NCBI RefSeq assembly: GCF_030068605.1
Contig: NZ_JASJOU010000002.1
Location: forward strand, 62,001 to 126,000
Length of the DNA: 64,000 nucleotides
Origin: Xanthocytophaga agilis
Lineage (GTDB): Bacteria; Bacteroidota; Bacteroidia; Cytophagales; 172606-1
Direction: 5' to 3'
Below, one piece after another: positions 1 through 64,000 of this stretch. The position numbers were made by a program, and so were the translations under genes. Below the pieces are notes generated by a model that ran no database searches, was not told the origin of the DNA, and was given only the letters and a program-made list of their open reading frames with translations. The stretch's first letter is position 1. Each line of letters starts with the position of its first letter.

Positions 1-642
1 CGTGTAGGCTCCAATACCCGCCTTATGTATGTTTGTAACCCCAACAATCCTACAGGTACTATTGTACAGACTGAAAAACTTCGGTCATTCTGTGAATCAG
101 TTTCCCGTAAAGTACCTGTATTTATAGATGAGGCATATATTGACTATCTTGGCGATATAAAACAACATTCCATGGTAGAGTGTGTACGTAAAGGACAGAA
201 TGTAATTGTTGCTCGCACTTTCTCAAAAGTACATGGTTTTGCAGGATTACGCGTTGGATATCTGATAGCCAAACCTGAAATCATAAAAGAACTGGAAAAA
301 TTGTATACAGGAGGGATGGATATGTCTTCGTTATCAATACAAGGGGCAATGGTTAGCTATCAGGATAAAGAATTTCCAAAGCAGGTGGTACAGAAAACAA
401 CACAATCCCGAGAGTTCTTATACAAGACATTAAAAGATGAAGGATATGAATATGTGCCATCCTATGCCAACTTCGTTATCTTTCCAGTAAAAATGGATGC
501 CAAAAAATTTACAGAAGAAATGATGAAGCGAGGAGTAGGTGTACGTAACTGGCAGTTCAATAACAAGCAATGGTGCCGTATCAGTATTGGTACTATGGAA
601 CAAATGCAAATCTTTGCACAAGCCTTCAAGGAGATCAGTTAG
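1..642 (+). CDS. PLP-dependent aminotransferase, HisC-like (5' truncated)
   Basis: C-terminal part of a fold-type I, class I/II aminotransferase; the reading frame is open back to base 1, so the start lies outside the window. The visible part has the NPNNPTG motif, the D-E-A-Y cofactor-binding stretch (FIDEAYIDY) and the PLP lysine in FSKVHGFAGLRVGY, followed by a conserved small domain ending in a C-R-I-S-I-G-T motif with the substrate-carboxylate arginine. These are the hallmarks of the histidinol-phosphate aminotransferase subgroup. No other his genes are nearby, so the substrate could be another amino or keto acid. The stop codon abuts a 21-bp terminator shared with the convergent DUF1684 gene. 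Confidence 0.85.
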   Translation, partial: RVGSNTRLMYVCNPNNPTGTIVQTEKLRSFCESVSRKVPVFIDEAYIDYLGDIKQHSMVECVRKGQNVIVARTFSKVHGFAGLRVGYLIAKPEIIKELEKLYTGGMDMSSLSIQGAMVSYQDKEFPKQVVQKTTQSREFLYKTLKDEGYEYVPSYANFVIFPVKMDAKKFTEEMMKRGVGVRNWQFNNKQWCRISIGTMEQMQIFAQAFKEIS

Positions 643-690
643 TAATTACAAAAATCCCCTGTTGTGTGTAACAGGGGATTTTTGTAATTA
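643..690. terminator. Bidirectional terminator, 21-bp perfect stem
   Basis: Perfect inverted repeat: 643-663 pairs with 670-690 over 21 bp around a 6-base loop (GTGTGT). The GC core AATCCCCTGTT is flanked by A and T runs, so it can act in both directions. It begins right after the aminotransferase stop codon and its other end contains the stop codon of the convergent DUF1684 gene. Confidence 0.9.
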
Positions 691-1323
691 CCGTTTTGCA
701 AAGTCTTTTTCCCCTGCCTTGATAGGGATATCCAAAAAGTTCTGAGCTGGAGGGATAGGACAAGAATAATTGGCATTGTATGTACAAAATGGATTATAGG
801 CAAAATTAAAATCTATAACAACCTTTGCTTTTTCCTCTTTCCAGTCTATATCCAGATATCGTCCCCCACCATATGTATCAAACCCATTCGTTTTGTCATT
901 GAAAGGCAAAAACAACCGATTCTTATCGCCATCATCACTCGATTTTAAAAGAAGTAATTTGTGTTGCTTCCCTCCTAACTGAAAAATAGCATAAGCATAC
1001 CGAATCATATATTCTGTTGTCCCATCTGTACGTCCTACTCTTAAACGAGTGGTATCTTTGATCAGATTTATATCTGCGTTGATCCTAAATGCCTGATCTG
1101 GAGGAAAGTAATTGAGTTTAGTAAACACCTCTTTGTTTTGGATGGGCGAGTCAGGTGACTCTTTAAAAAACTCATCTTTTTCAACACGGAACTTAATGAG
1201 TTCACTTATATAAGAGTCTTTCTTGCCTGTAAAGACAAATGTATATACCAGTACAAGTACTACAATAGCAACAACGCCAAAGAAATATATTTTACCTGCA
1301 TTCATAGATTCATTTTTCTGCAA
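688..1323 (-). CDS. DUF1684 family protein, membrane-anchored
   Basis: A 211-residue protein with an N-terminal hydrophobic helix (about residues 11-31) and a DUF1684 domain over the rest. Family landmarks are visible: the R-x-E-K-D-E-F-F start, the LFLPFNDKTNGFDTYGGGRYLD block, and the C-terminal DFNFAYNPFCTYNANYSCP and N-x-L-x-I-P-I-K-A-G-E-K stretches. The biochemical role of this family is not settled. The N-terminal helix suggests it is anchored in the inner membrane or is an exported protein. A second ATG six codons in (1305) is an equally possible start. It is convergent with the aminotransferase and codirectional with radC, 44 bases away. Confidence 0.85.
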   Translation of the reverse strand: MQKNESMNAGKIYFFGVVAIVVLVLVYTFVFTGKKDSYISELIKFRVEKDEFFKESPDSPIQNKEVFTKLNYFPPDQAFRINADINLIKDTTRLRVGRTDGTTEYMIRYAYAIFQLGGKQHKLLLLKSSDDGDKNRLFLPFNDKTNGFDTYGGGRYLDIDWKEEKAKVVIDFNFAYNPFCTYNANYSCPIPPAQNFLDIPIKAGEKDFAKR

Positions 1324-1367
1324 TGATACAAATGAATTTCATATGATAACATTTGCTAAAAATAATG

Positions 1368-2066
1368 TTATAGAATCCCTTCATCAGCAAAACTAAAATA
1401 GCTTTTTTCTGTAATAATTACATGATCCAGAACAGGTATCTCAAGATACTTACCAGCCTCTTTAAGTTTGTGTGTCAAATCTTTATCAGCTTGACTAGGT
1501 TTTAGATTTCCGGATGGATGATTATGTACCAGAATAATAGAGCTTGCCAGGTTTTCCAGAGCGGTTTTGAAGATCAGTTTTGGGTCCGCTACTGTGCCGG
1601 ACACTCCTCCTACACTAATCTGAACCTTCTTCATTACAACATTGGATCGGTTTAATAACACCACCCAAAACTCCTCATGCAAAAGGTCCAGCAAATGGGA
1701 ATGCATAATAGTAAAGACATCCTTCGAAGAAGTGATAACCTGTCTTTGAGGTAATTCACTATCTTTCCTTCGTCTACCAAGCTCTAATGCTGCAACAATA
1801 GTAATGGCTTTTGCCTCACCAATTCCTTTAAACTTTTCTAGGTCTTTTATAGAAAGCTTAGCCAGACTGGTCAGATTATTGTCAACACTACTCAGAATCT
1901 GTTTAGCAAGATCAACTGCACTTAAAGAAACCGTTCCTGACCCTAACAAAATTCCAATTAATTCAGCATCAGACAGAGCAGCTTTGCCTTTTAGCAACAG
2001 TTTCTCTCGTGGGCGATCCTCTTCGGCCCAGCTTAGTATTTTAGTTGTAGAAATTGGATCAATCAT
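1368..2066 (-). CDS. radC: RadC family protein (JAB/MPN domain)
   Basis: 232 residues, the usual RadC length. The N-terminal part has the RPREKLL and LSDAELIGILLGSGT motifs and a helix-hairpin-helix (FKGIGEAKAITI, about residues 78-90). The C-terminal RadC/JAB domain has the JAMM-type metal motif HNHPSGNLKPSQAD. The family was named for a DNA-repair phenotype in E. coli that was later reassigned, so the true function is uncertain; a metalloprotease-like fold acting in DNA metabolism is the usual guess. ATG start, about 300 bases before the rpsT promoter region of the codirectional gene upstream. Confidence 0.93.
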   Translation of the reverse strand: MIDPISTTKILSWAEEDRPREKLLLKGKAALSDAELIGILLGSGTVSLSAVDLAKQILSSVDNNLTSLAKLSIKDLEKFKGIGEAKAITIVAALELGRRRKDSELPQRQVITSSKDVFTIMHSHLLDLLHEEFWVVLLNRSNVVMKKVQISVGGVSGTVADPKLIFKTALENLASSIILVHNHPSGNLKPSQADKDLTHKLKEAGKYLEIPVLDHVIITEKSYFSFADEGIL

Positions 2067-2174
2067 CGGAAAAGTTAAAAAATGAAAACTGTATTTTATC
2101 CGACAATCACTATAAATAGTAACCTATACCTGAGCAAATACGCTTTTTATTGAGGTCAACTTAGTACAAAAAAC

Positions 2175-2202
2175 AAAAAGCCTTGCATAAAAACACAAGG
2201 CT
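2175..2202 (-). terminator. Terminator of rpsT
   Basis: Read on the minus strand, AGCCTTG (2196-2202) pairs with CAAGGCT (2179-2185) and is followed by a T run. It lies just downstream of the rpsT stop codon. Confidence 0.8.
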
Positions 2203-2228
2203 CATAGAATATCTTATAAGAAATGCAA

Positions 2229-2489
2229 TTAGGCAGCAGCCAATCCACTCACAAACTTTGCCAATTTAGATTTCTTATTGGAAGCATTGTTTTTATGAAT
2301 GATGTTTTTCTTAGCCAGTTTATCCAGCATAGAAGCAACTTTCTTATAAAGTTCCTGCGCTTCTACCGCATCTTTTGTCTCTCTCAATTTCTTGATAAAC
2401 GTACGGGTAGTTTTTGCCTGGAAACGGTTTCTTAGACGTTTCGCTTCGTTTGCGCGGATTCTTTTAATCGCTGACTTATGATTTGCCAT
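2229..2489 (-). CDS. rpsT: 30S ribosomal protein S20
   Basis: 86-residue basic protein that binds 16S rRNA in the small ribosomal subunit. It has the diagnostic start MANHKSAIKRIRANEAKRLRN, then K- and A-rich helices and the late-domain motif IIHKNNASNKKSKL. The open frame extends 25 codons further upstream, but that extension crosses the promoter and has no S20 similarity, so the ATG at 2489 is chosen. Monocistronic: it has its own promoter (2534-2565) and terminator. Confidence 0.97.
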   Translation of the reverse strand: MANHKSAIKRIRANEAKRLRNRFQAKTTRTFIKKLRETKDAVEAQELYKKVASMLDKLAKKNIIHKNNASNKKSKLAKFVSGLAAA

Positions 2490-2533
2490 TGTATGTATAA
2501 CTAATAATAAAACGCTTGTTCTGAAAAGGACTG

Positions 2534-2565
2534 CAAATATAGAGCACTTATCTTTAACTCCCAAA
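2534..2565 (-). promoter_or_regulatory. rpsT promoter, Bacteroidota type
   Basis: On the minus strand a TTTG (-33 element, 2562-2565) is separated by 20 bases from TATATTTG (-7 element, 2534-2541). This is an exact match to the Bacteroidota consensus TTTG-N19-21-TAnnTTTG. The predicted transcript starts about 40 bases before the rpsT ATG. Confidence 0.75.
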
Positions 2566-2603
2566 TAATTATCTAAAAAAATCTAATTTTATATTACACC
2601 ATT

Positions 2604-3833
2604 TCAGATAATACGTAAGCGTTTGCCTATCTTTTTATATGCTTCCAGAATACGAGACAAATGACTGCCTTCTAAGGAAGCCATAAGGCTTGTGCGTAGC
2701 ATAGCTCTTCCTGGTGGAATAGCAGGAGCTATAAATACATTCACGAATATCCCTTCATCATATAATCCCTGCCAAAGTTGACAGGCTTTTGCATCATCAT
2801 AAAGCAGAACAGGGACAATAGCAGTTTGTCCATCAGGAACATCATATCCCATTTGCTGAAGCCCTGTACGAATTACCTTAGCATTAAAGTGGAGTTTTCG
2901 GATTAGTTCTGGCTCTGTTTGCAGCACATGCAAAGCTGCCAGAGCAGCGGCTGTTGCAGATGCAGAAGGAGAACAACTAAACATGAAAGCAGAAGATTCA
3001 TGTTTCAGATAATCTATTACTCGTTTCTCTCCTGCCACAAACCCGCCAATAGATGCTAATGTCTTAGAGAATGTAGAAAACACCAGATCCACTTCATGAT
3101 TTAATCCATAATGATTAGCTGTACCCCTACCTCCTTCTCCTAGAACGCCAAAGGAATGTGCGTCATCAATAAGAACCTGAGCATGGTATTTTTTGGCAAG
3201 AGAACACAATTGATCCAGAGGTACTATATCACCAAATGTACTGAAGACTCCATCTGTGACAATAATCTTTCCAGCCTTTGCAGGAACACGTTGTAATCGT
3301 TTCTCCAGGTCCTCCATATCGTTGTGATGATACCGAACAACAGGTGCATTCAAAGCACCTCTTGCCAATAACATACCAGCTACAATACTCGCATGGTTCT
3401 CATGGTCTGAAAAAATATAATCGCTTCGACCAACTAACGGAAATAAAACGCCCTGACTTGTTTGATAACCGGTTGAAAAAAGTAAAGCAGCTTCTTTCCC
3501 TATAAATTTTGCCAGCTTCATTTCCAACTCATTATGCAAGTCAAGAGTTCCTGTCAGGAATCGGGAACCCGAACTACTGGTTCCGTATTGCTCTATAGCT
3601 TTAATAGCTGCCTCTTTTACCTGAGGATGAGTAGTTAACCCAAGATAATTATTAGAACCTGCCATTACTATCTTACGGCCTTCCATAATTACCTCAGGTC
3701 CCTCACTTTCCTGAATGGCCCGAAAGTAAGGATAAATACCTGTGTTCCGAAGCTGATCAGCCTTGGTTACGGCATAGCATTTATCAAAAATGCTTCCTCT
3801 ATACTCTAAACCTTCTGGAGTACCATGAGCCAT
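2604..3833 (-). CDS. Serine palmitoyltransferase (alpha-oxoamine synthase family)
   Basis: 409-residue PLP enzyme expected to join L-serine with a long-chain acyl-CoA to give 3-ketosphinganine, the first step of the sphingolipids found in many Bacteroidota. Visible motifs: NNYLGL, GSRFLTGTLDLH, DHENHASI (His about 147, the PLP-stacking histidine), DGVFSTFGDI, DDAHSFGVLGEGGRGT and the PLP lysine in TFSKTLASIGGF (about 257). The family also includes BioF (KAPA synthase) and Kbl; the GSRFLTGTLDLH and DGVFS context and the absence of biotin genes nearby favour SPT. I chose the ATG at 3833 (MAHGTPEG); an ATG five codons upstream is possible. Single gene, no partners adjacent. Confidence 0.82.
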   Translation of the reverse strand: MAHGTPEGLEYRGSIFDKCYAVTKADQLRNTGIYPYFRAIQESEGPEVIMEGRKIVMAGSNNYLGLTTHPQVKEAAIKAIEQYGTSSSGSRFLTGTLDLHNELEMKLAKFIGKEAALLFSTGYQTSQGVLFPLVGRSDYIFSDHENHASIVAGMLLARGALNAPVVRYHHNDMEDLEKRLQRVPAKAGKIIVTDGVFSTFGDIVPLDQLCSLAKKYHAQVLIDDAHSFGVLGEGGRGTANHYGLNHEVDLVFSTFSKTLASIGGFVAGEKRVIDYLKHESSAFMFSCSPSASATAAALAALHVLQTEPELIRKLHFNAKVIRTGLQQMGYDVPDGQTAIVPVLLYDDAKACQLWQGLYDEGIFVNVFIAPAIPPGRAMLRTSLMASLEGSHLSRILEAYKKIGKRLRII

Positions 3834-3978
3834 ATATAAACAAAGCAAAATAGAAAAATAACCTATCTCCTACATCCTAAAGATGTAACTTTGATTAAAT
3901 ATACTGAATAGACTCAATAATCTCCATTATATAGTAAATTTTATATGGATTGTCTATAGAGGAACAAAACAATTTCAT

Positions 3979-4191
3979 TCAAACATTATTACTAGTCTGG
4001 CGAATAAGGCTCAGACCACCCATAAAAAACAGAAAGCCAACTACAAAAGGAACTAACGATTCCCATTTAGAAACAGAAAGCCCTAAAACAGCTTTACCAT
4101 CAGATAAAAAGGCAACACAAGCAAATAAGACCATGACAATTCCTAAGACTGTCAATACAGAACCAAAAACTTTCTTTAAATCCAGATCCAT
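3979..4191 (-). CDS. Small two-helix membrane protein, unknown function
   Basis: 70 residues with two hydrophobic segments (about 9-29 and 47-64) joined by a short polar loop containing SKWESLVP. The N-terminus (MDLDLKK) is charged. I do not recognise a named family; the two-TM layout resembles many small inner-membrane proteins of Bacteroidota. It lies 51 bases upstream of the CCA-enzyme stop codon on the opposite side of transcription flow, codirectional with that gene's downstream end. Prediction rests on the coherent hydrophobic pattern and length. Confidence 0.6.
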   Translation of the reverse strand: MDLDLKKVFGSVLTVLGIVMVLFACVAFLSDGKAVLGLSVSKWESLVPFVVGFLFFMGGLSLIRQTSNNV

Positions 4192-4242
4192 AAAACAAGA
4201 TTGTTTAACAATGAAACAGGTAACTCAATCCTGTTCTGTTAT

Positions 4243-5670
4243 CTAGTTATTCACAGGAGAAAGTCCCAATTTTTTTCCTGTAGAAAGCATAAAACTGTAT
4301 GCCTCATCCCAATCATTCCGTAATTTACCATCTAGAATAGCTTCACGAATAGCAGTTTTGATTTCCCCAACTTCCCGGGAAGGCGCAAGCCCAAAAGTTT
4401 CCATAATTATCTCACCTGTTATAACAGGCTGAAAATTGCGAATACGGTCTCGTGCTTCTACTTCCTGTAGCTTCTGCTCAACTTTATTAAAGTTCTGAAT
4501 GTGTTTCTTTACTTTTTCATGATTTTTGGAAGTAATATCTGCCCTACATAACATCATCAGTGCTTCCAGATCTTCACCAGAATCAAATAACAACCTTCGT
4601 AAAGCAGAATCTGTAATGGTCTCTTTCACCAAGGCAATAGGACGCAGGTGTAATCGCACTAACTTCTGAACAAATCGCATCTTTTCATTCATAGGAAGTT
4701 TCATTCTACGAAATATATTTGGAACCATACGGGCTCCGGCATCTTCGTGTCCATGAAATGTCCATCCTACACGAGCATCAAAGCGCTTGGTAGCCGGTTT
4801 AGCAATATCATGTAGAATAGCCGCCCAGCGTAACCACAAGTCATTGGAATTCTTAGATACATTATCAAGAACTTGTAGTGTATGATAAAAGTTATCTTTA
4901 TGCCCTTTTCCATCTTGTGTTTCCACTCCTTGCAAAGCCACCAACTCAGGAAATATATATTGTAGCAAACCACAGTGATACAACAGTTTAAAACCATAGG
5001 AAGGTGTAGAAGATAAAACAATCTTATTTAGTTCATCTATAATTCGTTCCTGTGAGATAATACGAATACGATCCTTCATTTTTTGAATGGCGTCAAAAGA
5101 ATCTGGGTCTATATCAAAACTAAGTTGTGAAGCAAAACGTATAGCCCGCATCATTCGTAATGGATCATCCGAAAAGGTTACGTCTGGTGTTAATGGAGTA
5201 CGAATCATCTTTCTTTTGAGATCCCCTACTCCATCAAATGGATCTATCAATGCACCAAGATCTCTCCTGTTCAAACTAATAGCTAATGCATTAATAGTAA
5301 AATCCCGTCTGTTTTGATCGTCTTCCAAAGTTCCATTTTCTACAATAGGCTTACGCGAATCACGCTGATAAGACTCTTTTCTGGCACCAACAAATTCGAC
5401 ATCCCAATCTTCAACATTTACATGTGCTGTACCAAAATTCTTGAAAATAGAAATCTGTGTATTATTATCTACAGTTTCACTTAACTTTTGAGCCAGGTGA
5501 ATCCCATTTCCATCCCCAATACATACCACATCTATGTCTTTACATGGTCGATCCAATAATAAATCCCTGACAAAACCACCTACTACATAGCTTTCAATGC
5601 CTGTTTTCTGGGCGATTTCAGACAATCGTTTTAAAATAGGATTCGTATATATAATTTCTGCGAAGTTCAT
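4243..5670 (-). CDS. CCA tRNA nucleotidyltransferase with HD domain
   Basis: 475-residue class II poly(A) polymerase/tRNA nucleotidyltransferase, expected to add or repair the 3'-CCA end of tRNAs. The head domain shows GGFVRDLLLDRPCKDIDVVC (the G-G-x-V-R-D flap and D-x-D metal site) and RRDFTINALA (NTP recognition). Next comes the R-x-x-R-F region (MMRAIRFASQLSF), then an HD domain (ILHDIAKPATKR, FHGHEDAGARM) typical of CCA enzymes that also carry phosphohydrolase activity. The frame is open 15 codons upstream of the ATG at 5670, but MNFAEIIYTNPILKRL matches the usual family start. Confidence 0.92.
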   Translation of the reverse strand: MNFAEIIYTNPILKRLSEIAQKTGIESYVVGGFVRDLLLDRPCKDIDVVCIGDGNGIHLAQKLSETVDNNTQISIFKNFGTAHVNVEDWDVEFVGARKESYQRDSRKPIVENGTLEDDQNRRDFTINALAISLNRRDLGALIDPFDGVGDLKRKMIRTPLTPDVTFSDDPLRMMRAIRFASQLSFDIDPDSFDAIQKMKDRIRIISQERIIDELNKIVLSSTPSYGFKLLYHCGLLQYIFPELVALQGVETQDGKGHKDNFYHTLQVLDNVSKNSNDLWLRWAAILHDIAKPATKRFDARVGWTFHGHEDAGARMVPNIFRRMKLPMNEKMRFVQKLVRLHLRPIALVKETITDSALRRLLFDSGEDLEALMMLCRADITSKNHEKVKKHIQNFNKVEQKLQEVEARDRIRNFQPVITGEIIMETFGLAPSREVGEIKTAIREAILDGKLRNDWDEAYSFMLSTGKKLGLSPVNN

Positions 5671-6034
5671 CTCTGATTTGGTAAATAAAAATGCTAAAAG
5701 AGTGTATTCCTGCAAACCATGGGCATATTTTTTTCGTAGTGTGCAGAAGTCATCTGCTTCAAGTAAATGCTTTAGTGCTCAAAGATACTACTTCTGAGGA
5801 TAATTTTGGGTAAATGCCTCAAAGCTCATCTGGATTTATATACCGTTCACAGGCTTAAAAAAAGCTTTCGTCTAAAAAGTACGGATGTAAGATTTTGCAG
5901 CATTTACCTTTTTATCTATAGAAGTATAAATAGATGTTAGAGATAACAAACTATTATCAATAAACACAAAACATTGATATATAGAATTTTAACATTTATC
6001 CATAATTAAAATACAATATATACTTTAACATAAG
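5671..6034. other. Intergenic region, AT-rich
   Basis: Divergent spacer between the CCA-enzyme gene and a small ORF at 6035. It holds presumed promoters for both. A possible weak promoter for the small ORF is TTG at about 5972 and TAACATTT about 20 bases later. No RNA gene or repeat recognised. Confidence 0.4.
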
Positions 6035-6157
6035 ATGCTTCAACCAGTGAATAGAATTAAAATTGGAGTTTCCTTGGTATTTGCTGCTTCCGTAGCTTTA
6101 GCCGTAGCCATAAGCACGATAATTGGTCTTGTTTGTTTTTCGCTTGCCAATTATTAA
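6035..6157 (+). CDS. Possible 40-residue membrane peptide
   Basis: ATG to TAA gives 40 residues: a basic, polar N-terminus (MLQPVNRIKIG) followed by about 25 hydrophobic residues rich in Ala, Val and Ile, ending in SLANY. This is the layout of a single-pass membrane peptide. It has no recognised family. Support: coherent hydrophobic design, own upstream AT-rich region, and a strong terminator 80 bases downstream (6235-6268). Against: short length and no clear ribosome binding site, which is common in this phylum. Confidence 0.35.
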   Translation: MLQPVNRIKIGVSLVFAASVALAVAISTIIGLVCFSLANY

Positions 6158-6234
6158 GCTTTCTGATGTAATGGGACTCTTGATTATTTTTCAAGAAATA
6201 CAAGAGGTATAGAGCCGTATAACAATATTTAAAA

Positions 6235-6268
6235 TAAAAAAAGCCTGTATTGTAAGTACAGGCTTTTT
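6235..6268. terminator. Terminator hairpin
   Basis: AAGCCTGTA (6241-6249) pairs with TACAGGCTT (6257-6265) around a 7-base loop, with an A run before and a T run after, so it can work both ways. It would end transcription of the small ORF at 6035-6157 and back up the csp terminator. Confidence 0.75.
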
Positions 6269-6299
6269 CTATTTGTATAACACTCAGAACAACAATAAA

Positions 6300-6333
6300 C
6301 AAAAAGCCCCTTACTTTGACATAAGGGGCTTTC
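6300..6333 (-). terminator. Terminator of the cold shock gene
   Basis: AAAGCCCCTTA (about 6303-6313) pairs with TAAGGGGCTTT (about 6322-6332). On the minus strand the stem is followed by a T run. It lies 35 bases after the csp stop codon. Confidence 0.85.
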
Positions 6334-6367
6334 GAAAGGCCATTTATATATAAAAGGATTATTTATA

Positions 6368-6559
6368 TTAAGCCAATTGAACGTTAACTGCGTTCGGACC
6401 TTTTCTTCCTTGTTGCACTTCAAAGGTAACTTTATCGTTTTCTTTGATTTCGTCAATCAAGCCCGAAACGTGAACGAAGATGTCTTCATTAGAACTGTCA
6501 GATTTAATGAAGCCGAATCCTTTCGTTTCATTAAAAAATTTTACTGTACCAGATTGCAT
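6368..6559 (-). CDS. Cold shock protein (CspA family)
   Basis: 63-residue single cold shock domain that binds single-stranded nucleic acid. It has RNP1 (KGFGFIKSD) and RNP2-like (DIFVHVSGL) motifs and the start MQSGTVKFFNETKGFGFI. The longer upstream extension of the frame runs through the promoter and is rejected. The 5' leader between the predicted promoter (6590-6620) and ATG is about 25 bases, so the long cold-shock leader seen in E. coli cspA is not present. Confidence 0.96.
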   Translation of the reverse strand: MQSGTVKFFNETKGFGFIKSDSSNEDIFVHVSGLIDEIKENDKVTFEVQQGRKGPNAVNVQLA

Positions 6560-6589
6560 TTTTTTATTTTTTGTGAAAAAGGTAAAGTA

Positions 6590-6620
6590 CAAACCTAAAT
6601 AAACTTTTTTATTATTCCAA
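6590..6620 (-). promoter_or_regulatory. csp promoter, Bacteroidota type
   Basis: On the minus strand TTG (6618-6620) lies 20 bases upstream of TAGGTTTG (6590-6597), matching the -33 TTG and -7 TAnnTTTG elements of Bacteroidota. Confidence 0.7.
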
Positions 6621-6813
6621 GATAAACTTGCGATTTCTCCAATATTTATCATTTACCAATCTGTCTCCGAGAAAATAGTTATTTGTTTCCCTAACACACA
6701 AAAAGGACTGTATTAATTTATATCAACTTAGTTATACAATCTATCCTATAGTTGGGTATAGACCCGTCTCTTTTAATAAATGGCAGTTGAACTGAAAGCA
6801 AATTAATGCATAA

Positions 6814-9800
6814 TTAAAATAGAGCTGTTACCTGCATGCTGCCAATATGGACTACATTCTGGGTACCAGATTTTCGGCCGTTATAGCCTAAATTTACCTG
6901 TAATCCATTGGCAAGTCGCTGTTGCCAGTTTAGATTCCATGTCCAGTTGGTACCAGGGCTTAGAGCTTCCAGCAATTCATATCCAACAGAAGTACTTGCA
7001 TCACCCTTGAAGTTAATTCTTACCCAACGTAATGCCGTTGTTATAGTATGTTTGGAAGCTCTGGCCCATCTTACCTCTGTAGAAAGAGAATGAATACGTG
7101 AACTCTCATCCACTTCCTTATTCTGCACATTTTTCTTAAAAGAATAACTATACACACCCGCGATTCTGAAAGTTGAAAGTGGCTGAAAAGCAAGCTCCGG
7201 GCTTATCTGTCGCCCGACAACTTCATAGTTGCGGGCTGTTAGTAAATTAGACTCACTAATTGTTTGTTTTTGTACCAATGTATTTTTAAGACTAAATACT
7301 TTGCTGAGATTCATTTTTGCATTTAATCTCCATTCTGTTTTTTGTACCAGTTCAAAATTGTCACCATCATCTGTACGCCCTGAAAGTAGCTGTTTAGAGA
7401 TAGTTTTCAGATATCCGATATCTCCTCCATATTTCGGATTAGTCCGATTATAAAACAATGTACTTCGTAAAGACTCCTGAACTGAAACAATATCTGCAGC
7501 CCTCACATCTTGTCCAACAGGTAGCAATCTTTTCACTAAACCATTATTAGTAGTCTGTTGATTAATTGTCCAGGCAGATACAGATGAAAAACGGGCAAGC
7601 GTTCTAAAAATACTATTGCCAGCTTTCCACTTCACCGGCGGTGTTATATTAAGTCTATAACTCATATTCTGAGCAAATGCCTGAATGTAATCACTGGTAG
7701 CTACAAAATATTTTGCATATTGCTTTTCATCAGGGTTTACAGCTTCATAAAACTCATTCAATTGCTGAACGCCATCACCATTATCATCTCTCCAAGTATG
7801 TGTGCCTTGTCCCAATGGAACTGGCAAATAAACATATTCTCTTTTAGGTACTAGTCCCGAAGAATTGGTTAAAGAAAATTCAGAACGTATACTCTTTTTT
7901 AACCAATAGCTATTCCAGTCTACCCGCCCCATAATAGTTTCACTATTTTTCAGTCCCAGACTTGTATTCTGAACTTCCAGCAATCGATAGGTTAAGTTAA
8001 GCTGTAATGTATTTTGTGATCTCTGGTTAGTCAGAAACTTCATATTCGCAGTACGGGCAAATGTACTTTTATACAACCTGCCTTCAAAGGGCAGGTAATC
8101 CTGTCGTAACGCAAAGTCGAGTTGAAGGTGAGCTTTCAATGAATCGCCATTTCGAAGAAAGAAACGATTTTCCTCAAAGTTAGTAGTAGTTGATATAACA
8201 GAGTCAGCAATTATTCTGCTTATAATGCGGTTCTTATCCATGCTGAAAGCATATCCGGGAGATAAATATTTACCTTTGTATTCTATAATTGTTTGCAGTC
8301 TTTGCCAGTCAGTCCATTTTTCCTGTTGTCTGGAATACATCCAAAAACCATTGGCAGTTAATTGTAATCGTCTTATCTGCTTAGAAATATCTAACCGATG
8401 CTGATGTCCATTTAAAATGCCTGATCGGTCTCTATGATTAAAGCGATATACCAATTGATCACTGGAAGCTGACGGAGTAAAAGATGAAGAAGGAACAGGA
8501 TTAATAGCAGGTATAGCAGCAGGTGTTGTTAATAGATCTTTCGTCAGTTCATCATTGACCGGATTTCCGTTCAGTTTAACAGGTTGATTAAAGTTAATAT
8601 TTTTACGTATACCTACTAATACACTGGTAATATGATCTTTGGTGGCTGTAGTATCTGTGAGAGTCCAATCATTATCAAAATTCACATCTCTGAACCGATC
8701 TATTGCATAAAATGTACGACTATCTTGCTCATAGGACACATTACCCCACCATTCCAACTTCGGCATAAATGGAATAGCCTTTCCATGATTGGTATATCCT
8801 ATTTTAAACGCATTTCCAGTATTGCTTTGCTGGTTTATCTGTGAAAAAAGGTTTAGATTCCTTTCTGAAAAAGCCACTTCGCCATATAATGTTTCATTTT
8901 TACCTAGCTGATATTCCAATCCACTTGTCAACATTCGTCTTTGAGAAGGTAACGGAACCGACTGTAAGGTATCATACCTTCCCTGCGGAACTCCATTTAG
9001 TGGAGGCACCCATTTATACACCTGTCCATTAAGTGTAGTACTGGACTTTATATAATTACCTTTCCCTTCTCCTACTTCACCAAACTGAATCTTATAAAGT
9101 TTATCTGAAGCAACAGTTGTATTTATATATACCGGATATGATTCTCCATTATATACTGTGTCAACTTTTTTATACAAGATCAATGAAGCAGAATATTCAC
9201 TTACTACTGATACACCAGATACCCATCCCGCAGTTTCTTTACTATCTACTTGACCCAATAAAATCTTATCAGCTTCAGTCAAGTCTAGTGTAAACGACTT
9301 ATTGGGATTGTCTTTCTCATTGTAATAATTTGTAAACCATGTAAACTTACCCAACTCCTGTTTATGTGTAAGTGTTAAAATAGATCGACTGTAATTCTGG
9401 TCAGAATACTCAAAATCGACACGAACCTTTGAGTAAGCTGTAATGACAAGTGTTGTGGAGAAAGTAATTTCGGCGGTGTTATAATCAATGATATAATCAT
9501 TATTAAAACCTCTTGTGAGCAGTCGTCCGTCCAGATAGACACGTTCTGAGTTTGCCAGGACAATAATATTCTTCTCGTTATTGGCTCCTCTTAAACGATA
9601 TGGGCCCTGTACACCTTCTGTAACTGTAACCTCTGTAGATAAAAATTTACCTTTGGAAACAGCAAGTCCCATTGAGGTATAAGCTCTTCCTCCTAATGCT
9701 TCATAGTTCGTTTCAGCAGCAACACCTTGCACATTTTTGTAATAACGCAGAAAACTAGAAGGTTCCGAAATCCGATTCTTCCAAAGAGGATTTCGGAAAA

Positions 9801-10500
9801 CAATATCTCCAGCCGCCAATTGCCAGCTTTTTGATCTTAACTGAACAAACACTTTATCAAATTCCTGTAATGTTTGTGTATTACCTTCTGGTTGAAAAGG
9901 AACACTTTGATCTGAAATAATAGCTTTCAAAGCAATATCATCAGTTAATTGCCCCTCTAACTGAAGATTTAAGGCAGAGTTTACAAATACACTTTGGGAA
10001 TTCCCAAATGAGATTCCTCTGGTAATACTCCCTGTTTTTTGGACACCTTTTGTAGCAAAAAATTCTTCTCTCTTTTCTCTCTGGTTATTTGCATTCCTTC
10101 TATTAGGATCAATTCCTCCAAAATACACAACCTTATCATATGTATCAGGATCTCTATGATACACAGGCTTTGCCAGAAATAAAGGCAGTACACGATAGGA
10201 AATTAATATAGAATCTGGTAACTGAATTCCGGTAAATTGTAATGTATTTTTTGTGGCAGAATAGGTAGTGTGTATTGTAGCATCTTGTGGATATAGAACC
10301 TTTATAGAAGCAGGGTCGATATTTAATGTATCAATAGGCAGAAATAAGCCATGTGGGTATACCCATTTGGAACGGATAGTAGACATCTGCCCATAGGATT
10401 GAGAAGATAGTAATAGGAAAAATACAAATCCACCAATAGCATGCACCCAACATAGCTTCAAATTTGAAACCTGTATTTCTGTTTTAAGTAGCTGGTGCAT
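6814..10500 (-). CDS. Large outer-membrane beta-barrel-like protein, conserved in Bacteroidota
   Basis: 1228 residues with an N-terminal signal sequence (hydrophobic stretch about 24-33, likely cut near SYGQ). Past the signal there is a region with GSITRGISFGNSQSVFVN, then LNLQLEGQLTDDIALKA and the FQPEGNTQTLQEFDKVFVQL block, followed by long alternating polar/aromatic strands up to the end, which reads like a beta-barrel. I recall similar blocks (G-S-I-T-R-G-I, Q-L-T-D-D-I, P-E-G-N-T-Q) in the type IX translocon protein SprA and in a related family of shorter surface proteins; this one is about half the size of SprA. An EF-hand-like acidic stretch, DDNGDGVQQLNEFYE, is present near residue 910. 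Function unknown; secretion or surface assembly is a guess. Confidence 0.75.
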   Translation of the reverse strand: MHQLLKTEIQVSNLKLCWVHAIGGFVFFLLLSSQSYGQMSTIRSKWVYPHGLFLPIDTLNIDPASIKVLYPQDATIHTTYSATKNTLQFTGIQLPDSILISYRVLPLFLAKPVYHRDPDTYDKVVYFGGIDPNRRNANNQREKREEFFATKGVQKTGSITRGISFGNSQSVFVNSALNLQLEGQLTDDIALKAIISDQSVPFQPEGNTQTLQEFDKVFVQLRSKSWQLAAGDIVFRNPLWKNRISEPSSFLRYYKNVQGVAAETNYEALGGRAYTSMGLAVSKGKFLSTEVTVTEGVQGPYRLRGANNEKNIIVLANSERVYLDGRLLTRGFNNDYIIDYNTAEITFSTTLVITAYSKVRVDFEYSDQNYSRSILTLTHKQELGKFTWFTNYYNEKDNPNKSFTLDLTEADKILLGQVDSKETAGWVSGVSVVSEYSASLILYKKVDTVYNGESYPVYINTTVASDKLYKIQFGEVGEGKGNYIKSSTTLNGQVYKWVPPLNGVPQGRYDTLQSVPLPSQRRMLTSGLEYQLGKNETLYGEVAFSERNLNLFSQINQQSNTGNAFKIGYTNHGKAIPFMPKLEWWGNVSYEQDSRTFYAIDRFRDVNFDNDWTLTDTTATKDHITSVLVGIRKNINFNQPVKLNGNPVNDELTKDLLTTPAAIPAINPVPSSSFTPSASSDQLVYRFNHRDRSGILNGHQHRLDISKQIRRLQLTANGFWMYSRQQEKWTDWQRLQTIIEYKGKYLSPGYAFSMDKNRIISRIIADSVISTTTNFEENRFFLRNGDSLKAHLQLDFALRQDYLPFEGRLYKSTFARTANMKFLTNQRSQNTLQLNLTYRLLEVQNTSLGLKNSETIMGRVDWNSYWLKKSIRSEFSLTNSSGLVPKREYVYLPVPLGQGTHTWRDDNGDGVQQLNEFYEAVNPDEKQYAKYFVATSDYIQAFAQNMSYRLNITPPVKWKAGNSIFRTLARFSSVSAWTINQQTTNNGLVKRLLPVGQDVRAADIVSVQESLRSTLFYNRTNPKYGGDIGYLKTISKQLLSGRTDDGDNFELVQKTEWRLNAKMNLSKVFSLKNTLVQKQTISESNLLTARNYEVVGRQISPELAFQPLSTFRIAGVYSYSFKKNVQNKEVDESSRIHSLSTEVRWARASKHTITTALRWVRINFKGDASTSVGYELLEALSPGTNWTWNLNWQQRLANGLQVNLGYNGRKSGTQNVVHIGSMQVTALF

Positions 10501-10643
10501 TGGATTTTGAACTTCAATTTATTATGCAGGATCTTTCAAAGATGCAGATTCATACTGTAGCATTGCGAAGATAACGTATTTCTGTTCGACACAAGCATAA
10601 TAGAACTCACTAATGATCAAGCAAATAGGTAAGTTTTCCCTCA

Positions 10644-10680
10644 AAAAGGAAAGAAAGAAGAAGATCCTTTCTTTCCTTTT
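10644..10680 (-). terminator. Hairpin, likely terminator of the DUF3667 gene
   Basis: A perfect 14-bp stem: AAAAGGAAAGAAAG (10644-10657) pairs with CTTTCTTTCCTTTT (10667-10680) around a 9-base loop. On the minus strand it ends in a T run. It is about 100 bases past the stop of the DUF3667 gene, inside the 281-base spacer upstream of the large outer-membrane gene. Confidence 0.7.
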
Positions 10681-10781
10681 CTAAGTAATATATTCTTTTG
10701 TTTAATCTGGACGCGATAAAAAATGGAATAATACAAAGATTTCTCTATAATGATATTTTTATAACAACAAGACCATAAATC

Positions 10782-12017
10782 CTAATAAATAGCAGCAGCT
10801 ACTACCAGACCAATTATTGCAAGAGTAGAGAATACAATAGAATATAGAAACAAAAAGGTAAATATTTTAAAAGAAGTACGAAACCATCCCTGCTTGTACA
10901 CTTTATAGAAAGCCACCCAAATATGAAGTAAGATCAAAGGAACAATTATACCGCTCGGATTAAGGTTTTCAAATTCATTACTCAACACAATATCTATAGC
11001 AATCAGAAAAAACATAAAGGCATGTAAATGCAACATAAATATCAGATGTTCAATATATAACCGTTTCCTTCTGATATAGAGAAATTTCATTACCATAGCC
11101 ATAAATGGAAGCATCACAAACATAAAAATGGGAGCCTTATCCCACATCTCAGCGATAAACTCCTCCTTACTTCCATCAGTCCAGCGAGACAATCTGTTTA
11201 TTTTCATCCGATTCCAGTAATTGTCCTCCCAACGCAACGAGTCCAATATATCTTTTTCAGATAGTGCAGGATTCTTTACCAGCTTTGTTAACAGGCCTAA
11301 CTCGCCAAATTTACCACTAGAGTCATCTTCGTCATCATCAATTTTATCTTCATCATTCTGATTGCTATCATCATTACTTTTTTTGGCAGCAGGTTTCCAT
11401 TTAAAATTTGTCTTCGCCTTTTTCTTTCCTTCTTTAGCAGGTATAAAATCTTCTCCAAGATCCAGATTTAGTGAATCCTCGTTAGTATTACTACTGTCTT
11501 TCTTTCCTTTTTTAATAGCTTCATCAATAAATCCTCCCAGTTTTTCATTTAATGTCAGATTCTGCAATGCATTTTTAATCTGTTCTCTTTGAGAGGCAGG
11601 AATATCTGTTGGCAACTCCCGTATTACTGCATTTCGGATCGAATCTGCCTGCTCCTGTTTCAAAGCTTGTTCTTTACGTTCATCATGTTTATTCTCCTTG
11701 GCAGTATAATAAGCTATAATAGAAAAGCAAATCACACTGATAAAGAAATACAAGCGTAGAGGAGGCATATATCGCATACGCTTTCCACTAATAAATTCAT
11801 TGGTCAGATACCCTGGTTTGAATAGAAAAGGAACTACAGTCTGAAACCATCGGGAATCCCAGGAAACAAAGTCACTGACAACTTCATATACCAAAGTACC
11901 AAAAGAAATAACCTTTGTTGTGTTTTCCTGCCCACATCGTGCACAGAAGTTATCTGCTTCACTTAAAATATGCTGGCAATTGGGACAAATAAATTGTTTG
12001 CGATGTGTTTCGTGCAT
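10782..12017 (-). CDS. DUF3667 family zinc-ribbon membrane protein
   Basis: 411 residues. It starts with a four-cysteine zinc ribbon (CPNCQHIL...CARCGQ, residues about 11-32), then the DUF3667 core with a T-V-x-x-L-F-K-P-G-Y and FISGKRMRYMPPLRLYFF motif leading into the first membrane helix. A long polar insert (about residues 105-260) is rich in Lys, Asp, Glu and Ser, including a run of acidic residues (NQNDEDKIDDDEDDSS). Three or four membrane helices fill the C-terminal 130 residues. The family is widespread in Bacteroidota without a known role. The large acidic insert looks like a disordered soluble loop. Confidence 0.85.
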   Translation of the reverse strand: MHETHRKQFICPNCQHILSEADNFCARCGQENTTKVISFGTLVYEVVSDFVSWDSRWFQTVVPFLFKPGYLTNEFISGKRMRYMPPLRLYFFISVICFSIIAYYTAKENKHDERKEQALKQEQADSIRNAVIRELPTDIPASQREQIKNALQNLTLNEKLGGFIDEAIKKGKKDSSNTNEDSLNLDLGEDFIPAKEGKKKAKTNFKWKPAAKKSNDDSNQNDEDKIDDDEDDSSGKFGELGLLTKLVKNPALSEKDILDSLRWEDNYWNRMKINRLSRWTDGSKEEFIAEMWDKAPIFMFVMLPFMAMVMKFLYIRRKRLYIEHLIFMLHLHAFMFFLIAIDIVLSNEFENLNPSGIIVPLILLHIWVAFYKVYKQGWFRTSFKIFTFLFLYSIVFSTLAIIGLVVAAAIY

Positions 12018-12331
12018 ATAGACTAGTAAGTATCTTCCATAGTACCCCCATACAGAAAATTATACTCAATTATCTGTAATAGCCCATGTTTTACATAGCT
12101 ATTTTTCTTTCTATATAAGTGGGAACTCAAATCTACATTAAAAAAATCAATATCTGATAGCCTCTTATCTACATCAGCCATCAGGTAACCACTTCTTTCC
12201 CCTGAAATGTTGGTCAAATCTGTATCTGCGTAACTTTTCGACTGATTTTAAAGAAAACTGCTGCCTGATAGGAGTTAATTTTAGACCGTTGATTAACCCC
12301 CAACAGCTTACTAATTATATCAGCTATAGAT
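12018..12331. other. Intergenic region with a doubtful 64-codon ORF
   Basis: Divergent spacer between the DUF3667 gene and the outer-membrane gene at 12332. A 64-codon minus-strand ORF (12023-12217) fills part of it, but its composition is unremarkable and I recognise no family, so I treat it as probably chance. No repeat or RNA gene seen. Confidence 0.35.
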
Positions 12332-13414
12332 ATGAAAAAAAATATACTTTATCTTATTGTCTGTGCTTTCTTATCTGGTGGAATTCAAACATTGCAAGCA
12401 CAAAGTAAAACAGCAGCAGATAAAACAGATATCGAGTACGAATTGCAGTTTGATGATCCGTATGATATCAATAAGATGTGGTTAAACTTTTATCCATTTT
12501 ATGTAGATGCCTTTACCACAGACTTTAATGTAGGATTTGGTGCTCAAGTTAATTATTTCTGGAAAAACAAATTTGATTTTCACGCACATGCCCGAACAAC
12601 TTACGCCCGATTCTCAGATTTTTCAAAACTTAGTGGCACAAAAAACGCCTCAATGAAAATCGATGATGACACTACGCGCATCACACTCAATAAATTGAAT
12701 GGATACTATTATCTGGAATTAGGAGCTACCTATCACTTTAAAGACGAAGAAGCCTCAGGAGAATCGAAGATTGTAGTATATACAAATCGATATAGTGATA
12801 GAAAGTGGGCATCATCAGTACCTGAATATATTAAGGTAGCATCCAAAGTACGAAAAATAATGGGTATTAGAGCAGGTGGATATTACTGGAGTTCTTCAAC
12901 CAATTTAGGCTATGCGTTAGACAAGCAAAACGTTAACTTAGTTAGTTCAACTGGTAATATGTTACAAACCAATGCGCAGTTATATACTAATGTTCAATCC
13001 GGGGGCCTATTTACAGGCTTTCAGCTTACTCGTATCCGCAATCTAGTAGTTAAGCCTAAAAAATATGATGTAGCGACCAATGACCTTATCTTCTCAGCTT
13101 ATGCTGATATTATTTATGCACCATTTGTACAGGTAGAAGATGTAACCTTTCAATATAAAAAGGTAGAAACCAGCCAGATTCTCTTCAATGAGATATATCC
13201 GGTATCAAATGTAAAGCTAAAACATCTGGGATTTCGTTTAGGTATGGAAGGACTGTTTAATCGTGAGCTTGCTTGGACATACGGAGCAGAACTAGGCTTT
13301 CGTCCATCTTTACAAACCAGAGGATTTTATGCAAATATACATGTAGGCTTCTCTTTTGGTTCTAAAATGCAACAGAAACGTCAGGCATATCAGGTTGATC
13401 CCAAAGGAAAATAA
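12332..13414 (+). CDS. Predicted outer-membrane or secreted protein, unknown family
   Basis: 360 residues with a clear signal peptide (MKKNILYLIVCAFLSGG..., cleavage near LQAQ, residue 24). The rest alternates polar and aromatic residues, with repeated short strand-like pieces such as YYLELGATYHF and GLFTGFQLTRI, and ends in NIHVGFSFGSKMQ, which suggests a beta-barrel. I recognise no named family. It stands alone: divergent from the DUF3667 gene, convergent with tsaD, and followed by a terminator hairpin at 13467. Confidence 0.75.
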   Translation: MKKNILYLIVCAFLSGGIQTLQAQSKTAADKTDIEYELQFDDPYDINKMWLNFYPFYVDAFTTDFNVGFGAQVNYFWKNKFDFHAHARTTYARFSDFSKLSGTKNASMKIDDDTTRITLNKLNGYYYLELGATYHFKDEEASGESKIVVYTNRYSDRKWASSVPEYIKVASKVRKIMGIRAGGYYWSSSTNLGYALDKQNVNLVSSTGNMLQTNAQLYTNVQSGGLFTGFQLTRIRNLVVKPKKYDVATNDLIFSAYADIIYAPFVQVEDVTFQYKKVETSQILFNEIYPVSNVKLKHLGFRLGMEGLFNRELAWTYGAELGFRPSLQTRGFYANIHVGFSFGSKMQQKRQAYQVDPKGK

Positions 13415-13466
13415 GTGATAAGCTTTCTTGAAAGCTGTATATACATCAGCATATGTAAACTCTTCC

Positions 13467-13514
13467 AAGCCATCAGCATAGATAATAAGACTACTTCTGC
13501 TGATGGCTTCTTTA
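13467..13514. terminator. Hairpin between convergent genes
   Basis: AAGCCATCAGCA (13467-13478) pairs with TGCTGATGGCTT (13498-13509), a perfect 12-bp stem with a 19-base loop, followed by CTTT. It separates the outer-membrane gene from tsaD. Confidence 0.65.
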
Positions 13515-13544
13515 TACATATCACAAAGTCTGCTGAAGTTACTT

Positions 13545-14543
13545 TTACCAGGTCATACGAGGCAAAGCACTAACCGCCTGCCCACAGAAATCTCCTTTTA
13601 GAGCTTTATAGTAAGCAGCTATAGCGATCATCGCTGCATTATCTGTACAATATTCAAATCTGGGAATATATACATTCCAGCCATATTTTTGGCCTTCTTC
13701 CTGAAGTGTTTTACGAAGACCACTATTTGCGGATACACCTCCCGCAATTGCAATTTCACGTATACCTGTTTCCTTAGACGCTTTTTTTAGTTTTCTTAGT
13801 AAAATCTGGACTAGTGTATGCTGAATACTTGCACAGATATCAGCCAGATTTTCATTGATAAAGGCTTCATCTCTGGTAGTTTCTTTTTTCAGAAAATACA
13901 TAAAGGCAGTTTTTATTCCACTAAATGAATAATCATATCCAGGCATTTCTACCTGAGGAAAAGAAAATCGAAGTGGGTCTCCTACCTGAGCATATTTATC
14001 AATCAGAGGACCTCCTGGATAAGGTAAGTTCAATAGTTTGGCAGTTTTATCAAATGCCTCACCCACCGCATCATCCTGAGTCTGGCCAATAATCTCCATA
14101 CTCAGATAATCTGTCACTTTCACAATTTGTGTATGCCCTCCACTAACTGTCAGACACAAAAATGGAAACTTGGGTTGAGGATCATCAATAAAATGAGCCA
14201 GAATATGCGCCTGCATATGATGGACATCAATTAAGGGTATACCTAACCCTAAAGCCATAGCTTTTGCAAAAGAAGTCCCTACCAATAATGCACCTAATAA
14301 TCCAGGTCCTCTGGTAAATGCAATAGCACTCAATTCACTTTTTGTTACTTGTGCATCTGTTAAGCTTTTTTCAACAACAGGAATAATTTGTTGCTGATGA
14401 GCCCGAGAGGCTAATTCAGGAACAACACCACCATACTTTTGATGAATTGCCTGAGTAGCAATCACATTGGAAAGAATTTTTCCATCCTTCAATACCGCAG
14501 CAGAAGTTTCATCACAAGAGGATTCAATAGCAAGAATAATCAT
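13545..14543 (-). CDS. tsaD: tRNA N6-adenosine threonylcarbamoyltransferase
   Basis: 332 residues, normal length for TsaD, which transfers the threonylcarbamoyl group from threonylcarbamoyl-AMP to A37 of ANN-reading tRNAs (t6A) with TsaB and TsaE. Visible: the N-terminal ILAIESSCDETSAAVLKDG, the metal-binding histidines in HHMQAHILAHF, TVSGGHTQIV, GGVSANSGLRKTL and the late DNAAMIA motif with its metal-ligand Asp. The TsaC-type partner enzyme that makes the substrate lies at 40621. Divergent from tamB, an arrangement I recall as common in Bacteroidota. Confidence 0.97.
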   Translation of the reverse strand: MIILAIESSCDETSAAVLKDGKILSNVIATQAIHQKYGGVVPELASRAHQQQIIPVVEKSLTDAQVTKSELSAIAFTRGPGLLGALLVGTSFAKAMALGLGIPLIDVHHMQAHILAHFIDDPQPKFPFLCLTVSGGHTQIVKVTDYLSMEIIGQTQDDAVGEAFDKTAKLLNLPYPGGPLIDKYAQVGDPLRFSFPQVEMPGYDYSFSGIKTAFMYFLKKETTRDEAFINENLADICASIQHTLVQILLRKLKKASKETGIREIAIAGGVSANSGLRKTLQEEGQKYGWNVYIPRFEYCTDNAAMIAIAAYYKALKGDFCGQAVSALPRMTW

Positions 14544-14856
14544 ATAATTTTACAGTCAGTATGTCCGTTCGGAAATAAAATAGAAATATAGTCCAAATGG
14601 TACATCTGTGATTCAGCTTAATGAATAAGTATCTTACTAAAAAAGATACTATTTTCTTTCATTATTTGTTATCTTGGAACGAGATTTGAAAGTAAAAAAT
14701 TCAATATATACGAGATATCCTACGTTTATAGATTTAGCTGAGAAAATTTGAACCAGGCACTATAGAAACACAAAAGTATTCCATTTTATAACCCTGTGTA
14801 CAAACCATCAAAAATAAAATACTGACTTAAGTTCAGATAGAAAGTACATACCTAGA
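14544..14856. other. Intergenic region between tsaD and tamB
   Basis: 313-base divergent spacer, AT-rich. It must hold promoters for both genes, but I do not find a convincing TTTG/TAnnTTTG pair. No ORF, repeat or RNA gene recognised. Confidence 0.4.
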
Positions 14857-17800
14857 ATGTGGCAGTTTGTTAAGAAATTTATTGCACGAATTGTTTACTC
14901 AATACCAATATGGTTATTAGTGGTATTGGGGATTCTTGCTGCCTTACAAACAACTACAGTACAAACATATCTGGCTGGTCACGCGACAAAATATTTATCA
15001 GATAAGGTAGGCTTCCCCATTTATGTCGATTATCTCAATATTCGCTGGCCAGACTATGTAGTTTTGCGCAATGTTAACATTTTGGATCGCGAAAATCAAC
15101 GAATGATTGAGGCAGGAGAAGTACAGGTTGATTTTAAATGGTCAACTTTGATCGATGGCAAAAATATTTACATTGATAAAGTAATCCTGAAAAATGCACA
15201 CGTTCGATTAATAAAGAGTAAAAAAACAAACGAATTAAATATAGACGAATTTGTTGCTACTGTTGATAGCATTTTAAATCCTCCACGAAAAACCAAACGG
15301 GTAGGTCCCGCACCGATTTTTCAGATTGATCAAGCCTGGCTTAATAATGTACAGTTCTCCTATAATGATCAACGCGAAGACACTATCCGGGAAGGATTTG
15401 ATTATTATCACTTTACCATTGATAGCATACAGGCCGTAGCACATCAATTACGTTTTGTAGCAGATACTGTCCAAACCACTGTCGAGAACCTTCAGGGACA
15501 GGATAATCATACCAACCTTGATATTCATAGACTCTCTACAAACTTTCTGTATACTAAACATATAATAGAACTTGCCCAGTTAAGACTTGACATTGGCAAT
15601 AGTACTATCAGGGAACGTATTGCATTCAAATATGACAGACCAGCTGATCTGAGTGACTTTGTAGAGAAAACATTTATGAATGCAGATCTTAACGAGACTC
15701 GTATCTATTCAAAAGATCTGGCTTTGTTTGCACCATACCTAAACCGGTATGAAGAATATTGGTCTGTATCGGGTCACTTTAATGGCCTGGTAGGAAGATT
15801 TCGTCTCCGGAATGCCAATCTGCAATTTGGAGAAAAAAGCAGAATCAATGGAAATATTAGTTTTGAAGGACTTCCTAATTTCAAAGAGACGTTAATAGAT
15901 TTTGACCTCAAACCATCTGTAATAGTTATCACTGATCTGCAACAGTATCTTGATAGTTCGTCGTTTCGGACATCTCGAAAATTTGGTACAATTCGCTTAT
16001 CAGGTAAATTCTTAGGTTTCCCAGAAGACTTTGTTGCCAATGGCACCTTTGATACAGACTTGGGAACAATTATTTCAGATATTAACCTGAAAAATAAAAC
16101 CAATACAGCTTACAAAGGACATCTAACCACACGAAACTTTGACTTAGGAGCATTTTTAGGAGAGCCTAAAGTAGTTCAACATCTCGATATGGATGGAGAA
16201 ATTGAAGGTGAGGGTCTTAAAATGAAAGATGCCAATCTGCAACTAAAAGCTAATATTAGTCGGCTGGGTTATAAATCATATGACTACAATGCTATTACAG
16301 TAGATGGTAAATTAAGCAAACAACAATTTAATGGTAGTCTATCTATAAAAGATACCAATCTTATATTTGATGCCAAAGGAGAAATAGATCTGAGAAATAA
16401 CCACAATTTAGTCAATATTGAGGCAGATCTTCAGAAAGCTGACCTGAAAGCATTGAATCTTACCTCTAAAGATGCTACCATCCGTACTCAACTTCACATC
16501 AACAGTCGGGGGCTGAAACTTGATGATATTGTAGGTGATGCCATTTTTACAAACGGCTATGTACTCTATAATAATAAAGATCTTGTTATTGATTCGTTAC
16601 AAATACATTCAGTTAAAGATTCAGGACAGCGAATTTTCAATATTCGTTCCAGCTTCGCCAATATAGATGCTGAAGGTAATTTTGACTTTACACGTCTAAG
16701 TACAGACTTTCAGAACTTGATAAAAGAATACCAACTCAATTTTAGTAATAACGCAAAAGAGATTAAGAGATATTATAGCAGTAAGGAGAAAAACAAAGGA
16801 CCACGTTATAGTCTGGATTACAATGTGTTTCTCAGGGATATTAATCCAGTATTACTTATGTTTTACCCAGACTGGTCTATATCACGAAATACAACGATAG
16901 AAGGTTCATTTTCACAGGGCCGTTCTGCTCGTGTATCTCTGCATTCTACCATTGATACTCTCTCCTATAAAAATAATATTTTCTATACTAATGAAGTAGA
17001 TGTCAACAGCTCAAAACTATCAGATTCAACAACAGTTCTAGCTGTAACCTATCTGCAATCTAAAAAGCAGAAAATTGGTGCTACACAAACTGAGAATATG
17101 GCGTTAGAAGCTGTATGGAATGGAAAACATATTGAATTTTCGAGTAAGATACAGCAGTCCAGCAATTCTAATTATGCAGATCTGCGTGGTGATGTCGAAT
17201 TCCAGTCTGATCAGATTAGCTTAAAGTTTAAGCCTTCGCATTTTCAGATTTTTAAAAATGTATGGCATATAGATACTACTAACCTGATTACTATCCAAAA
17301 TCGTAATATCAATTTTAATGATCTCCAATTTACAAACCAGTATCAATTTATTAGTTTAGACGGAACGCTTTCTGAAGATTCAACAAAAGCATTACGTCTT
17401 TCCTTGAAAGAATTTGGACTTCAGGCTCTCAATCCGCTTGTTGACCATGAACTGGGAGGAGCCGTTAATGGATTTATTGAAATCAAAGATTTTTATAAAA
17501 ACAGAAGTATTGAAAGTGAGCTTACCATTGAGGAACTGGTTGTCGACAAATTTCTGGTAGGTGATATTATCGGAGAATCACACTGGAATGAGGAAACACA
17601 GAATATTAATGCAAATTATCAGGTCTATCGCATGGATCAACGAATTGTACGCTTGTATGGAATATATAATCCACAAGCTGCAGAAAATGCAATGGATATG
17701 CAGATTATTCTGGATAGAGCTAACCTGGAAATATTAGAACCTTTTTTTAAGGAACAGGTATCCCGTTTGGGTGGTACAGCTAGTGGAACATTAAGCTTAA

Positions 17801-19422
17801 CAGGAACTATTACTACACCTATACTCAGTGGCGAGGTCAATGTTTATAATGGAAGGTTCCGTTATAACTATTTGAACACATTCTATTACTTTGATGATAA
17901 AGTTCATTTTAGCCGCAATGAAATCGGAGTTAAGAATCTGCAACTCCGGGATGAAGATGAAAATATTGCATTAATCAATGGTGGTGTGTTTCATGATGGT
18001 TTCAAAAATTTCGTATTAAGCCTCACAGGTCGTATGCGGAACTTTAAGGTTTTGAACACGACATTAAAAGATAATGATCTATTCTATGGAACAGCCTATG
18101 TAACTGGAGATTTGTCTTTGCTGGGTGCTATTGAAAATTTAACCATACGAGCCAATGCACGAAGTAATAAGGGAACAAAAATAGCAATTCCAATCTCCGA
18201 CACGCGTACTATCTCCCAACAGGATTTTATCAGTTTTGCGACCAAGACAAAACCATCTGCAACCCTAACCGAAAAAGACAAAAGAGAACAGGTCGATCTT
18301 ACAGGTGTGTTAATGGATTTTAATTTTGATATTACCCCAGATGCATGGTGCGAAATCATTTTTGATGAAAAAGCCGGTGACATCATACGTGGAAATGGGA
18401 GTGGACGTATCAGAATGGAAATTGATACGAAAGGAGATTTCCGCATGTTTGGTAACTATACAATCAATAAAGGGGCTTATAACTTTACCCTTCTGAATGC
18501 TGTTAATAAGGCATTTACTATTGAACCTGGAGGAACTGTCTCTTGGTCAGGAGATCCTTATGGTGGTATTCTGGATATTAATGCTATCTATACACAGTCA
18601 GCTTCTATTCTACCTATTATTACCAGTGATGTAAATAAACTTTCGGCGCAGGAGCAGATGGAAGCCCGTAAGCATTATCCGGTAACTGTGCAAATGAGAC
18701 TAACTGGTAATCTTTTATCTCCAAAAATCGGACTGGGTATAGACTTTAAAAATTTCCCTCAGAATTCACAGTTTTATGTGAATGTGATGGATTTCAAAAA
18801 CCGTATCTCTGTAAATGAACAAGAGCTCAATAAGCAAGTGTTCAGTCTTCTGATCTTACAAAGACTTTCTGCTGAAAACTTTAGTGGGCTGGGGCAAGGT
18901 ACAGTCACCAGTAGTATTAGTGAGCTTCTTACCAATCAACTCAGTTACTGGGCATCTCAGGTAAATGAAAATCTGGAAGTAGACCTCAACCTCAATGGCT
19001 TGGATTCGGATGCATGGAATGCACTCCAACTACGATTAAGTTATGCACTGCTGGATGGAAGATTGCGTATCACACGAGATGGAGGATTTACCACTGTACA
19101 AAGTACCACAGACCCAACAGCACGAGCAGTGAGTGTAATAGGTGACTGGACTATTGAGTATATTTTAAATAAGAGCGGATCGTTGCGTGTAAAGATGTTT
19201 AACCGCAACTCTCAGAATATACTCGGAACAACATCTACTACTACTACAGGTGTAGTAGCAGGATTTAGCTTATTACACACAGAAAGTTTTAACTCGTTAT
19301 GGGAGTTATTTCACTCTAAACGTAAAGAACGCAGTGAGCCAGAAAAACCTGCAGAGAGTGAAACTCCTAATAAAGTACCCCCATCTACCTCTCAGTTAAA
19401 CAGTAACCGACAACAGAAATAA
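14857..19422 (+). CDS. tamB: Translocation/assembly module protein TamB
   Basis: 1521 residues. An N-terminal membrane anchor (about residues 13-30) is followed by a very long periplasmic region of repeated beta strands, as in the AsmA/TamB/VPS13-like group that bridges the inner and outer membranes and is thought to move phospholipid or help outer-membrane protein assembly. The TamB (DUF490) domain occupies about residues 1030-1470, with DFNFDITPDAWCEIIFDE, GRIRMEIDTKGDFRMFGNYTI and GGTVSWSGDPYGGILDINAIY. The last 40 residues are a Pro/Ser/Glu-rich tail. Strand-rich texture throughout and size fit Bacteroidota TamB. No tamA is adjacent. Confidence 0.93.
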   Translation: MWQFVKKFIARIVYSIPIWLLVVLGILAALQTTTVQTYLAGHATKYLSDKVGFPIYVDYLNIRWPDYVVLRNVNILDRENQRMIEAGEVQVDFKWSTLIDGKNIYIDKVILKNAHVRLIKSKKTNELNIDEFVATVDSILNPPRKTKRVGPAPIFQIDQAWLNNVQFSYNDQREDTIREGFDYYHFTIDSIQAVAHQLRFVADTVQTTVENLQGQDNHTNLDIHRLSTNFLYTKHIIELAQLRLDIGNSTIRERIAFKYDRPADLSDFVEKTFMNADLNETRIYSKDLALFAPYLNRYEEYWSVSGHFNGLVGRFRLRNANLQFGEKSRINGNISFEGLPNFKETLIDFDLKPSVIVITDLQQYLDSSSFRTSRKFGTIRLSGKFLGFPEDFVANGTFDTDLGTIISDINLKNKTNTAYKGHLTTRNFDLGAFLGEPKVVQHLDMDGEIEGEGLKMKDANLQLKANISRLGYKSYDYNAITVDGKLSKQQFNGSLSIKDTNLIFDAKGEIDLRNNHNLVNIEADLQKADLKALNLTSKDATIRTQLHINSRGLKLDDIVGDAIFTNGYVLYNNKDLVIDSLQIHSVKDSGQRIFNIRSSFANIDAEGNFDFTRLSTDFQNLIKEYQLNFSNNAKEIKRYYSSKEKNKGPRYSLDYNVFLRDINPVLLMFYPDWSISRNTTIEGSFSQGRSARVSLHSTIDTLSYKNNIFYTNEVDVNSSKLSDSTTVLAVTYLQSKKQKIGATQTENMALEAVWNGKHIEFSSKIQQSSNSNYADLRGDVEFQSDQISLKFKPSHFQIFKNVWHIDTTNLITIQNRNINFNDLQFTNQYQFISLDGTLSEDSTKALRLSLKEFGLQALNPLVDHELGGAVNGFIEIKDFYKNRSIESELTIEELVVDKFLVGDIIGESHWNEETQNINANYQVYRMDQRIVRLYGIYNPQAAENAMDMQIILDRANLEILEPFFKEQVSRLGGTASGTLSLTGTITTPILSGEVNVYNGRFRYNYLNTFYYFDDKVHFSRNEIGVKNLQLRDEDENIALINGGVFHDGFKNFVLSLTGRMRNFKVLNTTLKDNDLFYGTAYVTGDLSLLGAIENLTIRANARSNKGTKIAIPISDTRTISQQDFISFATKTKPSATLTEKDKREQVDLTGVLMDFNFDITPDAWCEIIFDEKAGDIIRGNGSGRIRMEIDTKGDFRMFGNYTINKGAYNFTLLNAVNKAFTIEPGGTVSWSGDPYGGILDINAIYTQSASILPIITSDVNKLSAQEQMEARKHYPVTVQMRLTGNLLSPKIGLGIDFKNFPQNSQFYVNVMDFKNRISVNEQELNKQVFSLLILQRLSAENFSGLGQGTVTSSISELLTNQLSYWASQVNENLEVDLNLNGLDSDAWNALQLRLSYALLDGRLRITRDGGFTTVQSTTDPTARAVSVIGDWTIEYILNKSGSLRVKMFNRNSQNILGTTSTTTTGVVAGFSLLHTESFNSLWELFHSKRKERSEPEKPAESETPNKVPPSTSQLNSNRQQK

Positions 19423-19593
19423 TCCTTTTATGTACATTACTGTCATCAAACTGCTAGTAAAGAGTGTGATTGAGAGTTTACCTTTTCTTCCTATTCCGAT
19501 TAACATTAAAAATAGTATCTTGCCACGCAGGCATATATTTCTGTTTCAATTAATGAAAATCTGATACTCATTCACTTTTAAATCATTATTATC

Positions 19594-20703
19594 ATGGGAC
19601 TCTGGGATAAACTAACCAATGAATTTATTGATATTATTGAGTGGCTTGATCCTACCAATGACACATTGGTATGGCGCTTTCCACGCTATCAGAACGAGAT
19701 TAAGAATGGAGCGAAATTGATTGTACGGGAATCTCAGATTGCGGTATTTCTCAATGAAGGGAAAGTTGCTGATATATTCAAGCCTGGTACTTACGAACTC
19801 ACTACACAAAACCTGCCTATTTTATCCACTCTGCGTGGTTGGAAATATGGATTCAATAGTCCATTCAAAGCAGAAGTATACTTCATCAATACCAAACAGT
19901 TTACCAATCAGAAATGGGGTACCAAAAATCCACTCATGCTACGAGATCAGGAATTTGGACCTATGCGATTACGTGCATTCGGAACGTATGCATTTCGTGT
20001 CAATGCCGAAGATCCTACCCGCTTTCTGACTGAAATTGTTGGAACAGATGGAGATTTCAATATGGACGAAATCAATGAGCAATTACGCAATGTGATTGCC
20101 AGCCGTTTTGCAGACATATTAGGAGAAGCAAAAATACCTGCATTGGATCTGGTAAGTAATTATGATGAACTATCTAAATTTATCACTGAACGCATCCATG
20201 ATGATTTCAATGAATATGGGCTAAAGGTTACCAAGCTTCTGGTAGAGAACATTTCGTTACCACCAGAAGTTGAAGCAGCACTCGACAAACGCACCAGTAT
20301 GGGTGTTATAGGTAATCTTAATGCCTATACACAATTTCAGATGGCAAATGGTCTTGAAAAAGGAGGTTCAGGAACAGATGCAGCGTCTATGGGTATGGGC
20401 TTTGCCATGGCAAATCAAATGGCGCAGAACATGAATCTGAACCAGCAAAGCTTTAGTAATGTGAACTCAAATGCAGGAGGAACTCCACCTCCACTTCCTG
20501 CATCTGCAACTTTCTTCATCGCTGTTAATGGACAACAACAGGGACCATTTGATATGAACAAATTGAAAGAAATGGCTCAGCAAGGCGCATTAACTCGTGA
20601 GACGTTGGTGTGGAAACAAGGCATGGCAGCCTGGCAAAAAGCACATGAGGTGGCAGACGTATCTCCATTATTCGCATCAATGCCTCCTCCACTTCCAGGT
20701 TAA
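19594..20703 (+). CDS. SPFH-domain protein with C-terminal GYF_2 domain (YdjI-like)
   Basis: 369 residues. Residues about 30-230 form an SPFH/virion-core-type band-7 domain (RESQIAVFLNEGKVADIF, FGTYAFRVNAEDPTRFL, then FNEYGLKVTKLLVENISLP). A Gly/Met/Asn-rich linker follows, and residues about 305-355 are a GYF_2 (DUF4339) domain: FFIAVNGQQQGPFDMNKL...TLVWKQGMAAW. No transmembrane helix. In Bacillus subtilis the SPFH protein YdjI is encoded with PspA and the zinc-ribbon protein YdjG; here a zinc-ribbon membrane protein lies 3.4 kb downstream (24088). A role in membrane-stress scaffolding is inferred from that, not shown. Confidence 0.88.
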   Translation: MGLWDKLTNEFIDIIEWLDPTNDTLVWRFPRYQNEIKNGAKLIVRESQIAVFLNEGKVADIFKPGTYELTTQNLPILSTLRGWKYGFNSPFKAEVYFINTKQFTNQKWGTKNPLMLRDQEFGPMRLRAFGTYAFRVNAEDPTRFLTEIVGTDGDFNMDEINEQLRNVIASRFADILGEAKIPALDLVSNYDELSKFITERIHDDFNEYGLKVTKLLVENISLPPEVEAALDKRTSMGVIGNLNAYTQFQMANGLEKGGSGTDAASMGMGFAMANQMAQNMNLNQQSFSNVNSNAGGTPPPLPASATFFIAVNGQQQGPFDMNKLKEMAQQGALTRETLVWKQGMAAWQKAHEVADVSPLFASMPPPLPG

Positions 20704-20724
20704 TCATTCTTATTCTTTTAAAGT

Positions 20725-20770
20725 TACCTTCATACGATTTGGAAATTATACTCGAAATCGTATGTAGGTA
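20725..20770 (+). terminator. Inverted repeat after the SPFH gene
   Basis: 20725-20740 pairs with 20755-20770 over 16 bp with one mismatch (core CATACGATTT / AAATCGTATG), loop 14 bases. It lacks a strong T run, so it may be a weak terminator, a processing site or an operator for the DUF4846 gene that starts 24 bases later. Confidence 0.5.
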
Positions 20771-20793
20771 TTTATAATTTACCTGCTTAGGCT

Positions 20794-21624
20794 ATGTTTA
20801 TTCGAATCCTGCCAACTCTTTGTTTATTCATTCTCCTTATACAATCATCTTATAGCCAAGTCAGAGATCAATATGTTTCTACACAAGGTAAAACTATTGC
20901 TACACGATTTACTCCTCCCACAGGTTTCGAAAGACTTACAACACAGGCAGGTTCTTTTGCCAATTATCTTCAAAATCTACCGCTAAAGCATCATGGCTCA
21001 ATTGTTAAGTATTACAATGGAAGTACAAAACAGAATGCCAATGTCTACATTGGGGTAGTAGACATGGAAATTGGCACTCAGGATTTGCAACAATGCGCAG
21101 ATGCTGTAATGCGATTACGTGCTGAACATCTTTACCAGCAGAAAAAGTATGCAGATATCCATTTTCATTTTACCAATGGTGATAATGTTTTGTATACTCA
21201 ATATGCAGAAGGCTATCGTGCGTCTGTCAAAGGGAATAAAGTGATCTGGACTAAAAAGGCGAAAAAAGACTATAGTTATTCTACATTCCGTCAATACATG
21301 GATTTGGTTTTCATGTATGCAGGTACTCTTTCACTCAGTAAGGAGTTACAAACTGTTCCCTCTGTACAGAATATTCAAATAGGTGATGTATTTATTAAAG
21401 GAGGCTCACCTGGACATGCTGTTATTGTTGTAGATATGGCTCAGAATAAAAAAACAGGAGAAAAAGTATTTCTGCTAGCCCAAAGTTACATGCCTGCACA
21501 GGAAACCCAAATTCTGCGCAATCCAACTGATTCAGAAATGAGCCCCTGGTATAACACAAACTTTGCAGGAGACTTAATCACACCGGAATGGACATTTGAA
21601 CCAAACCAGCTTAAACGTTTTTAG
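20794..21624 (+). CDS. DUF4846 domain secreted protein
   Basis: 276 residues with a signal peptide (residues 1-22, cleavage near SYSQ). The mature part matches the DUF4846 layout: an R-F-T-P-P-x-G-F-E-R start, ANYLQNLPLKHHGSIVKYYNG, LQQCADAVMRLRAEHLY, then GDVFIKGGSPGHAVIVVDMA and FLLAQSYMPAQETQIL...WYNTN. The conserved G-S-P-G-H and Q-S-Y-M-P-A-Q blocks look like active-site or ligand segments of a periplasmic protein, but no activity is known to me. Codirectional with the SPFH gene, convergent with folA (11 bases apart, no hairpin between). Confidence 0.88.
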   Translation: MFIRILPTLCLFILLIQSSYSQVRDQYVSTQGKTIATRFTPPTGFERLTTQAGSFANYLQNLPLKHHGSIVKYYNGSTKQNANVYIGVVDMEIGTQDLQQCADAVMRLRAEHLYQQKKYADIHFHFTNGDNVLYTQYAEGYRASVKGNKVIWTKKAKKDYSYSTFRQYMDLVFMYAGTLSLSKELQTVPSVQNIQIGDVFIKGGSPGHAVIVVDMAQNKKTGEKVFLLAQSYMPAQETQILRNPTDSEMSPWYNTNFAGDLITPEWTFEPNQLKRF

Positions 21625-21635
21625 GTATTTATGAT

Positions 21636-22127
21636 CTACTTCCGCTCATAAATGATAAATGTATAATCATAGGGATTCTCAGAATCTGCCTGATGATCGT
21701 CATGTTGTATTATCTGGAAATCACTTACTATAAATTCCGGAAAAAAGGCATCTGCCTGAAAGGTACCTTTTACAATAGTCAGATAAATTCTATCTGCTAA
21801 AGGTAGACTTATACGAAAGATCTCCTCCCCTCCCAAGATAAAGATTTCATCCACATCTCCAACCAACTGGAGTGCTTTTTCCAGAGTGTCAGCAACTAAA
21901 AATCCCTTATCCGTCTGATAATCTGGTTGCCTTGTAATGACAACATTGCCAGCCTCAGACCAAAGACGATCCGGGGACTCATAACTTCTCCGTCCCATGA
22001 TCATCTTTTTTCCAGCAGTTACCTTTTTCAGATTATCCCAATCAGCGGGTAAATGCTTCCAGGGCAACTGGTTTTTGTAGCCAATTGCCCTGTTCAGATC
22101 CATTGCAGCAATAAGAGAAATGATCAC
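21636..22127 (-). CDS. folA: Dihydrofolate reductase
   Basis: 163 residues. Reduces dihydrofolate to tetrahydrofolate with NADPH. It shows the standard N-terminus ISLIAAMDLNRAIGYKNQLPW, the acidic active-site residue in LPADWDNLKK, the NADPH-binding KKMIMGRRSYES, and the later FILGGEEIFR and DRIYLTIVKGTFQADAFFP. thyA is not in the window. ATG start at 22127; the codirectional gene upstream ends 33 bases away at 22161, so the two may be cotranscribed. Confidence 0.96.
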   Translation of the reverse strand: MIISLIAAMDLNRAIGYKNQLPWKHLPADWDNLKKVTAGKKMIMGRRSYESPDRLWSEAGNVVITRQPDYQTDKGFLVADTLEKALQLVGDVDEIFILGGEEIFRISLPLADRIYLTIVKGTFQADAFFPEFIVSDFQIIQHDDHQADSENPYDYTFIIYERK

Positions 22128-22160
22128 AACTATTAGTATTCGAGTAGATTCAGAGACTAA

Positions 22161-23645
22161 TTAAAATGAAAAACTTGGGTCGTTGCTTTCATTTTCAGAA
22201 GCAGGTGCTACGATCTCTGAAACATTGGTATAATGTGTTTTACTGGTATAACCAAACAGGTTTCGTTCTTTGATAATACGGGCAACCTGGGTCGGTACCA
22301 TAATTTCCCAGCCATCTATTCCGTCTTTAATCATAGCCAATACGTTATCAGAAATGATATGAAGCAGATTTTCATCAAAATCACGAATAGCTTCCAGTTT
22401 ATTATTGGCTAACAAGTATTCAAACAAGTCAATCTGATTGGGAGGCAACGTAAAATCAGTGCAGGAATATAGTTTACCATCGGGCTGCATCATCGGATAT
22501 ACATATAGTTTTACCTTGCGGCTAAACAAAGTCGCAAAAGCTTCCAGAATACCGCCAGGCAAAAATTCATAGTGCTTTTCTTCAAAGATATATTCCAGAT
22601 TACTCATTCCTAAGATAAGACCAATCTTCAACTTTGTAATCTTTGACAGATAGGCTACCAGTTTATAATACTCCTGATAGTTAGAGATCATAACTGTTTG
22701 TCCGAGAGACGCCAGAATATTCACCCGGTCCATATAGTCCTTTTCATCGATTTCCTGTCCATGCTTCAGGTTGTGGAGAGTAAGCTCCGACAATACTACT
22801 ACCTTCTCAGGATTCACTTCCGGATCTTCCAGAAACTGCTTCACACCATTCTCCAACATATCCAGATTCACATGGGTTACAGGTCTGAAGCGTCCTCTTA
22901 TACAAACAATATTACGTTTGTATAATGCTTCTGATGGTTGCAATACATTTCCGTCTGGTCCAAACAAAGCCACATTTGTAAATCCGTTCTTTACCAGATA
23001 AAGACTCATCAACCGATTATCGACATTGACAAAATCAGGTCCTGTGAAACGAATCATATCAATCTCCAATCGTTCAGGCGATAAATCATCCATCAGGGAT
23101 AACAACAATGTCTCTGGAGATTTATAATAATAATAACAACCGTATATCAGATTCACACCTACCACTCCTAGCGCCTGTTGTTGCAATAAGTTCTCAGTAT
23201 CCAGCATTTTAACGTGCATAATCACGTCATTGTAAGGGGCTCCTGGTTGTAGTTGAAACCGCAGGCCAATCCATCCATGCCCCTCATTCGTTTTCTGATA
23301 GTTTAATGCAACTACAGTATCAGCAAAGGCAAAAAAGGTAGACTCAGCCCCTCTTTTTTCATTTAACCGCATTTGCAACAGATTATACTCGCGATGTAGC
23401 ATCTTAGTCAAACGAGATTCTACTACATATCTTCCGCTCTCCTCTACCCCATAGATCGCGTCACTAAACGTCATATCATATGCAGAAATTGTTTTCGCGA
23501 TTGTTCCGGAAGCCCCTCCAGCTTTAAAAAACTGAGCGGCTACTTCCTGACCAGCACCAATCTCAGCAAATGATCCATAGATTCGGCGGTCCAGATTAAC
23601 TTTCAGTGCTTTTTGTCTGGTTCCAAGATTTTTATCGTAGTACAT
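22161..23645 (-). CDS. Conserved protein of unknown function, often misannotated
   Basis: 494 residues, no signal peptide and no membrane helix, so cytoplasmic. Strong family-like blocks: LGTRQKALKVNLDRRIYGSF, AEIGAGQEVAAQFFKAGG, TISAYDMTFSDAIYG, GHGWIGLRFQLQP, MLDTENLLQQQALGVVGVNLIYG and ITKLKIGLILGMSNLEYIFEEKHYEFLPGGILEA. I recall this family from several phyla under labels such as TonB-dependent receptor or nicotinate-nucleotide adenylyltransferase. Neither fits: there is no signal sequence or barrel, and I see no HxGH nucleotidyltransferase motif. It is upstream of folA on the same strand. Confidence 0.85.
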   Translation of the reverse strand: MYYDKNLGTRQKALKVNLDRRIYGSFAEIGAGQEVAAQFFKAGGASGTIAKTISAYDMTFSDAIYGVEESGRYVVESRLTKMLHREYNLLQMRLNEKRGAESTFFAFADTVVALNYQKTNEGHGWIGLRFQLQPGAPYNDVIMHVKMLDTENLLQQQALGVVGVNLIYGCYYYYKSPETLLLSLMDDLSPERLEIDMIRFTGPDFVNVDNRLMSLYLVKNGFTNVALFGPDGNVLQPSEALYKRNIVCIRGRFRPVTHVNLDMLENGVKQFLEDPEVNPEKVVVLSELTLHNLKHGQEIDEKDYMDRVNILASLGQTVMISNYQEYYKLVAYLSKITKLKIGLILGMSNLEYIFEEKHYEFLPGGILEAFATLFSRKVKLYVYPMMQPDGKLYSCTDFTLPPNQIDLFEYLLANNKLEAIRDFDENLLHIISDNVLAMIKDGIDGWEIMVPTQVARIIKERNLFGYTSKTHYTNVSEIVAPASENESNDPSFSF

Positions 23646-24087
23646 ATTTTTGCAGGTTTGAAATAGTATTCCAAATACTAGTATATTTTTATAACGAAAG
23701 AACCTGAGATGTGATGTATTCCATATACAAACTTTCTTTTTTGTGAGTAAAAGAAAAGATGGAAATACGAATCGGATATTATTAAGTATCGTTGTCCTTT
23801 ATATCCAAGGCATTAGAGCTGCAATATCGCATTTTTTACTATAATATACTGATTTTTAAGTATATGTTATTCCTAATACACATAACTTCTTTTATATATA
23901 CAGATTTTATTTATGATTTGCAATATGCAATAAACCATCTGCAAAATATCGGGTATTCTTATTCAACACCTTACACAGGTAGTACTTTAAATGATTACTT
24001 TGTGTTACTTTGTGTTATCTGGGTTAAAAACTTTCTATTTCTGAATCTACTACCTGACTCATATTTATTGTCCAATATTATTTCTTT
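23646..24087. other. Intergenic region with a 10-bp tandem repeat
   Basis: 442-base divergent spacer, very AT-rich. TTACTTTGTG is duplicated in tandem at 23996-24015; each copy resembles a -7 element, so this may be the promoter zone of the zinc-ribbon gene about 75 bases away. A 128-codon ORF (23792-24178) overlaps that gene and looks like a chance product of AT-rich DNA. Confidence 0.4.
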
Positions 24088-25197
24088 ATGGATTCAACGT
24101 CTACCTCTCAAACTCTTCGATTTCCATGCCAATCTTGTGGGGCTTATCTGGTTTTTAAACCGGGAACTCACCATCTGACCTGTGAGTATTGTGGTGCAGA
24201 TAATGTAATAGAGGATTCACAAGAGACTATTCAGGAATTGGATTTTGAAGATTTTCTCACCCAGTCCTCACCAGCAACCGAAACTCAACAGGTAGCCGTT
24301 GTAAAATGCAATGCTTGTGGAGCAGAGAGCTCACTGAAACCAGGTATTACTTCTGACAATTGTCCCTTCTGTGGTTCAGCTCTGGTTGTAGGTACAGGTA
24401 GTTTAAGTACACAGCTAAAGCCTAAGTCGCTGTTACCCTTTAAGATTGATCAGAAAACAGCATTCGGCAAATTTAAAGGATGGCTTTCCAGTCTTTGGTT
24501 TGCCCCCAATGACCTTGTCAAATTTGCAGATAATCAGGAGCGGCTTAGTGGTATGTATATCCCTTACTGGACATATGATTGCGAGACAGACAGTAACTAT
24601 ACAGGACAAAGAGGTGATTACTACTATGTAACAGAAACTGTTATGGTAAATGAGAATGGAAAAATGGTTGAGAAACGGCAGCAAGTACGTAAAATCCGAT
24701 GGAGCTATGCATCTGGACAAGTTCATAACTCCTTCGACGATGTACTTGTAGAAGGTACTACTTCATTACCAGAGGATTATCTTCGGGCACTTGAACCCTG
24801 GGCATTGGATCAACTGGTTCCTTTTGACGAACGTTTTTTGAGTGGATTTCGGACTGAAACATATCATGTCGATGTAAAGCAGGGATTTGAGGAAGCCAAG
24901 CAGATTATGGATGGACCGATTCGTGCTACAGTATGTCAGGATATTGGAGGTGATGAACAACAAATTACGTCACTAAGTCCTAAGTATAAACAAATTACAT
25001 TCAAACATGTTTTATTGCCTATTTGGCTAAGTGCTTATCGATACAACGGCAAAGTGTACCGATTCATGATCAATGGCAGTACAGGTGAGGTACAAGGCGA
25101 ACGTCCTTACAGTGCCTGGAAAATATTCCTTGCCATTGTATTTGGCCTGGCAATTATCATTCTATTGGTTGTATTGTTTGGAGGAAAACAACAGTAA
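24088..25197 (+). CDS. Double zinc-ribbon protein with C-terminal membrane anchor (YdjG-like)
   Basis: 369 residues. Two TFIIB-type zinc ribbons occupy the N-terminus: C14-x2-C17 with C32-x2-C35, and C74-x2-C77 with C92-x2-C95. A central domain has KSLLPFKIDQKTAFGKFKGW and LSGMYIPYWTYDCET. A C-terminal hydrophobic helix (about 343-364) anchors it in the membrane. Such proteins are sometimes labelled primosomal protein N' or helicase-like from the zinc ribbon alone, which is not justified. B. subtilis YdjG has a comparable plan and works with an SPFH protein in PspA recruitment; the SPFH gene at 19594 makes that parallel attractive. Confidence 0.85.
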   Translation: MDSTSTSQTLRFPCQSCGAYLVFKPGTHHLTCEYCGADNVIEDSQETIQELDFEDFLTQSSPATETQQVAVVKCNACGAESSLKPGITSDNCPFCGSALVVGTGSLSTQLKPKSLLPFKIDQKTAFGKFKGWLSSLWFAPNDLVKFADNQERLSGMYIPYWTYDCETDSNYTGQRGDYYYVTETVMVNENGKMVEKRQQVRKIRWSYASGQVHNSFDDVLVEGTTSLPEDYLRALEPWALDQLVPFDERFLSGFRTETYHVDVKQGFEEAKQIMDGPIRATVCQDIGGDEQQITSLSPKYKQITFKHVLLPIWLSAYRYNGKVYRFMINGSTGEVQGERPYSAWKIFLAIVFGLAIIILLVVLFGGKQQ

Positions 25198-25221
25198 TTT
25201 TTTCAAACATTGTTATATACG

Positions 25222-25253
25222 TCCCCTCAGGTTTGCATAAAAGTCTGAGGGGA
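25222..25253 (+). terminator. Hairpin after the zinc-ribbon gene
   Basis: TCCCCTCAG (25222-25230) pairs with CTGAGGGGA (25245-25253), a 9-bp GC-rich stem with a 14-base loop. No T run follows directly, so its strength as a terminator is uncertain. Confidence 0.55.
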
Positions 25254-25293
25254 TACTCATTACCACCTATCTATTTAATTAAATAAATTTTTC

Positions 25294-26580
25294 ATGAGAT
25301 CTAAATCGTTTTTTTATCTATCATCTCTCCTTGGCATTTTTCTTTGCATATCCTGTCATCAGAAAAGTGATGAGGAATTACTCCAGTTAGAGCGCACTAA
25401 ACTGAAAGAGAAACTAGAAAGCCAATCTGTATTATTCTACAAACTTTTTAAGATAGTCCTTCGTACTCAAACAGCTGAGAATGCTAAACAAATCCCTGGC
25501 TCAGAACATTTACAGAAAATCAATTCACGTATTCTCCAAGCAATTGATACTACCAAAAATGATACTACCTATATCTCGCTGGAAGATATGGTACTGGCCT
25601 ACAAGGAATATAATGACTTAAAAGATTTTGCTCTTACTACAGACGAAGATACCTATCCAACACTGCTGGAAACATTCTTCAAAATGCATACAGGTGAAAC
25701 ACCTGCTTTGAGCCATACCAATATATCCTATGCAGAACTTTTCGGATGGGACAATAATATGGAACATACTTTTTTAAGTACAGCCAATACATCTGCACGT
25801 CGCACAGAACTTGCCTTGTATGAAGGTTCACGGGTAGATACAGAACACGAAAAAAATCTGGAAAGGCGTTGCTTATATAAAATGCAAAAGGGACTTCTGT
25901 TTATAACAGAAGATTTTCCGTATCTCAGCGAACACGAATTAACCAGTAATCATGAATGGCTGGAAAAAGAGGGTCAATCCTATCAATATAGCTTCTTTCG
26001 GAATCTGCCCCCTACAGGAACAAATAAAGATACGTATCATTATGCACATGGAATTAACCTGATATGTAGAGGACTAAGCCGGATTAAAATGGATCGGGAG
26101 GATAAAAAGACAATGGCACTACAGGATTTTGAGGCATTTTTATCGGATGCCAATGCTATTGGTCTTAATGATGAATTGGTTTGGCTGGTTGCCACCTATG
26201 TAGCACTGGAAAGGGAAGACAATCAAACTGCACTTGCTAACCTTAAGAAACTGGAGAAGAGTACTATCTTCAGCAATGAGGATAAGGCCATCCTTCATTC
26301 AGGGATTGAGTATCTGGAAGCCAAAGAAGACAACAAAGCATCGAACCTCATTACAGATAAAGTGTTTATGGGCAAAGTAGCCCTACAATACTTTATTACT
26401 CAAATGAAGAAAGTTGACTGGAAGAAATACACAGGCGCCCGTCCAGAGGTAGCTACCTTGATGCGATACAATGAACAGATACAACAGCAACTGGATAAAG
26501 TAAAGACTACAGCAACACTGGATAATCTTAAAAAAGAAGGAGGAGGACTACTGGACAAAGCCAAAAAGGTTATCCAGTAA
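25294..26580 (+). CDS. Lipoprotein of unknown function with surface-export-like signal
   Basis: 428 residues. A signal peptide ends in a lipobox-like CIS-C (Cys about 21), followed by HQKSDEELL. An acidic cluster right after the lipidated Cys is the kind of signal used by Bacteroidota to send lipoproteins to the cell surface. The mature protein is mostly helical and charged, with no family I recognise. The C-terminus has an amphipathic stretch (DNLKKEGGGLLDKAKKVIQ). It follows the zinc-ribbon gene by 96 bases on the same strand and is convergent with the von Willebrand A gene only 7 bases away. Confidence 0.7.
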   Translation: MRSKSFFYLSSLLGIFLCISCHQKSDEELLQLERTKLKEKLESQSVLFYKLFKIVLRTQTAENAKQIPGSEHLQKINSRILQAIDTTKNDTTYISLEDMVLAYKEYNDLKDFALTTDEDTYPTLLETFFKMHTGETPALSHTNISYAELFGWDNNMEHTFLSTANTSARRTELALYEGSRVDTEHEKNLERRCLYKMQKGLLFITEDFPYLSEHELTSNHEWLEKEGQSYQYSFFRNLPPTGTNKDTYHYAHGINLICRGLSRIKMDREDKKTMALQDFEAFLSDANAIGLNDELVWLVATYVALEREDNQTALANLKKLEKSTIFSNEDKAILHSGIEYLEAKEDNKASNLITDKVFMGKVALQYFITQMKKVDWKKYTGARPEVATLMRYNEQIQQQLDKVKTTATLDNLKKEGGGLLDKAKKVIQ

Positions 26581-26587
26581 TCCATCA

Positions 26588-28372
26588 CTATTTCTTAATT
26601 GACTGGGCTTCTTTCAAAAGGGTTTGTTTGGCATTTTCAGGAGTAATCTCCTGAAAATTGCCTTTCCCTAATGCAGCCAATCGCTGTAATTGCTCAATAA
26701 CATGTTCATTTTTAGTTTGTCCAAATAAGAATACAGTCAGAACAATTCCTCTGTTCAGATTTTCCTGAATAATAGCTTCGGTAGCCTTATCCAAACCAAA
26801 TTCACCATCCGACGCCAGAATAATCCGGTTATTCCCATTTTTGATAAAGTGTTCGTTAGCTAATTGATAGGCTAGACTTACTCCTCGGCGAATATTGGTT
26901 CCCCCCTCCGACTTTAGTTTATCCAGTTTCGACTCAATCTTTTTACGTTCAGTAGCGGAAACTGTATTTAACTCGATTCGGGCATCACCTGAATAACTTA
27001 CAATGGCAACTTTATCCTCTGGTCGGGTAAGGGTCAACAAATAGGAAAATGCTTCTTTTAACAAAGGCAGCTTTTCGTGACTATTCATAGAACCAGATAC
27101 ATCCAGTAAAAATACCAGATGGTTGTCTGCATATCCTTCCAATGTCTCATCATCTGTTTTTTTATCTGACTCTGGTTTTACAGATATGGCAGGTTTATCT
27201 TGCAGCTTATTGGTTTTGGGATAAAAAACTTTGTATTGATGAGGCTCTTCTACCTGATGTAACAACAATGTTGTGGAAACATCCAGTTTAATAGATTTAT
27301 TCTGGATATAATAGTCCGGAATCTCAGCTTCTTTCTGAACACCTTTTCCATCAGCAAGCTCAATAAAATCATTGTAAGAACGAATGAGCCCTAAGCCATA
27401 GCGGTTATATTTATTAATAATCTCGCTGTTATAGTAATAGTACGCCTTCGAATAAGGTTTATAATTATTCTCCCGCCATTCACTGGTCAAAAAACTATGA
27501 CAACGAGACACAATAGCCTCCAGATTTCTTACCACTCTCTCATAACGCCAGTAGGGATCTAATCCATTACTTGACCCAAAACGATATAAACCTTGAAGAT
27601 TCTCATCCTGATGAGTTTTGTAGTTCTCAATAAGTGTTTCCAGTTCCTGTACATAGAATGATATCTTGCTGGTTTCTTCATTATCCAGATCATCCAGAAT
27701 AAGCTTGCACCAATGGATAGCAGGCTGAAACTTATCGGCCATTGCGACAATTCTATGATTGGTATTGGCAGGTTTATAGTGAGTAAGATATACTTGCTGC
27801 ACAGTAGCATACAAGTTGTCCTTTGCCTGATCGTACTGATTAAATAACTTCTCCAATAACCCCAACTGCCGATAAGCCCAAGCAATATTTGTTCTCTGTA
27901 AATAAATCTTTTCCTGGACAAAATGCCAGATAGAATCCCGACTAAGCTGAATACGGTCAACTGTTTCTTTCAGAACCAATAATCTTTGATTCAGCACTCT
28001 GCGATCCGTTTCAGATAAAGCAGAATGACCCGTCATACATTTTTGATAGATCTCAGCAGGAATCACTTCATAGGAGGAAGACTTATTCCAGTGATCCTCA
28101 TTCTGAAACGAAAGAAATTTGGATTTCTCTTCACTATAATAGTTTAGCTGCAGATTAAAATTCATTAGCTCCTCATAAATAGGCCAAAGAGCATGAATCG
28201 TCTCATTAGTATAGTGTACATAGTCATTTAAAGCATCTACAGCCTGATTACGGGGTGATATTTTTGATTGGGCCTGTGACATAAAATGAGTCAATAAAAA
28301 GAACAATACCTGAACAATGAGTTTTATATATGTTTGCTTTTTAGCAAACTGATTTTCAAAATAATATTTCAT
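26588..28372 (-). CDS. von Willebrand factor A domain protein, exported
   Basis: 594 residues with an N-terminal signal-like hydrophobic segment (about 18-33). The middle 380 residues are helical and unrecognised. The C-terminal 175 residues are a VWA domain with an intact MIDAS: DVSGS at about 424-428, the Thr in GGTN near 492 and the Asp in ASDGEFG near 522. VWA domains of this type bind a divalent metal and mediate protein-protein contacts. The VWA at the C-terminus and the signal sequence suggest a periplasmic or outer-membrane scaffold. Neighbours on the other strand are the lipoprotein and zinc-ribbon genes; a shared role is only a guess. Confidence 0.85.
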   Translation of the reverse strand: MKYYFENQFAKKQTYIKLIVQVLFFLLTHFMSQAQSKISPRNQAVDALNDYVHYTNETIHALWPIYEELMNFNLQLNYYSEEKSKFLSFQNEDHWNKSSSYEVIPAEIYQKCMTGHSALSETDRRVLNQRLLVLKETVDRIQLSRDSIWHFVQEKIYLQRTNIAWAYRQLGLLEKLFNQYDQAKDNLYATVQQVYLTHYKPANTNHRIVAMADKFQPAIHWCKLILDDLDNEETSKISFYVQELETLIENYKTHQDENLQGLYRFGSSNGLDPYWRYERVVRNLEAIVSRCHSFLTSEWRENNYKPYSKAYYYYNSEIINKYNRYGLGLIRSYNDFIELADGKGVQKEAEIPDYYIQNKSIKLDVSTTLLLHQVEEPHQYKVFYPKTNKLQDKPAISVKPESDKKTDDETLEGYADNHLVFLLDVSGSMNSHEKLPLLKEAFSYLLTLTRPEDKVAIVSYSGDARIELNTVSATERKKIESKLDKLKSEGGTNIRRGVSLAYQLANEHFIKNGNNRIILASDGEFGLDKATEAIIQENLNRGIVLTVFLFGQTKNEHVIEQLQRLAALGKGNFQEITPENAKQTLLKEAQSIKK

Positions 28373-28696
28373 TCTAACTGATCAACTTTCAACAGAAAGT
28401 CTTCTATTTTTCTGATTGGTGTCTAGGAAAACAAAAAGTGAACACAATCTCTTCAGAAAGAAGTTTATAGCTAACAAATATTGTTTTATTACTACAATCA
28501 AACACTAATCTACATATTCAGAGAACGATAGTCTGAAGCATTCACACTATCATAATATGTTACTGCTAATTAGTAGATTAAATAGTATAAAATGGCTGGT
28601 AAAAGCAGACACTTTGTAATCGATTTCTGTAATTTTCGATAGTTTCATTTAGTTAGTATACATCACTCAACGATCCTACTTATACCTCTTTCACAA
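28373..28696. other. Intergenic region between divergent genes
   Basis: 324-base AT-rich spacer between the VWA gene and the CE15-like esterase. It must carry both promoters. I see no convincing promoter pair, repeat or RNA gene. Confidence 0.4.
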
Positions 28697-30076
28697 ATGA
28701 GATCTCTTTCTATAACAAAGCTATATCTGCTTTTTATGTGGATATTGTTTTCATTACCCATTATGGGCCAATCCACTTCATCTCTACCTCCACCTGTACA
28801 ACTTACAGCTGAGCAAGATCATAAGCGACTAATGAACTTGTTGGGAATTACCTCCATACGAAGAGGCCCGGATGGCAACCCTCAATCCCCCAATGCAGCT
28901 AACTTTGACGAAACTAAGGCAAATCCGTATCCTAACTTGCCAGACCCATTAGTACTAAAAAATGGAAAGAAAATAACTACAGCCAAACAATGGTGGACAC
29001 AACGCAGACCTGAGATTGTAGAAGATTTTGACAAAGAAATTTATGGACGGGTTCCTGCCCATACGCCTAAAGTACGATGGGAAATTGTACAAACTAAAAT
29101 TGATACAATAGGAAAAATTCTAGCTCTGACTAAAAAACTTATAGGCCATGTAGATAATTCAGATTATCCACTAATCTCTGTCAATATCGATCTGACAGTC
29201 ACTACTCCTGTCAATGCTCCAAGTCCCGTCCCATTACTCATGGAATTTAGTTTTGTATTCCCGCCCGGTTTTCGTCCGCCGGCTCCTGCAGGTCCACCTG
29301 CACCTTCTTGGCAACAGCAAGTACTGGAAAAAGGATGGGGTTATGCAATCTTAATTCCAACCAGTGTACAGGCAGATAAAGGAGATAGCCTGACCAGAGG
29401 TATTATTGGGTTAGTAAATAAAGGCCAGCCACGTAAGGTTGATGATTGGGGAGCATTGCGTGCATGGGCGTGGGGAGCGAGCCGAGCATTGGATTATCTG
29501 CAAACAGATCCTGCCGTAGATGCAAAACAGGTAGGTATCGAAGGTCTGTCTCGCTATGGAAAAGCGGCCCTTGTGACTATGGCTTATGATTCCCGCTTTG
29601 CTATTGCGTTTGTAGGCTCATCAGGAGAAGGAGGGGCTAAATTACACAGAAGAATGTATGGGGAACAGGTAGAAAATGTCGCATCATCGGGTGAATACCA
29701 TTGGATGGCTGGTAATTTTATTAAATATGCAGGGCCACTCACACCTAAGGATCTACCTATAGATTCGCATGAACTAGTAGCTTTATGTGCTCCCCGCCCC
29801 GTTTTTGTTGGTAGTGGGTCTCTCCAGGTAGAAGGAGGCTGGGTAGATGCCAAAGGTATGTTTTTAGGAGCTGCTTATGCGGGATCTGTTTATAAACTAG
29901 TGGGTAAAAAAGACTTGGGCACTACAGAGTTCCCTCCTATTGAGACCGCTTTACTCTCAGGAGACATTGCGTTTCGTCAACATAGTGGTGGACATACCAA
30001 TGGGCCTAACTGGCCAACATTTATTTCTTTTGCAGAACGCTATCTAAAAACCAATAGTAAACCGACACAAAAATAG
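28697..30076 (+). CDS. Glucuronoyl esterase-like alpha/beta hydrolase (CE15-like)
   Basis: 459 residues with a signal peptide (cleavage near IMGQ, residue 24). The alpha/beta-hydrolase core has the CE15 nucleophile motif G-L-S-R-Y-G-K (Ser about 285), a downstream acidic GSSGEGG block, and the catalytic His region HSGGHTNGPNWPTF (about 429-442). Characterised CE15 enzymes cleave ester bonds between lignin alcohols and 4-O-methyl-glucuronic acid of glucuronoxylan. The upstream half (KNGKKITTAKQWWTQRRPEIVEDFDKEIYGRVP) is also typical. No xylanase or SusCD pair is adjacent, so it is not in a visible polysaccharide utilisation locus. It is convergent with a polysaccharide deacetylase. Confidence 0.85.
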   Translation: MRSLSITKLYLLFMWILFSLPIMGQSTSSLPPPVQLTAEQDHKRLMNLLGITSIRRGPDGNPQSPNAANFDETKANPYPNLPDPLVLKNGKKITTAKQWWTQRRPEIVEDFDKEIYGRVPAHTPKVRWEIVQTKIDTIGKILALTKKLIGHVDNSDYPLISVNIDLTVTTPVNAPSPVPLLMEFSFVFPPGFRPPAPAGPPAPSWQQQVLEKGWGYAILIPTSVQADKGDSLTRGIIGLVNKGQPRKVDDWGALRAWAWGASRALDYLQTDPAVDAKQVGIEGLSRYGKAALVTMAYDSRFAIAFVGSSGEGGAKLHRRMYGEQVENVASSGEYHWMAGNFIKYAGPLTPKDLPIDSHELVALCAPRPVFVGSGSLQVEGGWVDAKGMFLGAAYAGSVYKLVGKKDLGTTEFPPIETALLSGDIAFRQHSGGHTNGPNWPTFISFAERYLKTNSKPTQK

Positions 30077-30102
30077 AGTCGCTTATTTAGGGGAGACAAT
30101 CT

Positions 30103-30912
30103 CTATTTGTTTCCCTTTTTCATTTTCTGTTGAGCTTCTTTTATATATTGGGTTACTTCGAGAAATGGAGCTACCCAAATCTGCGACTGATTTTGCTGAA
30201 GAAAATGTACTAGCTTTCGATGTGCATCAACAGACACATTGAGATTATGTTCTCCTCCTACTCCATGAAATAAGAATACTAATAACGTTTTAGTTTCCAT
30301 TGCTTTCTTTACAAGAGCAATCAATTGTTCTCCTGACTCTCCATTGACTCCCACTGCTCCTACATTCATTAGATCAATCTGGCCGAGTGACAAAAATTCA
30401 GGCTTTACCCCACGGGCAGCAACAAAATCATCCTTCATCAAATCCAGATATGCTACATCTCCGATTTTGGTATCACCGCATGGGTAAGCAAATGTCCGTT
30501 GTGTTTTTCCATCCAAAGTTTGCAACAAAACATTCATCATTCGGATTTCATCTACCATACGTGTAACAGAATAGACTCCCATATTCGATTCAGGTTTTAC
30601 CCACTCTCTTCCAGGTATTTGTCCAATACAAGGATGAAACAATGTATGATTAGCCATTTCATGTCCATTGGCAGCTGCTTTACGCCAATCTGTGATTCGT
30701 TGCCTAAAACCGGGAAAATAGCCAGATAAATAAAATGTACCTTTCAACTTTGCAGAGTCCAGAACAGGAATTACGTTATCGAGATGGACATTCAAAGCAT
30801 CATCATAAGTAAGTACAACAGCACATTGTTTTCCATTCCACGTAACTTTTTGCTGGGCAATAGCTAATATTCCTTGTAAAATAAAAAGGCAGAGAAAGGC
30901 AATTCTTTTCAT
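30103..30912 (-). CDS. Secreted polysaccharide deacetylase (NodB homology, CE4-like)
   Basis: 269 residues with a signal peptide (cleavage near AIAQ, residue 19). NodB motifs are visible: motif 1 LTYDDALN (catalytic/metal Asp pair), motif 2 HEMANHTLFHP (H-x3-H metal ligands), motif 3 FAYPCGD and a late FLFHGVGG that supplies the C-terminal His. These enzymes remove acetyl groups from chitin, xylan, peptidoglycan or similar polymers; the substrate cannot be read from the sequence. The C-terminus is lysine-rich. It ends 26 bases from the CE15-like gene on the opposite strand. Confidence 0.88.
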   Translation of the reverse strand: MKRIAFLCLFILQGILAIAQQKVTWNGKQCAVVLTYDDALNVHLDNVIPVLDSAKLKGTFYLSGYFPGFRQRITDWRKAAANGHEMANHTLFHPCIGQIPGREWVKPESNMGVYSVTRMVDEIRMMNVLLQTLDGKTQRTFAYPCGDTKIGDVAYLDLMKDDFVAARGVKPEFLSLGQIDLMNVGAVGVNGESGEQLIALVKKAMETKTLLVFLFHGVGGEHNLNVSVDAHRKLVHFLQQNQSQIWVAPFLEVTQYIKEAQQKMKKGNK

Positions 30913-31006
30913 ACAAAACAGATGATAGTTTTTCCTATGTAAGAAGTATTATAAAAGTAAAGACGTATTCTTTGAAGGAAAAGTACAAATAAAGTATTTA
31001 TAAACA

Positions 31007-31034
31007 AACAAAGCCCTTCATTCAGGGCTTTGTT
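31007..31034 (-). terminator. Terminator of hemL
   Basis: AACAAAGCCCT (31007-31017) pairs with AGGGCTTTGTT (31024-31034), an 11-bp stem with a 6-base loop, 23 bases after the hemL stop on the minus strand. Confidence 0.8.
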
Positions 31035-31056
31035 GATGTATTCGGAATAATAAAGA

Positions 31057-32355
31057 TCAAGCTGTTACCAGAATCTCTTCCAATGATTCATAGTTAGCCT
31101 TGATGATTGTATCAATATGGTCGTTTGTTAATGCAGTTGAAACGAACAAGCTCTCAAACTGAGATGGAGCCAGATACACTCCCCGCTTTAACATAGCTTG
31201 GAAATATTTAGCAAATAACTGCAGGTCAGACTGTTTAGCAGATTCAAAATCATATACTGGTTTGTCTGTAAAGAAAATCGTAAACATAGATCCTACATGA
31301 TTAATTGTGTAATTAACCCCTAATTTTTGCATATTGGATTGCATACCTGCCACTATCTTATTTCCAATTTCTTCCAGACGTGTATATACTTCCGGATGTT
31401 CATTTAAATAGTGTAACATTGCCAGTCCTGCAGACATGGCAACTGGATTTCCAGATAAAGTACCGGCCTGATATACTGGTCCGGCAGGAGATACAAAATC
31501 CATAATTTCCCGACGTCCACCATACGCTCCAACCGGCATTCCACCTCCTATAATCTTACCCATAGTAATCAAATCCGCCTGCACATTGAATCTCTCCTGC
31601 ACTCCTCCCTTTGCCAGTCGAAATCCTGTCATTACCTCGTCAAAGATCAACACAATACCTTCCCGTGTACAAATCTGACGCAGACCTTCTAAAAATCCTG
31701 TTTTAGGCAATACAAGACCCATATTTCCAGCAACAGGTTCTACAATAATAGCAGCTACATTTTGCTTATTCTCTGTAACAAGCCTTTCTACAGCTTCCAG
31801 GTCGTTAAAAGGAGCAGTCAGTGTATCGTTGGCTATCCCTTGTGTCACTCCAGGACTGTCAGGTATTCCCATAGTTGCAGCCCCACTACCTGCAGCAATC
31901 AAAAAACTATCCCCATGACCATGATAACATCCTTCAAACTTGATCATTTTATCGCGACCAGTATAGCCTCTGGCTAATCGAATAGCAGACATAGTTGCTT
32001 CTGTGCCCGAGTTCACCATTCGAACCTTCTCCAAGGTAGGCACTATAGAGATAATCAGTTCCGCCATCTCAACTTCTTTTCGGGTGGGAGCACCAAACGA
32101 AAGTGAATTTTGCGCAGCATCCGCAACTGCTTTCTGAATAATTTCATGAGCATGCCCCAATACCATAGGTCCCCACGAATTAATTAGTTCAAGGTATGCA
32201 TTATCATCTTCATCATATAGATAAGCGCCTTTAGCAGATTTAATAAAAAGAGGATTACCTCCTACTGCCCGAAATGCCCGCACAGGAGAGTTAACCCCTC
32301 CAGGAATAACCTTCTTGGCATGTTCAAATAGCTGTTGGCTCTGAGATATATTCAT
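31057..32355 (-). CDS. hemL: Glutamate-1-semialdehyde 2,1-aminomutase
   Basis: 432 residues, normal length. Converts glutamate-1-semialdehyde to 5-aminolevulinate in the C5 route of tetrapyrrole synthesis. Class III PLP aminotransferase motifs: PGGVNSPVRAFRAVGG at the N-terminus, NSGTEATMSAIRLARG, YHGHGDSFL, IIVEPVAGNMG, LIFDEVMTGFR and the PLP lysine in MGKIIGGGMPVGAYGG. The GGVNSPVRAF start separates it from other class III enzymes. Single gene with its own terminator; no other hem genes adjacent. Confidence 0.97.
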   Translation of the reverse strand: MNISQSQQLFEHAKKVIPGGVNSPVRAFRAVGGNPLFIKSAKGAYLYDEDDNAYLELINSWGPMVLGHAHEIIQKAVADAAQNSLSFGAPTRKEVEMAELIISIVPTLEKVRMVNSGTEATMSAIRLARGYTGRDKMIKFEGCYHGHGDSFLIAAGSGAATMGIPDSPGVTQGIANDTLTAPFNDLEAVERLVTENKQNVAAIIVEPVAGNMGLVLPKTGFLEGLRQICTREGIVLIFDEVMTGFRLAKGGVQERFNVQADLITMGKIIGGGMPVGAYGGRREIMDFVSPAGPVYQAGTLSGNPVAMSAGLAMLHYLNEHPEVYTRLEEIGNKIVAGMQSNMQKLGVNYTINHVGSMFTIFFTDKPVYDFESAKQSDLQLFAKYFQAMLKRGVYLAPSQFESLFVSTALTNDHIDTIIKANYESLEEILVTA

Positions 32356-32503
32356 ATATAAAAGCTGTTAATCGTTGTAAATACAAATTGTGATAAATTT
32401 CTGCACAAATATCTGACACAATCCCCAATAAATCACCTTTTTTATAACAATTCACTGTTTGGCTTTTTCGACGATCCTATACTGAAACACAAAGATTCCA
32501 ACT

Positions 32504-33226
32504 CTACTCAAGTCCTGTTTTATCAGGGTTCCAGAAAGGTTTTGCTTTTATTTGTCCGGAATTCCAATTCAACTCTTTTTTAAAATATTGATTTAACTGC
32601 ACACAACTTCGACTATCACCACCTACATAGACCATTCCAGAACCGAATATTTGCCTGGCAGTAGAATCAATGGACTGCACTAATCTCTCTCCTGGATTTA
32701 CAGCCAATTGTAGAAATTGAAATGGTTTTGAACCATCAATATCTGGAAAAATACCTTTTTCGTTTTCAGCATACACAAAGCCATAAATCTTTTTGGAAAC
32801 AGACAGATTTCTATAGATTTCATACAAATGTCCCAAAGCAGAAGTATCACCCACCAATACATATGAGTCGGCAGACTGATCTACAATAAACTTACCCTTG
32901 TGCCATCCAAAGTAAATAGTATCTCCAACAGCACAATCCTGAGCCCATTTACTACCGGGTCCATTAGAGTGTGTACAGGCAGCAATATCTATAGTTTCGG
33001 CTTTGCGATCAAAATACCAGACAGAATAGCTTCTGATTTTGTCTTTCAGATTCACCGACATACCCATACCACAAAAAATCCGCAGAAAGTATCCTGGTAC
33101 ATATTCCGTTAATTTTAAACCACTACTATGAATACGGATATGAAAAGTATTGTCAGCTATTTTTGACTTGTGTACAATAACAGCTTTGTTTAAAAGTTTG
33201 CTTGCTAGGTTATCAATAAGACCCAT
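32504..33226 (-). CDS. Siderophore-interacting FAD-binding reductase-like protein
   Basis: 240 residues with the ferredoxin-reductase-like plan of SIP family proteins, which reduce ferric siderophores in the cytoplasm. The FAD motif R-x-Y-S is present (IRSYSVWYFD), followed by HSNGPGSKWAQDCAVGDTIYF and the nucleotide-side YVLVGDTSALGHLYEI. The end, KAKPFWNPDKTGLE, resembles the SIP C-terminus where the nicotinamide or FAD ring stacks. No siderophore receptor is adjacent. A generic flavin reductase is the alternative reading. Confidence 0.8.
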   Translation of the reverse strand: MGLIDNLASKLLNKAVIVHKSKIADNTFHIRIHSSGLKLTEYVPGYFLRIFCGMGMSVNLKDKIRSYSVWYFDRKAETIDIAACTHSNGPGSKWAQDCAVGDTIYFGWHKGKFIVDQSADSYVLVGDTSALGHLYEIYRNLSVSKKIYGFVYAENEKGIFPDIDGSKPFQFLQLAVNPGERLVQSIDSTARQIFGSGMVYVGGDSRSCVQLNQYFKKELNWNSGQIKAKPFWNPDKTGLE

Positions 33227-33339
33227 CTTATTTAGTTTTGTAATGGTAAGATAAAAGTGTACTACTTTTCAAATAATGTATAGCTGGTAATTACACAGAC
33301 GAACAGACATCACTTTTACTTTACCCTAGAAAAATAAAA

Positions 33340-33361
33340 GTGAGCCTTGTATAAGGCTCAC
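33340..33361 (-). terminator. Terminator of the DsbA-family gene
   Basis: GTGAGCCTT (33340-33348) pairs with AAGGCTCAC (33353-33361) around GTAT. On the minus strand it is followed by a T-rich run, 40 bases after the stop codon at 33401. Confidence 0.8.
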
Positions 33362-33400
33362 CTTCGAAAATAAGATCTTCTCTATCACATCACATAAATA

Positions 33401-34123
33401 CTAATTGCAATCACCCTCTGGCGTACAGGAAGGTCCTTCAATTACTTCAATGGGTGCAGGGTGCGTATTTCGCCACTCTGTAAAGGATTTTCCGAGCACA
33501 TCTGAAAACACTTCGGAAGGTTGTGCACCAGAAACAGCATATTTGCGATTAAATACAAAGAATGGCACACCCCTCACTCCAATATTTTGCGCCTCCTGAA
33601 TATCTTTCTCAACCTCATACCCAAAATCATCACTAGCTAGCACTTGCCGGATATCGTTTTCCTGCAATCCGATCTCTTGTCCTAACAACACAAGCGTTTC
33701 GTGATCACTAAAATCTTTCCCTTCTGTAAAATACGCTTTAAATAAACGTTCTTCAGCTTCATCTCCCAGATTATGCTTTTTTGCCAGTTGTATCATTCGA
33801 TGGGCATCAAATGAATTAGCAACAACTGCATTATCAAAATTATAGATAAGACCTGCTTCTTTTGCCATCTGTGTTACCTGCCGATGCATCTGTACAGAAT
33901 GCTCATAGGAAATACCTTTGCGTTCTGATAAGTATTCATATAAATTTTTGCCATGTCCTGCTTCAATAGAAGGATCTAGCTGAAAGCTATGCCACTCTAC
34001 TTCAACCGCTCCAGCGTCAGAAAACTGTTGTAATGCCTTTTCAAACTTTCTTTTGCCTATATAACAAAATGGACACATAATATCTGACCATATCTCTACT
34101 TTCATTTTCTCAGTGGTATTCAT
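33401..34123 (-). CDS. DsbA-family oxidoreductase (FrnE-like)
   Basis: 240 residues, thioredoxin fold with helical insert. The active-site C-P-F-C sits near the N-terminus (IWSDIMCPFCYIGKRKFEKAL), as in FrnE and 2-hydroxychromene-2-carboxylate isomerase relatives. The cis-proline motif GVRGVPFFVF is present. There is no signal peptide, so it is cytoplasmic, which fits FrnE-like proteins rather than periplasmic DsbA. The C-terminus carries an extra Cys pair (SCTPEGDC). Start taken at MNTTEKMKVEIW; the internal ATG at residue 7 is also possible. Confidence 0.9.
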   Translation of the reverse strand: MNTTEKMKVEIWSDIMCPFCYIGKRKFEKALQQFSDAGAVEVEWHSFQLDPSIEAGHGKNLYEYLSERKGISYEHSVQMHRQVTQMAKEAGLIYNFDNAVVANSFDAHRMIQLAKKHNLGDEAEERLFKAYFTEGKDFSDHETLVLLGQEIGLQENDIRQVLASDDFGYEVEKDIQEAQNIGVRGVPFFVFNRKYAVSGAQPSEVFSDVLGKSFTEWRNTHPAPIEVIEGPSCTPEGDCN

Positions 34124-34316
34124 CTGAATTTTTATTTAAGAATAATGTATTGATACATGGGTAAACAGTATATAGAGTGTAATATGTTCCCTGAAGTACT
34201 TATTAATCCCCACTACTTGCCCTACCGACAATTGAACTCAGAAAATTATTTAGAATATCTACTGTAACATGCAACCATTCCAATAGCTCGTGTGTCATGC
34301 TTTTGGAATTAAAAAT

Positions 34317-34763
34317 ATGTTTATGAAAACGATTTTAGTGATTGTGGGTGCAATAGTATTATTTAGCCAATGTATGAGGGATGGGCTTACACCAAAATCA
34401 GCGTCTCTTAATCAGGCAACTATTTTACAAGCCAAACAATCTGCCATTTTACGGACAAATTCTGCTTCTTCCAATGGCCTTAGCATTCGTGTAGATTCGA
34501 TTCAAGATAGCCGCTGTCCTAAAGAGGCAGTGTGTATATGGGCAGGAAATGCACAAGTGTTTTTTACAACAAGTAAAGGGCAGGCAGTCAAATCCGGCAC
34601 TTTGTGTATTGGTGCTTGTGGTCAACTTAAAACAGCTGATACTACTCAGATTGAATTATCAGGTATGTATTACGATATAATTCTTCAGAGTGTAGATCCA
34701 TATCCCTCTCAAATGGAAAATAAACCAGCAAAAACGGCAAAGCTATTTGTTAGAGCCCGCTAA
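34317..34763 (+). CDS. Small lipoprotein, Cys-rich, unknown function
   Basis: 148 residues from the ATG at 34317 (MFMKTILVIVGAIVLFSQC...), giving a signal peptide with a lipobox-like FSQ-C. The ORF is open nine codons further upstream but that part breaks the signal peptide. The mature part has SIQDSRCPKEAVCIWAGNAQVFF, a block I recall in small Bacteroidota lipoproteins, with four cysteines that may pair (RCPKEAVC and TLCIGAC). Function unknown. It is convergent with the periplasmic-binding-fold gene and shares a terminator with it. Confidence 0.75.
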   Translation: MFMKTILVIVGAIVLFSQCMRDGLTPKSASLNQATILQAKQSAILRTNSASSNGLSIRVDSIQDSRCPKEAVCIWAGNAQVFFTTSKGQAVKSGTLCIGACGQLKTADTTQIELSGMYYDIILQSVDPYPSQMENKPAKTAKLFVRAR

Positions 34764-34765
34764 CA

Positions 34766-34804
34766 AACAAAAGAGGCTTGTTTCATAACAAGCCTCTTTT
34801 GTTT
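34766..34804. terminator. Bidirectional terminator
   Basis: A stem of 14 bp or more (AAAAGAGGCTTGT near 34769-34781 with ACAAGCCTCTTTT at 34788-34800) around TTCATA, with A and T runs at both ends. It lies between two convergent genes and touches the stop codon of the minus-strand gene. Confidence 0.9.
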
Positions 34805-36509
34805 ATTCTAAAGGATTAGTCAGTGTAAGACTCCCACTCTCAAACTTTGTAATAGGTATATATTGATTATCATTTGCATTCCGATAATCATATCCAGCAA
34901 AGATAGCCCCCTTTACAGGTGGTTTACTTTTCAGTCCATTATGAAAGTTAGTGCCAAACTCTTTTAATATTCTCCCAAAATAAAGCATCATATCATATCC
35001 CTGATAGGCATATACAGAAGGAATAAGATTTCTGGCCTGAATGTATGCTTGCTTAAATGCTATTGCAGCCTCGCTACGATAGTCCAGATACTCCGGATTA
35101 ATAAAATGAAACTGTAACCGTTCAAACTGATCATAACTTAGCATTGAGTAAAACAACCAGTTTGACTGGGTAATAACAGGAATTTTTGTTTCCCTTTTCT
35201 CCAGCGAACTAACCAGATTAATTGCAACATTCTGGTCAGAAGAAGTAATAAAAATATGTCCTGGGTCAGCAGTACCTTCAAGAGCCAGAACCATCTTAGG
35301 TATGTCAGTTGCAGAACTTATCTTTCGAAAAACAGATACTTTTCCACCTGCTTCAGTAAACTTCTGTCTGTAGACATGAGCTAACAATGAATCACGGGAA
35401 GTATTACCATAAAACACAACTGCGCTTGGAGTAGTGAACTGCTTTCTGGCAAATTGGGCAGCATGTTTTGCCTGACTTTCCACCGAAGCCTGATACAAAT
35501 AAGCAGCGGAAGTATTCTGGACAATCTGGCTGTTTGTTGTAATAGGATTAATCTGCCCTATCTTAGTTTGGTTTGCAAAAGATACAGCGACCTTGATTGC
35601 AGCTCCATTAATAGGACCTATAATCAGATCATTAGACTGAAATTCAGACTGATTAGCAAGATTTAACATTTTATCACCATCTGCTCCAACATCATAGGCA
35701 AACAAGTTTATCTGAATATCTTCCTTAGCCAGTTGTTGTTGGGCCAACCGGATACCATTGTACATATCTACAGCTATCGGGCTCACACGACCATTTTTTT
35801 CTGCAAGCAGTTTATTGTAATCAAATGGTAGAATTACAGCCACATTATATGCCTGTTTGGTTTCGACCTGTCTGGCAGGTGGATTACTGACTTTTTTCAG
35901 GTTAAATTGTGAATCCAGTTTTTTGGCTAATGCTTTTTCTTCTTCATTTGTACTAAGCCATAACTTATCTGTCAGTACTTCGGCGATAGTACGATCATTT
36001 GAGTTCTTCTGTTGAAGGTCTTTTAGTAATGATATATTCTTCTCACTTTGTAAGTAGTATTTCTTCAGGTTTTCTGCATCTTTTTTTACACTTTCGTTCC
36101 GAATCTTATTCGTATTAACAAGAGCCATAGCATAATCTTTTTTAATAAAAAAGATATTTGCTAATAAATAGTTTGCTTGATCTATATCTGGCCATGAAGG
36201 ATACTTTTGCTGCAACTGCTCCAGTGTCAAACGTGCTTCATCCGCTTTGTTCGCTTTAAATGAAGCCAGTGCGCTGAAATAATGTGCATAGGCTGTAAAT
36301 GGATTGTCAGGCATTTCGCGCATCAGCGGACGAAATATCTCCTGTGACAGATCATACTTTCCTTGCTTAATCAACTCTTTACCTGACTCATATTTACGTC
36401 TATAATCGGCCACAGTCTGTGCCTTGACAGTGGAAATATTGATCAGGCTTACAAGGAACAGTATAAAAAAATAACAACACGTAGTCTGTGAATGTGTGAT
36501 GAATCGCAT
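34803..36509 (-). CDS. TPR plus periplasmic-binding-protein type 1 fold protein
   Basis: 568 residues with a signal peptide (cleavage near VKAQ, residue 31). Residues about 33-150 form TPR-like helices (YRRKYESGKELIKQGKYDLSQEIF and following). Residues about 220-560 have the type 1 periplasmic binding fold (YNVAVILPFDYNKLLA, AVDMYNGIRLAQQQL, LIIGPINGAAIKVAVSFANQ, PVITQSNW), the group of branched-chain amino acid receptors and LppC/LpoA. TPR plus this fold is the LpoA plan, where the protein activates a peptidoglycan synthase, so a cell-wall role is possible; a transport role lacks a partner ABC transporter. The stop codon lies within the shared terminator. Confidence 0.82.
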   Translation of the reverse strand: MRFITHSQTTCCYFFILFLVSLINISTVKAQTVADYRRKYESGKELIKQGKYDLSQEIFRPLMREMPDNPFTAYAHYFSALASFKANKADEARLTLEQLQQKYPSWPDIDQANYLLANIFFIKKDYAMALVNTNKIRNESVKKDAENLKKYYLQSEKNISLLKDLQQKNSNDRTIAEVLTDKLWLSTNEEEKALAKKLDSQFNLKKVSNPPARQVETKQAYNVAVILPFDYNKLLAEKNGRVSPIAVDMYNGIRLAQQQLAKEDIQINLFAYDVGADGDKMLNLANQSEFQSNDLIIGPINGAAIKVAVSFANQTKIGQINPITTNSQIVQNTSAAYLYQASVESQAKHAAQFARKQFTTPSAVVFYGNTSRDSLLAHVYRQKFTEAGGKVSVFRKISSATDIPKMVLALEGTADPGHIFITSSDQNVAINLVSSLEKRETKIPVITQSNWLFYSMLSYDQFERLQFHFINPEYLDYRSEAAIAFKQAYIQARNLIPSVYAYQGYDMMLYFGRILKEFGTNFHNGLKSKPPVKGAIFAGYDYRNANDNQYIPITKFESGSLTLTNPLE

Positions 36510-36554
36510 TATAAGATTGTTTAAACAAAAGAACAGCCCCTATTAAACGAAAAA

Positions 36555-36582
36555 ACTTCCTGAAAGTTGGATTTCAGGAAGT
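36555..36582 (-). terminator. Terminator of yidC
   Basis: ACTTCCTGAAA (36555-36565) pairs with TTTCAGGAAGT (36572-36582). On the minus strand it is followed by a T run. It lies 57 bases after the yidC stop. Confidence 0.85.
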
Positions 36583-36638
36583 AAATATACAAGACGAAGT
36601 CTGTTTACAAAAAGTGTTTTCAGAGTTAATAAGAGACC

Positions 36639-38501
36639 TTATTTTTTGGTTTTCTTTTTAGCATCTGTATTAGGTCCCTTTTTTGAATCAGCATCCTTGC
36701 GAACTTCTTCTGCTTTACGCATAGCTTCCTCTAAACGCGCCTGGAAACCTGTCTTTTTCTTATCTTTATTCTTAATGCGGTTCTCTTCCAGCTTTCTGCG
36801 GATTTCTCCTTCATCCACGAACTTACGAATGGTAAGCTGCTGGGCAATAGTAACCAGGTTAGATATCAGGTAATAAAAATTCAGACCTGCTGGTGAGGAA
36901 TTCAATACAAACATAATTACTACAGGCATCACATACTGAACAGTTTTATATGGTCCAGGCATTGCAGCAGAAGAAGTCATCTGGCTATTGTAATAAGTAA
37001 ATGCCAGCGAAGAAGCTGTCATCATTACTGCAAACAAACTGATATGTGAATAGGCAGTAAAGGGTATATTAAATGGAAGCTGAATAATAGAATCGTATGT
37101 TGAAAGGTCATTTGCCCACAAAAATGCTTTTTGACGAAATTCAATCAGATTCGGGAACAAACTAAACAAGGCAAACAAAATAGGCATTTGTAATAATACA
37201 GGTACACAACCGCTTAATGGGTTTACACCTACTTGATTGTATAACTTCATTTGTTCTTGCTGCACCTTCTGCATATCATCTCCATGCTTGGCTTTTATTT
37301 CCTCAATCTCTGGTTGCAACACACGCGTTTTTGCAATAGACATATAGGAGCGATATACCAATGGGAATAAGATTGTTTTCACAACCAGTACCAATGCAAT
37401 AATTAACAACCCATAATTAGTGATAAAGCTTTCCAGAAGATGGAAAACAGGCAAAATCACAAAACGGCTTACGATTCGTATTACAGGCCAGCCCAGATAA
37501 ACATTTTCGCGGAAACCATCTGTTACATTCTTGACAATTTCATAGTCATTAGGACCAAAATAGTAATCAAAATGGCCTTTTCCACTTTTAAGGTCAGCCA
37601 GTGAAAGTTGCAGATTACTTTCTAAGACTTTGATATTATCATTGGATACAACTGTGGGTACAGAGCTTTTTAGCTGTCCAGCAGAAAAAGGAGTTCCTCT
37701 GGCAATCAATGCAGTAAGGAAAAATCGTTGCTTTAGCGAAACCCAGCGAATAGGTTCTTCAACAGCTTTTTCATCCACGCTGACAGAGTTGTCACCAATA
37801 TCATTGAACTCCTCCTCTACTGTATAATAATTGATGGCAGAGGCCATCTGGCTTGTCTGAGTATCTTTTTCAAACTTCTTCAGATGTTCCAGCCACACCA
37901 ATTGTACAGGCGCATTTTTTAAAACGCCATCTAATCCATTTACTTTCAGATCATATCCAATCTGGTATCCAGAACCTCTGATAGTGTAAATCTGCTCGAC
38001 ATATTGATTATCGGCTAAAGCTAAACGAAAAGAAACACGTATGGAATCTCCATCCTGCTTAACTACACCACCAACATCTGTTGAAGTAAAGTATAAATCT
38101 GAAAGATTTATATCTCCTGTCCGGCCAGGTAAACGCAATACCCGTGAGCTTGACTTTTCATCAATCAGAACCAAGGGTTTCTGATCATATGTCTTGTAAT
38201 TCTTTAATAATACCTCTTTTATCTTACCGCCCTTGGTATTCAGGGTAATTTTTACATCTTTATTTTCAACAACAATATCTTTTGCTTCTCCAAAACCTGC
38301 AGCCGCAAAATCTCCATACATTCTTTTAGCTGTAGCAGAATCTGTTACAGTTTCAGAAACAGAAGGTGCAACTTTAGGAGCAGGAGTAGCCTGCGTAGTC
38401 TTGGGCGGCTCCGGTCGCGGCTGCTGCGATTCATATATGGTATACCCTATTAAAAGCAGGAAAATCAGCAGAAATCCGATCAGATTATTACGATCCATCA
38501 A
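36639..38501 (-). CDS. yidC: Membrane protein insertase YidC
   Basis: 620 residues, the long gram-negative type. First membrane helix at about 7-23, then a large periplasmic domain (about 45-350) of beta-sandwich type, then the insertase core with five helices (about 360-575) including GLLIIALVLVVKTILFPLVYRSYMSIAKTRVLQPEIEEIKAKHGDD and a positively charged C-terminal tail rich in Lys (KDKKKTGFQARLEE...). It inserts membrane proteins with or without SecYEG. A proline-rich stretch follows helix 1 (PRPEPPKTTQATPAP). It lies downstream of pyrG on the same strand, separated by a hairpin. Confidence 0.97.
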   Translation of the reverse strand: MMDRNNLIGFLLIFLLLIGYTIYESQQPRPEPPKTTQATPAPKVAPSVSETVTDSATAKRMYGDFAAAGFGEAKDIVVENKDVKITLNTKGGKIKEVLLKNYKTYDQKPLVLIDEKSSSRVLRLPGRTGDINLSDLYFTSTDVGGVVKQDGDSIRVSFRLALADNQYVEQIYTIRGSGYQIGYDLKVNGLDGVLKNAPVQLVWLEHLKKFEKDTQTSQMASAINYYTVEEEFNDIGDNSVSVDEKAVEEPIRWVSLKQRFFLTALIARGTPFSAGQLKSSVPTVVSNDNIKVLESNLQLSLADLKSGKGHFDYYFGPNDYEIVKNVTDGFRENVYLGWPVIRIVSRFVILPVFHLLESFITNYGLLIIALVLVVKTILFPLVYRSYMSIAKTRVLQPEIEEIKAKHGDDMQKVQQEQMKLYNQVGVNPLSGCVPVLLQMPILFALFSLFPNLIEFRQKAFLWANDLSTYDSIIQLPFNIPFTAYSHISLFAVMMTASSLAFTYYNSQMTSSAAMPGPYKTVQYVMPVVIMFVLNSSPAGLNFYYLISNLVTIAQQLTIRKFVDEGEIRRKLEENRIKNKDKKKTGFQARLEEAMRKAEEVRKDADSKKGPNTDAKKKTKK

Positions 38502-38594
38502 AAAGCGATTAAATAATTATGGTTAAGGATTAAATCATTCACTGATGCATAAGTTGTTAGTACATCAGCTTATTGGTAAGAGGTTAAAACATAA

Positions 38595-38631
38595 CAATAT
38601 GGAAAAGACGAAAAGAGTCCTTTCCATATTG
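38595..38631 (-). terminator. Hairpin between pyrG and yidC
   Basis: A 15-bp stem with one mismatch: CAATATGGAAAAGAC (38595-38609) and GTCCTTTCCATATTG (38617-38631), loop 7 bases. It has no clear T run, so it may end pyrG transcripts poorly or be an RNA-processing site. Confidence 0.55.
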
Positions 38632-38668
38632 TAGCGTTTATCCTATTAATTGGCTGCAAGTTACAACT

Positions 38669-40300
38669 TTATCTCACTACTAAGCGCTTAGCACTAGCAT
38701 ATTCTACAGCAGCTTTCACAAAATGAACAAATAATGGCTGAGGATTCATTACTGTACTTTTTAGTTCAGGGTGAAACTGTACACCAACAAACCAAGGATG
38801 ATCTTTGATTTCAACAATTTCAACCAGTCCTGTATCCGGATTGATACCAGTAGCTGTCATACCTGCTTTCTCATAAGCTTCCAGGTATTGATTATTAAAC
38901 TCATACCGGTGACGGTGGCGTTCTGAGATTTTACTCTTACCGTATACTTGTGCAGCACGTGAACCTTTCTTTAGATCACATGGATACGCACCGAGTCTCA
39001 TAGTACCACCTTTAATAGTAACCTTTTTCTGATCCTCCATCATATTGATCACCGGATGTGAAGTATCTTGATTCCACTCTGTAGAAGCGGCCCCATCCAG
39101 CTTTAGAACATTACGGGCAAACTCTACAACTGCACACTGCATACCCAGGCAAATGCCAAAGAATGGAACCTGGTTTTCACGAACATACCGAATCGCTGCT
39201 ATTTTTCCTTCGATACCTCTTTCACCAAATCCAGGTGCTACCAATACCCCATCCAGATCCTCAAACAAGTTTTCTACGTTTTCCGGCAACAGTGTTTCTG
39301 AATGTATCCACCGGATATTTACTTTACATTCATTCTGAGCTCCGGCATGAATGAAGGCTTCTGCAATGGATTTATAGGCATCACGCAGTTCCACATATTT
39401 TCCAACCAGGCCAATGGTTACTTCTTCTGATGGATTCTTGAGACGTCCCAAAAACTCTTTCCAGCCTTCCATATCAGGCTCTTTATCATGTGAAAGCTTC
39501 AGTTTCACCAATACTCTTTCATCCAGTTTCTCTTTTTTCATCATCAGCGGCACATCATAAATAGTATCCGCATCCTGAGCTTCAATTACCGAATTAATAT
39601 GCACATTACAGAATAATGCTATTTTTTTGCGGATATCCTGAGGAATAGGGTGTTCTGAACGACAAACCAATATATCTGGCTGCACACCAGTTTCCAATAG
39701 GTCTTTCACTGAATGTTGAGTAGGCTTTGTTTTTAATTCACCTGCAGATTTCAGATAAGGAATCAACGTTAAGTGAATAACAATCGCATTATTTGGACCT
39801 ACATCCCACTTAAACTGACGTACTGCTTCAATAAATGGCAATGATTCGATATCACCCACACAACCACCTATTTCAGTAATAACAATATCATATTCTCCAG
39901 TATCACCTAATGCCCGTATACTCCGTTTAATCTCATCTGTAATATGAGGAATTACCTGAACAGTTTTGCCAAGATATGCACCTTGTCGTTCTTTAGTGAT
40001 TACACTATTATAGATGCGTCCAGTAGTAACGTTATTGGCTTGAGATGTAGGAGTGTTCAAAAAACGTTCGTAATGCCCCAAATCCAAATCTGTTTCTGCC
40101 CCATCATCTGTGACATAACATTCCCCATGTTCGTAGGGGTTTAATGTGCCTGGATCAATATTAAGATAAGGGTCGAATTTTTGAATGGTTACCGAGAAAC
40201 CTCTGGCTTGCAGAAGCTTAGCCAATGATGATGCAATAATTCCTTTGCCTAAAGAAGATGTTACGCCTCCCGTAACGAAAATGTATTTTGCAGATGCCAT
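38669..40300 (-). CDS. pyrG: CTP synthase
   Basis: 543 residues, normal length. Makes CTP from UTP, ATP and glutamine. N-terminal synthetase: the P-loop [45 protein letters not shown] and [11 protein letters not shown]-terminal class I glutamine amidotransferase: [11 protein letters not shown], the nucleophile Cys in [17 protein letters not shown], and the His/Glu pair in [12 protein letters not shown] possible -7 element lies 33 bases upstream. Confidence 0.98.
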
Positions 40301-40332
40301 AAGTTGTTATTCTCTGAAAGACTTATGGGATA

Positions 40333-40340
40333 CAAAGGTA
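40333..40340 (-). promoter_or_regulatory. Possible pyrG -7 element
   Basis: TACCTTTG on the minus strand matches TAnnTTTG, 33 bases before the pyrG ATG. I find no good -33 TTTG at the right distance, so this is tentative. Confidence 0.4.
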
Positions 40341-40620
40341 GGGAAAATTTTTGGGAGTTAAACAGATAAAAATAACGAACTCTCAAAAAGTGAAAGATTT
40401 ACCAAACTTTATCAGAATAATCATAAAAGAAGCTGGTAAAAGCCGATTACTACATAGATTCTTGAAATGAATTACCTATACATACTATAAGTATATCTCA
40501 CAAGACATAATATATCTTTTAAATAAAAAGCAGACAGAGGGAATAAGCGACAAAAAATAATATTTGTCCATACAAAGCATTTATTTTGCACTTCTAAAAA
40601 ATACTGCTTACAAAACCTTT

Positions 40621-41187
40621 ATGACAGATAGTATTCAGCGTGCCTACGAAATTTTAAAAACAGGTGGAGTTGTTCTTTCTCCTACTGATACAGTATGGAG
40701 TATTCTTTGTGATGCCCGTAATGACGCGGCTGTTAAACGAGTCCATGAATTAAAAAAGCGAGAAACACCTAAACCTCTGGTGGCTATGATTTCACAAATA
40801 GGCTGGCTCCCTGAATATATGAATAAAGTGCCGGATATAGCCTGGGATCTGGTTGAATTTTCAGAACGTCCATTAACTGTGGTTTACTCCAATGGAAAAA
40901 ATGTATCTTCCGATGTGTTAGCATCAGATCGAAGTATTGCGATTCGCTTAGTCAAAGACAATGATTTTCTGGTGAAGCTTATCGGAAAGTTTAATCGTGC
41001 GATTGTTTCAACTTCTGCAAATCGCCCTAATCAGTTTATTCCCAGAACACTAGATGATGTAGATCCTGAAATTGTCAAAGGCGTAGACTATGTTGTCCCA
41101 ATGGATCAAAGCACCAAAAATGATTATCAGCTGGCCAATATACTCCGGTTGGAAGTCAATGGTGAAATTAAGTTTATCCGGAAATAG
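40621..41187 (+). CDS. L-threonylcarbamoyladenylate synthase (TsaC/Sua5/YrdC family)
   Basis: 188 residues. A YrdC-fold enzyme that makes threonylcarbamoyl-AMP from threonine, bicarbonate and ATP; TsaD at 13545 uses the product. Visible: GGVVLSPTDTVWSILCDA, ELKKRETPKPLVAMI (the K-R-x-x-x-K-P motif), ERPLTVVYSNGKN and IVSTSANRP. The frame is open 19 codons upstream from a TTG, but MTDSIQRAYEILKTGGVV is the family-like start. It could belong to the YciO branch, whose role is less certain; Bacteroidota often carry both. The next gene is convergent, with a terminator between. Confidence 0.88.
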   Translation: MTDSIQRAYEILKTGGVVLSPTDTVWSILCDARNDAAVKRVHELKKRETPKPLVAMISQIGWLPEYMNKVPDIAWDLVEFSERPLTVVYSNGKNVSSDVLASDRSIAIRLVKDNDFLVKLIGKFNRAIVSTSANRPNQFIPRTLDDVDPEIVKGVDYVVPMDQSTKNDYQLANILRLEVNGEIKFIRK

Positions 41188-41191
41188 TAAG

Positions 41192-41221
41192 GGTTCAGGT
41201 ATGATACCTGAACCTATCTTT
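41192..41221. terminator. Terminator between convergent genes
   Basis: GGTTCAGGTA (41192-41201) pairs with TACCTGAACC (41205-41214) over 10 bp with a tight 3-base loop, followed by a T-rich run. It lies just 5 bases after the TsaC-type stop codon. Confidence 0.75.
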
Positions 41222-41222
41222 C

Positions 41223-41789
41223 TTACTTTCCACTTATTTTTATAGAATTCATAACCTCTTTCGCAATAGGTTGCCAGCGTTCTTTTACCTGAACAGGACA
41301 ATTGAAGGCCATAACATTCACTTTATTACGAATCGTTGTATATACAATATAAGAATATTGGCGTGTAACACCCTTATTAGCTGAATTAGGATCCTCATCA
41401 CGCAATTCTGCGGTGTATTCCAAAACGACAAAATCCCGTTCATTAATCTGGACAACTCCTTCCTGAATAAAATCAACTTTAGTAAAGTTAGACCGGATTC
41501 CCGATTTAAAAAAGTCTTTCAACATTGCCAGATCCTGTTGCCTTCCAGGTGTAGTTGTTTGATTAAAAGAGAAATCAGCTACCCGGTCAGCACTTGAAAA
41601 ACTAGCAGTTGGCTTTCGTGCTACAAAATATTTGGCGGCAATTTCATCATCTGTCATTGGATGAAAATCTTCAGGTAGCGAAACTGTAATTTGTTCTGTT
41701 AGCTTTGTCTTCTTTAGTTTAGGCACACCCTGAAAACCTATTCCCCAAGCCGTTAAAACCAATAAGAAAATCTTAAGTTGAAATCCCAT
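41223..41789 (-). CDS. Secreted protein of unknown function (DcrB/PsbP-like fold possible)
   Basis: 188 residues from the ATG at 41789, with a hydrophobic N-terminal segment (FLLVLTAWGIGF) that looks like a signal peptide; the frame is open 19 codons upstream but that part is not signal-like. The body has VSLPEDFHPMTDDEIAAKY, then VQINERDFVVLEYTAEL and YIVYTTIRNKVNVMAFNCPV, ending in ERWQPIAKEVMNSIKI. The order (Leu-Pro-x-x-F start, central strand pair, final amphipathic helix) resembles PsbP/DcrB-type domains. No function is known to me. It is divergent from the methionine operon. Confidence 0.7.
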   Translation of the reverse strand: MGFQLKIFLLVLTAWGIGFQGVPKLKKTKLTEQITVSLPEDFHPMTDDEIAAKYFVARKPTASFSSADRVADFSFNQTTTPGRQQDLAMLKDFFKSGIRSNFTKVDFIQEGVVQINERDFVVLEYTAELRDEDPNSANKGVTRQYSYIVYTTIRNKVNVMAFNCPVQVKERWQPIAKEVMNSIKISGK

Positions 41790-41955
41790 AGCATTTTTAG
41801 AATAATGATGACCACAAAATAAGTGCAAAATCTGATCCCATCTCATTTTTTAAATTCTAATTGGGACATGTCTTTTTATAAAACATGAATTGTCCTCAAA
41901 ACCTATACTAGGTTGATAAATGATTTTGCCATAGCTGAAGGTTTCATAAACAAAT

Positions 41956-41987
41956 TTTGCAAATCTAAAAAACGCTTTCTACTTTTG
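41956..41987 (+). promoter_or_regulatory. Promoter of the methionine operon
   Basis: TTTG (41956-41959) and TACTTTTG (41980-41987) are 20 bases apart, an exact Bacteroidota-type promoter. Transcription would start near 41994, ahead of a small hairpin (CAATTAC...GTAATTG, 42001-42023) and the SAM riboswitch. Confidence 0.75.
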
Positions 41988-42027
41988 TAACCCTGCAAGT
42001 CAATTACCCTCAACAAGTAATTGGTTT

Positions 42028-42116
42028 ATACAGAAGACGGGAGAGAATAGGCTCGAAGAACGTCTGGCAACCTACCCTCAATGGCAAGGTGCTAAATCCT
42101 ACCTAAGCTGATTAGG
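42028..42116 (+). promoter_or_regulatory. SAM riboswitch, S-box (SAM-I) clan
   Basis: The conserved S-box core is visible: TGGCAACC (about 42065-42072), a variable stem, then AGGTGCTAAATCCTACC (about 42087-42103). AGACG (42035-42039) pairs with CGTCT (42061-42065) to form the P2 stem, with a kink-turn-like GAAGAA side. The P1 helix of textbook SAM-I is not obvious, so this may be a variant of the clan. CCTAA (42102-42106) with TTAGG (42112-42116) can form a further small stem. Position ahead of metY-metX-hom fits SAM feedback. Confidence 0.85.
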
Positions 42117-42135
42117 AAATATAAATCAAAAAATC

Positions 42136-42294
42136 ATGCTTCTTAAAAAATCAATTTCAGGCCATTTGTGCATGACTGTGTTATTGCAACACATTCTACC
42201 AGCATTTTTTTGTGTATTGAGTTTCTTTCCTTTCCGAATGCGCTCTAGTTTGCGATGTGTGCAAAATTGTAGCGGAGTCGCATTACTCTACTAG
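42136..42294 (+). CDS. Possible cysteine-rich leader peptide
   Basis: 52 codons, ATG to TAG, between the riboswitch and metY. It contains four Cys (12, 26, 41, 45) and three Met, and ends in LRCVQNCSGVALLY. The codons for Cys45 and the following CSGVALLY lie at the start of a hairpin (about 42269-42291, GTAG/CTAC plus GAGT/ACTC with a bulge). Sulfur-amino-acid codons just before a hairpin is the layout of ribosome-dependent attenuation. It could instead be chance, as the riboswitch alone may explain control. A 64-codon ORF in another frame here is not supported. Confidence 0.4.
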   Translation: MLLKKSISGHLCMTVLLQHILPAFFCVLSFFPFRMRSSLRCVQNCSGVALLY

Positions 42295-42377
42295 TTTTAT
42301 ATACTTTAAGGAGATTTATTTGGAATTCCCTCTAAAAAAGCTGTATTTTCAAGAATCCAAATTTCAATCTTATTTAA

Positions 42378-43724
<1,347 letters not shown>

Positions 43725-43732
43725 TATAAAAG

Positions 43733-43770
43733 GGTTTCATGGCTAAAATAACTAGCCATGAAACCAATCT
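43733..43770 (+). terminator. Hairpin between metY and metX
   Basis: Perfect 13-bp stem: GGTTTCATGGCTA (43733-43745) and TAGCCATGAAACC (43753-43765), loop 7 bases, followed by AATCTTTT. It would lower transcription into metX or protect the metY end of the message. Confidence 0.75.
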
Positions 43771-43789
43771 TTTCATCCCTAATTATTAA

Positions 43790-44848
43790 TTGAATTTGAA
43801 TCTTTTACAATTCAGTTACGAACAAGAATTTACATTAGAGTCTGGAGAAACTTTAGCACGGTTCAATCTGGTGTATGGAACATCCGGCACACTAAATGAA
43901 ACAAAAGATAATGTGATCTGGGTTTGTCATGCATTGACAGGAAATGCAAGTGCAGATGATTGGTGGTCAGGAATGATTGGAGAAGGTAAATTCTACAATC
44001 CTGATGAGCATTTTATTATATGTGCCAACATCATTGGTTCACATTATGGATCAACAGGGCCATTTTCATGGAATAACAAAACCGATGATCGATACTATCA
44101 CGACTTTCCGTTTGTGACTATCCGGGATATGGTCAATGCCATGGAACTACTTCGTATTCACTTAGGCATTACAAAAATCCACACCTGTATTGGCGGCTCA
44201 CTTGGTGGGCAACAGGCTATGGAATGGGCAATTCTGCAGCCTACTCTCATTGACAACCTGATTCTGATAGCCACCAATGCCTACCATTCAGCATGGGGAA
44301 TAGCTTTCAATGAGTCACAACGTATGGCAATCGAAACAGATCCAACCTGGAAAGAAAAACGTCCGGATGCAGGTATCCAGGGAATGAAAACAGCCAGATC
44401 TATTGCCTTACTGTCTTATCGCCATTACGAAACATACACTCAGAAACAAACGTCACCTGATAAAAACAAACAGGATGATTTTCCTGCATCGTCTTATCAA
44501 CGATACCAGGGTGAGAAATTGGCAAAACGATTTAATGCATTCAGCTATTGGGTATTGTCCAAAGCAATGGATTCACACAATGTAGGGCGTGGGCGTGGAG
44601 GAGTAGAAGCAGCACTACGGGTGATCCGATCCAAAACACTTGTCATAGGTATATCTACAGATATTTTATTTCCTGTATCAGAACAAAAATACTTGGCACA
44701 AACTATACCGAATGCGCAATACACAGAGATAGAATCCATTTATGGACATGATGGTTTTTTAGTAGAGTTTGAGATTTTGAGTCAGATACTAAAACAATTT
44801 TATATCTCCTCTGACATTCCGAAAGATATACCAGTAGAAAAAGAGTGA
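43790..44848 (+). CDS. metX: Homoserine O-acetyltransferase (TTG start)
   Basis: 352 residues. Acetylates homoserine with acetyl-CoA, giving the MetY substrate. Alpha/beta-hydrolase motifs: CHALTGNASADDWW (oxyanion region), nucleophile motif GGSLGGQQAMEW, NAYHSAWGIAFNESQR, and the late catalytic Asp (TDILFP region) and His (YGHDGFLVEF). The start is fixed by the sequence: a TAA stop lies in frame at 43787-43789 directly before a TTG, and there is no ATG until deep in the domain, so TTG at 43790 (or 43796) must serve. Final residues KDIPVEKE form a short charged tail. Confidence 0.94.
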   Translation: MNLNLLQFSYEQEFTLESGETLARFNLVYGTSGTLNETKDNVIWVCHALTGNASADDWWSGMIGEGKFYNPDEHFIICANIIGSHYGSTGPFSWNNKTDDRYYHDFPFVTIRDMVNAMELLRIHLGITKIHTCIGGSLGGQQAMEWAILQPTLIDNLILIATNAYHSAWGIAFNESQRMAIETDPTWKEKRPDAGIQGMKTARSIALLSYRHYETYTQKQTSPDKNKQDDFPASSYQRYQGEKLAKRFNAFSYWVLSKAMDSHNVGRGRGGVEAALRVIRSKTLVIGISTDILFPVSEQKYLAQTIPNAQYTEIESIYGHDGFLVEFEILSQILKQFYISSDIPKDIPVEKE

Positions 44849-44885
44849 GATTTTTATTCATATAGACATATAAGTAAGACGTTAC

Positions 44886-46130
44886 ATGAGCAAGAAATTA
44901 CGCATCGGTTTATTTGGCTTTGGCGTGGTAGGTCAAGGCCTTTACGACATTTTTACACATACAACAGATTTTAATGCCGAGATTGTCAAAATCTGTGTAA
45001 AAAACCCTCACAAATCCCGTCCATTACCCGCAGATCGATTTACATTCGATCCGGATGATATCTTGGGAGACCCAACTATCAATCTGGTTGTTGAAATGAT
45101 CAACAACACAGAAGATGCGTATATCATTGCCAAAACAGCCCTTCAGAATGGAAAAACCGTTGTTTCTGCCAGCAAAAAAATGATTGCAGAAAATCTGGAA
45201 GAACTGGTTGCCTTACAAAATCAATACAACACACCAATTCTTTACGAAGCAGCAGTGTGTGGTAGTATTCCTATTATTCGAAACCTGGAAGAGTATTATG
45301 ATAACGAGCTGCTCTACTCTGTAAGTGGTATTGTCAACGGTACTTCCAATTATATTCTCTCAAAAATATTTCAGGAAAATTTGAGTTACGAAACAGCCCT
45401 TCGTCAGGCTCAGGAAGCAGGTTTTGCAGAAACTGATCCTACTGCAGATGTAGGTGGTTTCGATGCATTGAATAAACTTTGTCTGCTGGTTACACACTCC
45501 TATGGAATTTTTGTAAAACCAGAAGAACTATTTAACTATGGCATACAATCATTGTCTAAACATGACATTCAGTTTGCAAAAGAAAAGGGATTAAAAATCA
45601 AGCTCGTAGCTCAGACCCGCAAATTGACAGATGATACCATTACTGCATTTGTTATGCCTCAATTCATTGCACCTAATGATTATCTGTATAGTGTAGAAAA
45701 TGAATACAATGGTGTAGCTGTAGAAGCTGCATTTGCAGACAAACAATTTTTTATGGGCAAAGGAGCTGGAGGACATCCTACAGGTTCCGCTGTTCTTTCT
45801 GATATTTCAGCCTGTCGCTATGATTATCAGTATGAGTATAAGAAACATCAACATACCCGGATACATTATACCAATGATGTTATCCTGGAAGTATATGTGC
45901 GTTACTATCAGGAAGCTGTGCTGGATGTTATTCCTTTTTTACAAATTCATGAAAAATACAGCAGTCATAATTTCCATTATATCATTGGTGACATTAATCT
46001 TTCTGACCTTATACTAATTAAGAGCGACTTAGCTACTCAAGATCTGTTTATTGCTAATACGGGCAAAAAAACAACAGCTTCCAAGCCTTTGACAGCCCCA
46101 ATATTTGTCAGTGACCAAAAATATATTTAG
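44886..46130 (+). CDS. hom: Homoserine dehydrogenase
   Basis: 414 residues. Reduces aspartate semialdehyde to homoserine, the MetX substrate. NAD(P)-binding motif GLFGFGVVGQGLYDIF at the N-terminus, VVSASKKMIAEN, AAVCGSIPIIRNLEEYY, the family signature IVNGTSNYILSKI and AETDPTADVGGFDALNKL, which holds the catalytic acid and lysine. No aspartokinase domain is fused. The last 75 residues could be an ACT-like tail but I cannot confirm it. Last gene of the operon, 37 bases after metX, with a strong terminator behind it. Confidence 0.94.
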   Translation: MSKKLRIGLFGFGVVGQGLYDIFTHTTDFNAEIVKICVKNPHKSRPLPADRFTFDPDDILGDPTINLVVEMINNTEDAYIIAKTALQNGKTVVSASKKMIAENLEELVALQNQYNTPILYEAAVCGSIPIIRNLEEYYDNELLYSVSGIVNGTSNYILSKIFQENLSYETALRQAQEAGFAETDPTADVGGFDALNKLCLLVTHSYGIFVKPEELFNYGIQSLSKHDIQFAKEKGLKIKLVAQTRKLTDDTITAFVMPQFIAPNDYLYSVENEYNGVAVEAAFADKQFFMGKGAGGHPTGSAVLSDISACRYDYQYEYKKHQHTRIHYTNDVILEVYVRYYQEAVLDVIPFLQIHEKYSSHNFHYIIGDINLSDLILIKSDLATQDLFIANTGKKTTASKPLTAPIFVSDQKYI

Positions 46131-46146
46131 AAATCCACCCTATCAG

Positions 46147-46190
46147 AAAAAACTCTCAACTTTTTTATAAATAGTTGAGAGTTTTTTGTT
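46147..46190 (+). terminator. Terminator of the methionine operon
   Basis: AAAAAACTCTCAACT (46147-46161) pairs with AGTTGAGAGTTTTTT (46173-46187), 15 bp with an 11-base loop and a T run. It lies 16 bases past the hom stop codon. Confidence 0.9.
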
Positions 46191-46411
46191 TACAAAGACT
46201 TCCATTCCTTCATTAAAGACAAAGAAATTACCAATTCTGAGCTTTCACTTTTCAGTGTTCTTCGGCATACCCCACATTTGCCTAACCACTTCTATTAGTA
46301 AACAGGATTTATAAAATGTCTCTTCATGTTTTAACAGGCGAACCTGGTTAAGGTTATCCTATATATAGACAAACAAGAGGCGAAATAAGCTATGGAGGAA
46401 AGTTACGAGTT

Positions 46412-47398
46412 ATGGCCTTCGCATCGTATATAAGAGAGAACCAATTCATAAAAGCATTTGCTAAGACATACACTCAAAGTATGGCAACTATATTTATGTT
46501 GCATAGGGTCTTTCCTGTCATATACCCACGTCTTACCCCAAACGAAGATCTTAAAATATCACCTGACTATCTTATCCAGGTAATAGAACTTCTTTTAAAA
46601 AGGGGATATACATTCATCTCAGTGGATGAGTTGTACGAAATATTAATTTCTTCAAGAAGATATAAGAAGCTTATTGTATTTACACTGGATGATGGCTATA
46701 AGGACAATCTTACTCAGGCCCTTCCTGTTTTCGAGTCCTTCAATATACCATTTATCGTGTATATTACCAATTGCTTTCCTGATCAAACTGCAAACTTATG
46801 GTGGTATACCCTGGAAGAAATTGTCCAGACTAATACCTCTGTTCATCTATCCAATGATTTACAGTTTGCCTGCTACACTCCAGAAGAGAAATGGGAGACG
46901 TTTACAAAGATTCGGGAGCTTATTCTGGAGAATAAAATAGATTGCAAAGAATTAGATCCATTCTCCCAATCCGCCTCTATACAAACACTATGTATGAATT
47001 GGGAAGAAGTACAACAATTGAGTAAGCATCCTTTGGTTACCATTGGTGCACATACTCTCAACCATCCTGTATTAAAAAATCTTTCTCTGACAGAGGCTAC
47101 CTATGAGATATCTGCATCCAGAGATGCACTGGAAGGAGCAATACATAAAAAGATAGATCATTTTGCTTATCCATTCGGGGAATTTCAGCAAGCAGGTCAC
47201 AGAGAATTCAGTTTAGTACAGGAACTTGGTTTTAAAACAGCAGTTACCACCCGATCCGGTCACATATTTCCGCAGCATCAGCATCATCTTACAGCCTTAC
47301 CACGTATCTATTTGTATGAAAATGGCTTCAAGCTAGATGAGCTTATGTTCAATAATGTATTCTGGTCTAATAAATTTAAACAAGTTGTTACGATATGA
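46412..47398 (+). CDS. Polysaccharide deacetylase family protein
   Basis: 328 residues with no signal peptide. NodB-type motifs: VFTLDDGYKDNL (Asp pair), IGAHTLNHPVLKNL (H-x3-H metal ligands) and HFAYPFGEF. A cytoplasmic deacetylase next to a glycosyltransferase suggests trimming of a sugar or glycolipid intermediate in making a surface polysaccharide. Its last codons overlap the glycosyltransferase start by 4 bases (ATGA), so the two are translationally coupled. Confidence 0.88.
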   Translation: MAFASYIRENQFIKAFAKTYTQSMATIFMLHRVFPVIYPRLTPNEDLKISPDYLIQVIELLLKRGYTFISVDELYEILISSRRYKKLIVFTLDDGYKDNLTQALPVFESFNIPFIVYITNCFPDQTANLWWYTLEEIVQTNTSVHLSNDLQFACYTPEEKWETFTKIRELILENKIDCKELDPFSQSASIQTLCMNWEEVQQLSKHPLVTIGAHTLNHPVLKNLSLTEATYEISASRDALEGAIHKKIDHFAYPFGEFQQAGHREFSLVQELGFKTAVTTRSGHIFPQHQHHLTALPRIYLYENGFKLDELMFNNVFWSNKFKQVVTI

Positions 47399-48660
47399 AT
47401 ATCCTGCATGTTTCCTATTCTGACTATGAAGGTGGAGCTGATAAGGCGGCATTACGAATATGCAAGGCCCAACGTAGCATTGGTATAAATGCACAGATGC
47501 TGGTTATCAAGAAAGTAACGGACCTTCCTTTCGTTCATTCAGCTATACCTAAATGGAGACTGCCAGAGTTTAAGATCAAAGACAGATTAGCGCAAACATT
47601 GTTAAGAATGCAGCCTAACACTAATCCCATGCTGCACTCACTTAATTTGTTCCCTGGTTTTATTCACCACACCATTAATAAATCCAAGGCCGATATTGTG
47701 AATCTGCACTGGATTGCCAAAGAGATGATCAGTGTCTCAGAAATTGGTAAAATTCACAAACCCATTGTCTGGACACTTCACGACTCCTGGGCATTTTGTG
47801 GAACGGAACACCATCCCAATGGATTAGAGGATGATGGATTTGCCAAAGGGTATGCAAACACCAACCATTTTCTGGATTTCAACAGATGGAACTTAGCCCA
47901 TAAGATACAAGCATGGAGAAAAAAACATTTTCAAATTGTTACTCCCAGCCAATGGGAAGCATCTCTTGCTCGTAGAAGTAGTCTTTTCAACAAGGAAAAC
48001 ATCGAAGTTATTGCCAATCCCTTAAACACAGATGTATTTCATCCTTTTAACTTATTGGAAGCCCGCCTCTCTCTTGGTATTCCGTTAACTAAAAAAGTCA
48101 TTCTTTTTGGTTCTTTACGTTCCGTAGAAGATAGAAACAAAGGCTATGATCTTTTACAGGAAGCATTTGCTATTTTTAAAGAGAAGTATGGAGTTCATAA
48201 TTGTCTGGCAGTTATTTTTGGTATGAACGAAGATGAAGAAACGATTCATCTTGATTGTCCAAGACAATATGTTGGCAGGATAACTTCTGAACAACAGATG
48301 GCATTATTATATTCTGCTGCCGATGTTATGGTAGTTCCGTCCAGAATGGAGAATCTGCCACAAACAGCTACAGAACCTATTGCATGTGGCACCCCTGTAG
48401 TTGGTTTTCAGGTAGGAGGTATGCCAGATATCATTTCACATAAATTAAATGGATATCTGGCACAGCCCTACAAGCCTGAAGATCTGGCAGATGGTATAAA
48501 CTGGGTGCTCTCTAATTCTCTTGCCTATAATCTATCTGAAAATGCACGTAAAATTGCATTACAATCTCTTTCTGAAACCAGGATAGCTTCTCAATACGAA
48601 GAGATCTATCGAAAGATTATGGTTTCCAGCACACAATTCTCAGAACGAATATTTGTGTAG
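47395..48660 (+). CDS. Glycosyltransferase, GT4-like (GT-B fold)
   Basis: 421 residues. N-terminal Rossmann half with YEGGADKAALRICKAQRSIGINAQ, the retaining-GT block EVIANPLNTDVFHP, then ILFGSLRSVEDRNKGYDLL and the donor-sugar site VVPSRMENLPQTATEPIACGTPVVGFQVGGMPDII, with the E-x7-E signature. It transfers a sugar from a nucleotide donor to an unknown acceptor. It overlaps the deacetylase gene by 4 bases, so it forms a two-gene unit for an envelope glycan. Confidence 0.92.
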   Translation: MNILHVSYSDYEGGADKAALRICKAQRSIGINAQMLVIKKVTDLPFVHSAIPKWRLPEFKIKDRLAQTLLRMQPNTNPMLHSLNLFPGFIHHTINKSKADIVNLHWIAKEMISVSEIGKIHKPIVWTLHDSWAFCGTEHHPNGLEDDGFAKGYANTNHFLDFNRWNLAHKIQAWRKKHFQIVTPSQWEASLARRSSLFNKENIEVIANPLNTDVFHPFNLLEARLSLGIPLTKKVILFGSLRSVEDRNKGYDLLQEAFAIFKEKYGVHNCLAVIFGMNEDEETIHLDCPRQYVGRITSEQQMALLYSAADVMVVPSRMENLPQTATEPIACGTPVVGFQVGGMPDIISHKLNGYLAQPYKPEDLADGINWVLSNSLAYNLSENARKIALQSLSETRIASQYEEIYRKIMVSSTQFSERIFV

Positions 48661-48689
48661 CAACTTTATATTCTTTCCCAGGTACTTGA

Positions 48690-48998
48690 TTAATCTCCTC
48701 CCCAGCGTTTTCTGAATTGCTCTTTTAACTGCTCTCTCTCTTCGTCGCTCATGTTCATCCACTTTTCGCGAAGATGAGGAGGTCCACCTTTAGGGCCAAA
48801 GTGAAATCCGCCAAATAAAATACGACAGAGAATCAGTAATCCCATAGCTTGCCAGTAGGTAATAGTATGTACCTGAAGTATTTCAGGAAGAATGGCATTC
48901 CATAAAGACATAACCACCCAACTGATACCAAAGATAAATACCGGAATAAGCAAAAATAGAAATTTCTTCTTTCCCCCTCTGAATTGGCTCTTTTGCAT
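48690..48998 (-). CDS. Small two-helix membrane protein next to an ECF sigma factor
   Basis: 102 residues: a basic start (QFRGGKKK), two hydrophobic helices (about 13-38 and 45-64), then a Gly-rich turn GGFHFGPKGGPPHL and a charged C-terminal helix MSDEEREQLKEQFRKRWGG. It is 13 bases downstream of the sigma factor gene on the same strand, so the two are an operon. Genes placed this way often act on the sigma factor, but it has no anti-sigma motif that I can name. I recall similar small proteins next to ECF genes in Bacteroidota. Confidence 0.75.
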   Translation of the reverse strand: MQKSQFRGGKKKFLFLLIPVFIFGISWVVMSLWNAILPEILQVHTITYWQAMGLLILCRILFGGFHFGPKGGPPHLREKWMNMSDEEREQLKEQFRKRWGGD

Positions 48999-49011
48999 AG
49001 TATTAATATAA

Positions 49012-49587
49012 TTAGTAATTCAAAAATTCGCTATATAACATTTCTAACTTCTTACGCAGATGTTTCACTGCATATCCCTTACGGGAAATGATCGTCTTTA
49101 AATTCTCTCCTGTCTTATCTGCAATCTCCTGCAGAGTCATATCTTCGAGTTCATTCCACACAAAAACCTGGCGTTGTTTTTCAGGCAGTTCCTCCAAAGA
49201 AACAAATAATTCTCGCCAGAACGCATCCCGAATGTATTCTGTTTCCGGATTTGTATCATTGGCAAGCAAAATCTCCATAATAGAAAAATTGCCTTCCTCA
49301 TCCTCATACCCCATCTCTTCCAACGCATCGGGAGTTTTTTTACGGTGTTTATCGATGATTTTATTTCTGGCAACCTGAAACAGCCATCCGCTCATATGTT
49401 CAATCTCATCAATATTCACTGCATTACTAAGCTGATACCAAACATCCTGCAAAATATCCTCAGCATCCTCATCCGACTTTACCTTTCCTCTAATAAAGCC
49501 AAAAAGACGCTTACTATAGTCTTTAACAGTCTGGACTATTTTTTGTCTGGGTTTATCAACCATTGGTATGCTTAGGATATCTTCCAT
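49012..49587 (-). CDS. ECF-type RNA polymerase sigma factor
   Basis: 191 residues. Region 2: DAEDILQDVWYQL and GWLFQVARNKIIDKHRKK. Region 4: LPEKQRQVFVWNELEDMTLQEIADKTGENLKTIISRKGYAVKHLRKKL, a helix-turn-helix for the -35 element. It lacks region 3 as expected of ECF factors. The 28-residue N-terminus before region 2 and the acidic linker (YEDEEGN) between domains are normal variation. Target genes are unknown. Confidence 0.94.
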   Translation of the reverse strand: MEDILSIPMVDKPRQKIVQTVKDYSKRLFGFIRGKVKSDEDAEDILQDVWYQLSNAVNIDEIEHMSGWLFQVARNKIIDKHRKKTPDALEEMGYEDEEGNFSIMEILLANDTNPETEYIRDAFWRELFVSLEELPEKQRQVFVWNELEDMTLQEIADKTGENLKTIISRKGYAVKHLRKKLEMLYSEFLNY

Positions 49588-49713
49588 TTGTAGAGGAAGA
49601 CGCAGATCACAACTGGATTACTTTAACAAAGTACACATTTTTTTTCTCGTGAAATTTTGCATTTTGTTGGCAAAAGAAAAATAGTATCTTTTCAAATTAT
49701 AACCATACTCTCC

Positions 49714-51075
49714 ATGGCACAAGCACACTTTCAATCTATTAATCCATATACACAGACCATAATTGCAGAATATCCCATTCAGGATAAACATGCTCTTGAC
49801 AAAAAAATCAGCCAGGCTGAACTAACGTATAAAAGCTGGAGAAAAAGCACGTTTGCTCAACGTAGTGAATTATTACTTAAAGTAGCCGAGATTCTAAAGA
49901 GAGATACAGAAAGATATGCCCGGATTATTACAGACGAAATGGGCAAACATATACGAGAAGCTCGTGCAGAAGTACTAAAATGTGCTACTGCTTGTAGTTA
50001 TTATGCACAGGAAGCCGAAACGCTGCTGGCTGACCAGATAGTGAATACACCATTCAAAAGTAAAGTTGTATTTGATCCTATTGGCTGTGTCTTTACCATT
50101 ATGCCCTGGAACTTTCCATTCTGGCAGGTATTCCGACAAGCTACAGCCTCATTATCTGCAGGCAATGTACTTATGCTTAAACATGCCCCCAATGTAAGTG
50201 GATGTTCTCTGGCTATGGAATCGATATTTTTGGAAGCAGGATTTCCTGAAGGAGCTTTTCAGTCGTTGATCATGAGTGTAGAAGATATTGAATATGTGGT
50301 TCAGCATCCTATTGTTCAGGCTATCACTCTTACAGGAAGTGAACGGGCTGGCATAAGTGTAGGAGCCCTGGCAGGCAAACATATCAAAAAGAGTGTTCTG
50401 GAATTAGGTGGGTCTGATCCAGTATTGGTACTGGATGATGCGGATCTGGACAAGGCAGCCCAAATCGCTGTTCAATCCCGAATGCAGAATGCAGGTCAGA
50501 GCTGTATTGCAGCCAAACGATTTTTAGCAACGCCTAAAACTGCCGAACTATTCACAGGTAAAGTATATGATCTTATTCAAAACATCAAGCAGGGAAATCC
50601 ACTGGACGATTCGATTCAAATGGGTCCAATGGCCCGCCTTGATCTGGCAGAAGGTCTGGAAAAGCAGCTGAAAGATTCTATGGAAAGTGGAGCTATACTA
50701 CAACTGGGTGGGCATCGTAATGGAGCTAACTTCTCTCCCACTCTGCTTACAGAAACAGACACACAAATGCCCGTTTTCCAGGAAGAAACATTCGGACCAC
50801 TGGCATCTGTTTTTATAGCCAAAGATGAGGCACATATGATTGAACTTGCCAACCAGAGTCGATATGGTTTGGGAGCTACTCTATTTTCGGAAGATCGCGA
50901 ACGGGCAGAACATATAGCACGCAATATAGAATCTGGTAGCGTATTTATAAATAGCCTGGTTCGTTCGGATGCTCAATTGCCATTTGGTGGAGTTAAGAAA
51001 TCAGGATATGGCAGAGAATTAGCGGGCTTTGGGATTCGGGAACTTGTCAATGTTAAAACACTGGTAATAGAGTAA
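49714..51075 (+). CDS. NAD(P)-dependent aldehyde dehydrogenase, succinate-semialdehyde type
   Basis: 453 residues from the ATG at 49714 ([16 protein letters not shown]); the frame opens 19 codons earlier but that part is not family-like. ALDH motifs: [14 protein letters not shown], the Glu of [11 protein letters not shown] (general base) and the nucleophile Cys in [12 protein letters not shown], and [10 protein letters not shown]. The close match of the N-terminal INPYT and the shorter length fit the succinate-semialdehyde dehydrogenase (GabD/Sad-like) subgroup, but substrate cannot be read with certainty. It is divergent from the sigma factor gene. Confidence 0.88.
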
Positions 51076-51200
51076 ACTGTAGACAGTGTAAGTAGTATTA
51101 CCAGATATAGCTTAGGCGGATACATTGTAGAAGAATTGTTAGTCAGAGATTGATATCCTGGAAAAGGTGCTTATAGCATTAACAATTGAAAAATAGTTTC

Positions 51201-51208
51201 TACCTTTG
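51201..51208 (+). promoter_or_regulatory. Possible folD -7 element
   Basis: TACCTTTG matches TAnnTTTG, about 80 bases before the folD ATG. The -33 element is not clear at the expected distance. Confidence 0.4.
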
Positions 51209-51287
51209 CGGCTCAATTGACAATACTGATCTCCCAAAGTAAATCTCCTATTCAGAATCTGATCTTTCACTCATTTATCCTTCATAC

Positions 51288-52169
51288 ATGCAACTTATCG
51301 ATGGAAAAAAGATTGGCGAAGAAATTCGTCAGGAAATTGCAGCAGAAGTACTCAAAATAAAAGCCCAAAACGGAAAAATCCCTTACCTGGTAGCAGTTTT
51401 GGTAGGTAATGATGGTGGTAGCGAAACCTATGTAAGTCACAAAGTAAAAGCTTGTGAAGAAGTAGGCTTTCGGTCAGCAGTATATCGCTATCCGGAAACT
51501 ATTTCAGAAGATGAACTTCTGAATGTAGTAGAGTCAATTAACAATGACCCTGAAGTAGATGGATTGATTGTACAATTACCTCTTCCCAAACATATCTCAG
51601 CAGACAAGGTTACTGAAAAGATATTACCAGAGAAAGATGTGGACGGCTTTCACCCAGCCAATATTGGTAGAATGGTAAAAGGATGGGATTGTTATTTACC
51701 TGCAACGCCTAATGGCATTGTCGAACTGATCCGTCGTAGCGGCATCCAGACAGCAGGTAAACATTGTGTAGTCATTGGTCGTAGTCAGATCGTAGGTCTT
51801 CCTATGAGCATCTTGATGCAACGTAGTCAGGAACCCGGCAACTGTACAGTAACAATCTGCCATAGCCGGACTCAAAATATGACAGAAATCACACGTCAGG
51901 CAGATATTCTGATTGCAGCTATTGGTAAGCCAGGATTTGTGACCGCCGATATGGTAAAAGAAGGAGCTGTTGTTATCGATGTGGGAACTACACGTGTACC
52001 CGACGCAACGAAAAAGTCAGGATTTTCACTAAAGGGCGATGTAAAATTTGATGAGGTTGCGCCAAAATGTAGCTATATCACGCCAGTTCCAGGAGGTGTA
52101 GGCCCTATGACTATTGTCAGCTTGTTACAAAACACACTTAAAGCGTCAAAAAAAGAAATCTATAAATGA
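51288..52169 (+). CDS. folD: Methylenetetrahydrofolate dehydrogenase/cyclohydrolase
   Basis: 293 residues. Interconverts methylene-, methenyl- and formyl-tetrahydrofolate. Motifs: [23 protein letters not shown] with the catalytic Tyr and Lys, [44 protein letters not shown] and the C-terminal [18 protein letters not shown]. Normal length. Folate linkage with folA elsewhere in the window. Followed by a hairpin and then queE. Confidence 0.97.
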
Positions 52170-52177
52170 TATTGAGA

Positions 52178-52216
52178 GCCTCCTGCTTAGCTTATCAAAG
52201 ATACAAAGTAGGAGGC
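52178..52216 (+). terminator. Hairpin after folD
   Basis: GCCTCCTGCTT (52178-52188) pairs with AAGTAGGAGGC (52206-52216) with one mismatch; loop 17 bases, followed by ATTCTTT. A probable terminator. Confidence 0.65.
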
Positions 52217-52297
52217 ATTCTTTCCAGACTGCTTATTCGGCACTAAAACTGTGAAAGAATTGTTAAACATAGAGAATTCCGACTTTATATTACTAGT

Positions 52298-52945
52298 ATG
52301 ATCACTCCTTCTCCCCTATCTATCTCCCTGCAATCTGACATCCAAGAATCAAAGCTACCCTTGATGGAAGCATTTTATACTATCCAGGGAGAAGGATTTC
52401 ATCAGGGAAGAGCGGCCTATTTCATCCGGCTAGGAGGTTGTGATGTGGGTTGTATATGGTGTGATGTCAAAGAAAGCTGGGATGCATCTCTACACCCACA
52501 AATCTCTATTGAGGCTATTGTATCGCAAGCACTTACGTTTCCAGGCAGATTAGCAGTCATCACAGGGGGCGAACCTCTGATGTACAATCTGGATCATCTT
52601 ACAGAATCTCTCAGAAAAGCAGGCTTTCAGACTAATATTGAAACTTCTGGCGCTTATCCTGTATCCGGACATTGGGATTGGATTTGTTTTTCGCCCAAAA
52701 AGTTCAAACCTTCTCACCCTAGTATCTTTGCCAAAGCTCATGAATTAAAAGTCATTGTGTATAACAAATCCGACTTTAAATTTGCCGAGGACTATGCATC
52801 TAAGGTAAACTCATCTTGTCAGCTTTTTTTGCAACCTGAATGGAGCAAGTCTTCTCAGATGCTACCTCTTATTATTGAATACATCAAGACCAATCCTCAA
52901 TGGCGTATATCCTTACAAACACATAAGTATATGGATATACCTTAA
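52298..52945 (+). CDS. queE: 7-carboxy-7-deazaguanine synthase (radical SAM)
   Basis: 215 residues. Radical SAM enzyme of the queuosine precursor pathway, converting 6-carboxytetrahydropterin to 7-carboxy-7-deazaguanine. Visible: FYTIQGEGFHQGRAAYFIRLGGCDVGCIWCDVKESW with the C-x3-C-x2-C cluster motif, VITGGEPLMYNL (SAM-binding GGE), and NIETSGAYP. The C-terminal half is short, as usual for QueE. The downstream enzymes of the pathway (QueC, QueD) are not in the window. Confidence 0.93.
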   Translation: MITPSPLSISLQSDIQESKLPLMEAFYTIQGEGFHQGRAAYFIRLGGCDVGCIWCDVKESWDASLHPQISIEAIVSQALTFPGRLAVITGGEPLMYNLDHLTESLRKAGFQTNIETSGAYPVSGHWDWICFSPKKFKPSHPSIFAKAHELKVIVYNKSDFKFAEDYASKVNSSCQLFLQPEWSKSSQMLPLIIEYIKTNPQWRISLQTHKYMDIP

Positions 52946-53211
52946 TTCCATTTTACTCCTGAAATTAGTTATAGCACTCTTATATTCTCCCTCTCTGAAA
53001 AAACAGGTACAAAAGTTGCTTTAGTAGACACCAAATTGCTTACATAAACATGCTGATTCTTACTAATCTAAGAAAAGTTTGTAAATTAATTTGTGTAAAT
53101 AGCATCTCTGTTGTAGTATTTCCGTTGAATACTATTTACTATATTCTTATTCTGAAATTTACGTTTATTTAGTGTCTGCGTTATTCAGATCTGTTAATCC
53201 ATTTATCCGCT

Positions 53212-55155
53212 ATGAAAGTACCTCACTGGAGAATTGTAGTACCTTTACTCGTCTTTATACAGATTTTATTTTCTACTACATCTGCCCAAACTATTACTCC
53301 CAAAGCCAGGCTTTTGTATGAACAATCTCAGCAATATATACTGGAAAGAAAGTTTGATCAGGCTGTATCTGCACTTGAAAAAGCGATTGAACGTGAACCT
53401 AATTATCCGGAAGCCCATTTTCGTTTGGGTAATGTTTATGAACTGAAATCGCAGGTTGAAGTAACAGAAAACTATGCAGATCTGAGTCGTCAACATTATG
53501 AAAAAGCCATAGAATTAAAACCGGGTAATCCATCTTTTATCAGTGCGTATAGTATCTTAGGTGATTATTATCTACGTAAAGCTGATTATACCAAAGCCAA
53601 AGACTATTACCAGAAGTTTCTGGATCTAAAACCACCAAAGCAGTTTCAGGTAACGATGGCTATGCAGCAAATTGCGAATTGTAACTTTGCAGCGGAAGCC
53701 ATGCAACATCCATTGGCCTACAAAGCTAATGCGATGACCAAAGAGCTTAATAAGTTTGCACTCCAATACTTTCCTGTACTTACCGCTGATCAACAAACAG
53801 TATTTTTTACAGCGCGCAAGGGACTGGATGCCCGAAGTGACGAAAATATTTATGTAGCCTACAGAAAAGGAAATGAATGGACCGAGCCAGCTCCTCTGTC
53901 AGATCGGATCAATACAGTAGAGAATGAGGGGACATGTACTATCTCTGCAGATGGTCGCACACTGGTATTTACCAATTGTGACGGAAGACAAAGTTTTGGT
54001 AGCTGTGATTTATATGTGTCTTATAAAATTGGTAACGAATGGACTGAACCTCTTAATCTGGGTAACAAAGTCAATTCACCCTTCTGGGAATCGCAACCTT
54101 CACTTTCTGCCGATGGACGTACACTTTATTTTACATCTGACCGGCGTGGAGGATATGGTAAACGTGATATATGGGTAAGTAAACTTGGAGATGATGGGTT
54201 GTGGGGAGTCGCAAGTAATCTGGGAACCAATATCAATACTCCGGATGATGATCTCTCGCCTTTTATCCACGTGAATGCCAAAACGTTGTTTTTCTCATCC
54301 AAAGGCCATATTGGAATGGGTGGCTTTGATTTATTTTCGTCTGAACTGGAAGGAGGAAAATGGTCGTTTGCCAAAAACCTGGGCTATCCTATCAATAACC
54401 AGGATGACCAGGTATCTCTGTTTGTTTCAGCAGATGGAAAGAAAGGATATTTTGCTCATGAAGAACGACAAGGCCGTAAGTATATCAGCAGCCAGCTTTA
54501 CGAGTTTGACTTTCCGGAAGAAATTGCAGTAAAGCATAAGAGTAACTATCTGAAAGGCATCGTATACGATGCCAAAACAAAAAAAAGTCTGGAAGCCAAA
54601 ATAGAACTTTTTAACCTGAATGATGGAGCATTGGAGGCAGTCATGAAATCAGATCGTAAAGAAGGATCTTATCTGACAGTACTTACAGAAGGAGCCTCGT
54701 ATGGATTGTATGTAGATAAAGAGGGTTATCTGTTTAAAAGTTTGTATTTCGATTATTCTGGAACTAAAAACAATGAACCGGTTGTCCTGGATATCTATCT
54801 GCAACCTATTGAAAAAGGAGCCAAAGATATTTTGAATAATCTTTTCTTTGAGACAGGCAAATGGGAGCTCGAAGGTAAGTCCAAAACGGAATTGGATAAA
54901 CTGATGGCTCTGATGAAAAATACAAAAGGTTTGCGTATAGAAATATCAGGACATACAGATGATGTAGGTAAAGACAGTGATAACCTGGAACTTTCCCTGA
55001 AACGAGCTAAAAGTGTTTACGACTACCTGATCAATGCAGGAGTTGAGAAAAATCGACTTACCTATGTAGGTTATGGAGAAACACAGTTTGCAGTCCCCAA
55101 TAACTCGGAGAAAAACCGGCAACTAAACCGAAGAATTGAATTTAAGGTATTATAA
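53212..55155 (+). CDS. porE: Type IX secretion system component PorE-like
   Basis: 647 residues with a signal peptide (residues 1-25). Domain order: TPR helices (about 27-150), a WD40-like PD40 beta-propeller (about 175-430) with repeats such as LSADGRTLYFTSDRRGGYGKRDIW, a carboxypeptidase-regulatory-like domain (about 445-535), and an OmpA C-terminal peptidoglycan-binding domain (about 545-647, with ISGHTDDVGKDSDNLELSLKRAKSV and GYGETQFAVPN). This exact order defines PorE of Porphyromonas gingivalis, which links the type IX secretion machine to peptidoglycan. Other OmpA-PD40 proteins share parts of the plan, so a paralog is possible. No other secretion gene is adjacent. Confidence 0.82.
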   Translation: MKVPHWRIVVPLLVFIQILFSTTSAQTITPKARLLYEQSQQYILERKFDQAVSALEKAIEREPNYPEAHFRLGNVYELKSQVEVTENYADLSRQHYEKAIELKPGNPSFISAYSILGDYYLRKADYTKAKDYYQKFLDLKPPKQFQVTMAMQQIANCNFAAEAMQHPLAYKANAMTKELNKFALQYFPVLTADQQTVFFTARKGLDARSDENIYVAYRKGNEWTEPAPLSDRINTVENEGTCTISADGRTLVFTNCDGRQSFGSCDLYVSYKIGNEWTEPLNLGNKVNSPFWESQPSLSADGRTLYFTSDRRGGYGKRDIWVSKLGDDGLWGVASNLGTNINTPDDDLSPFIHVNAKTLFFSSKGHIGMGGFDLFSSELEGGKWSFAKNLGYPINNQDDQVSLFVSADGKKGYFAHEERQGRKYISSQLYEFDFPEEIAVKHKSNYLKGIVYDAKTKKSLEAKIELFNLNDGALEAVMKSDRKEGSYLTVLTEGASYGLYVDKEGYLFKSLYFDYSGTKNNEPVVLDIYLQPIEKGAKDILNNLFFETGKWELEGKSKTELDKLMALMKNTKGLRIEISGHTDDVGKDSDNLELSLKRAKSVYDYLINAGVEKNRLTYVGYGETQFAVPNNSEKNRQLNRRIEFKVL

Positions 55156-55157
55156 AG

Positions 55158-55190
55158 AAAATCCCCACTACAATCCAGTGGGGATTTTTT
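55158..55190. terminator. Terminator between porE and the DUF4136 gene
   Basis: AAAATCCCCACT (55158-55169) pairs with AGTGGGGATTTT (55177-55188), 12 bp with a 7-base loop and T run. The reverse side also has A/T runs, so it serves both convergent genes. Confidence 0.9.
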
Positions 55191-55193
55191 ATG

Positions 55194-55814
55194 TCAGGAA
55201 TGTTTGGCAACGGGTAGGTCAACTTCTCCTTTTGTTACCGGATAATGTTTCATAATTTTGGTTACGCCTTTGGTAATCTGTTTTTCCAATCGGTTGGGAG
55301 TGTCAATCACTCCAGACGCAGATCCTCTCCAGATCAGTTCCTTAGTAGATGCCTCTATTACATCGACAATCAAAGTTCCCTCTGCATAATTATATGATCT
55401 GAAATTGGAATTCCAGGCATACGGCCAGTTTCCATATCCCCAGGGATAATACCACCATCCCATACGATAGCCACCGGGATACAGCATAGGACTGCCATAA
55501 TTATATGCCATATGCTTCTTCTCTGTATAGGTATGAAAAGAGATTAGTAAATCCGGGCTTTGATCCGGATTTACCCGCATCAGGCCTCGTTTTACCAGTT
55601 CAAGCTCCACATGTTCTTTTATATTCCGGTTAATAAGCTTACTTGTATACAATGGGTTGCTACCCACCTGAATGTCTTCTTTCATCCATGCAAATGTTTT
55701 GAACTTTGAGAAGTCTACATTTTTATCATAATCTGTAGTTACTTGTCCCAAGCTACAGGTAGTTGCCCATACAATAAAAAATGTATAGACAGCTGATTTT
55801 ATCAATGTTCTCAT
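55194..55814 (-). CDS. DUF4136 domain protein, exported
   Basis: 206 residues. N-terminal signal sequence with a possible lipobox (WATT-C, Cys about 20). The DUF4136 pattern is clear: DYDKNVDFSKFKTFAWM at the start, VELELVKRGLMRVNPDQSPDLLISFHTYTEKK, then GTLIVDVIEASTKELIWRGSASGVID and a final QITKGVTKIMKHYP. A Gly/Tyr/Trp-rich insert (GGYRMGWWYYPWGYGNWPYAW) is characteristic of this family. Role unknown, envelope localisation. First of four consecutive minus-strand envelope genes. Confidence 0.88.
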   Translation of the reverse strand: MRTLIKSAVYTFFIVWATTCSLGQVTTDYDKNVDFSKFKTFAWMKEDIQVGSNPLYTSKLINRNIKEHVELELVKRGLMRVNPDQSPDLLISFHTYTEKKHMAYNYGSPMLYPGGYRMGWWYYPWGYGNWPYAWNSNFRSYNYAEGTLIVDVIEASTKELIWRGSASGVIDTPNRLEKQITKGVTKIMKHYPVTKGEVDLPVAKHS

Positions 55815-55837
55815 AATTAAAGGATTATGTATGAGAG

Positions 55838-56524
55838 TTAGATTTGTTTTTTTACAAAAGATTTTATCCGTTCAGCCTCCCTATGTGTAGCAGATATTAC
55901 GGTATCTCTGGCTAACACCTGAGAGCTTTTCAGGAAAGCGTAACCCTCTTTCAGTAAACACTCGCCTTCCTTCTTTACTTCAGCGTCTTCTGAAATTAGC
56001 TTATAGTTGATGTTCTGAAGAGTCTTCCGTAAATGAAGATTGGTCTTAGCGTCTAATGCGGGCATTTGCTCCCACATTTCTATTTCATCATGTACCACCA
56101 TCCACTCAGCGGCATGATACTTATTGGCAAAGGTATCTTCATTTAATGTTCCTTTTCGGGCAGCAGCAGCCATTTGCAGAAGGTCAATAATTGCGCTATC
56201 CAGCTTGTTACGAATCTCACTACCTTTACCTGAATCTTCTTTTTGAAGAGAAGTGACACCCTCACGGATGTAAATAGACGCCTCCAGATTTTTGTGAGTT
56301 TTTAACAACTGTAGTGCCTTGCAAAATTGTACATCAGACCGATTGTCCAATATCTTTTCTTCTGCAACACCCACATAAGAGGTATCATACATGATATCAG
56401 AAACAGACTGTGCAGATACTTTATATTCATGCCTTTTCCCTTGACAGGACCATAGTAACACAACTATCATCAAGCTCAGCAGCACCGCAGCAGGTATCAT
56501 TCTACTCAACATTTTCATATACAA
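55838..56524 (-). CDS. Lipoprotein of unknown function
   Basis: 228 residues. Hydrophobic signal (about 11-26) followed by a lipobox-like LLWS-C. The mature protein is almost all helical and charged, with heptad-like patterns (LRKTLQNINYKLISEDAEVKKEGECLLKEGYAFLKSSQ) suggesting a helical bundle. No named family recognised. Codirectional with the DUF4136 gene, 24 bases upstream of it, so likely cotranscribed. Confidence 0.72.
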   Translation of the reverse strand: MYMKMLSRMIPAAVLLSLMIVVLLWSCQGKRHEYKVSAQSVSDIMYDTSYVGVAEEKILDNRSDVQFCKALQLLKTHKNLEASIYIREGVTSLQKEDSGKGSEIRNKLDSAIIDLLQMAAAARKGTLNEDTFANKYHAAEWMVVHDEIEMWEQMPALDAKTNLHLRKTLQNINYKLISEDAEVKKEGECLLKEGYAFLKSSQVLARDTVISATHREAERIKSFVKKQI

Positions 56525-56603
56525 TACAGCGTTTATGAAGGTCTTTCTTCAGGAAGACTCTTTATGAATCTATTAACAGGTATGATCTGGATAGCACTAT
56601 ATT

Positions 56604-57152
56604 TCAGGCATGTTCTTTCAGAAACTTTCCTTCCAGATCAAAAAACAAAGTGCGTTTATATTTCCCATTCTCAATCACTACTTTGTAGTAATCAGGCTTT
56701 TTCGAAGAATGAATCATTTCTTTTTCACTAACAACTTTCCATCCTCTATAGTCTTTCTCCAGTGCATTTGTAATAACAGCAGGTAATTCTCCATTTTTCG
56801 TTTTTTCACTGAAGTACAGCAGTCTACCATCTTTACTATAAATGGAGTGTGTCACAGTGTGATTGCTTCTGGTATCGACCTGGTAATAATCTGCAGATTG
56901 TCCAGCCCTGTAATCGGATGATCGGGTATCTACTACTCTCCAGTTTTTAGTATAGGTATCCAGAGGCTGTAATGTATTCTTTGTGATACTCTCATTGGGA
57001 AAGTCTTTCAAAAAAGCTTTGATTTCATCTGTTGGTGTTTCTCCGGAAGGGACTTTTTTTATTGTAATAGTTTCAGTTGCAAAAGAAACCTGAGCCTGCA
57101 AACTCACCCATGAGGTTGCCAAAAGGATACATGAAAATACTATCGATTTCAT
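56604..57152 (-). CDS. Secreted PepSY-like (BLIP-like repeat) protein
   Basis: 182 residues with a signal peptide (cleavage near LQAQ, residue 21). Two repeats of the PepSY-like pattern are visible: a helix FLKDFPNES followed by WRVVDTRS and DYYQVDT, and later ALEKDYRGWKVVSEKEMIHSSKKPDYYKVVIENGKYKRTLFFD. This is the layout of the periplasmic BLIP-like/PepSY-like family (PF11396) common in Bacteroidota. The role is unknown; inhibitory or binding roles are usual guesses. Confidence 0.78.
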   Translation of the reverse strand: MKSIVFSCILLATSWVSLQAQVSFATETITIKKVPSGETPTDEIKAFLKDFPNESITKNTLQPLDTYTKNWRVVDTRSSDYRAGQSADYYQVDTRSNHTVTHSIYSKDGRLLYFSEKTKNGELPAVITNALEKDYRGWKVVSEKEMIHSSKKPDYYKVVIENGKYKRTLFFDLEGKFLKEHA

Positions 57153-57332
57153 CTTTGTAAAGGTTTGTAGTGATGAATTGGATAAATAGGAAAACTCATA
57201 TTCAACAATAGCTGAAGTGATAGGAATCGTCTATTTTCCAACAACTTTCTATTGTTGAGAAACCCGAGGACATTACAAAAAATACGAGTAGAGTTGGGCT
57301 ATCCTGTTCAGTAGTTACAAAGGTGAGGTATC

Positions 57333-57920
57333 TTAGAAGGAGGTATATACACATTTCTTGCCGTCTTCGACAAACTTAGTCAGATGTACCGGGGGAACAA
57401 TATCATGCGCAATAGTATAATCAGATTGCCAGTTAATTTGTACTATTCCCGAACCCTTCACAGAAGGACTGGTACGCTGAGCAAATCCATTCATATCATC
57501 ATATACCCATAACTTCAACGTACTGTTATCAGTACTATCATCTGAAAACACATATTCAAACTCCAGATATCCAGTCATATTCTGTTTCCGTATAGCAGCA
57601 GGCAGGTCTGTAACAGAAGTTGTTACCTTATGCACCAGGAAAAGTTCGATTTCGTAAGGGTTATCAAAATTCTCTGCATTAGCTTGCAAAATCAATGGAT
57701 AATAGTCTCCTTTTATAAATCGTATCTGTTCATCATCATAGAGATTTATATCGGCTTCCCCATTTTTATCTGTGTAAGCCTTTTCTACTCCAGCTAGCTC
57801 TACACCTTGTATGGGCTTATGATTAAAAGAATCTAGTACCTTTATATGCAAGGTTTGAGCATTTGTCACTACTCCCTGTGACCATGCCAGAATCAAACTG
57901 ACTATAATCAAACGTTTCAT
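57333..57920 (-). CDS. Secreted protein with carboxypeptidase-regulatory-like start
   Basis: 195 residues from the ATG at 57920, preceded by GGAAGAA seven or so bases upstream; the frame is open 14 codons earlier with a poor Leu run. Signal peptide with cleavage near TNAQ. The mature start, LHIKVLDSFNHKPIQGVELAGVEKAYTDKNGEADINLYDDEQIRF, is a carboxypeptidase-regulatory-like (CarboxypepD_reg) beta-sandwich as in TonB-dependent receptors. The rest is unrecognised. A -7-like TACTTTTG sits about 25 bases upstream (57945-57952). Confidence 0.72.
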   Translation of the reverse strand: MKRLIIVSLILAWSQGVVTNAQTLHIKVLDSFNHKPIQGVELAGVEKAYTDKNGEADINLYDDEQIRFIKGDYYPLILQANAENFDNPYEIELFLVHKVTTSVTDLPAAIRKQNMTGYLEFEYVFSDDSTDNSTLKLWVYDDMNGFAQRTSPSVKGSGIVQINWQSDYTIAHDIVPPVHLTKFVEDGKKCVYTSF

Positions 57921-58074
57921 ATTTTCTTCCTTTACATTACACAACAAAAGTAGAAGTAGCATATTAGAACCATCTTAAAACAAAATTAAATGTGTATTAA
58001 AAATGGTATTTCTTCTGGTATTGGAAAGACTTTCCTGAAAAATCACTAAACTCGCTCCCGAAAAATGTATTGTT

Positions 58075-58437
58075 ATGGGATATAGGGTATCTATTTATAG
58101 ACGAGAAGTAAAATCAAAACAACTGGCATACGAAGGAGAAGATTTCTTTGAGAATACAGACAACTTGCTTCCCTTCACATCTGACCAAAAAGAAACACTC
58201 GAAAAACGCCTGTTGAACTATGGGTATTTACTACAGAATGAAAATGCTACAGGCAAACAATTTGAGCATAAAAAGCTAAAAGGTGTTTTGGCTTTACTCA
58301 CAGATCATGCACTCTACTTCGAATCCGGTTTTACTGAACAAGGTGTATTTGAAATATCTATGACAGCCTCTGAGTTTACAGACACAGATGAGTTTGTCAA
58401 ATATGATCCGCAAAATGAGGGATGGGAAGAGTTTTAA
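58075..58437 (+). CDS. Small cytoplasmic protein of unknown function
   Basis: 120 residues, acidic, no signal or membrane segment. It begins MGYRVSIYRREVKSKQ and has LEKRLLNYGYLLQNENATG and a C-terminal acidic tail. I have an impression of similar short proteins in Bacteroidota but cannot name a family. Divergent from the envelope genes; the array of 28-bp repeats begins 84 bases after its stop codon. Confidence 0.65.
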   Translation: MGYRVSIYRREVKSKQLAYEGEDFFENTDNLLPFTSDQKETLEKRLLNYGYLLQNENATGKQFEHKKLKGVLALLTDHALYFESGFTEQGVFEISMTASEFTDTDEFVKYDPQNEGWEEF

Positions 58438-58520
58438 CTTGCTGGTTAGATTTGCAACAAATACTTTGAAAAATACTTCACAGGTACAAATTACTATTTC
58501 TACAAGAAATTTAAAGGAGA

Positions 58521-58705
58521 TGATCAAGAACCAGTATTTTGTAAAACTGACCGGAGTTCCAGTCATTAACAAGGATGAACTAAATTCCGGTCAACAAAAA
58601 AGTTGAACATTATTCGAATAATTTTGAGAAATGATCGGTATTCTGGTCAAACACAAAAGTGATTCAAACTCTGGTCATTTTATAAATTGGTAATCACATG
58701 TCTCT
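58521..58705. repeat. Degenerate 28-bp tandem array of imperfect palindromes
   Basis: Five 18-bp units start at 58548, 58576, 58604, 58632 and 58660, exactly 28 bases apart. The first is TGACCGGAGTTCCAGTCA, the fourth TGATCGGTATTCTGGTCA; consensus about TGAnCnnnATTCtGGTCA, an imperfect palindrome. A weaker copy begins at 58521 (27 bases earlier) and a decayed one at 58688. Two palindromes, ATTATTCGAATAAT (58609-58622) and TATTCGAATA (58733-58742), lie in or beside it. The array sits between two convergent genes, an unusual place for operators. Spacers are A-rich and not coding (28 is not a multiple of three). Confidence 0.65.
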
Positions 58706-58772
58706 CATTATTTTTTCTATCCGTTTGAACTATATTCGAATAGCTGAGAGAATGTATACTTACTCATTCTCA

Positions 58773-60077
58773 TTAATTATCGACATCCCGTATTAAGGGT
58801 ATTCCATCGGCAATACGTTTTTCATAAGAAACCTGGAATCTGCTCAGATCTGGTTTATATTTTCTCTTCCTTTTTAATTCATACTGATAGATTGTTTGCC
58901 CCAACTGGTAGAGAAACGGATGAGCAATTGTATCATATTCATATTTATTGTCATTCAATATCCCATCACTATTTACATATAAAGTAGCTGTCAGCATATA
59001 CTCCACCTTATTTTTAAAATCTGCCACATACGAAACATCCGTCATAAACCCATACGCCCACCCTACTTTATTAAAGACCCTCACCCCTTCTGGTAGTTGG
59101 TGATGCAGGCTATCCTGAAAAAAGAATTTTACATACGTATCATAATATTGTGAAGGATCATAGTTGGGATAGTTGGTCTCGCCCGGAAATTGAGACAAAT
59201 ATTGATATACAAAGGAATAATCCTCTTCTGTCAATTGGAACTTCTGTCTGGCCTTTACTGAAGTAGGAAACATAACAGATTGCAATATCTGCTGCAATGA
59301 TTGCAAGGGTAGCTTATTTCGCATAGTAAAGTCAAAAGGCTCCTGTACCAGACTATCTTTGCTATCATAATATCCTTTACCAAGTTTTTCCACTCGCCGA
59401 AAGTCAAAAGCATCCCGGTTATAAGCAGCAGGCTGGCTAAAAACCATTTCGCCTTTTTCAGTAATAAAACGAACCGGATTCGTATGTCGGTTTTCCTCTG
59501 GTGTCATTCGAACAAACCGATGCGTAATACGGGTATCCGGATAACCTTTGGCATGTAACGACCGATTGATGGTCTCCTGTCCGACAAATTCATACATACG
59601 GCTATAGGCATCATTATCACTTACCAGAAAGGCCTTTTTTATAAAATGAGCAATAGATGGATAACCGTTAAGAGAAGTAGGGTCTTTCCATTCTCTGGAC
59701 TGATTACTATAGGCACTGTCAAACTGCATAGCAGTATTTTTTGTAACTCCAACAACATTCAACTGGTTTATTTTTTCCAGTGATAGCAAAGCAAGAGGCA
59801 ATTTGACTGTAGAAGCAGGATTAAAATAGAGTGTGCTATCTACCTGATACCTATAGTGTGTAAAGGAGGGAGCATTGTGCTTATCCCGATCTATACGGGT
59901 ATAGATAATCTGCAACCGATATTCCTGAGAATGTTGAATAACTTGCTGAAAAATAGCATCTGTATTTTTAGTAAATAGCTTTTTCAGAAAGTTGTCTGTT
60001 TGTACCTGCCCTAAACAAACTGAGGCAATCAAATAAAATGGAAAAGTTATAAGAAAGTGGTATGTATAGTTTTTCAT
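58773..60077 (-). CDS. Class A beta-lactamase-fold serine hydrolase, exported
   Basis: 434 residues from the ATG at 60077, with a signal peptide (cleavage near CLGQ). The active-site signatures are: S-x-x-K in NPASTVKLPLALLSLE, and S-D-N in FLVSDNDAYSRMYEFVG. The third motif, normally K-T-G, reads K-V-G (FNKVGWAYGFMTDVSY). An omega-loop-like TPEENRHTNPV follows S-D-N, but I cannot assign the class A glutamate. This is the beta-lactamase2 family; whether it hydrolyses beta-lactams or another peptide-like bond is open. It is much longer than secreted class A enzymes (about 290). Confidence 0.8.
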   Translation of the reverse strand: MKNYTYHFLITFPFYLIASVCLGQVQTDNFLKKLFTKNTDAIFQQVIQHSQEYRLQIIYTRIDRDKHNAPSFTHYRYQVDSTLYFNPASTVKLPLALLSLEKINQLNVVGVTKNTAMQFDSAYSNQSREWKDPTSLNGYPSIAHFIKKAFLVSDNDAYSRMYEFVGQETINRSLHAKGYPDTRITHRFVRMTPEENRHTNPVRFITEKGEMVFSQPAAYNRDAFDFRRVEKLGKGYYDSKDSLVQEPFDFTMRNKLPLQSLQQILQSVMFPTSVKARQKFQLTEEDYSFVYQYLSQFPGETNYPNYDPSQYYDTYVKFFFQDSLHHQLPEGVRVFNKVGWAYGFMTDVSYVADFKNKVEYMLTATLYVNSDGILNDNKYEYDTIAHPFLYQLGQTIYQYELKRKRKYKPDLSRFQVSYEKRIADGIPLIRDVDN

Positions 60078-60263
60078 GGTTACTAATATACAAAACCACA
60101 TCCAAAAATAAATTAACCTTGTATGAACTTAGAAATCAGTCCGAATTTCCATTTCAGCTATTCCTTTCCTTTATTCTGAATTATTTCGTTTTTTCTAAAA
60201 CACTACTGACATACTGCTGTCACTTCTCTGTTGTTTCTTTGTAATACACTAAACAACAAGACC

Positions 60264-60791
60264 ATGTTACAAACATCTATTGAATTAGCAGAATCTTCTC
60301 TTGTCTCTTTAAGCAGAGATTATGCAAATTATAATGCATGGGCTAACAAGCAATTGATCAATTGGCTACAAGCCAAGCCTGCACAATTAATGGAAGTAGA
60401 AGTAGCATCCAGTTTTCCCAGTGTACATTTAACAGTATGGCATATTCTACAAACACAACAATGGTGGTTAGGCAATCTGAAACGTAGTCCTTTAGGCAAC
60501 ACAAGAGACACAACTTTTGACGGTACTACTCAGGACATGATGCAGACTCTGCTACATCAGTCTGAAGAGTTCTGTACTTTTGTAGAGAATATGACAGAAG
60601 AAGATTTGTATGAGATGTATCCCTTTAGTATTCCGTATGTAGGAGATTTTTCCAGATCAGGGTTTGAGATCGTGCAACACTGCATGAATCACAGCACCTA
60701 TCACAGAGGCCAGTTGGTTACGATAGGGCGTGAACTAGGCTTCACAGATGCGCCAATGACTGATTATATGTTTTATCTCTTAATGGCCTGA
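60264..60791 (+). CDS. DinB-family protein
   Basis: 175 residues from the ATG at 60264 (MLQTSIELAESSL). DinB/YfiT-like four-helix bundle with a metal site of three histidines: SVHLTVWHILQTQQWW in the first half and HCMNHSTYHRGQLVTIGRELGF near the C-terminus. The start ANYNAWANKQLINWL is typical. These proteins are thiol-transferase or DNA-damage-inducible relatives of uncertain substrate. Convergent with an NmrA gene, terminator between. Confidence 0.92.
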   Translation: MLQTSIELAESSLVSLSRDYANYNAWANKQLINWLQAKPAQLMEVEVASSFPSVHLTVWHILQTQQWWLGNLKRSPLGNTRDTTFDGTTQDMMQTLLHQSEEFCTFVENMTEEDLYEMYPFSIPYVGDFSRSGFEIVQHCMNHSTYHRGQLVTIGRELGFTDAPMTDYMFYLLMA

Positions 60792-60800
60792 TTAATAAAG

Positions 60801-60836
60801 AAACAGCACAAGACGTATCTGTCTTGTGCTGTTTTC
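60801..60836. terminator. Terminator between convergent genes
   Basis: AAACAGCACAAGAC (60801-60814) pairs with GTCTTGTGCTGTTT (60821-60834), a perfect 14-bp stem with a 6-base loop and T run. Confidence 0.9.
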
Positions 60837-60850
60837 ATATAACAAATCGA

Positions 60851-61735
60851 TTAGTTTGACGCATATACCTGTTGCAGGTATACTTTTACAGAAGTAGGTT
60901 TATGACCTATCAGTTTTTCAAGAGTGGCATCTGTATTAGCAAATTCTCCCTGAGCGATACCCTGATTAAACCCTGTCAGTAAGCCTACTACTTCGCCGGG
61001 AACTCCTGCTTTTGTCAATTCAGCTGTAAATACTTCTGCAGTTGGAGCGACATAAGTGATCTTCTTGCCTGTGATCTCTGTAAGAATATCTGCTACATCC
61101 TGAAAGGATACTGCTTCGGTATTCACAGCTTCATACTCCTTGTTTTCGTGTCCTGAAGTCGTTAACACAGCAACAGCTAGTTCAGCAAAATCCTCTCTTG
61201 TTACAAATGAAGACTTTCCTTCTCCTGCAGGCTGGAATATTACTCCGGTTTCCAATACTTTGTCACCAATAAACATAGGAATGATATCTGTATACAAAGC
61301 ATGTTTTAGTATAGTATAGGATACTCCTGACGCCTTTAACAATTTCTCTGTATATAAATGTGACTTGGCAATAAAGGTAATAGGAGAAGTTTCTGTCTCA
61401 TTTTTACGAGCAAAGCTGGTATAGATTACATGTCCTACTCCTGCCTCTTTTGCTGCATTTACTACATTCTCATGTTGTTTTTCTCTGTTAACTATATCGT
61501 TACTTGATACAAAATACAGCTTGTCAATCCCTTTGAATGCAGTTACCAGAGAAGCATAATCATTGAAGTCTCCAATACGTGCTTCAATACCTTTAGCTGT
61601 AAACTCTTTCGCTTTCTCAGCATCTCTTACCAATACAACGATAGAAGATAGAGGTAATTCTTTTGCCAGTAATTCTACAACCAGTTTACCTAAATGTCCA
61701 GTTGCTCCGGTTATTAATAATTTGCTCATTGTCAT
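60851..61735 (-). CDS. NmrA-like NAD(P)H-binding protein (QorB/YtfG-like)
   Basis: 294 residues from the ATG at 61735 (MTMSKLLITGATGHLG); the ATG at 61729 is equally likely. Rossmann motif GATGHLG, KLYFVSSNDIVNREKQHENVVNAAKEAGV and VIYTSFARK, as in NmrA-type proteins; QorB reduces quinones with NADPH. It lies opposite the HxlR regulator at 61888, the arrangement seen for ytfG/ytfH-like pairs, so HxlR probably controls it. Confidence 0.9.
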   Translation of the reverse strand: MTMSKLLITGATGHLGKLVVELLAKELPLSSIVVLVRDAEKAKEFTAKGIEARIGDFNDYASLVTAFKGIDKLYFVSSNDIVNREKQHENVVNAAKEAGVGHVIYTSFARKNETETSPITFIAKSHLYTEKLLKASGVSYTILKHALYTDIIPMFIGDKVLETGVIFQPAGEGKSSFVTREDFAELAVAVLTTSGHENKEYEAVNTEAVSFQDVADILTEITGKKITYVAPTAEVFTAELTKAGVPGEVVGLLTGFNQGIAQGEFANTDATLEKLIGHKPTSVKVYLQQVYASN

Positions 61736-61850
61736 GTTTATTAATTTGTTTCGAAATAGTTGCACACCAAAATACAGTAACTTACTTTTGGTAACTCAAA
61801 GGTATATAGGTACGTTACATCAAACAAGAAGGCACCTGATAGTTAGACAC

Positions 61851-61864
61851 TTACCTCCAGGTAA
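61851..61864. promoter_or_regulatory. Palindrome, possible HxlR operator
   Basis: TTACCTCCAGGTAA: a 6+6 inverted repeat with a 2-base centre, 24 bases before the HxlR start, in the 152-base divergent spacer. A direct repeat of GTAACT lies nearby (about 61779 and 61793). Candidate operator only. Confidence 0.5.
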
Positions 61865-61887
61865 CGATTGTTGTAAATGAAGGAGTT

Positions 61888-62271
61888 ATGGAAGAAAGAA
61901 ATCTTGAAAAATTTTCAGATCTTATGAACTGTCCCGTGCGGCATGTACTGGATCGGTTTGGGGACAAATGGTCAGTACTGATTCTGATCATGTTAGATGA
62001 GAAAGGAACATTGCGATTCAATGCCTTACACCATACTATTCCTGACATATCACAGAAGATGCTTACTGTGACATTGCGTACATTAGAAGCAGATGGCCTG
62101 ATAACTCGCAAGATCTATCCTGAGATTCCGCCACGGGTTGAATACCAGTTAACAGAGATGGGTAGCAGCCTAATCCCCTATATAGATGGTCTAGCCAAAT
62201 GGGCACTACAGAATATGCCTCATATCCTACGTTCACGGGATCAATACAACAACAAGGTGGCATTCAATTAG
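61888..62271 (+). CDS. HxlR-family transcriptional regulator
   Basis: 127 residues, winged helix-turn-helix. It has the HxlR signature NCPVRHVLDRFGDKWSVLIL with the redox-sensitive-type cysteine (about 15), FNALHHTIPDISQKMLTVTLRTLEADGLITRK (recognition helix), PPRVEYQLTEMGSSL in the wing. Related regulators such as YodB and QorR sense electrophiles via this cysteine and repress a divergent quinone reductase. The divergent gene here is NmrA/QorB-like, in keeping with that. Confidence 0.93.
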   Translation: MEERNLEKFSDLMNCPVRHVLDRFGDKWSVLILIMLDEKGTLRFNALHHTIPDISQKMLTVTLRTLEADGLITRKIYPEIPPRVEYQLTEMGSSLIPYIDGLAKWALQNMPHILRSRDQYNNKVAFN

Positions 62272-62292
62272 TAATCCTGCCTATTCTATCTA

Positions 62293-62826
62293 ATGCAACA
62301 CTACAGAGAAGCTACCCTTCAGGATGCTGAGTCTATTGCTATACTCCATGCTACTAGCTGGAGAAATACCTATAGAGGCATGTTTAGTGATTCCTTTTTG
62401 GATACAGAAGTGTGGAAAAATAGAAAGAATGTATGGGAACAACGATTTTTCTCACCTCTACCCAATCAAAAAGTTATTGTAGCAGACGAAAACGCTTCTC
62501 TTAGCGGATTTGTGTGTGCTTTTGGAGATGAAGATTCAGTATGGGGTACATTAATAGACAACCTCCATGTGTCACGTCAGAAACAGGGTCAAGGCATTGG
62601 TTCCCAATTGCTAAAACACATTGTATTCTGGATGCAACACTCACATTTATCTGATTCATTTTATCTCTGGGTTCTGAATGATAATCATCCAGCCAGAAGA
62701 TTCTATGAAAAGCTGGGAGCCACCAATCAGGAAGCAGTGTTACATGACAATCCAGGTGGTGGACAATCTTTGGCACTTCGTTATGCCTGGCCTGACTATC
62801 GAATATTGCTTAACAAAATTTCATAA
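62293..62826 (+). CDS. GNAT-family N-acetyltransferase
   Basis: 177 residues. GNAT fold: start YREATLQDAESIAILHATSWRNTYRGM, and the acetyl-CoA P-loop VSRQKQGQGIGSQLLKHIV, then YLWVLNDNHPARRFYEKLGA. The start TSWRNTYRG is typical of the YjhQ-like/ RimI-like group acting on small molecules or proteins. Substrate unknown. It lies 21 bases after the HxlR gene, so possibly in its operon, and is convergent with the LysE-type exporter. Confidence 0.9.
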   Translation: MQHYREATLQDAESIAILHATSWRNTYRGMFSDSFLDTEVWKNRKNVWEQRFFSPLPNQKVIVADENASLSGFVCAFGDEDSVWGTLIDNLHVSRQKQGQGIGSQLLKHIVFWMQHSHLSDSFYLWVLNDNHPARRFYEKLGATNQEAVLHDNPGGGQSLALRYAWPDYRILLNKIS

Positions 62827-62834
62827 CATCTAAA

Positions 62835-62885
62835 GAGAAAGGAATGAGTTCATTTGTGTGAAACATTATGTTCCATTCCTTTCTC
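62835..62885. terminator. Hairpin between convergent genes
   Basis: GAGAAAGGAATG (62835-62846) pairs with CATTCCTTTCTC (62874-62885), a perfect 12-bp stem with a 27-base loop. It separates the acetyltransferase and LysE genes. Confidence 0.6.
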
Positions 62886-62895
62886 AATTGGGATC

Positions 62896-63531
62896 TTATT
62901 GAATTCTTCCAGTCAGAGCTGAATAAATCAACCACACACCAAAACCTGTCAGACACAGTCCTACAATTCGGTTCATCCAGTCTAATGTGTGACTGCTGAG
63001 ATAATTACTAATTCTTCGGGCAAAGAACACTTTAAGAAGATCGGAAGAAAAAAGGATGGAAATAATCCCAGCCAGAAATATATAGGCTTCTGCCGGGCTT
63101 TTTTCAATCTTGGCAGAGGCTACAGAAGCCATACCAATCCAAAATAAAACTACTGCAGGATTCAAAGAGTTAAGCAAAAATCCTTTGGAAATAAATCGAA
63201 ATGTTCCCACTCGCTGTGGTTGATTTGTCCCATTCTCTGCTACTTCGAGACGGGATTTTTTCATAAAAGTAGCAATCCCAAACCCTATTGCGATAAGTCC
63301 GCCAACAGCTGCAATATTGGATTCAAACTGTTTGACCAATTGAGAAAGTCCCAACTGACAGACAAAAGCATACATCAAATCACTAAGAGCAATTCCGGCA
63401 GCCATTAACGCTCCGGATCGAAAACCTTTCTGAATTCCTGTCTGTAACAAAGAAAAAAACACAGGTCCTAAACTAAACGTTACAGACAGAATAAGGCCAT
63501 ATTTCATGCCCGTTAACAACGCATAAATCAT
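62896..63531 (-). CDS. LysE/RhtB-family amino acid exporter
   Basis: 211 residues with about six hydrophobic helices. Family features: GLILSVTFSLGPVFFSLLQTGIQKGFRSGALMAAGIALSDLMYAF at the N-terminus (with the G-P motif) and LNSLNPAVVLFWIGM in the middle. Exports amino acids or related compounds; substrate unknown. 68 bases upstream of the GH3-like gene end on the same strand. Confidence 0.9.
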   Translation of the reverse strand: MIYALLTGMKYGLILSVTFSLGPVFFSLLQTGIQKGFRSGALMAAGIALSDLMYAFVCQLGLSQLVKQFESNIAAVGGLIAIGFGIATFMKKSRLEVAENGTNQPQRVGTFRFISKGFLLNSLNPAVVLFWIGMASVASAKIEKSPAEAYIFLAGIISILFSSDLLKVFFARRISNYLSSHTLDWMNRIVGLCLTGFGVWLIYSALTGRIQ

Positions 63532-63599
63532 TCCGCAAATCTTTTAAAATCAAACAAGCAATTCCATTGTCCTCTCTTCATCGGACAACCAACAACAGA

Positions 63600-64000
63600 T
63601 CAATTATTGGCAAAATTCTTCACAAAAGCCTCCCATTCTTCATACTGTTGCCTTTTCATTACACGCGGAAACTTGGTTTGACCACCGATCTTCCCTTTAT
63701 GCTCCATCCATTGATAAAAAACCTCTGTAGGTACAACATCCACATATACATCTTTTAGTGCAGCAGCACGTTCTACCCGATAATCATCATTGAGTATTTT
63801 CAGTTTCTCATCTATCTTCTCACGCAACAATCGCGGATCGGCTTCGTCATCCGTTCCTATAAACCAATGATGTGCAAACAAAGTACCATGTGGTATACCT
63901 ACCACTGTAAACTCTCGAATATCTATTCCTTGTTCTTCAGCCACTTGTTGTACAGCTTTATTCATATTATCTACAGACAGGTGCTCTCCACACAAACTCA
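63600..64000 (-). CDS. GH3 auxin-responsive promoter family protein (C-terminal part)
   Basis: The frame is open to the end of the window, so the start is outside. The visible 133 residues carry the GH3 C-terminal pattern: GEHLSVDNMNKAVQQVAEEQGIDIREFTVVGI, then HWFIGTDDEADPRLLREKIDEKLKILNDDYRVERAAALKDVYVDVVP and KGKIGGQTKFPRVMKRQQYEEWEAFVK. Plant GH3 enzymes adenylate and amidate small carboxylic acids; bacterial members are uncharacterised to my knowledge. The last domain includes the cap helix bundle. Confidence 0.88.
   Translation of the reverse strand, partial: SLCGEHLSVDNMNKAVQQVAEEQGIDIREFTVVGIPHGTLFAHHWFIGTDDEADPRLLREKIDEKLKILNDDYRVERAAALKDVYVDVVPTEVFYQWMEHKGKIGGQTKFPRVMKRQQYEEWEAFVKNFANN

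Follow-up and report, generated by a model that had tools for sequence, protein, structure and literature searches.

The window analyzed here is a stretch of 64,000 nucleotides from Xanthocytophaga agilis, and positions given below without a locus name refer to it. In its right part, a plus-strand gene encoding a 120-amino-acid protein (58075 to 58437) converges with a minus-strand gene (58773 to 60101) whose product carries a Beta-lactamase2 domain (PF13354; E value, 1e-14). The left gene has no Pfam match and has an ortholog at locus L148 of genome G001, taken to be Xanthocytophaga flavus YF14B1 (the source genome of the window is G000). Four of five relatives carry homologs of the right gene at 48 to 49% identity; none was found in G002, a genome of the same genus that is 72% complete.

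The gap between these genes holds a row of 18-bp units, beginning 83 bp after the stop of the left gene. The five clear units, all given on the plus strand, are U-2 (TGACCGGAGTTCCAGTCA, 58548 to 58565, an imperfect dyad), U-1 (TGAACTAAATTCCGGTCA, 58576 to 58593), U0 (TGAACATTATTCGAATAA, 58604 to 58621), U1 (TGATCGGTATTCTGGTCA, 58632 to 58649), and U2 (TGATTCAAACTCTGGTCA, 58660 to 58677). Their starts follow one another at exact 28-bp steps, as an earlier note on this DNA had described, and a weak copy (TGATCAAGAACCAGTATT, 58521 to 58538, plus strand) begins 27 bp before the first clear unit. To these we add a further weak unit (TGAACTATATTCGAATAG, 58726 to 58743, plus strand), which lies beyond a spacer (58678 to 58725) at a start-to-start step of 66 bp from the unit at 58660. 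This terminal unit matches the terminal consensus at 11 of 18 positions and was assigned by its position; it is identical in the G001 ortholog. The units had been read as imperfect inverted repeats, which holds for most of them as 18-bp dyads. The exception is U0, which is not self-palindromic and is, by eye, the unit most alike between copies.

Autocorrelation over 58548 to 58677 was highest at lag 28 (0.57) among lags 12 to 45 and did not exceed 0.35 outside lags 27 to 29. Likewise, lag 28 ranked first over 58521 to 58705 (0.50). First-order Markov shuffles reached neither value, either at lag 28 (0 of 1,000 each) or when the maximum over all lags was taken (0 of 200). Over the wider interval from 58440 to 58780, the lag-28 value of 0.37 was reached by 2 of 1,000 shuffles at that lag and by 7 of 200 as the maximum over lags. 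A vocabulary-free palindrome score at period 28 was weak in the window, being matched by 7 of 100 shuffles and exceeded at another period; since this test was weak for many arrays, autocorrelation was used instead. Tandem Repeats Finder, another check proposed in the earlier note, failed, with no entry at the array at score 30. The statement that the array is not a CRISPR agrees with our reading of the units, which are degenerate 18-mers with 10-bp linkers and not near-identical repeats separated by unique spacers about 30 bp long. The placement of the units on one face of the helix was wrong: 28 bp corresponds to about 2.67 turns, so successive sites do not share a face, and three units span 84 bp, or about 8 turns.

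When the window array was used as a query against its own genome, 59 stretches matched at E values of ≤10 and 41 at ≤0.01, some of which are not arrays (e.g., L040, which has no core-model hit). Scanning 90 loci with the core model yielded 40 arrays above 40 bits in G000 and 37 in G001 that have no repressor gene alongside and are here called solo arrays. Comparison of the 40 G000 solo arrays with 39 G001 loci showed that both flanks were shared for 26, one flank for 6, and none for 8. The window locus (L048) and its G001 counterpart (L148) are 94.9% identical over 5 kb. The earlier note had named a lack of conservation and of other copies as evidence against its array; dozens of further arrays exist in the same genome, and the orthologous G001 gap has retained the array. 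Array L159 of G001 had no match at the place in G000 predicted by synteny. Among 29 genomes searched with the DNA query, two had the family, one of them being G000, a sample in which G002 is only 72% complete. A degenerate pattern of two phased units hit 48 times in G000 and 51 times in G001 but nowhere in the 146 further genomes sampled from the order, where a control pattern hit once. An exact 17-mer hit in IMG/VR, with no neighboring units by eye, was taken as chance. The open-access literature yielded no description of such arrays.

The solo arrays share an order of parts: variable left units, a U0-like unit near TGACCATTATTCGAATA, two further units, a step of 66 to 68 bp, and a terminal unit. 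Among 49 eligible arrays in both genomes, 37 have a terminal unit matching at least 13 of 18 positions, and in 28 of these 37 the terminal step is 66 to 68 bp. By hallmark unit, the 40 G000 solo arrays fall into subtype U, to which the window belongs (23 arrays), its sister subtype V (TGATTCGATTTCTGTTCA; 6 arrays), both (6), or neither (5). One G001 array (L137; G001:C22:105914-105959) contains a 46-bp palindrome that is perfect across one unit and the linkers on either side, as deduced from an identical 45-mer on both strands, one base apart.

Solo arrays were found preferentially between convergent genes. In G000, 19 gaps were convergent, 18 co-directional, and 3 divergent, compared with 64, 187, and 57 among 308 background open reading frame pairs taken from the G000 stretches analyzed and the window. 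The convergent excess was significant in G000 (19/40 versus 64/308; P = 0.0006) and in G001 (17/37; P = 0.0016), where most arrays are orthologs of those in G000. Divergent gaps were depleted in G000 with P = 0.12 against all pairs and P = 0.007 against gaps of at least 250 bp.

Complementarity between units suggested a structured noncoding RNA built of hairpins. Folding energy was lower than that of dinucleotide shuffles for either strand (mean z, −4.9 and −4.4; n = 36), and pairing of U-2 with U-1 and of U1 with U2 exceeded a column-permutation control that ignores relatedness (z, 4.7 and 4.1; 52 arrays, orthologs included). However, shuffling the order of units left the folding energy unchanged (mean z, −0.1 and −0.2; 36 arrays), and the folded-RNA reading was dropped for this reason. 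Furthermore, U0/U2 pairing showed no excess (z, −0.1), strand bias was absent, and Rfam gave no match within 58000 to 59300. As the fold is strong on both strands and independent of unit order, it is explained more simply by symmetric sites in double-stranded DNA, and an RNA appears highly improbable.

Dozens of dispersed intergenic copies could also be the product of a transposase spreading REP/BIME-like or MITE-like palindromes that have no function at each place. REP/BIME elements are described as palindromes scattered outside genes, with a preference for 3′ ends (PMC3733652), and the arrays resemble them in being extragenic and in favoring convergent or co-directional gaps. Changes in unit number between orthologs and the 8 of 40 solo arrays without a flank match among the compared G001 loci are likewise compatible with mobility. 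However, the Y1/RAYT transposase (PF01797) had no matches in G000 or G001, and synteny revealed no clean empty site at four G000 arrays lacking a matched G001 array. Two of these places (L185/L181 and L184/L245) hold short or eroded remnants, at L186/L244 the array is lacking from a region that also differs in other ways, and at L183/L179 synteny breaks off. Folding was equally strong on both strands, in contrast to REP stems, for which G-T pairing is reported (PMC3733652), and the arrays further differ from REP/BIME in lacking an order-dependent or strand-biased fold, in their strict 28-bp phase, and in the link of their family to xre genes. No GTAG or CGTC end tag, as found in REP/BIME, was apparent by eye in the printed units. 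Transposition alone would also leave unexplained the subgroup-specific site vocabularies in front of xre genes described below. Overall, mobile palindromes are an unlikely explanation.

Some loci with flanks homologous beyond the array carry a small XRE gene directly after it. Five XRE-A genes, three in G000 and two in G001, have an array directly upstream. These five arrays score 49 to 81 bits with the core model, which was built from the subtype of the window, and the half-sites TGACTGGAA and TGACCGGAA are common to that subtype and to the XRE-A-linked arrays. All five belong to subtype V, while none of the subtype U arrays classified lies beside an xre gene; at the window locus, too, no xre gene was found among the neighboring genes read.

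A tblastn search for the XRE protein family gave 17 matches in G000, 17 in G001, and a single weak one in G002. Regions upstream of 23 XRE-family matches, from the 34 tblastn matches in the first two genomes, were tested for periodicity over stretches picked after the sequences had been read. The best lag was 28 in 19 of the 23, with six site vocabularies (A to E and H). In 18 of these 19 regions, no more than 3 of 200 shuffles attained the value when the maximum over lags was taken; in L230, 59 of 200 did. Because class members are near duplicates, the independent count is nearer six than 19. Frequent half-sites are TGACTGGAA, TGACCATAC, and TGAACAGAA in XRE-A arrays, AACCTGTAT and AACCGGAGT in XRE-C arrays, TGCGGTTTA in XRE-D arrays, TGCGCATAG in XRE-E arrays, and TGAACAGCA in the XRE-H array (one locus), with mixed half-sites in XRE-B arrays. 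Steps of about 95 bp recur in the arrays linked to classes A and D. The remaining 4 of the 23 genes (L240, L243, L307, and L308) have no 28-bp array upstream.

The XRE-A protein passes the HTH_3 cutoff. Its best sequence match is a protein named DBP48; SinR (E value, 7e-5) and the 434 repressor (0.001) also match, and P22 C2 does so only at 0.057. Both SinR and the 434 repressor bind dyad operators. Comparison of recognition helices with site vocabularies gave a mixed picture. XRE-B and XRE-E have a common helix 3 (GLGQSNIS), and most 7-mers recur in both sets of linked arrays (66 versus 18 in shuffles). In contrast, XRE-A and XRE-C have helix-3 residues AQGNLSSL in common but share few array 7-mers (21 versus 16 in shuffles), and XRE-A and XRE-B differ in helix 3 yet share more (40 versus 19 in shuffles). 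Helix 3 of the L240 and L243 proteins is nearly the same as that of XRE-E, yet both genes lack an array; for subgroup F, helix 3 is close to that of XRE-E and the array is absent. The tblastn match of one XRE-A copy (L228; G001:C29:5977-6207) was flagged with one TAG. Its reading frame yields a 75-amino-acid protein ending there, which looks like a shorter C terminus and not a broken gene.

The xre genes lie among phage-like genes that vary between modules. Genes preceding the array encode an excisionase-like HTH_17 protein, a DNA helicase (phrog_16), a VapE/PriCT primase, an AAA_25 protein, and a weak match to VRR-NUC/resolvase; the array is followed by xre, small proteins, and, in several modules, an Amidase_2 endolysin. 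One module helicase matches the ResIII and REase_I models. No capsid, terminase, or integrase was recognized among the part of the module genes that was scanned, nor any restriction-modification (R-M) gene among the neighboring proteins scanned. A protein-level search of phage records returned 27 records, all below 60% identity. XRE-D has no relative in IMG/VR, and none of the 394 other genomes drawn from the class, a sample that excludes G001, gave a match to it at 1e-10. The earlier note had considered that the array might be part of a lost element, which is partly right in that xre-linked copies lie within phage-like modules. Many module loci, including L253 (7104 to 7230, reverse orientation), also carry a separate dispersed repeat of about 115 to 130 bp. 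At L045, L168, and L170, G+C-rich repeats (TGTAGGGGCG...CGCCC) between gene A and the array adjoin the XRE-A arrays.

In the A modules, a gene for an O-like replication initiator lies upstream of the array (L157 copy scanned). Phage iterons can be imperfect repeats of 18 to 19 bp. The arrays might be replication-origin iterons of the phage-like modules, bound by replication proteins instead of XRE. However, the replication gene changes with module type (O-like, AAA, or VapE primase), while the array directly precedes xre at array-bearing loci. Dozens of solo origins would presumably also be hard for a chromosome to tolerate. Iterons are very unlikely on these grounds.

Substitutions were counted over 26 orthologous pairs, with columns in stretches below 70% local identity removed. 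The outer TGA/TCA positions changed at 31 of 815 positions, the inner positions at 97 of 1,602, and the linkers at 127 of 1,377. In pair bootstraps, the ratio of outer to linker substitutions was 0.42 (0.24 to 0.64), that of outer to intergenic substitutions was 0.55 (0.30 to 0.95), and that of outer to all outside sequence, coding included, was not significant (0.74; 0.42 to 1.16). The contrast between outer positions and linkers was not significant in the 13 least diverged pairs (7/440 versus 21/733; P = 0.24). Whole arrays diverged as much as intergenic DNA (5.9% versus 6.3%; by a second measure, 6.5% versus 7.0%). Single pairs had at first suggested an array core far better preserved than the flanking sequence, but 23 pairs taken together did not bear this out. 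Indels of 26 to 28 or 56 bp made up 8 of 47 in arrays and 2 of 145 in intergenic DNA. Small indels were strongly depleted in arrays when pooled (29/5,123 versus 116/6,884), a depletion unsupported in pair bootstraps (0.55 [0.20 to 1.87] and 0.60 [0.22 to 1.16]).

These data bear on a neutral turnover of tandem repeats, in which arrays recombined out of modules would be alike only through gene conversion. An overall divergence close to that of intergenic DNA would be expected in that case, and multi-base unit replacements distinguish some orthologs (e.g., L011/L149). Pointing the same way, synteny between G000 and G001 ends at an array or close to one in several places (L183/L179, L020/L146, and L024/L143), as if arrays served as recombination points. 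Gene conversion between arrays could also mimic part of the selection signal by keeping outer triplets without selection. However, substitutions are rarer at outer dyad positions than in linkers or in intergenic DNA, the terminal step of 66 to 68 bp recurs, and so do steps of about 95 bp in xre-linked classes A and D. We consider neutral turnover somewhat unlikely. The evidence for selection on the arrays, drawn from these comparisons, is moderate; selection is likely but unproven. The earlier note had also raised a decayed minisatellite. The dispersal of the copies, an evolution that is slower at outer TGA/TCA positions than in linkers, and the recurrence of the same spacing with different sites at other XRE subgroups make this less likely.

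Solo arrays with other vocabularies also occur. Among 20 solo loci picked by a D-type pattern (L275 to L294), the best lag was 28 in 14 and 29 in 6, and for 18 the value was reached by at most 1% of shuffles. At these loci, a TGA half is joined to a TGC half in 31 of 85 in-phase units (e.g., TGATCGGAATTCACCGCA), compared with 5 of 117 units in A-type regions; such hybrid units are possible heterodimer sites. In one G001 solo array (L291, 1600 to 2000), D-type units give way to hybrid and then to C-type units in a nearly constant 28-bp phase.

Taken together, the dyad sites, their constant 28-bp phase, and the position of related arrays immediately before genes for DNA-binding XRE proteins make a multi-site binding array, as proposed in the earlier note, the best-supported reading of the sequence. 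The earlier note had also named a nucleoid or partition-type protein as a possible binder; the proteins encoded beside the linked arrays are phage-type XRE regulators. More specifically, we consider it modestly probable that the array is a row of operator sites for a family of small phage-type XRE proteins and that the window copy is a solo member in a convergent gap. The operators would be 18-bp dyads at a 28-bp step, and the proteins would be small XRE (HTH, Cro/CI-like) proteins of about 75 to 90 amino acids encoded in several phage-like replication/lysis modules of Xanthocytophaga. As no xre gene lies beside the window copy and its subtype was not seen beside one, the assignment of the window array follows from family resemblance, namely, shared half-sites, phase, core-model score, and arrays of mixed subtype. 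XRE-A would then bind both TGACCGGAATTCCGGTCA-type sites and the window array. As replication genes are also close to the linked arrays, the binder could instead be a different protein of the module. Each dyad may take up one XRE dimer, perhaps cooperatively, with neighbors set by the length and not the sequence of the linker. Upstream of xre, an array would autoregulate the switch of its module. In the window, bound protein would most likely act locally as a roadblock or boundary where the two genes converge at their 3′ ends, and all solo arrays jointly might form a sink for XRE proteins.

Phage XRE repressor operators of the 434/P22/lambda type and those of R-M controller (C) proteins resemble the xre-linked arrays in combining a small XRE protein with dyads immediately upstream of xre. 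The Xanthocytophaga arrays differ from both in that dozens are solo, away from xre, and in having a vocabulary for each paralog. In C.Csp231I, spacer length, not sequence, decides binding of the second dimer (PMC4321490), and the suggested placement of XRE dimers by linker length draws on this case. The rule resembles the fast-changing, fixed-length linkers of the arrays, whereas C.Csp231I has two sites with an 18-bp spacer and the arrays have at least five units at a 28-bp step. The suggested roadblock or boundary in the window follows by analogy from mycobacteriophage stoperators, numerous repressor sites that lie between genes, away from promoters, and have been proposed to stop elongation (PMC9283540). 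Stoperators are asymmetric 13-mers within the phage genome that are predicted to be bound by monomers; in contrast, the arrays are phased dyads in the host chromosome and not asymmetric sites scattered through a phage genome. When 17 module loci were searched for A, C, and D sites, in-phase units were concentrated in front of xre, apart from a few isolated matches elsewhere. A broader proposal is that genus-specific, phage-derived XRE paralogs have half-site codes of their own within a shared architecture (28-bp step, two blocks, and one wider step) and that solo arrays, including two-code hybrids, form a combinatorial, repressor-based system of roadblocks or boundaries at gene ends across the chromosome, recruited from phage-like modules. 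We put this forward tentatively and regard it as rather doubtful.

What appears to be new, judging from the DNA, is that XRE operator-type arrays of several specificities are dispersed as solo copies. Repressor operators usually form one switch; here, operator-like arrays are present at dozens of places away from repressor genes, in one genus. If they are not bound, they represent operator-like DNA that spreads by itself. If they are bound, they would be an example of phage switch parts turned into chromosome-wide architecture and would give a ready-made collection of XRE/site pairs in which to follow the divergence of recognition codes.
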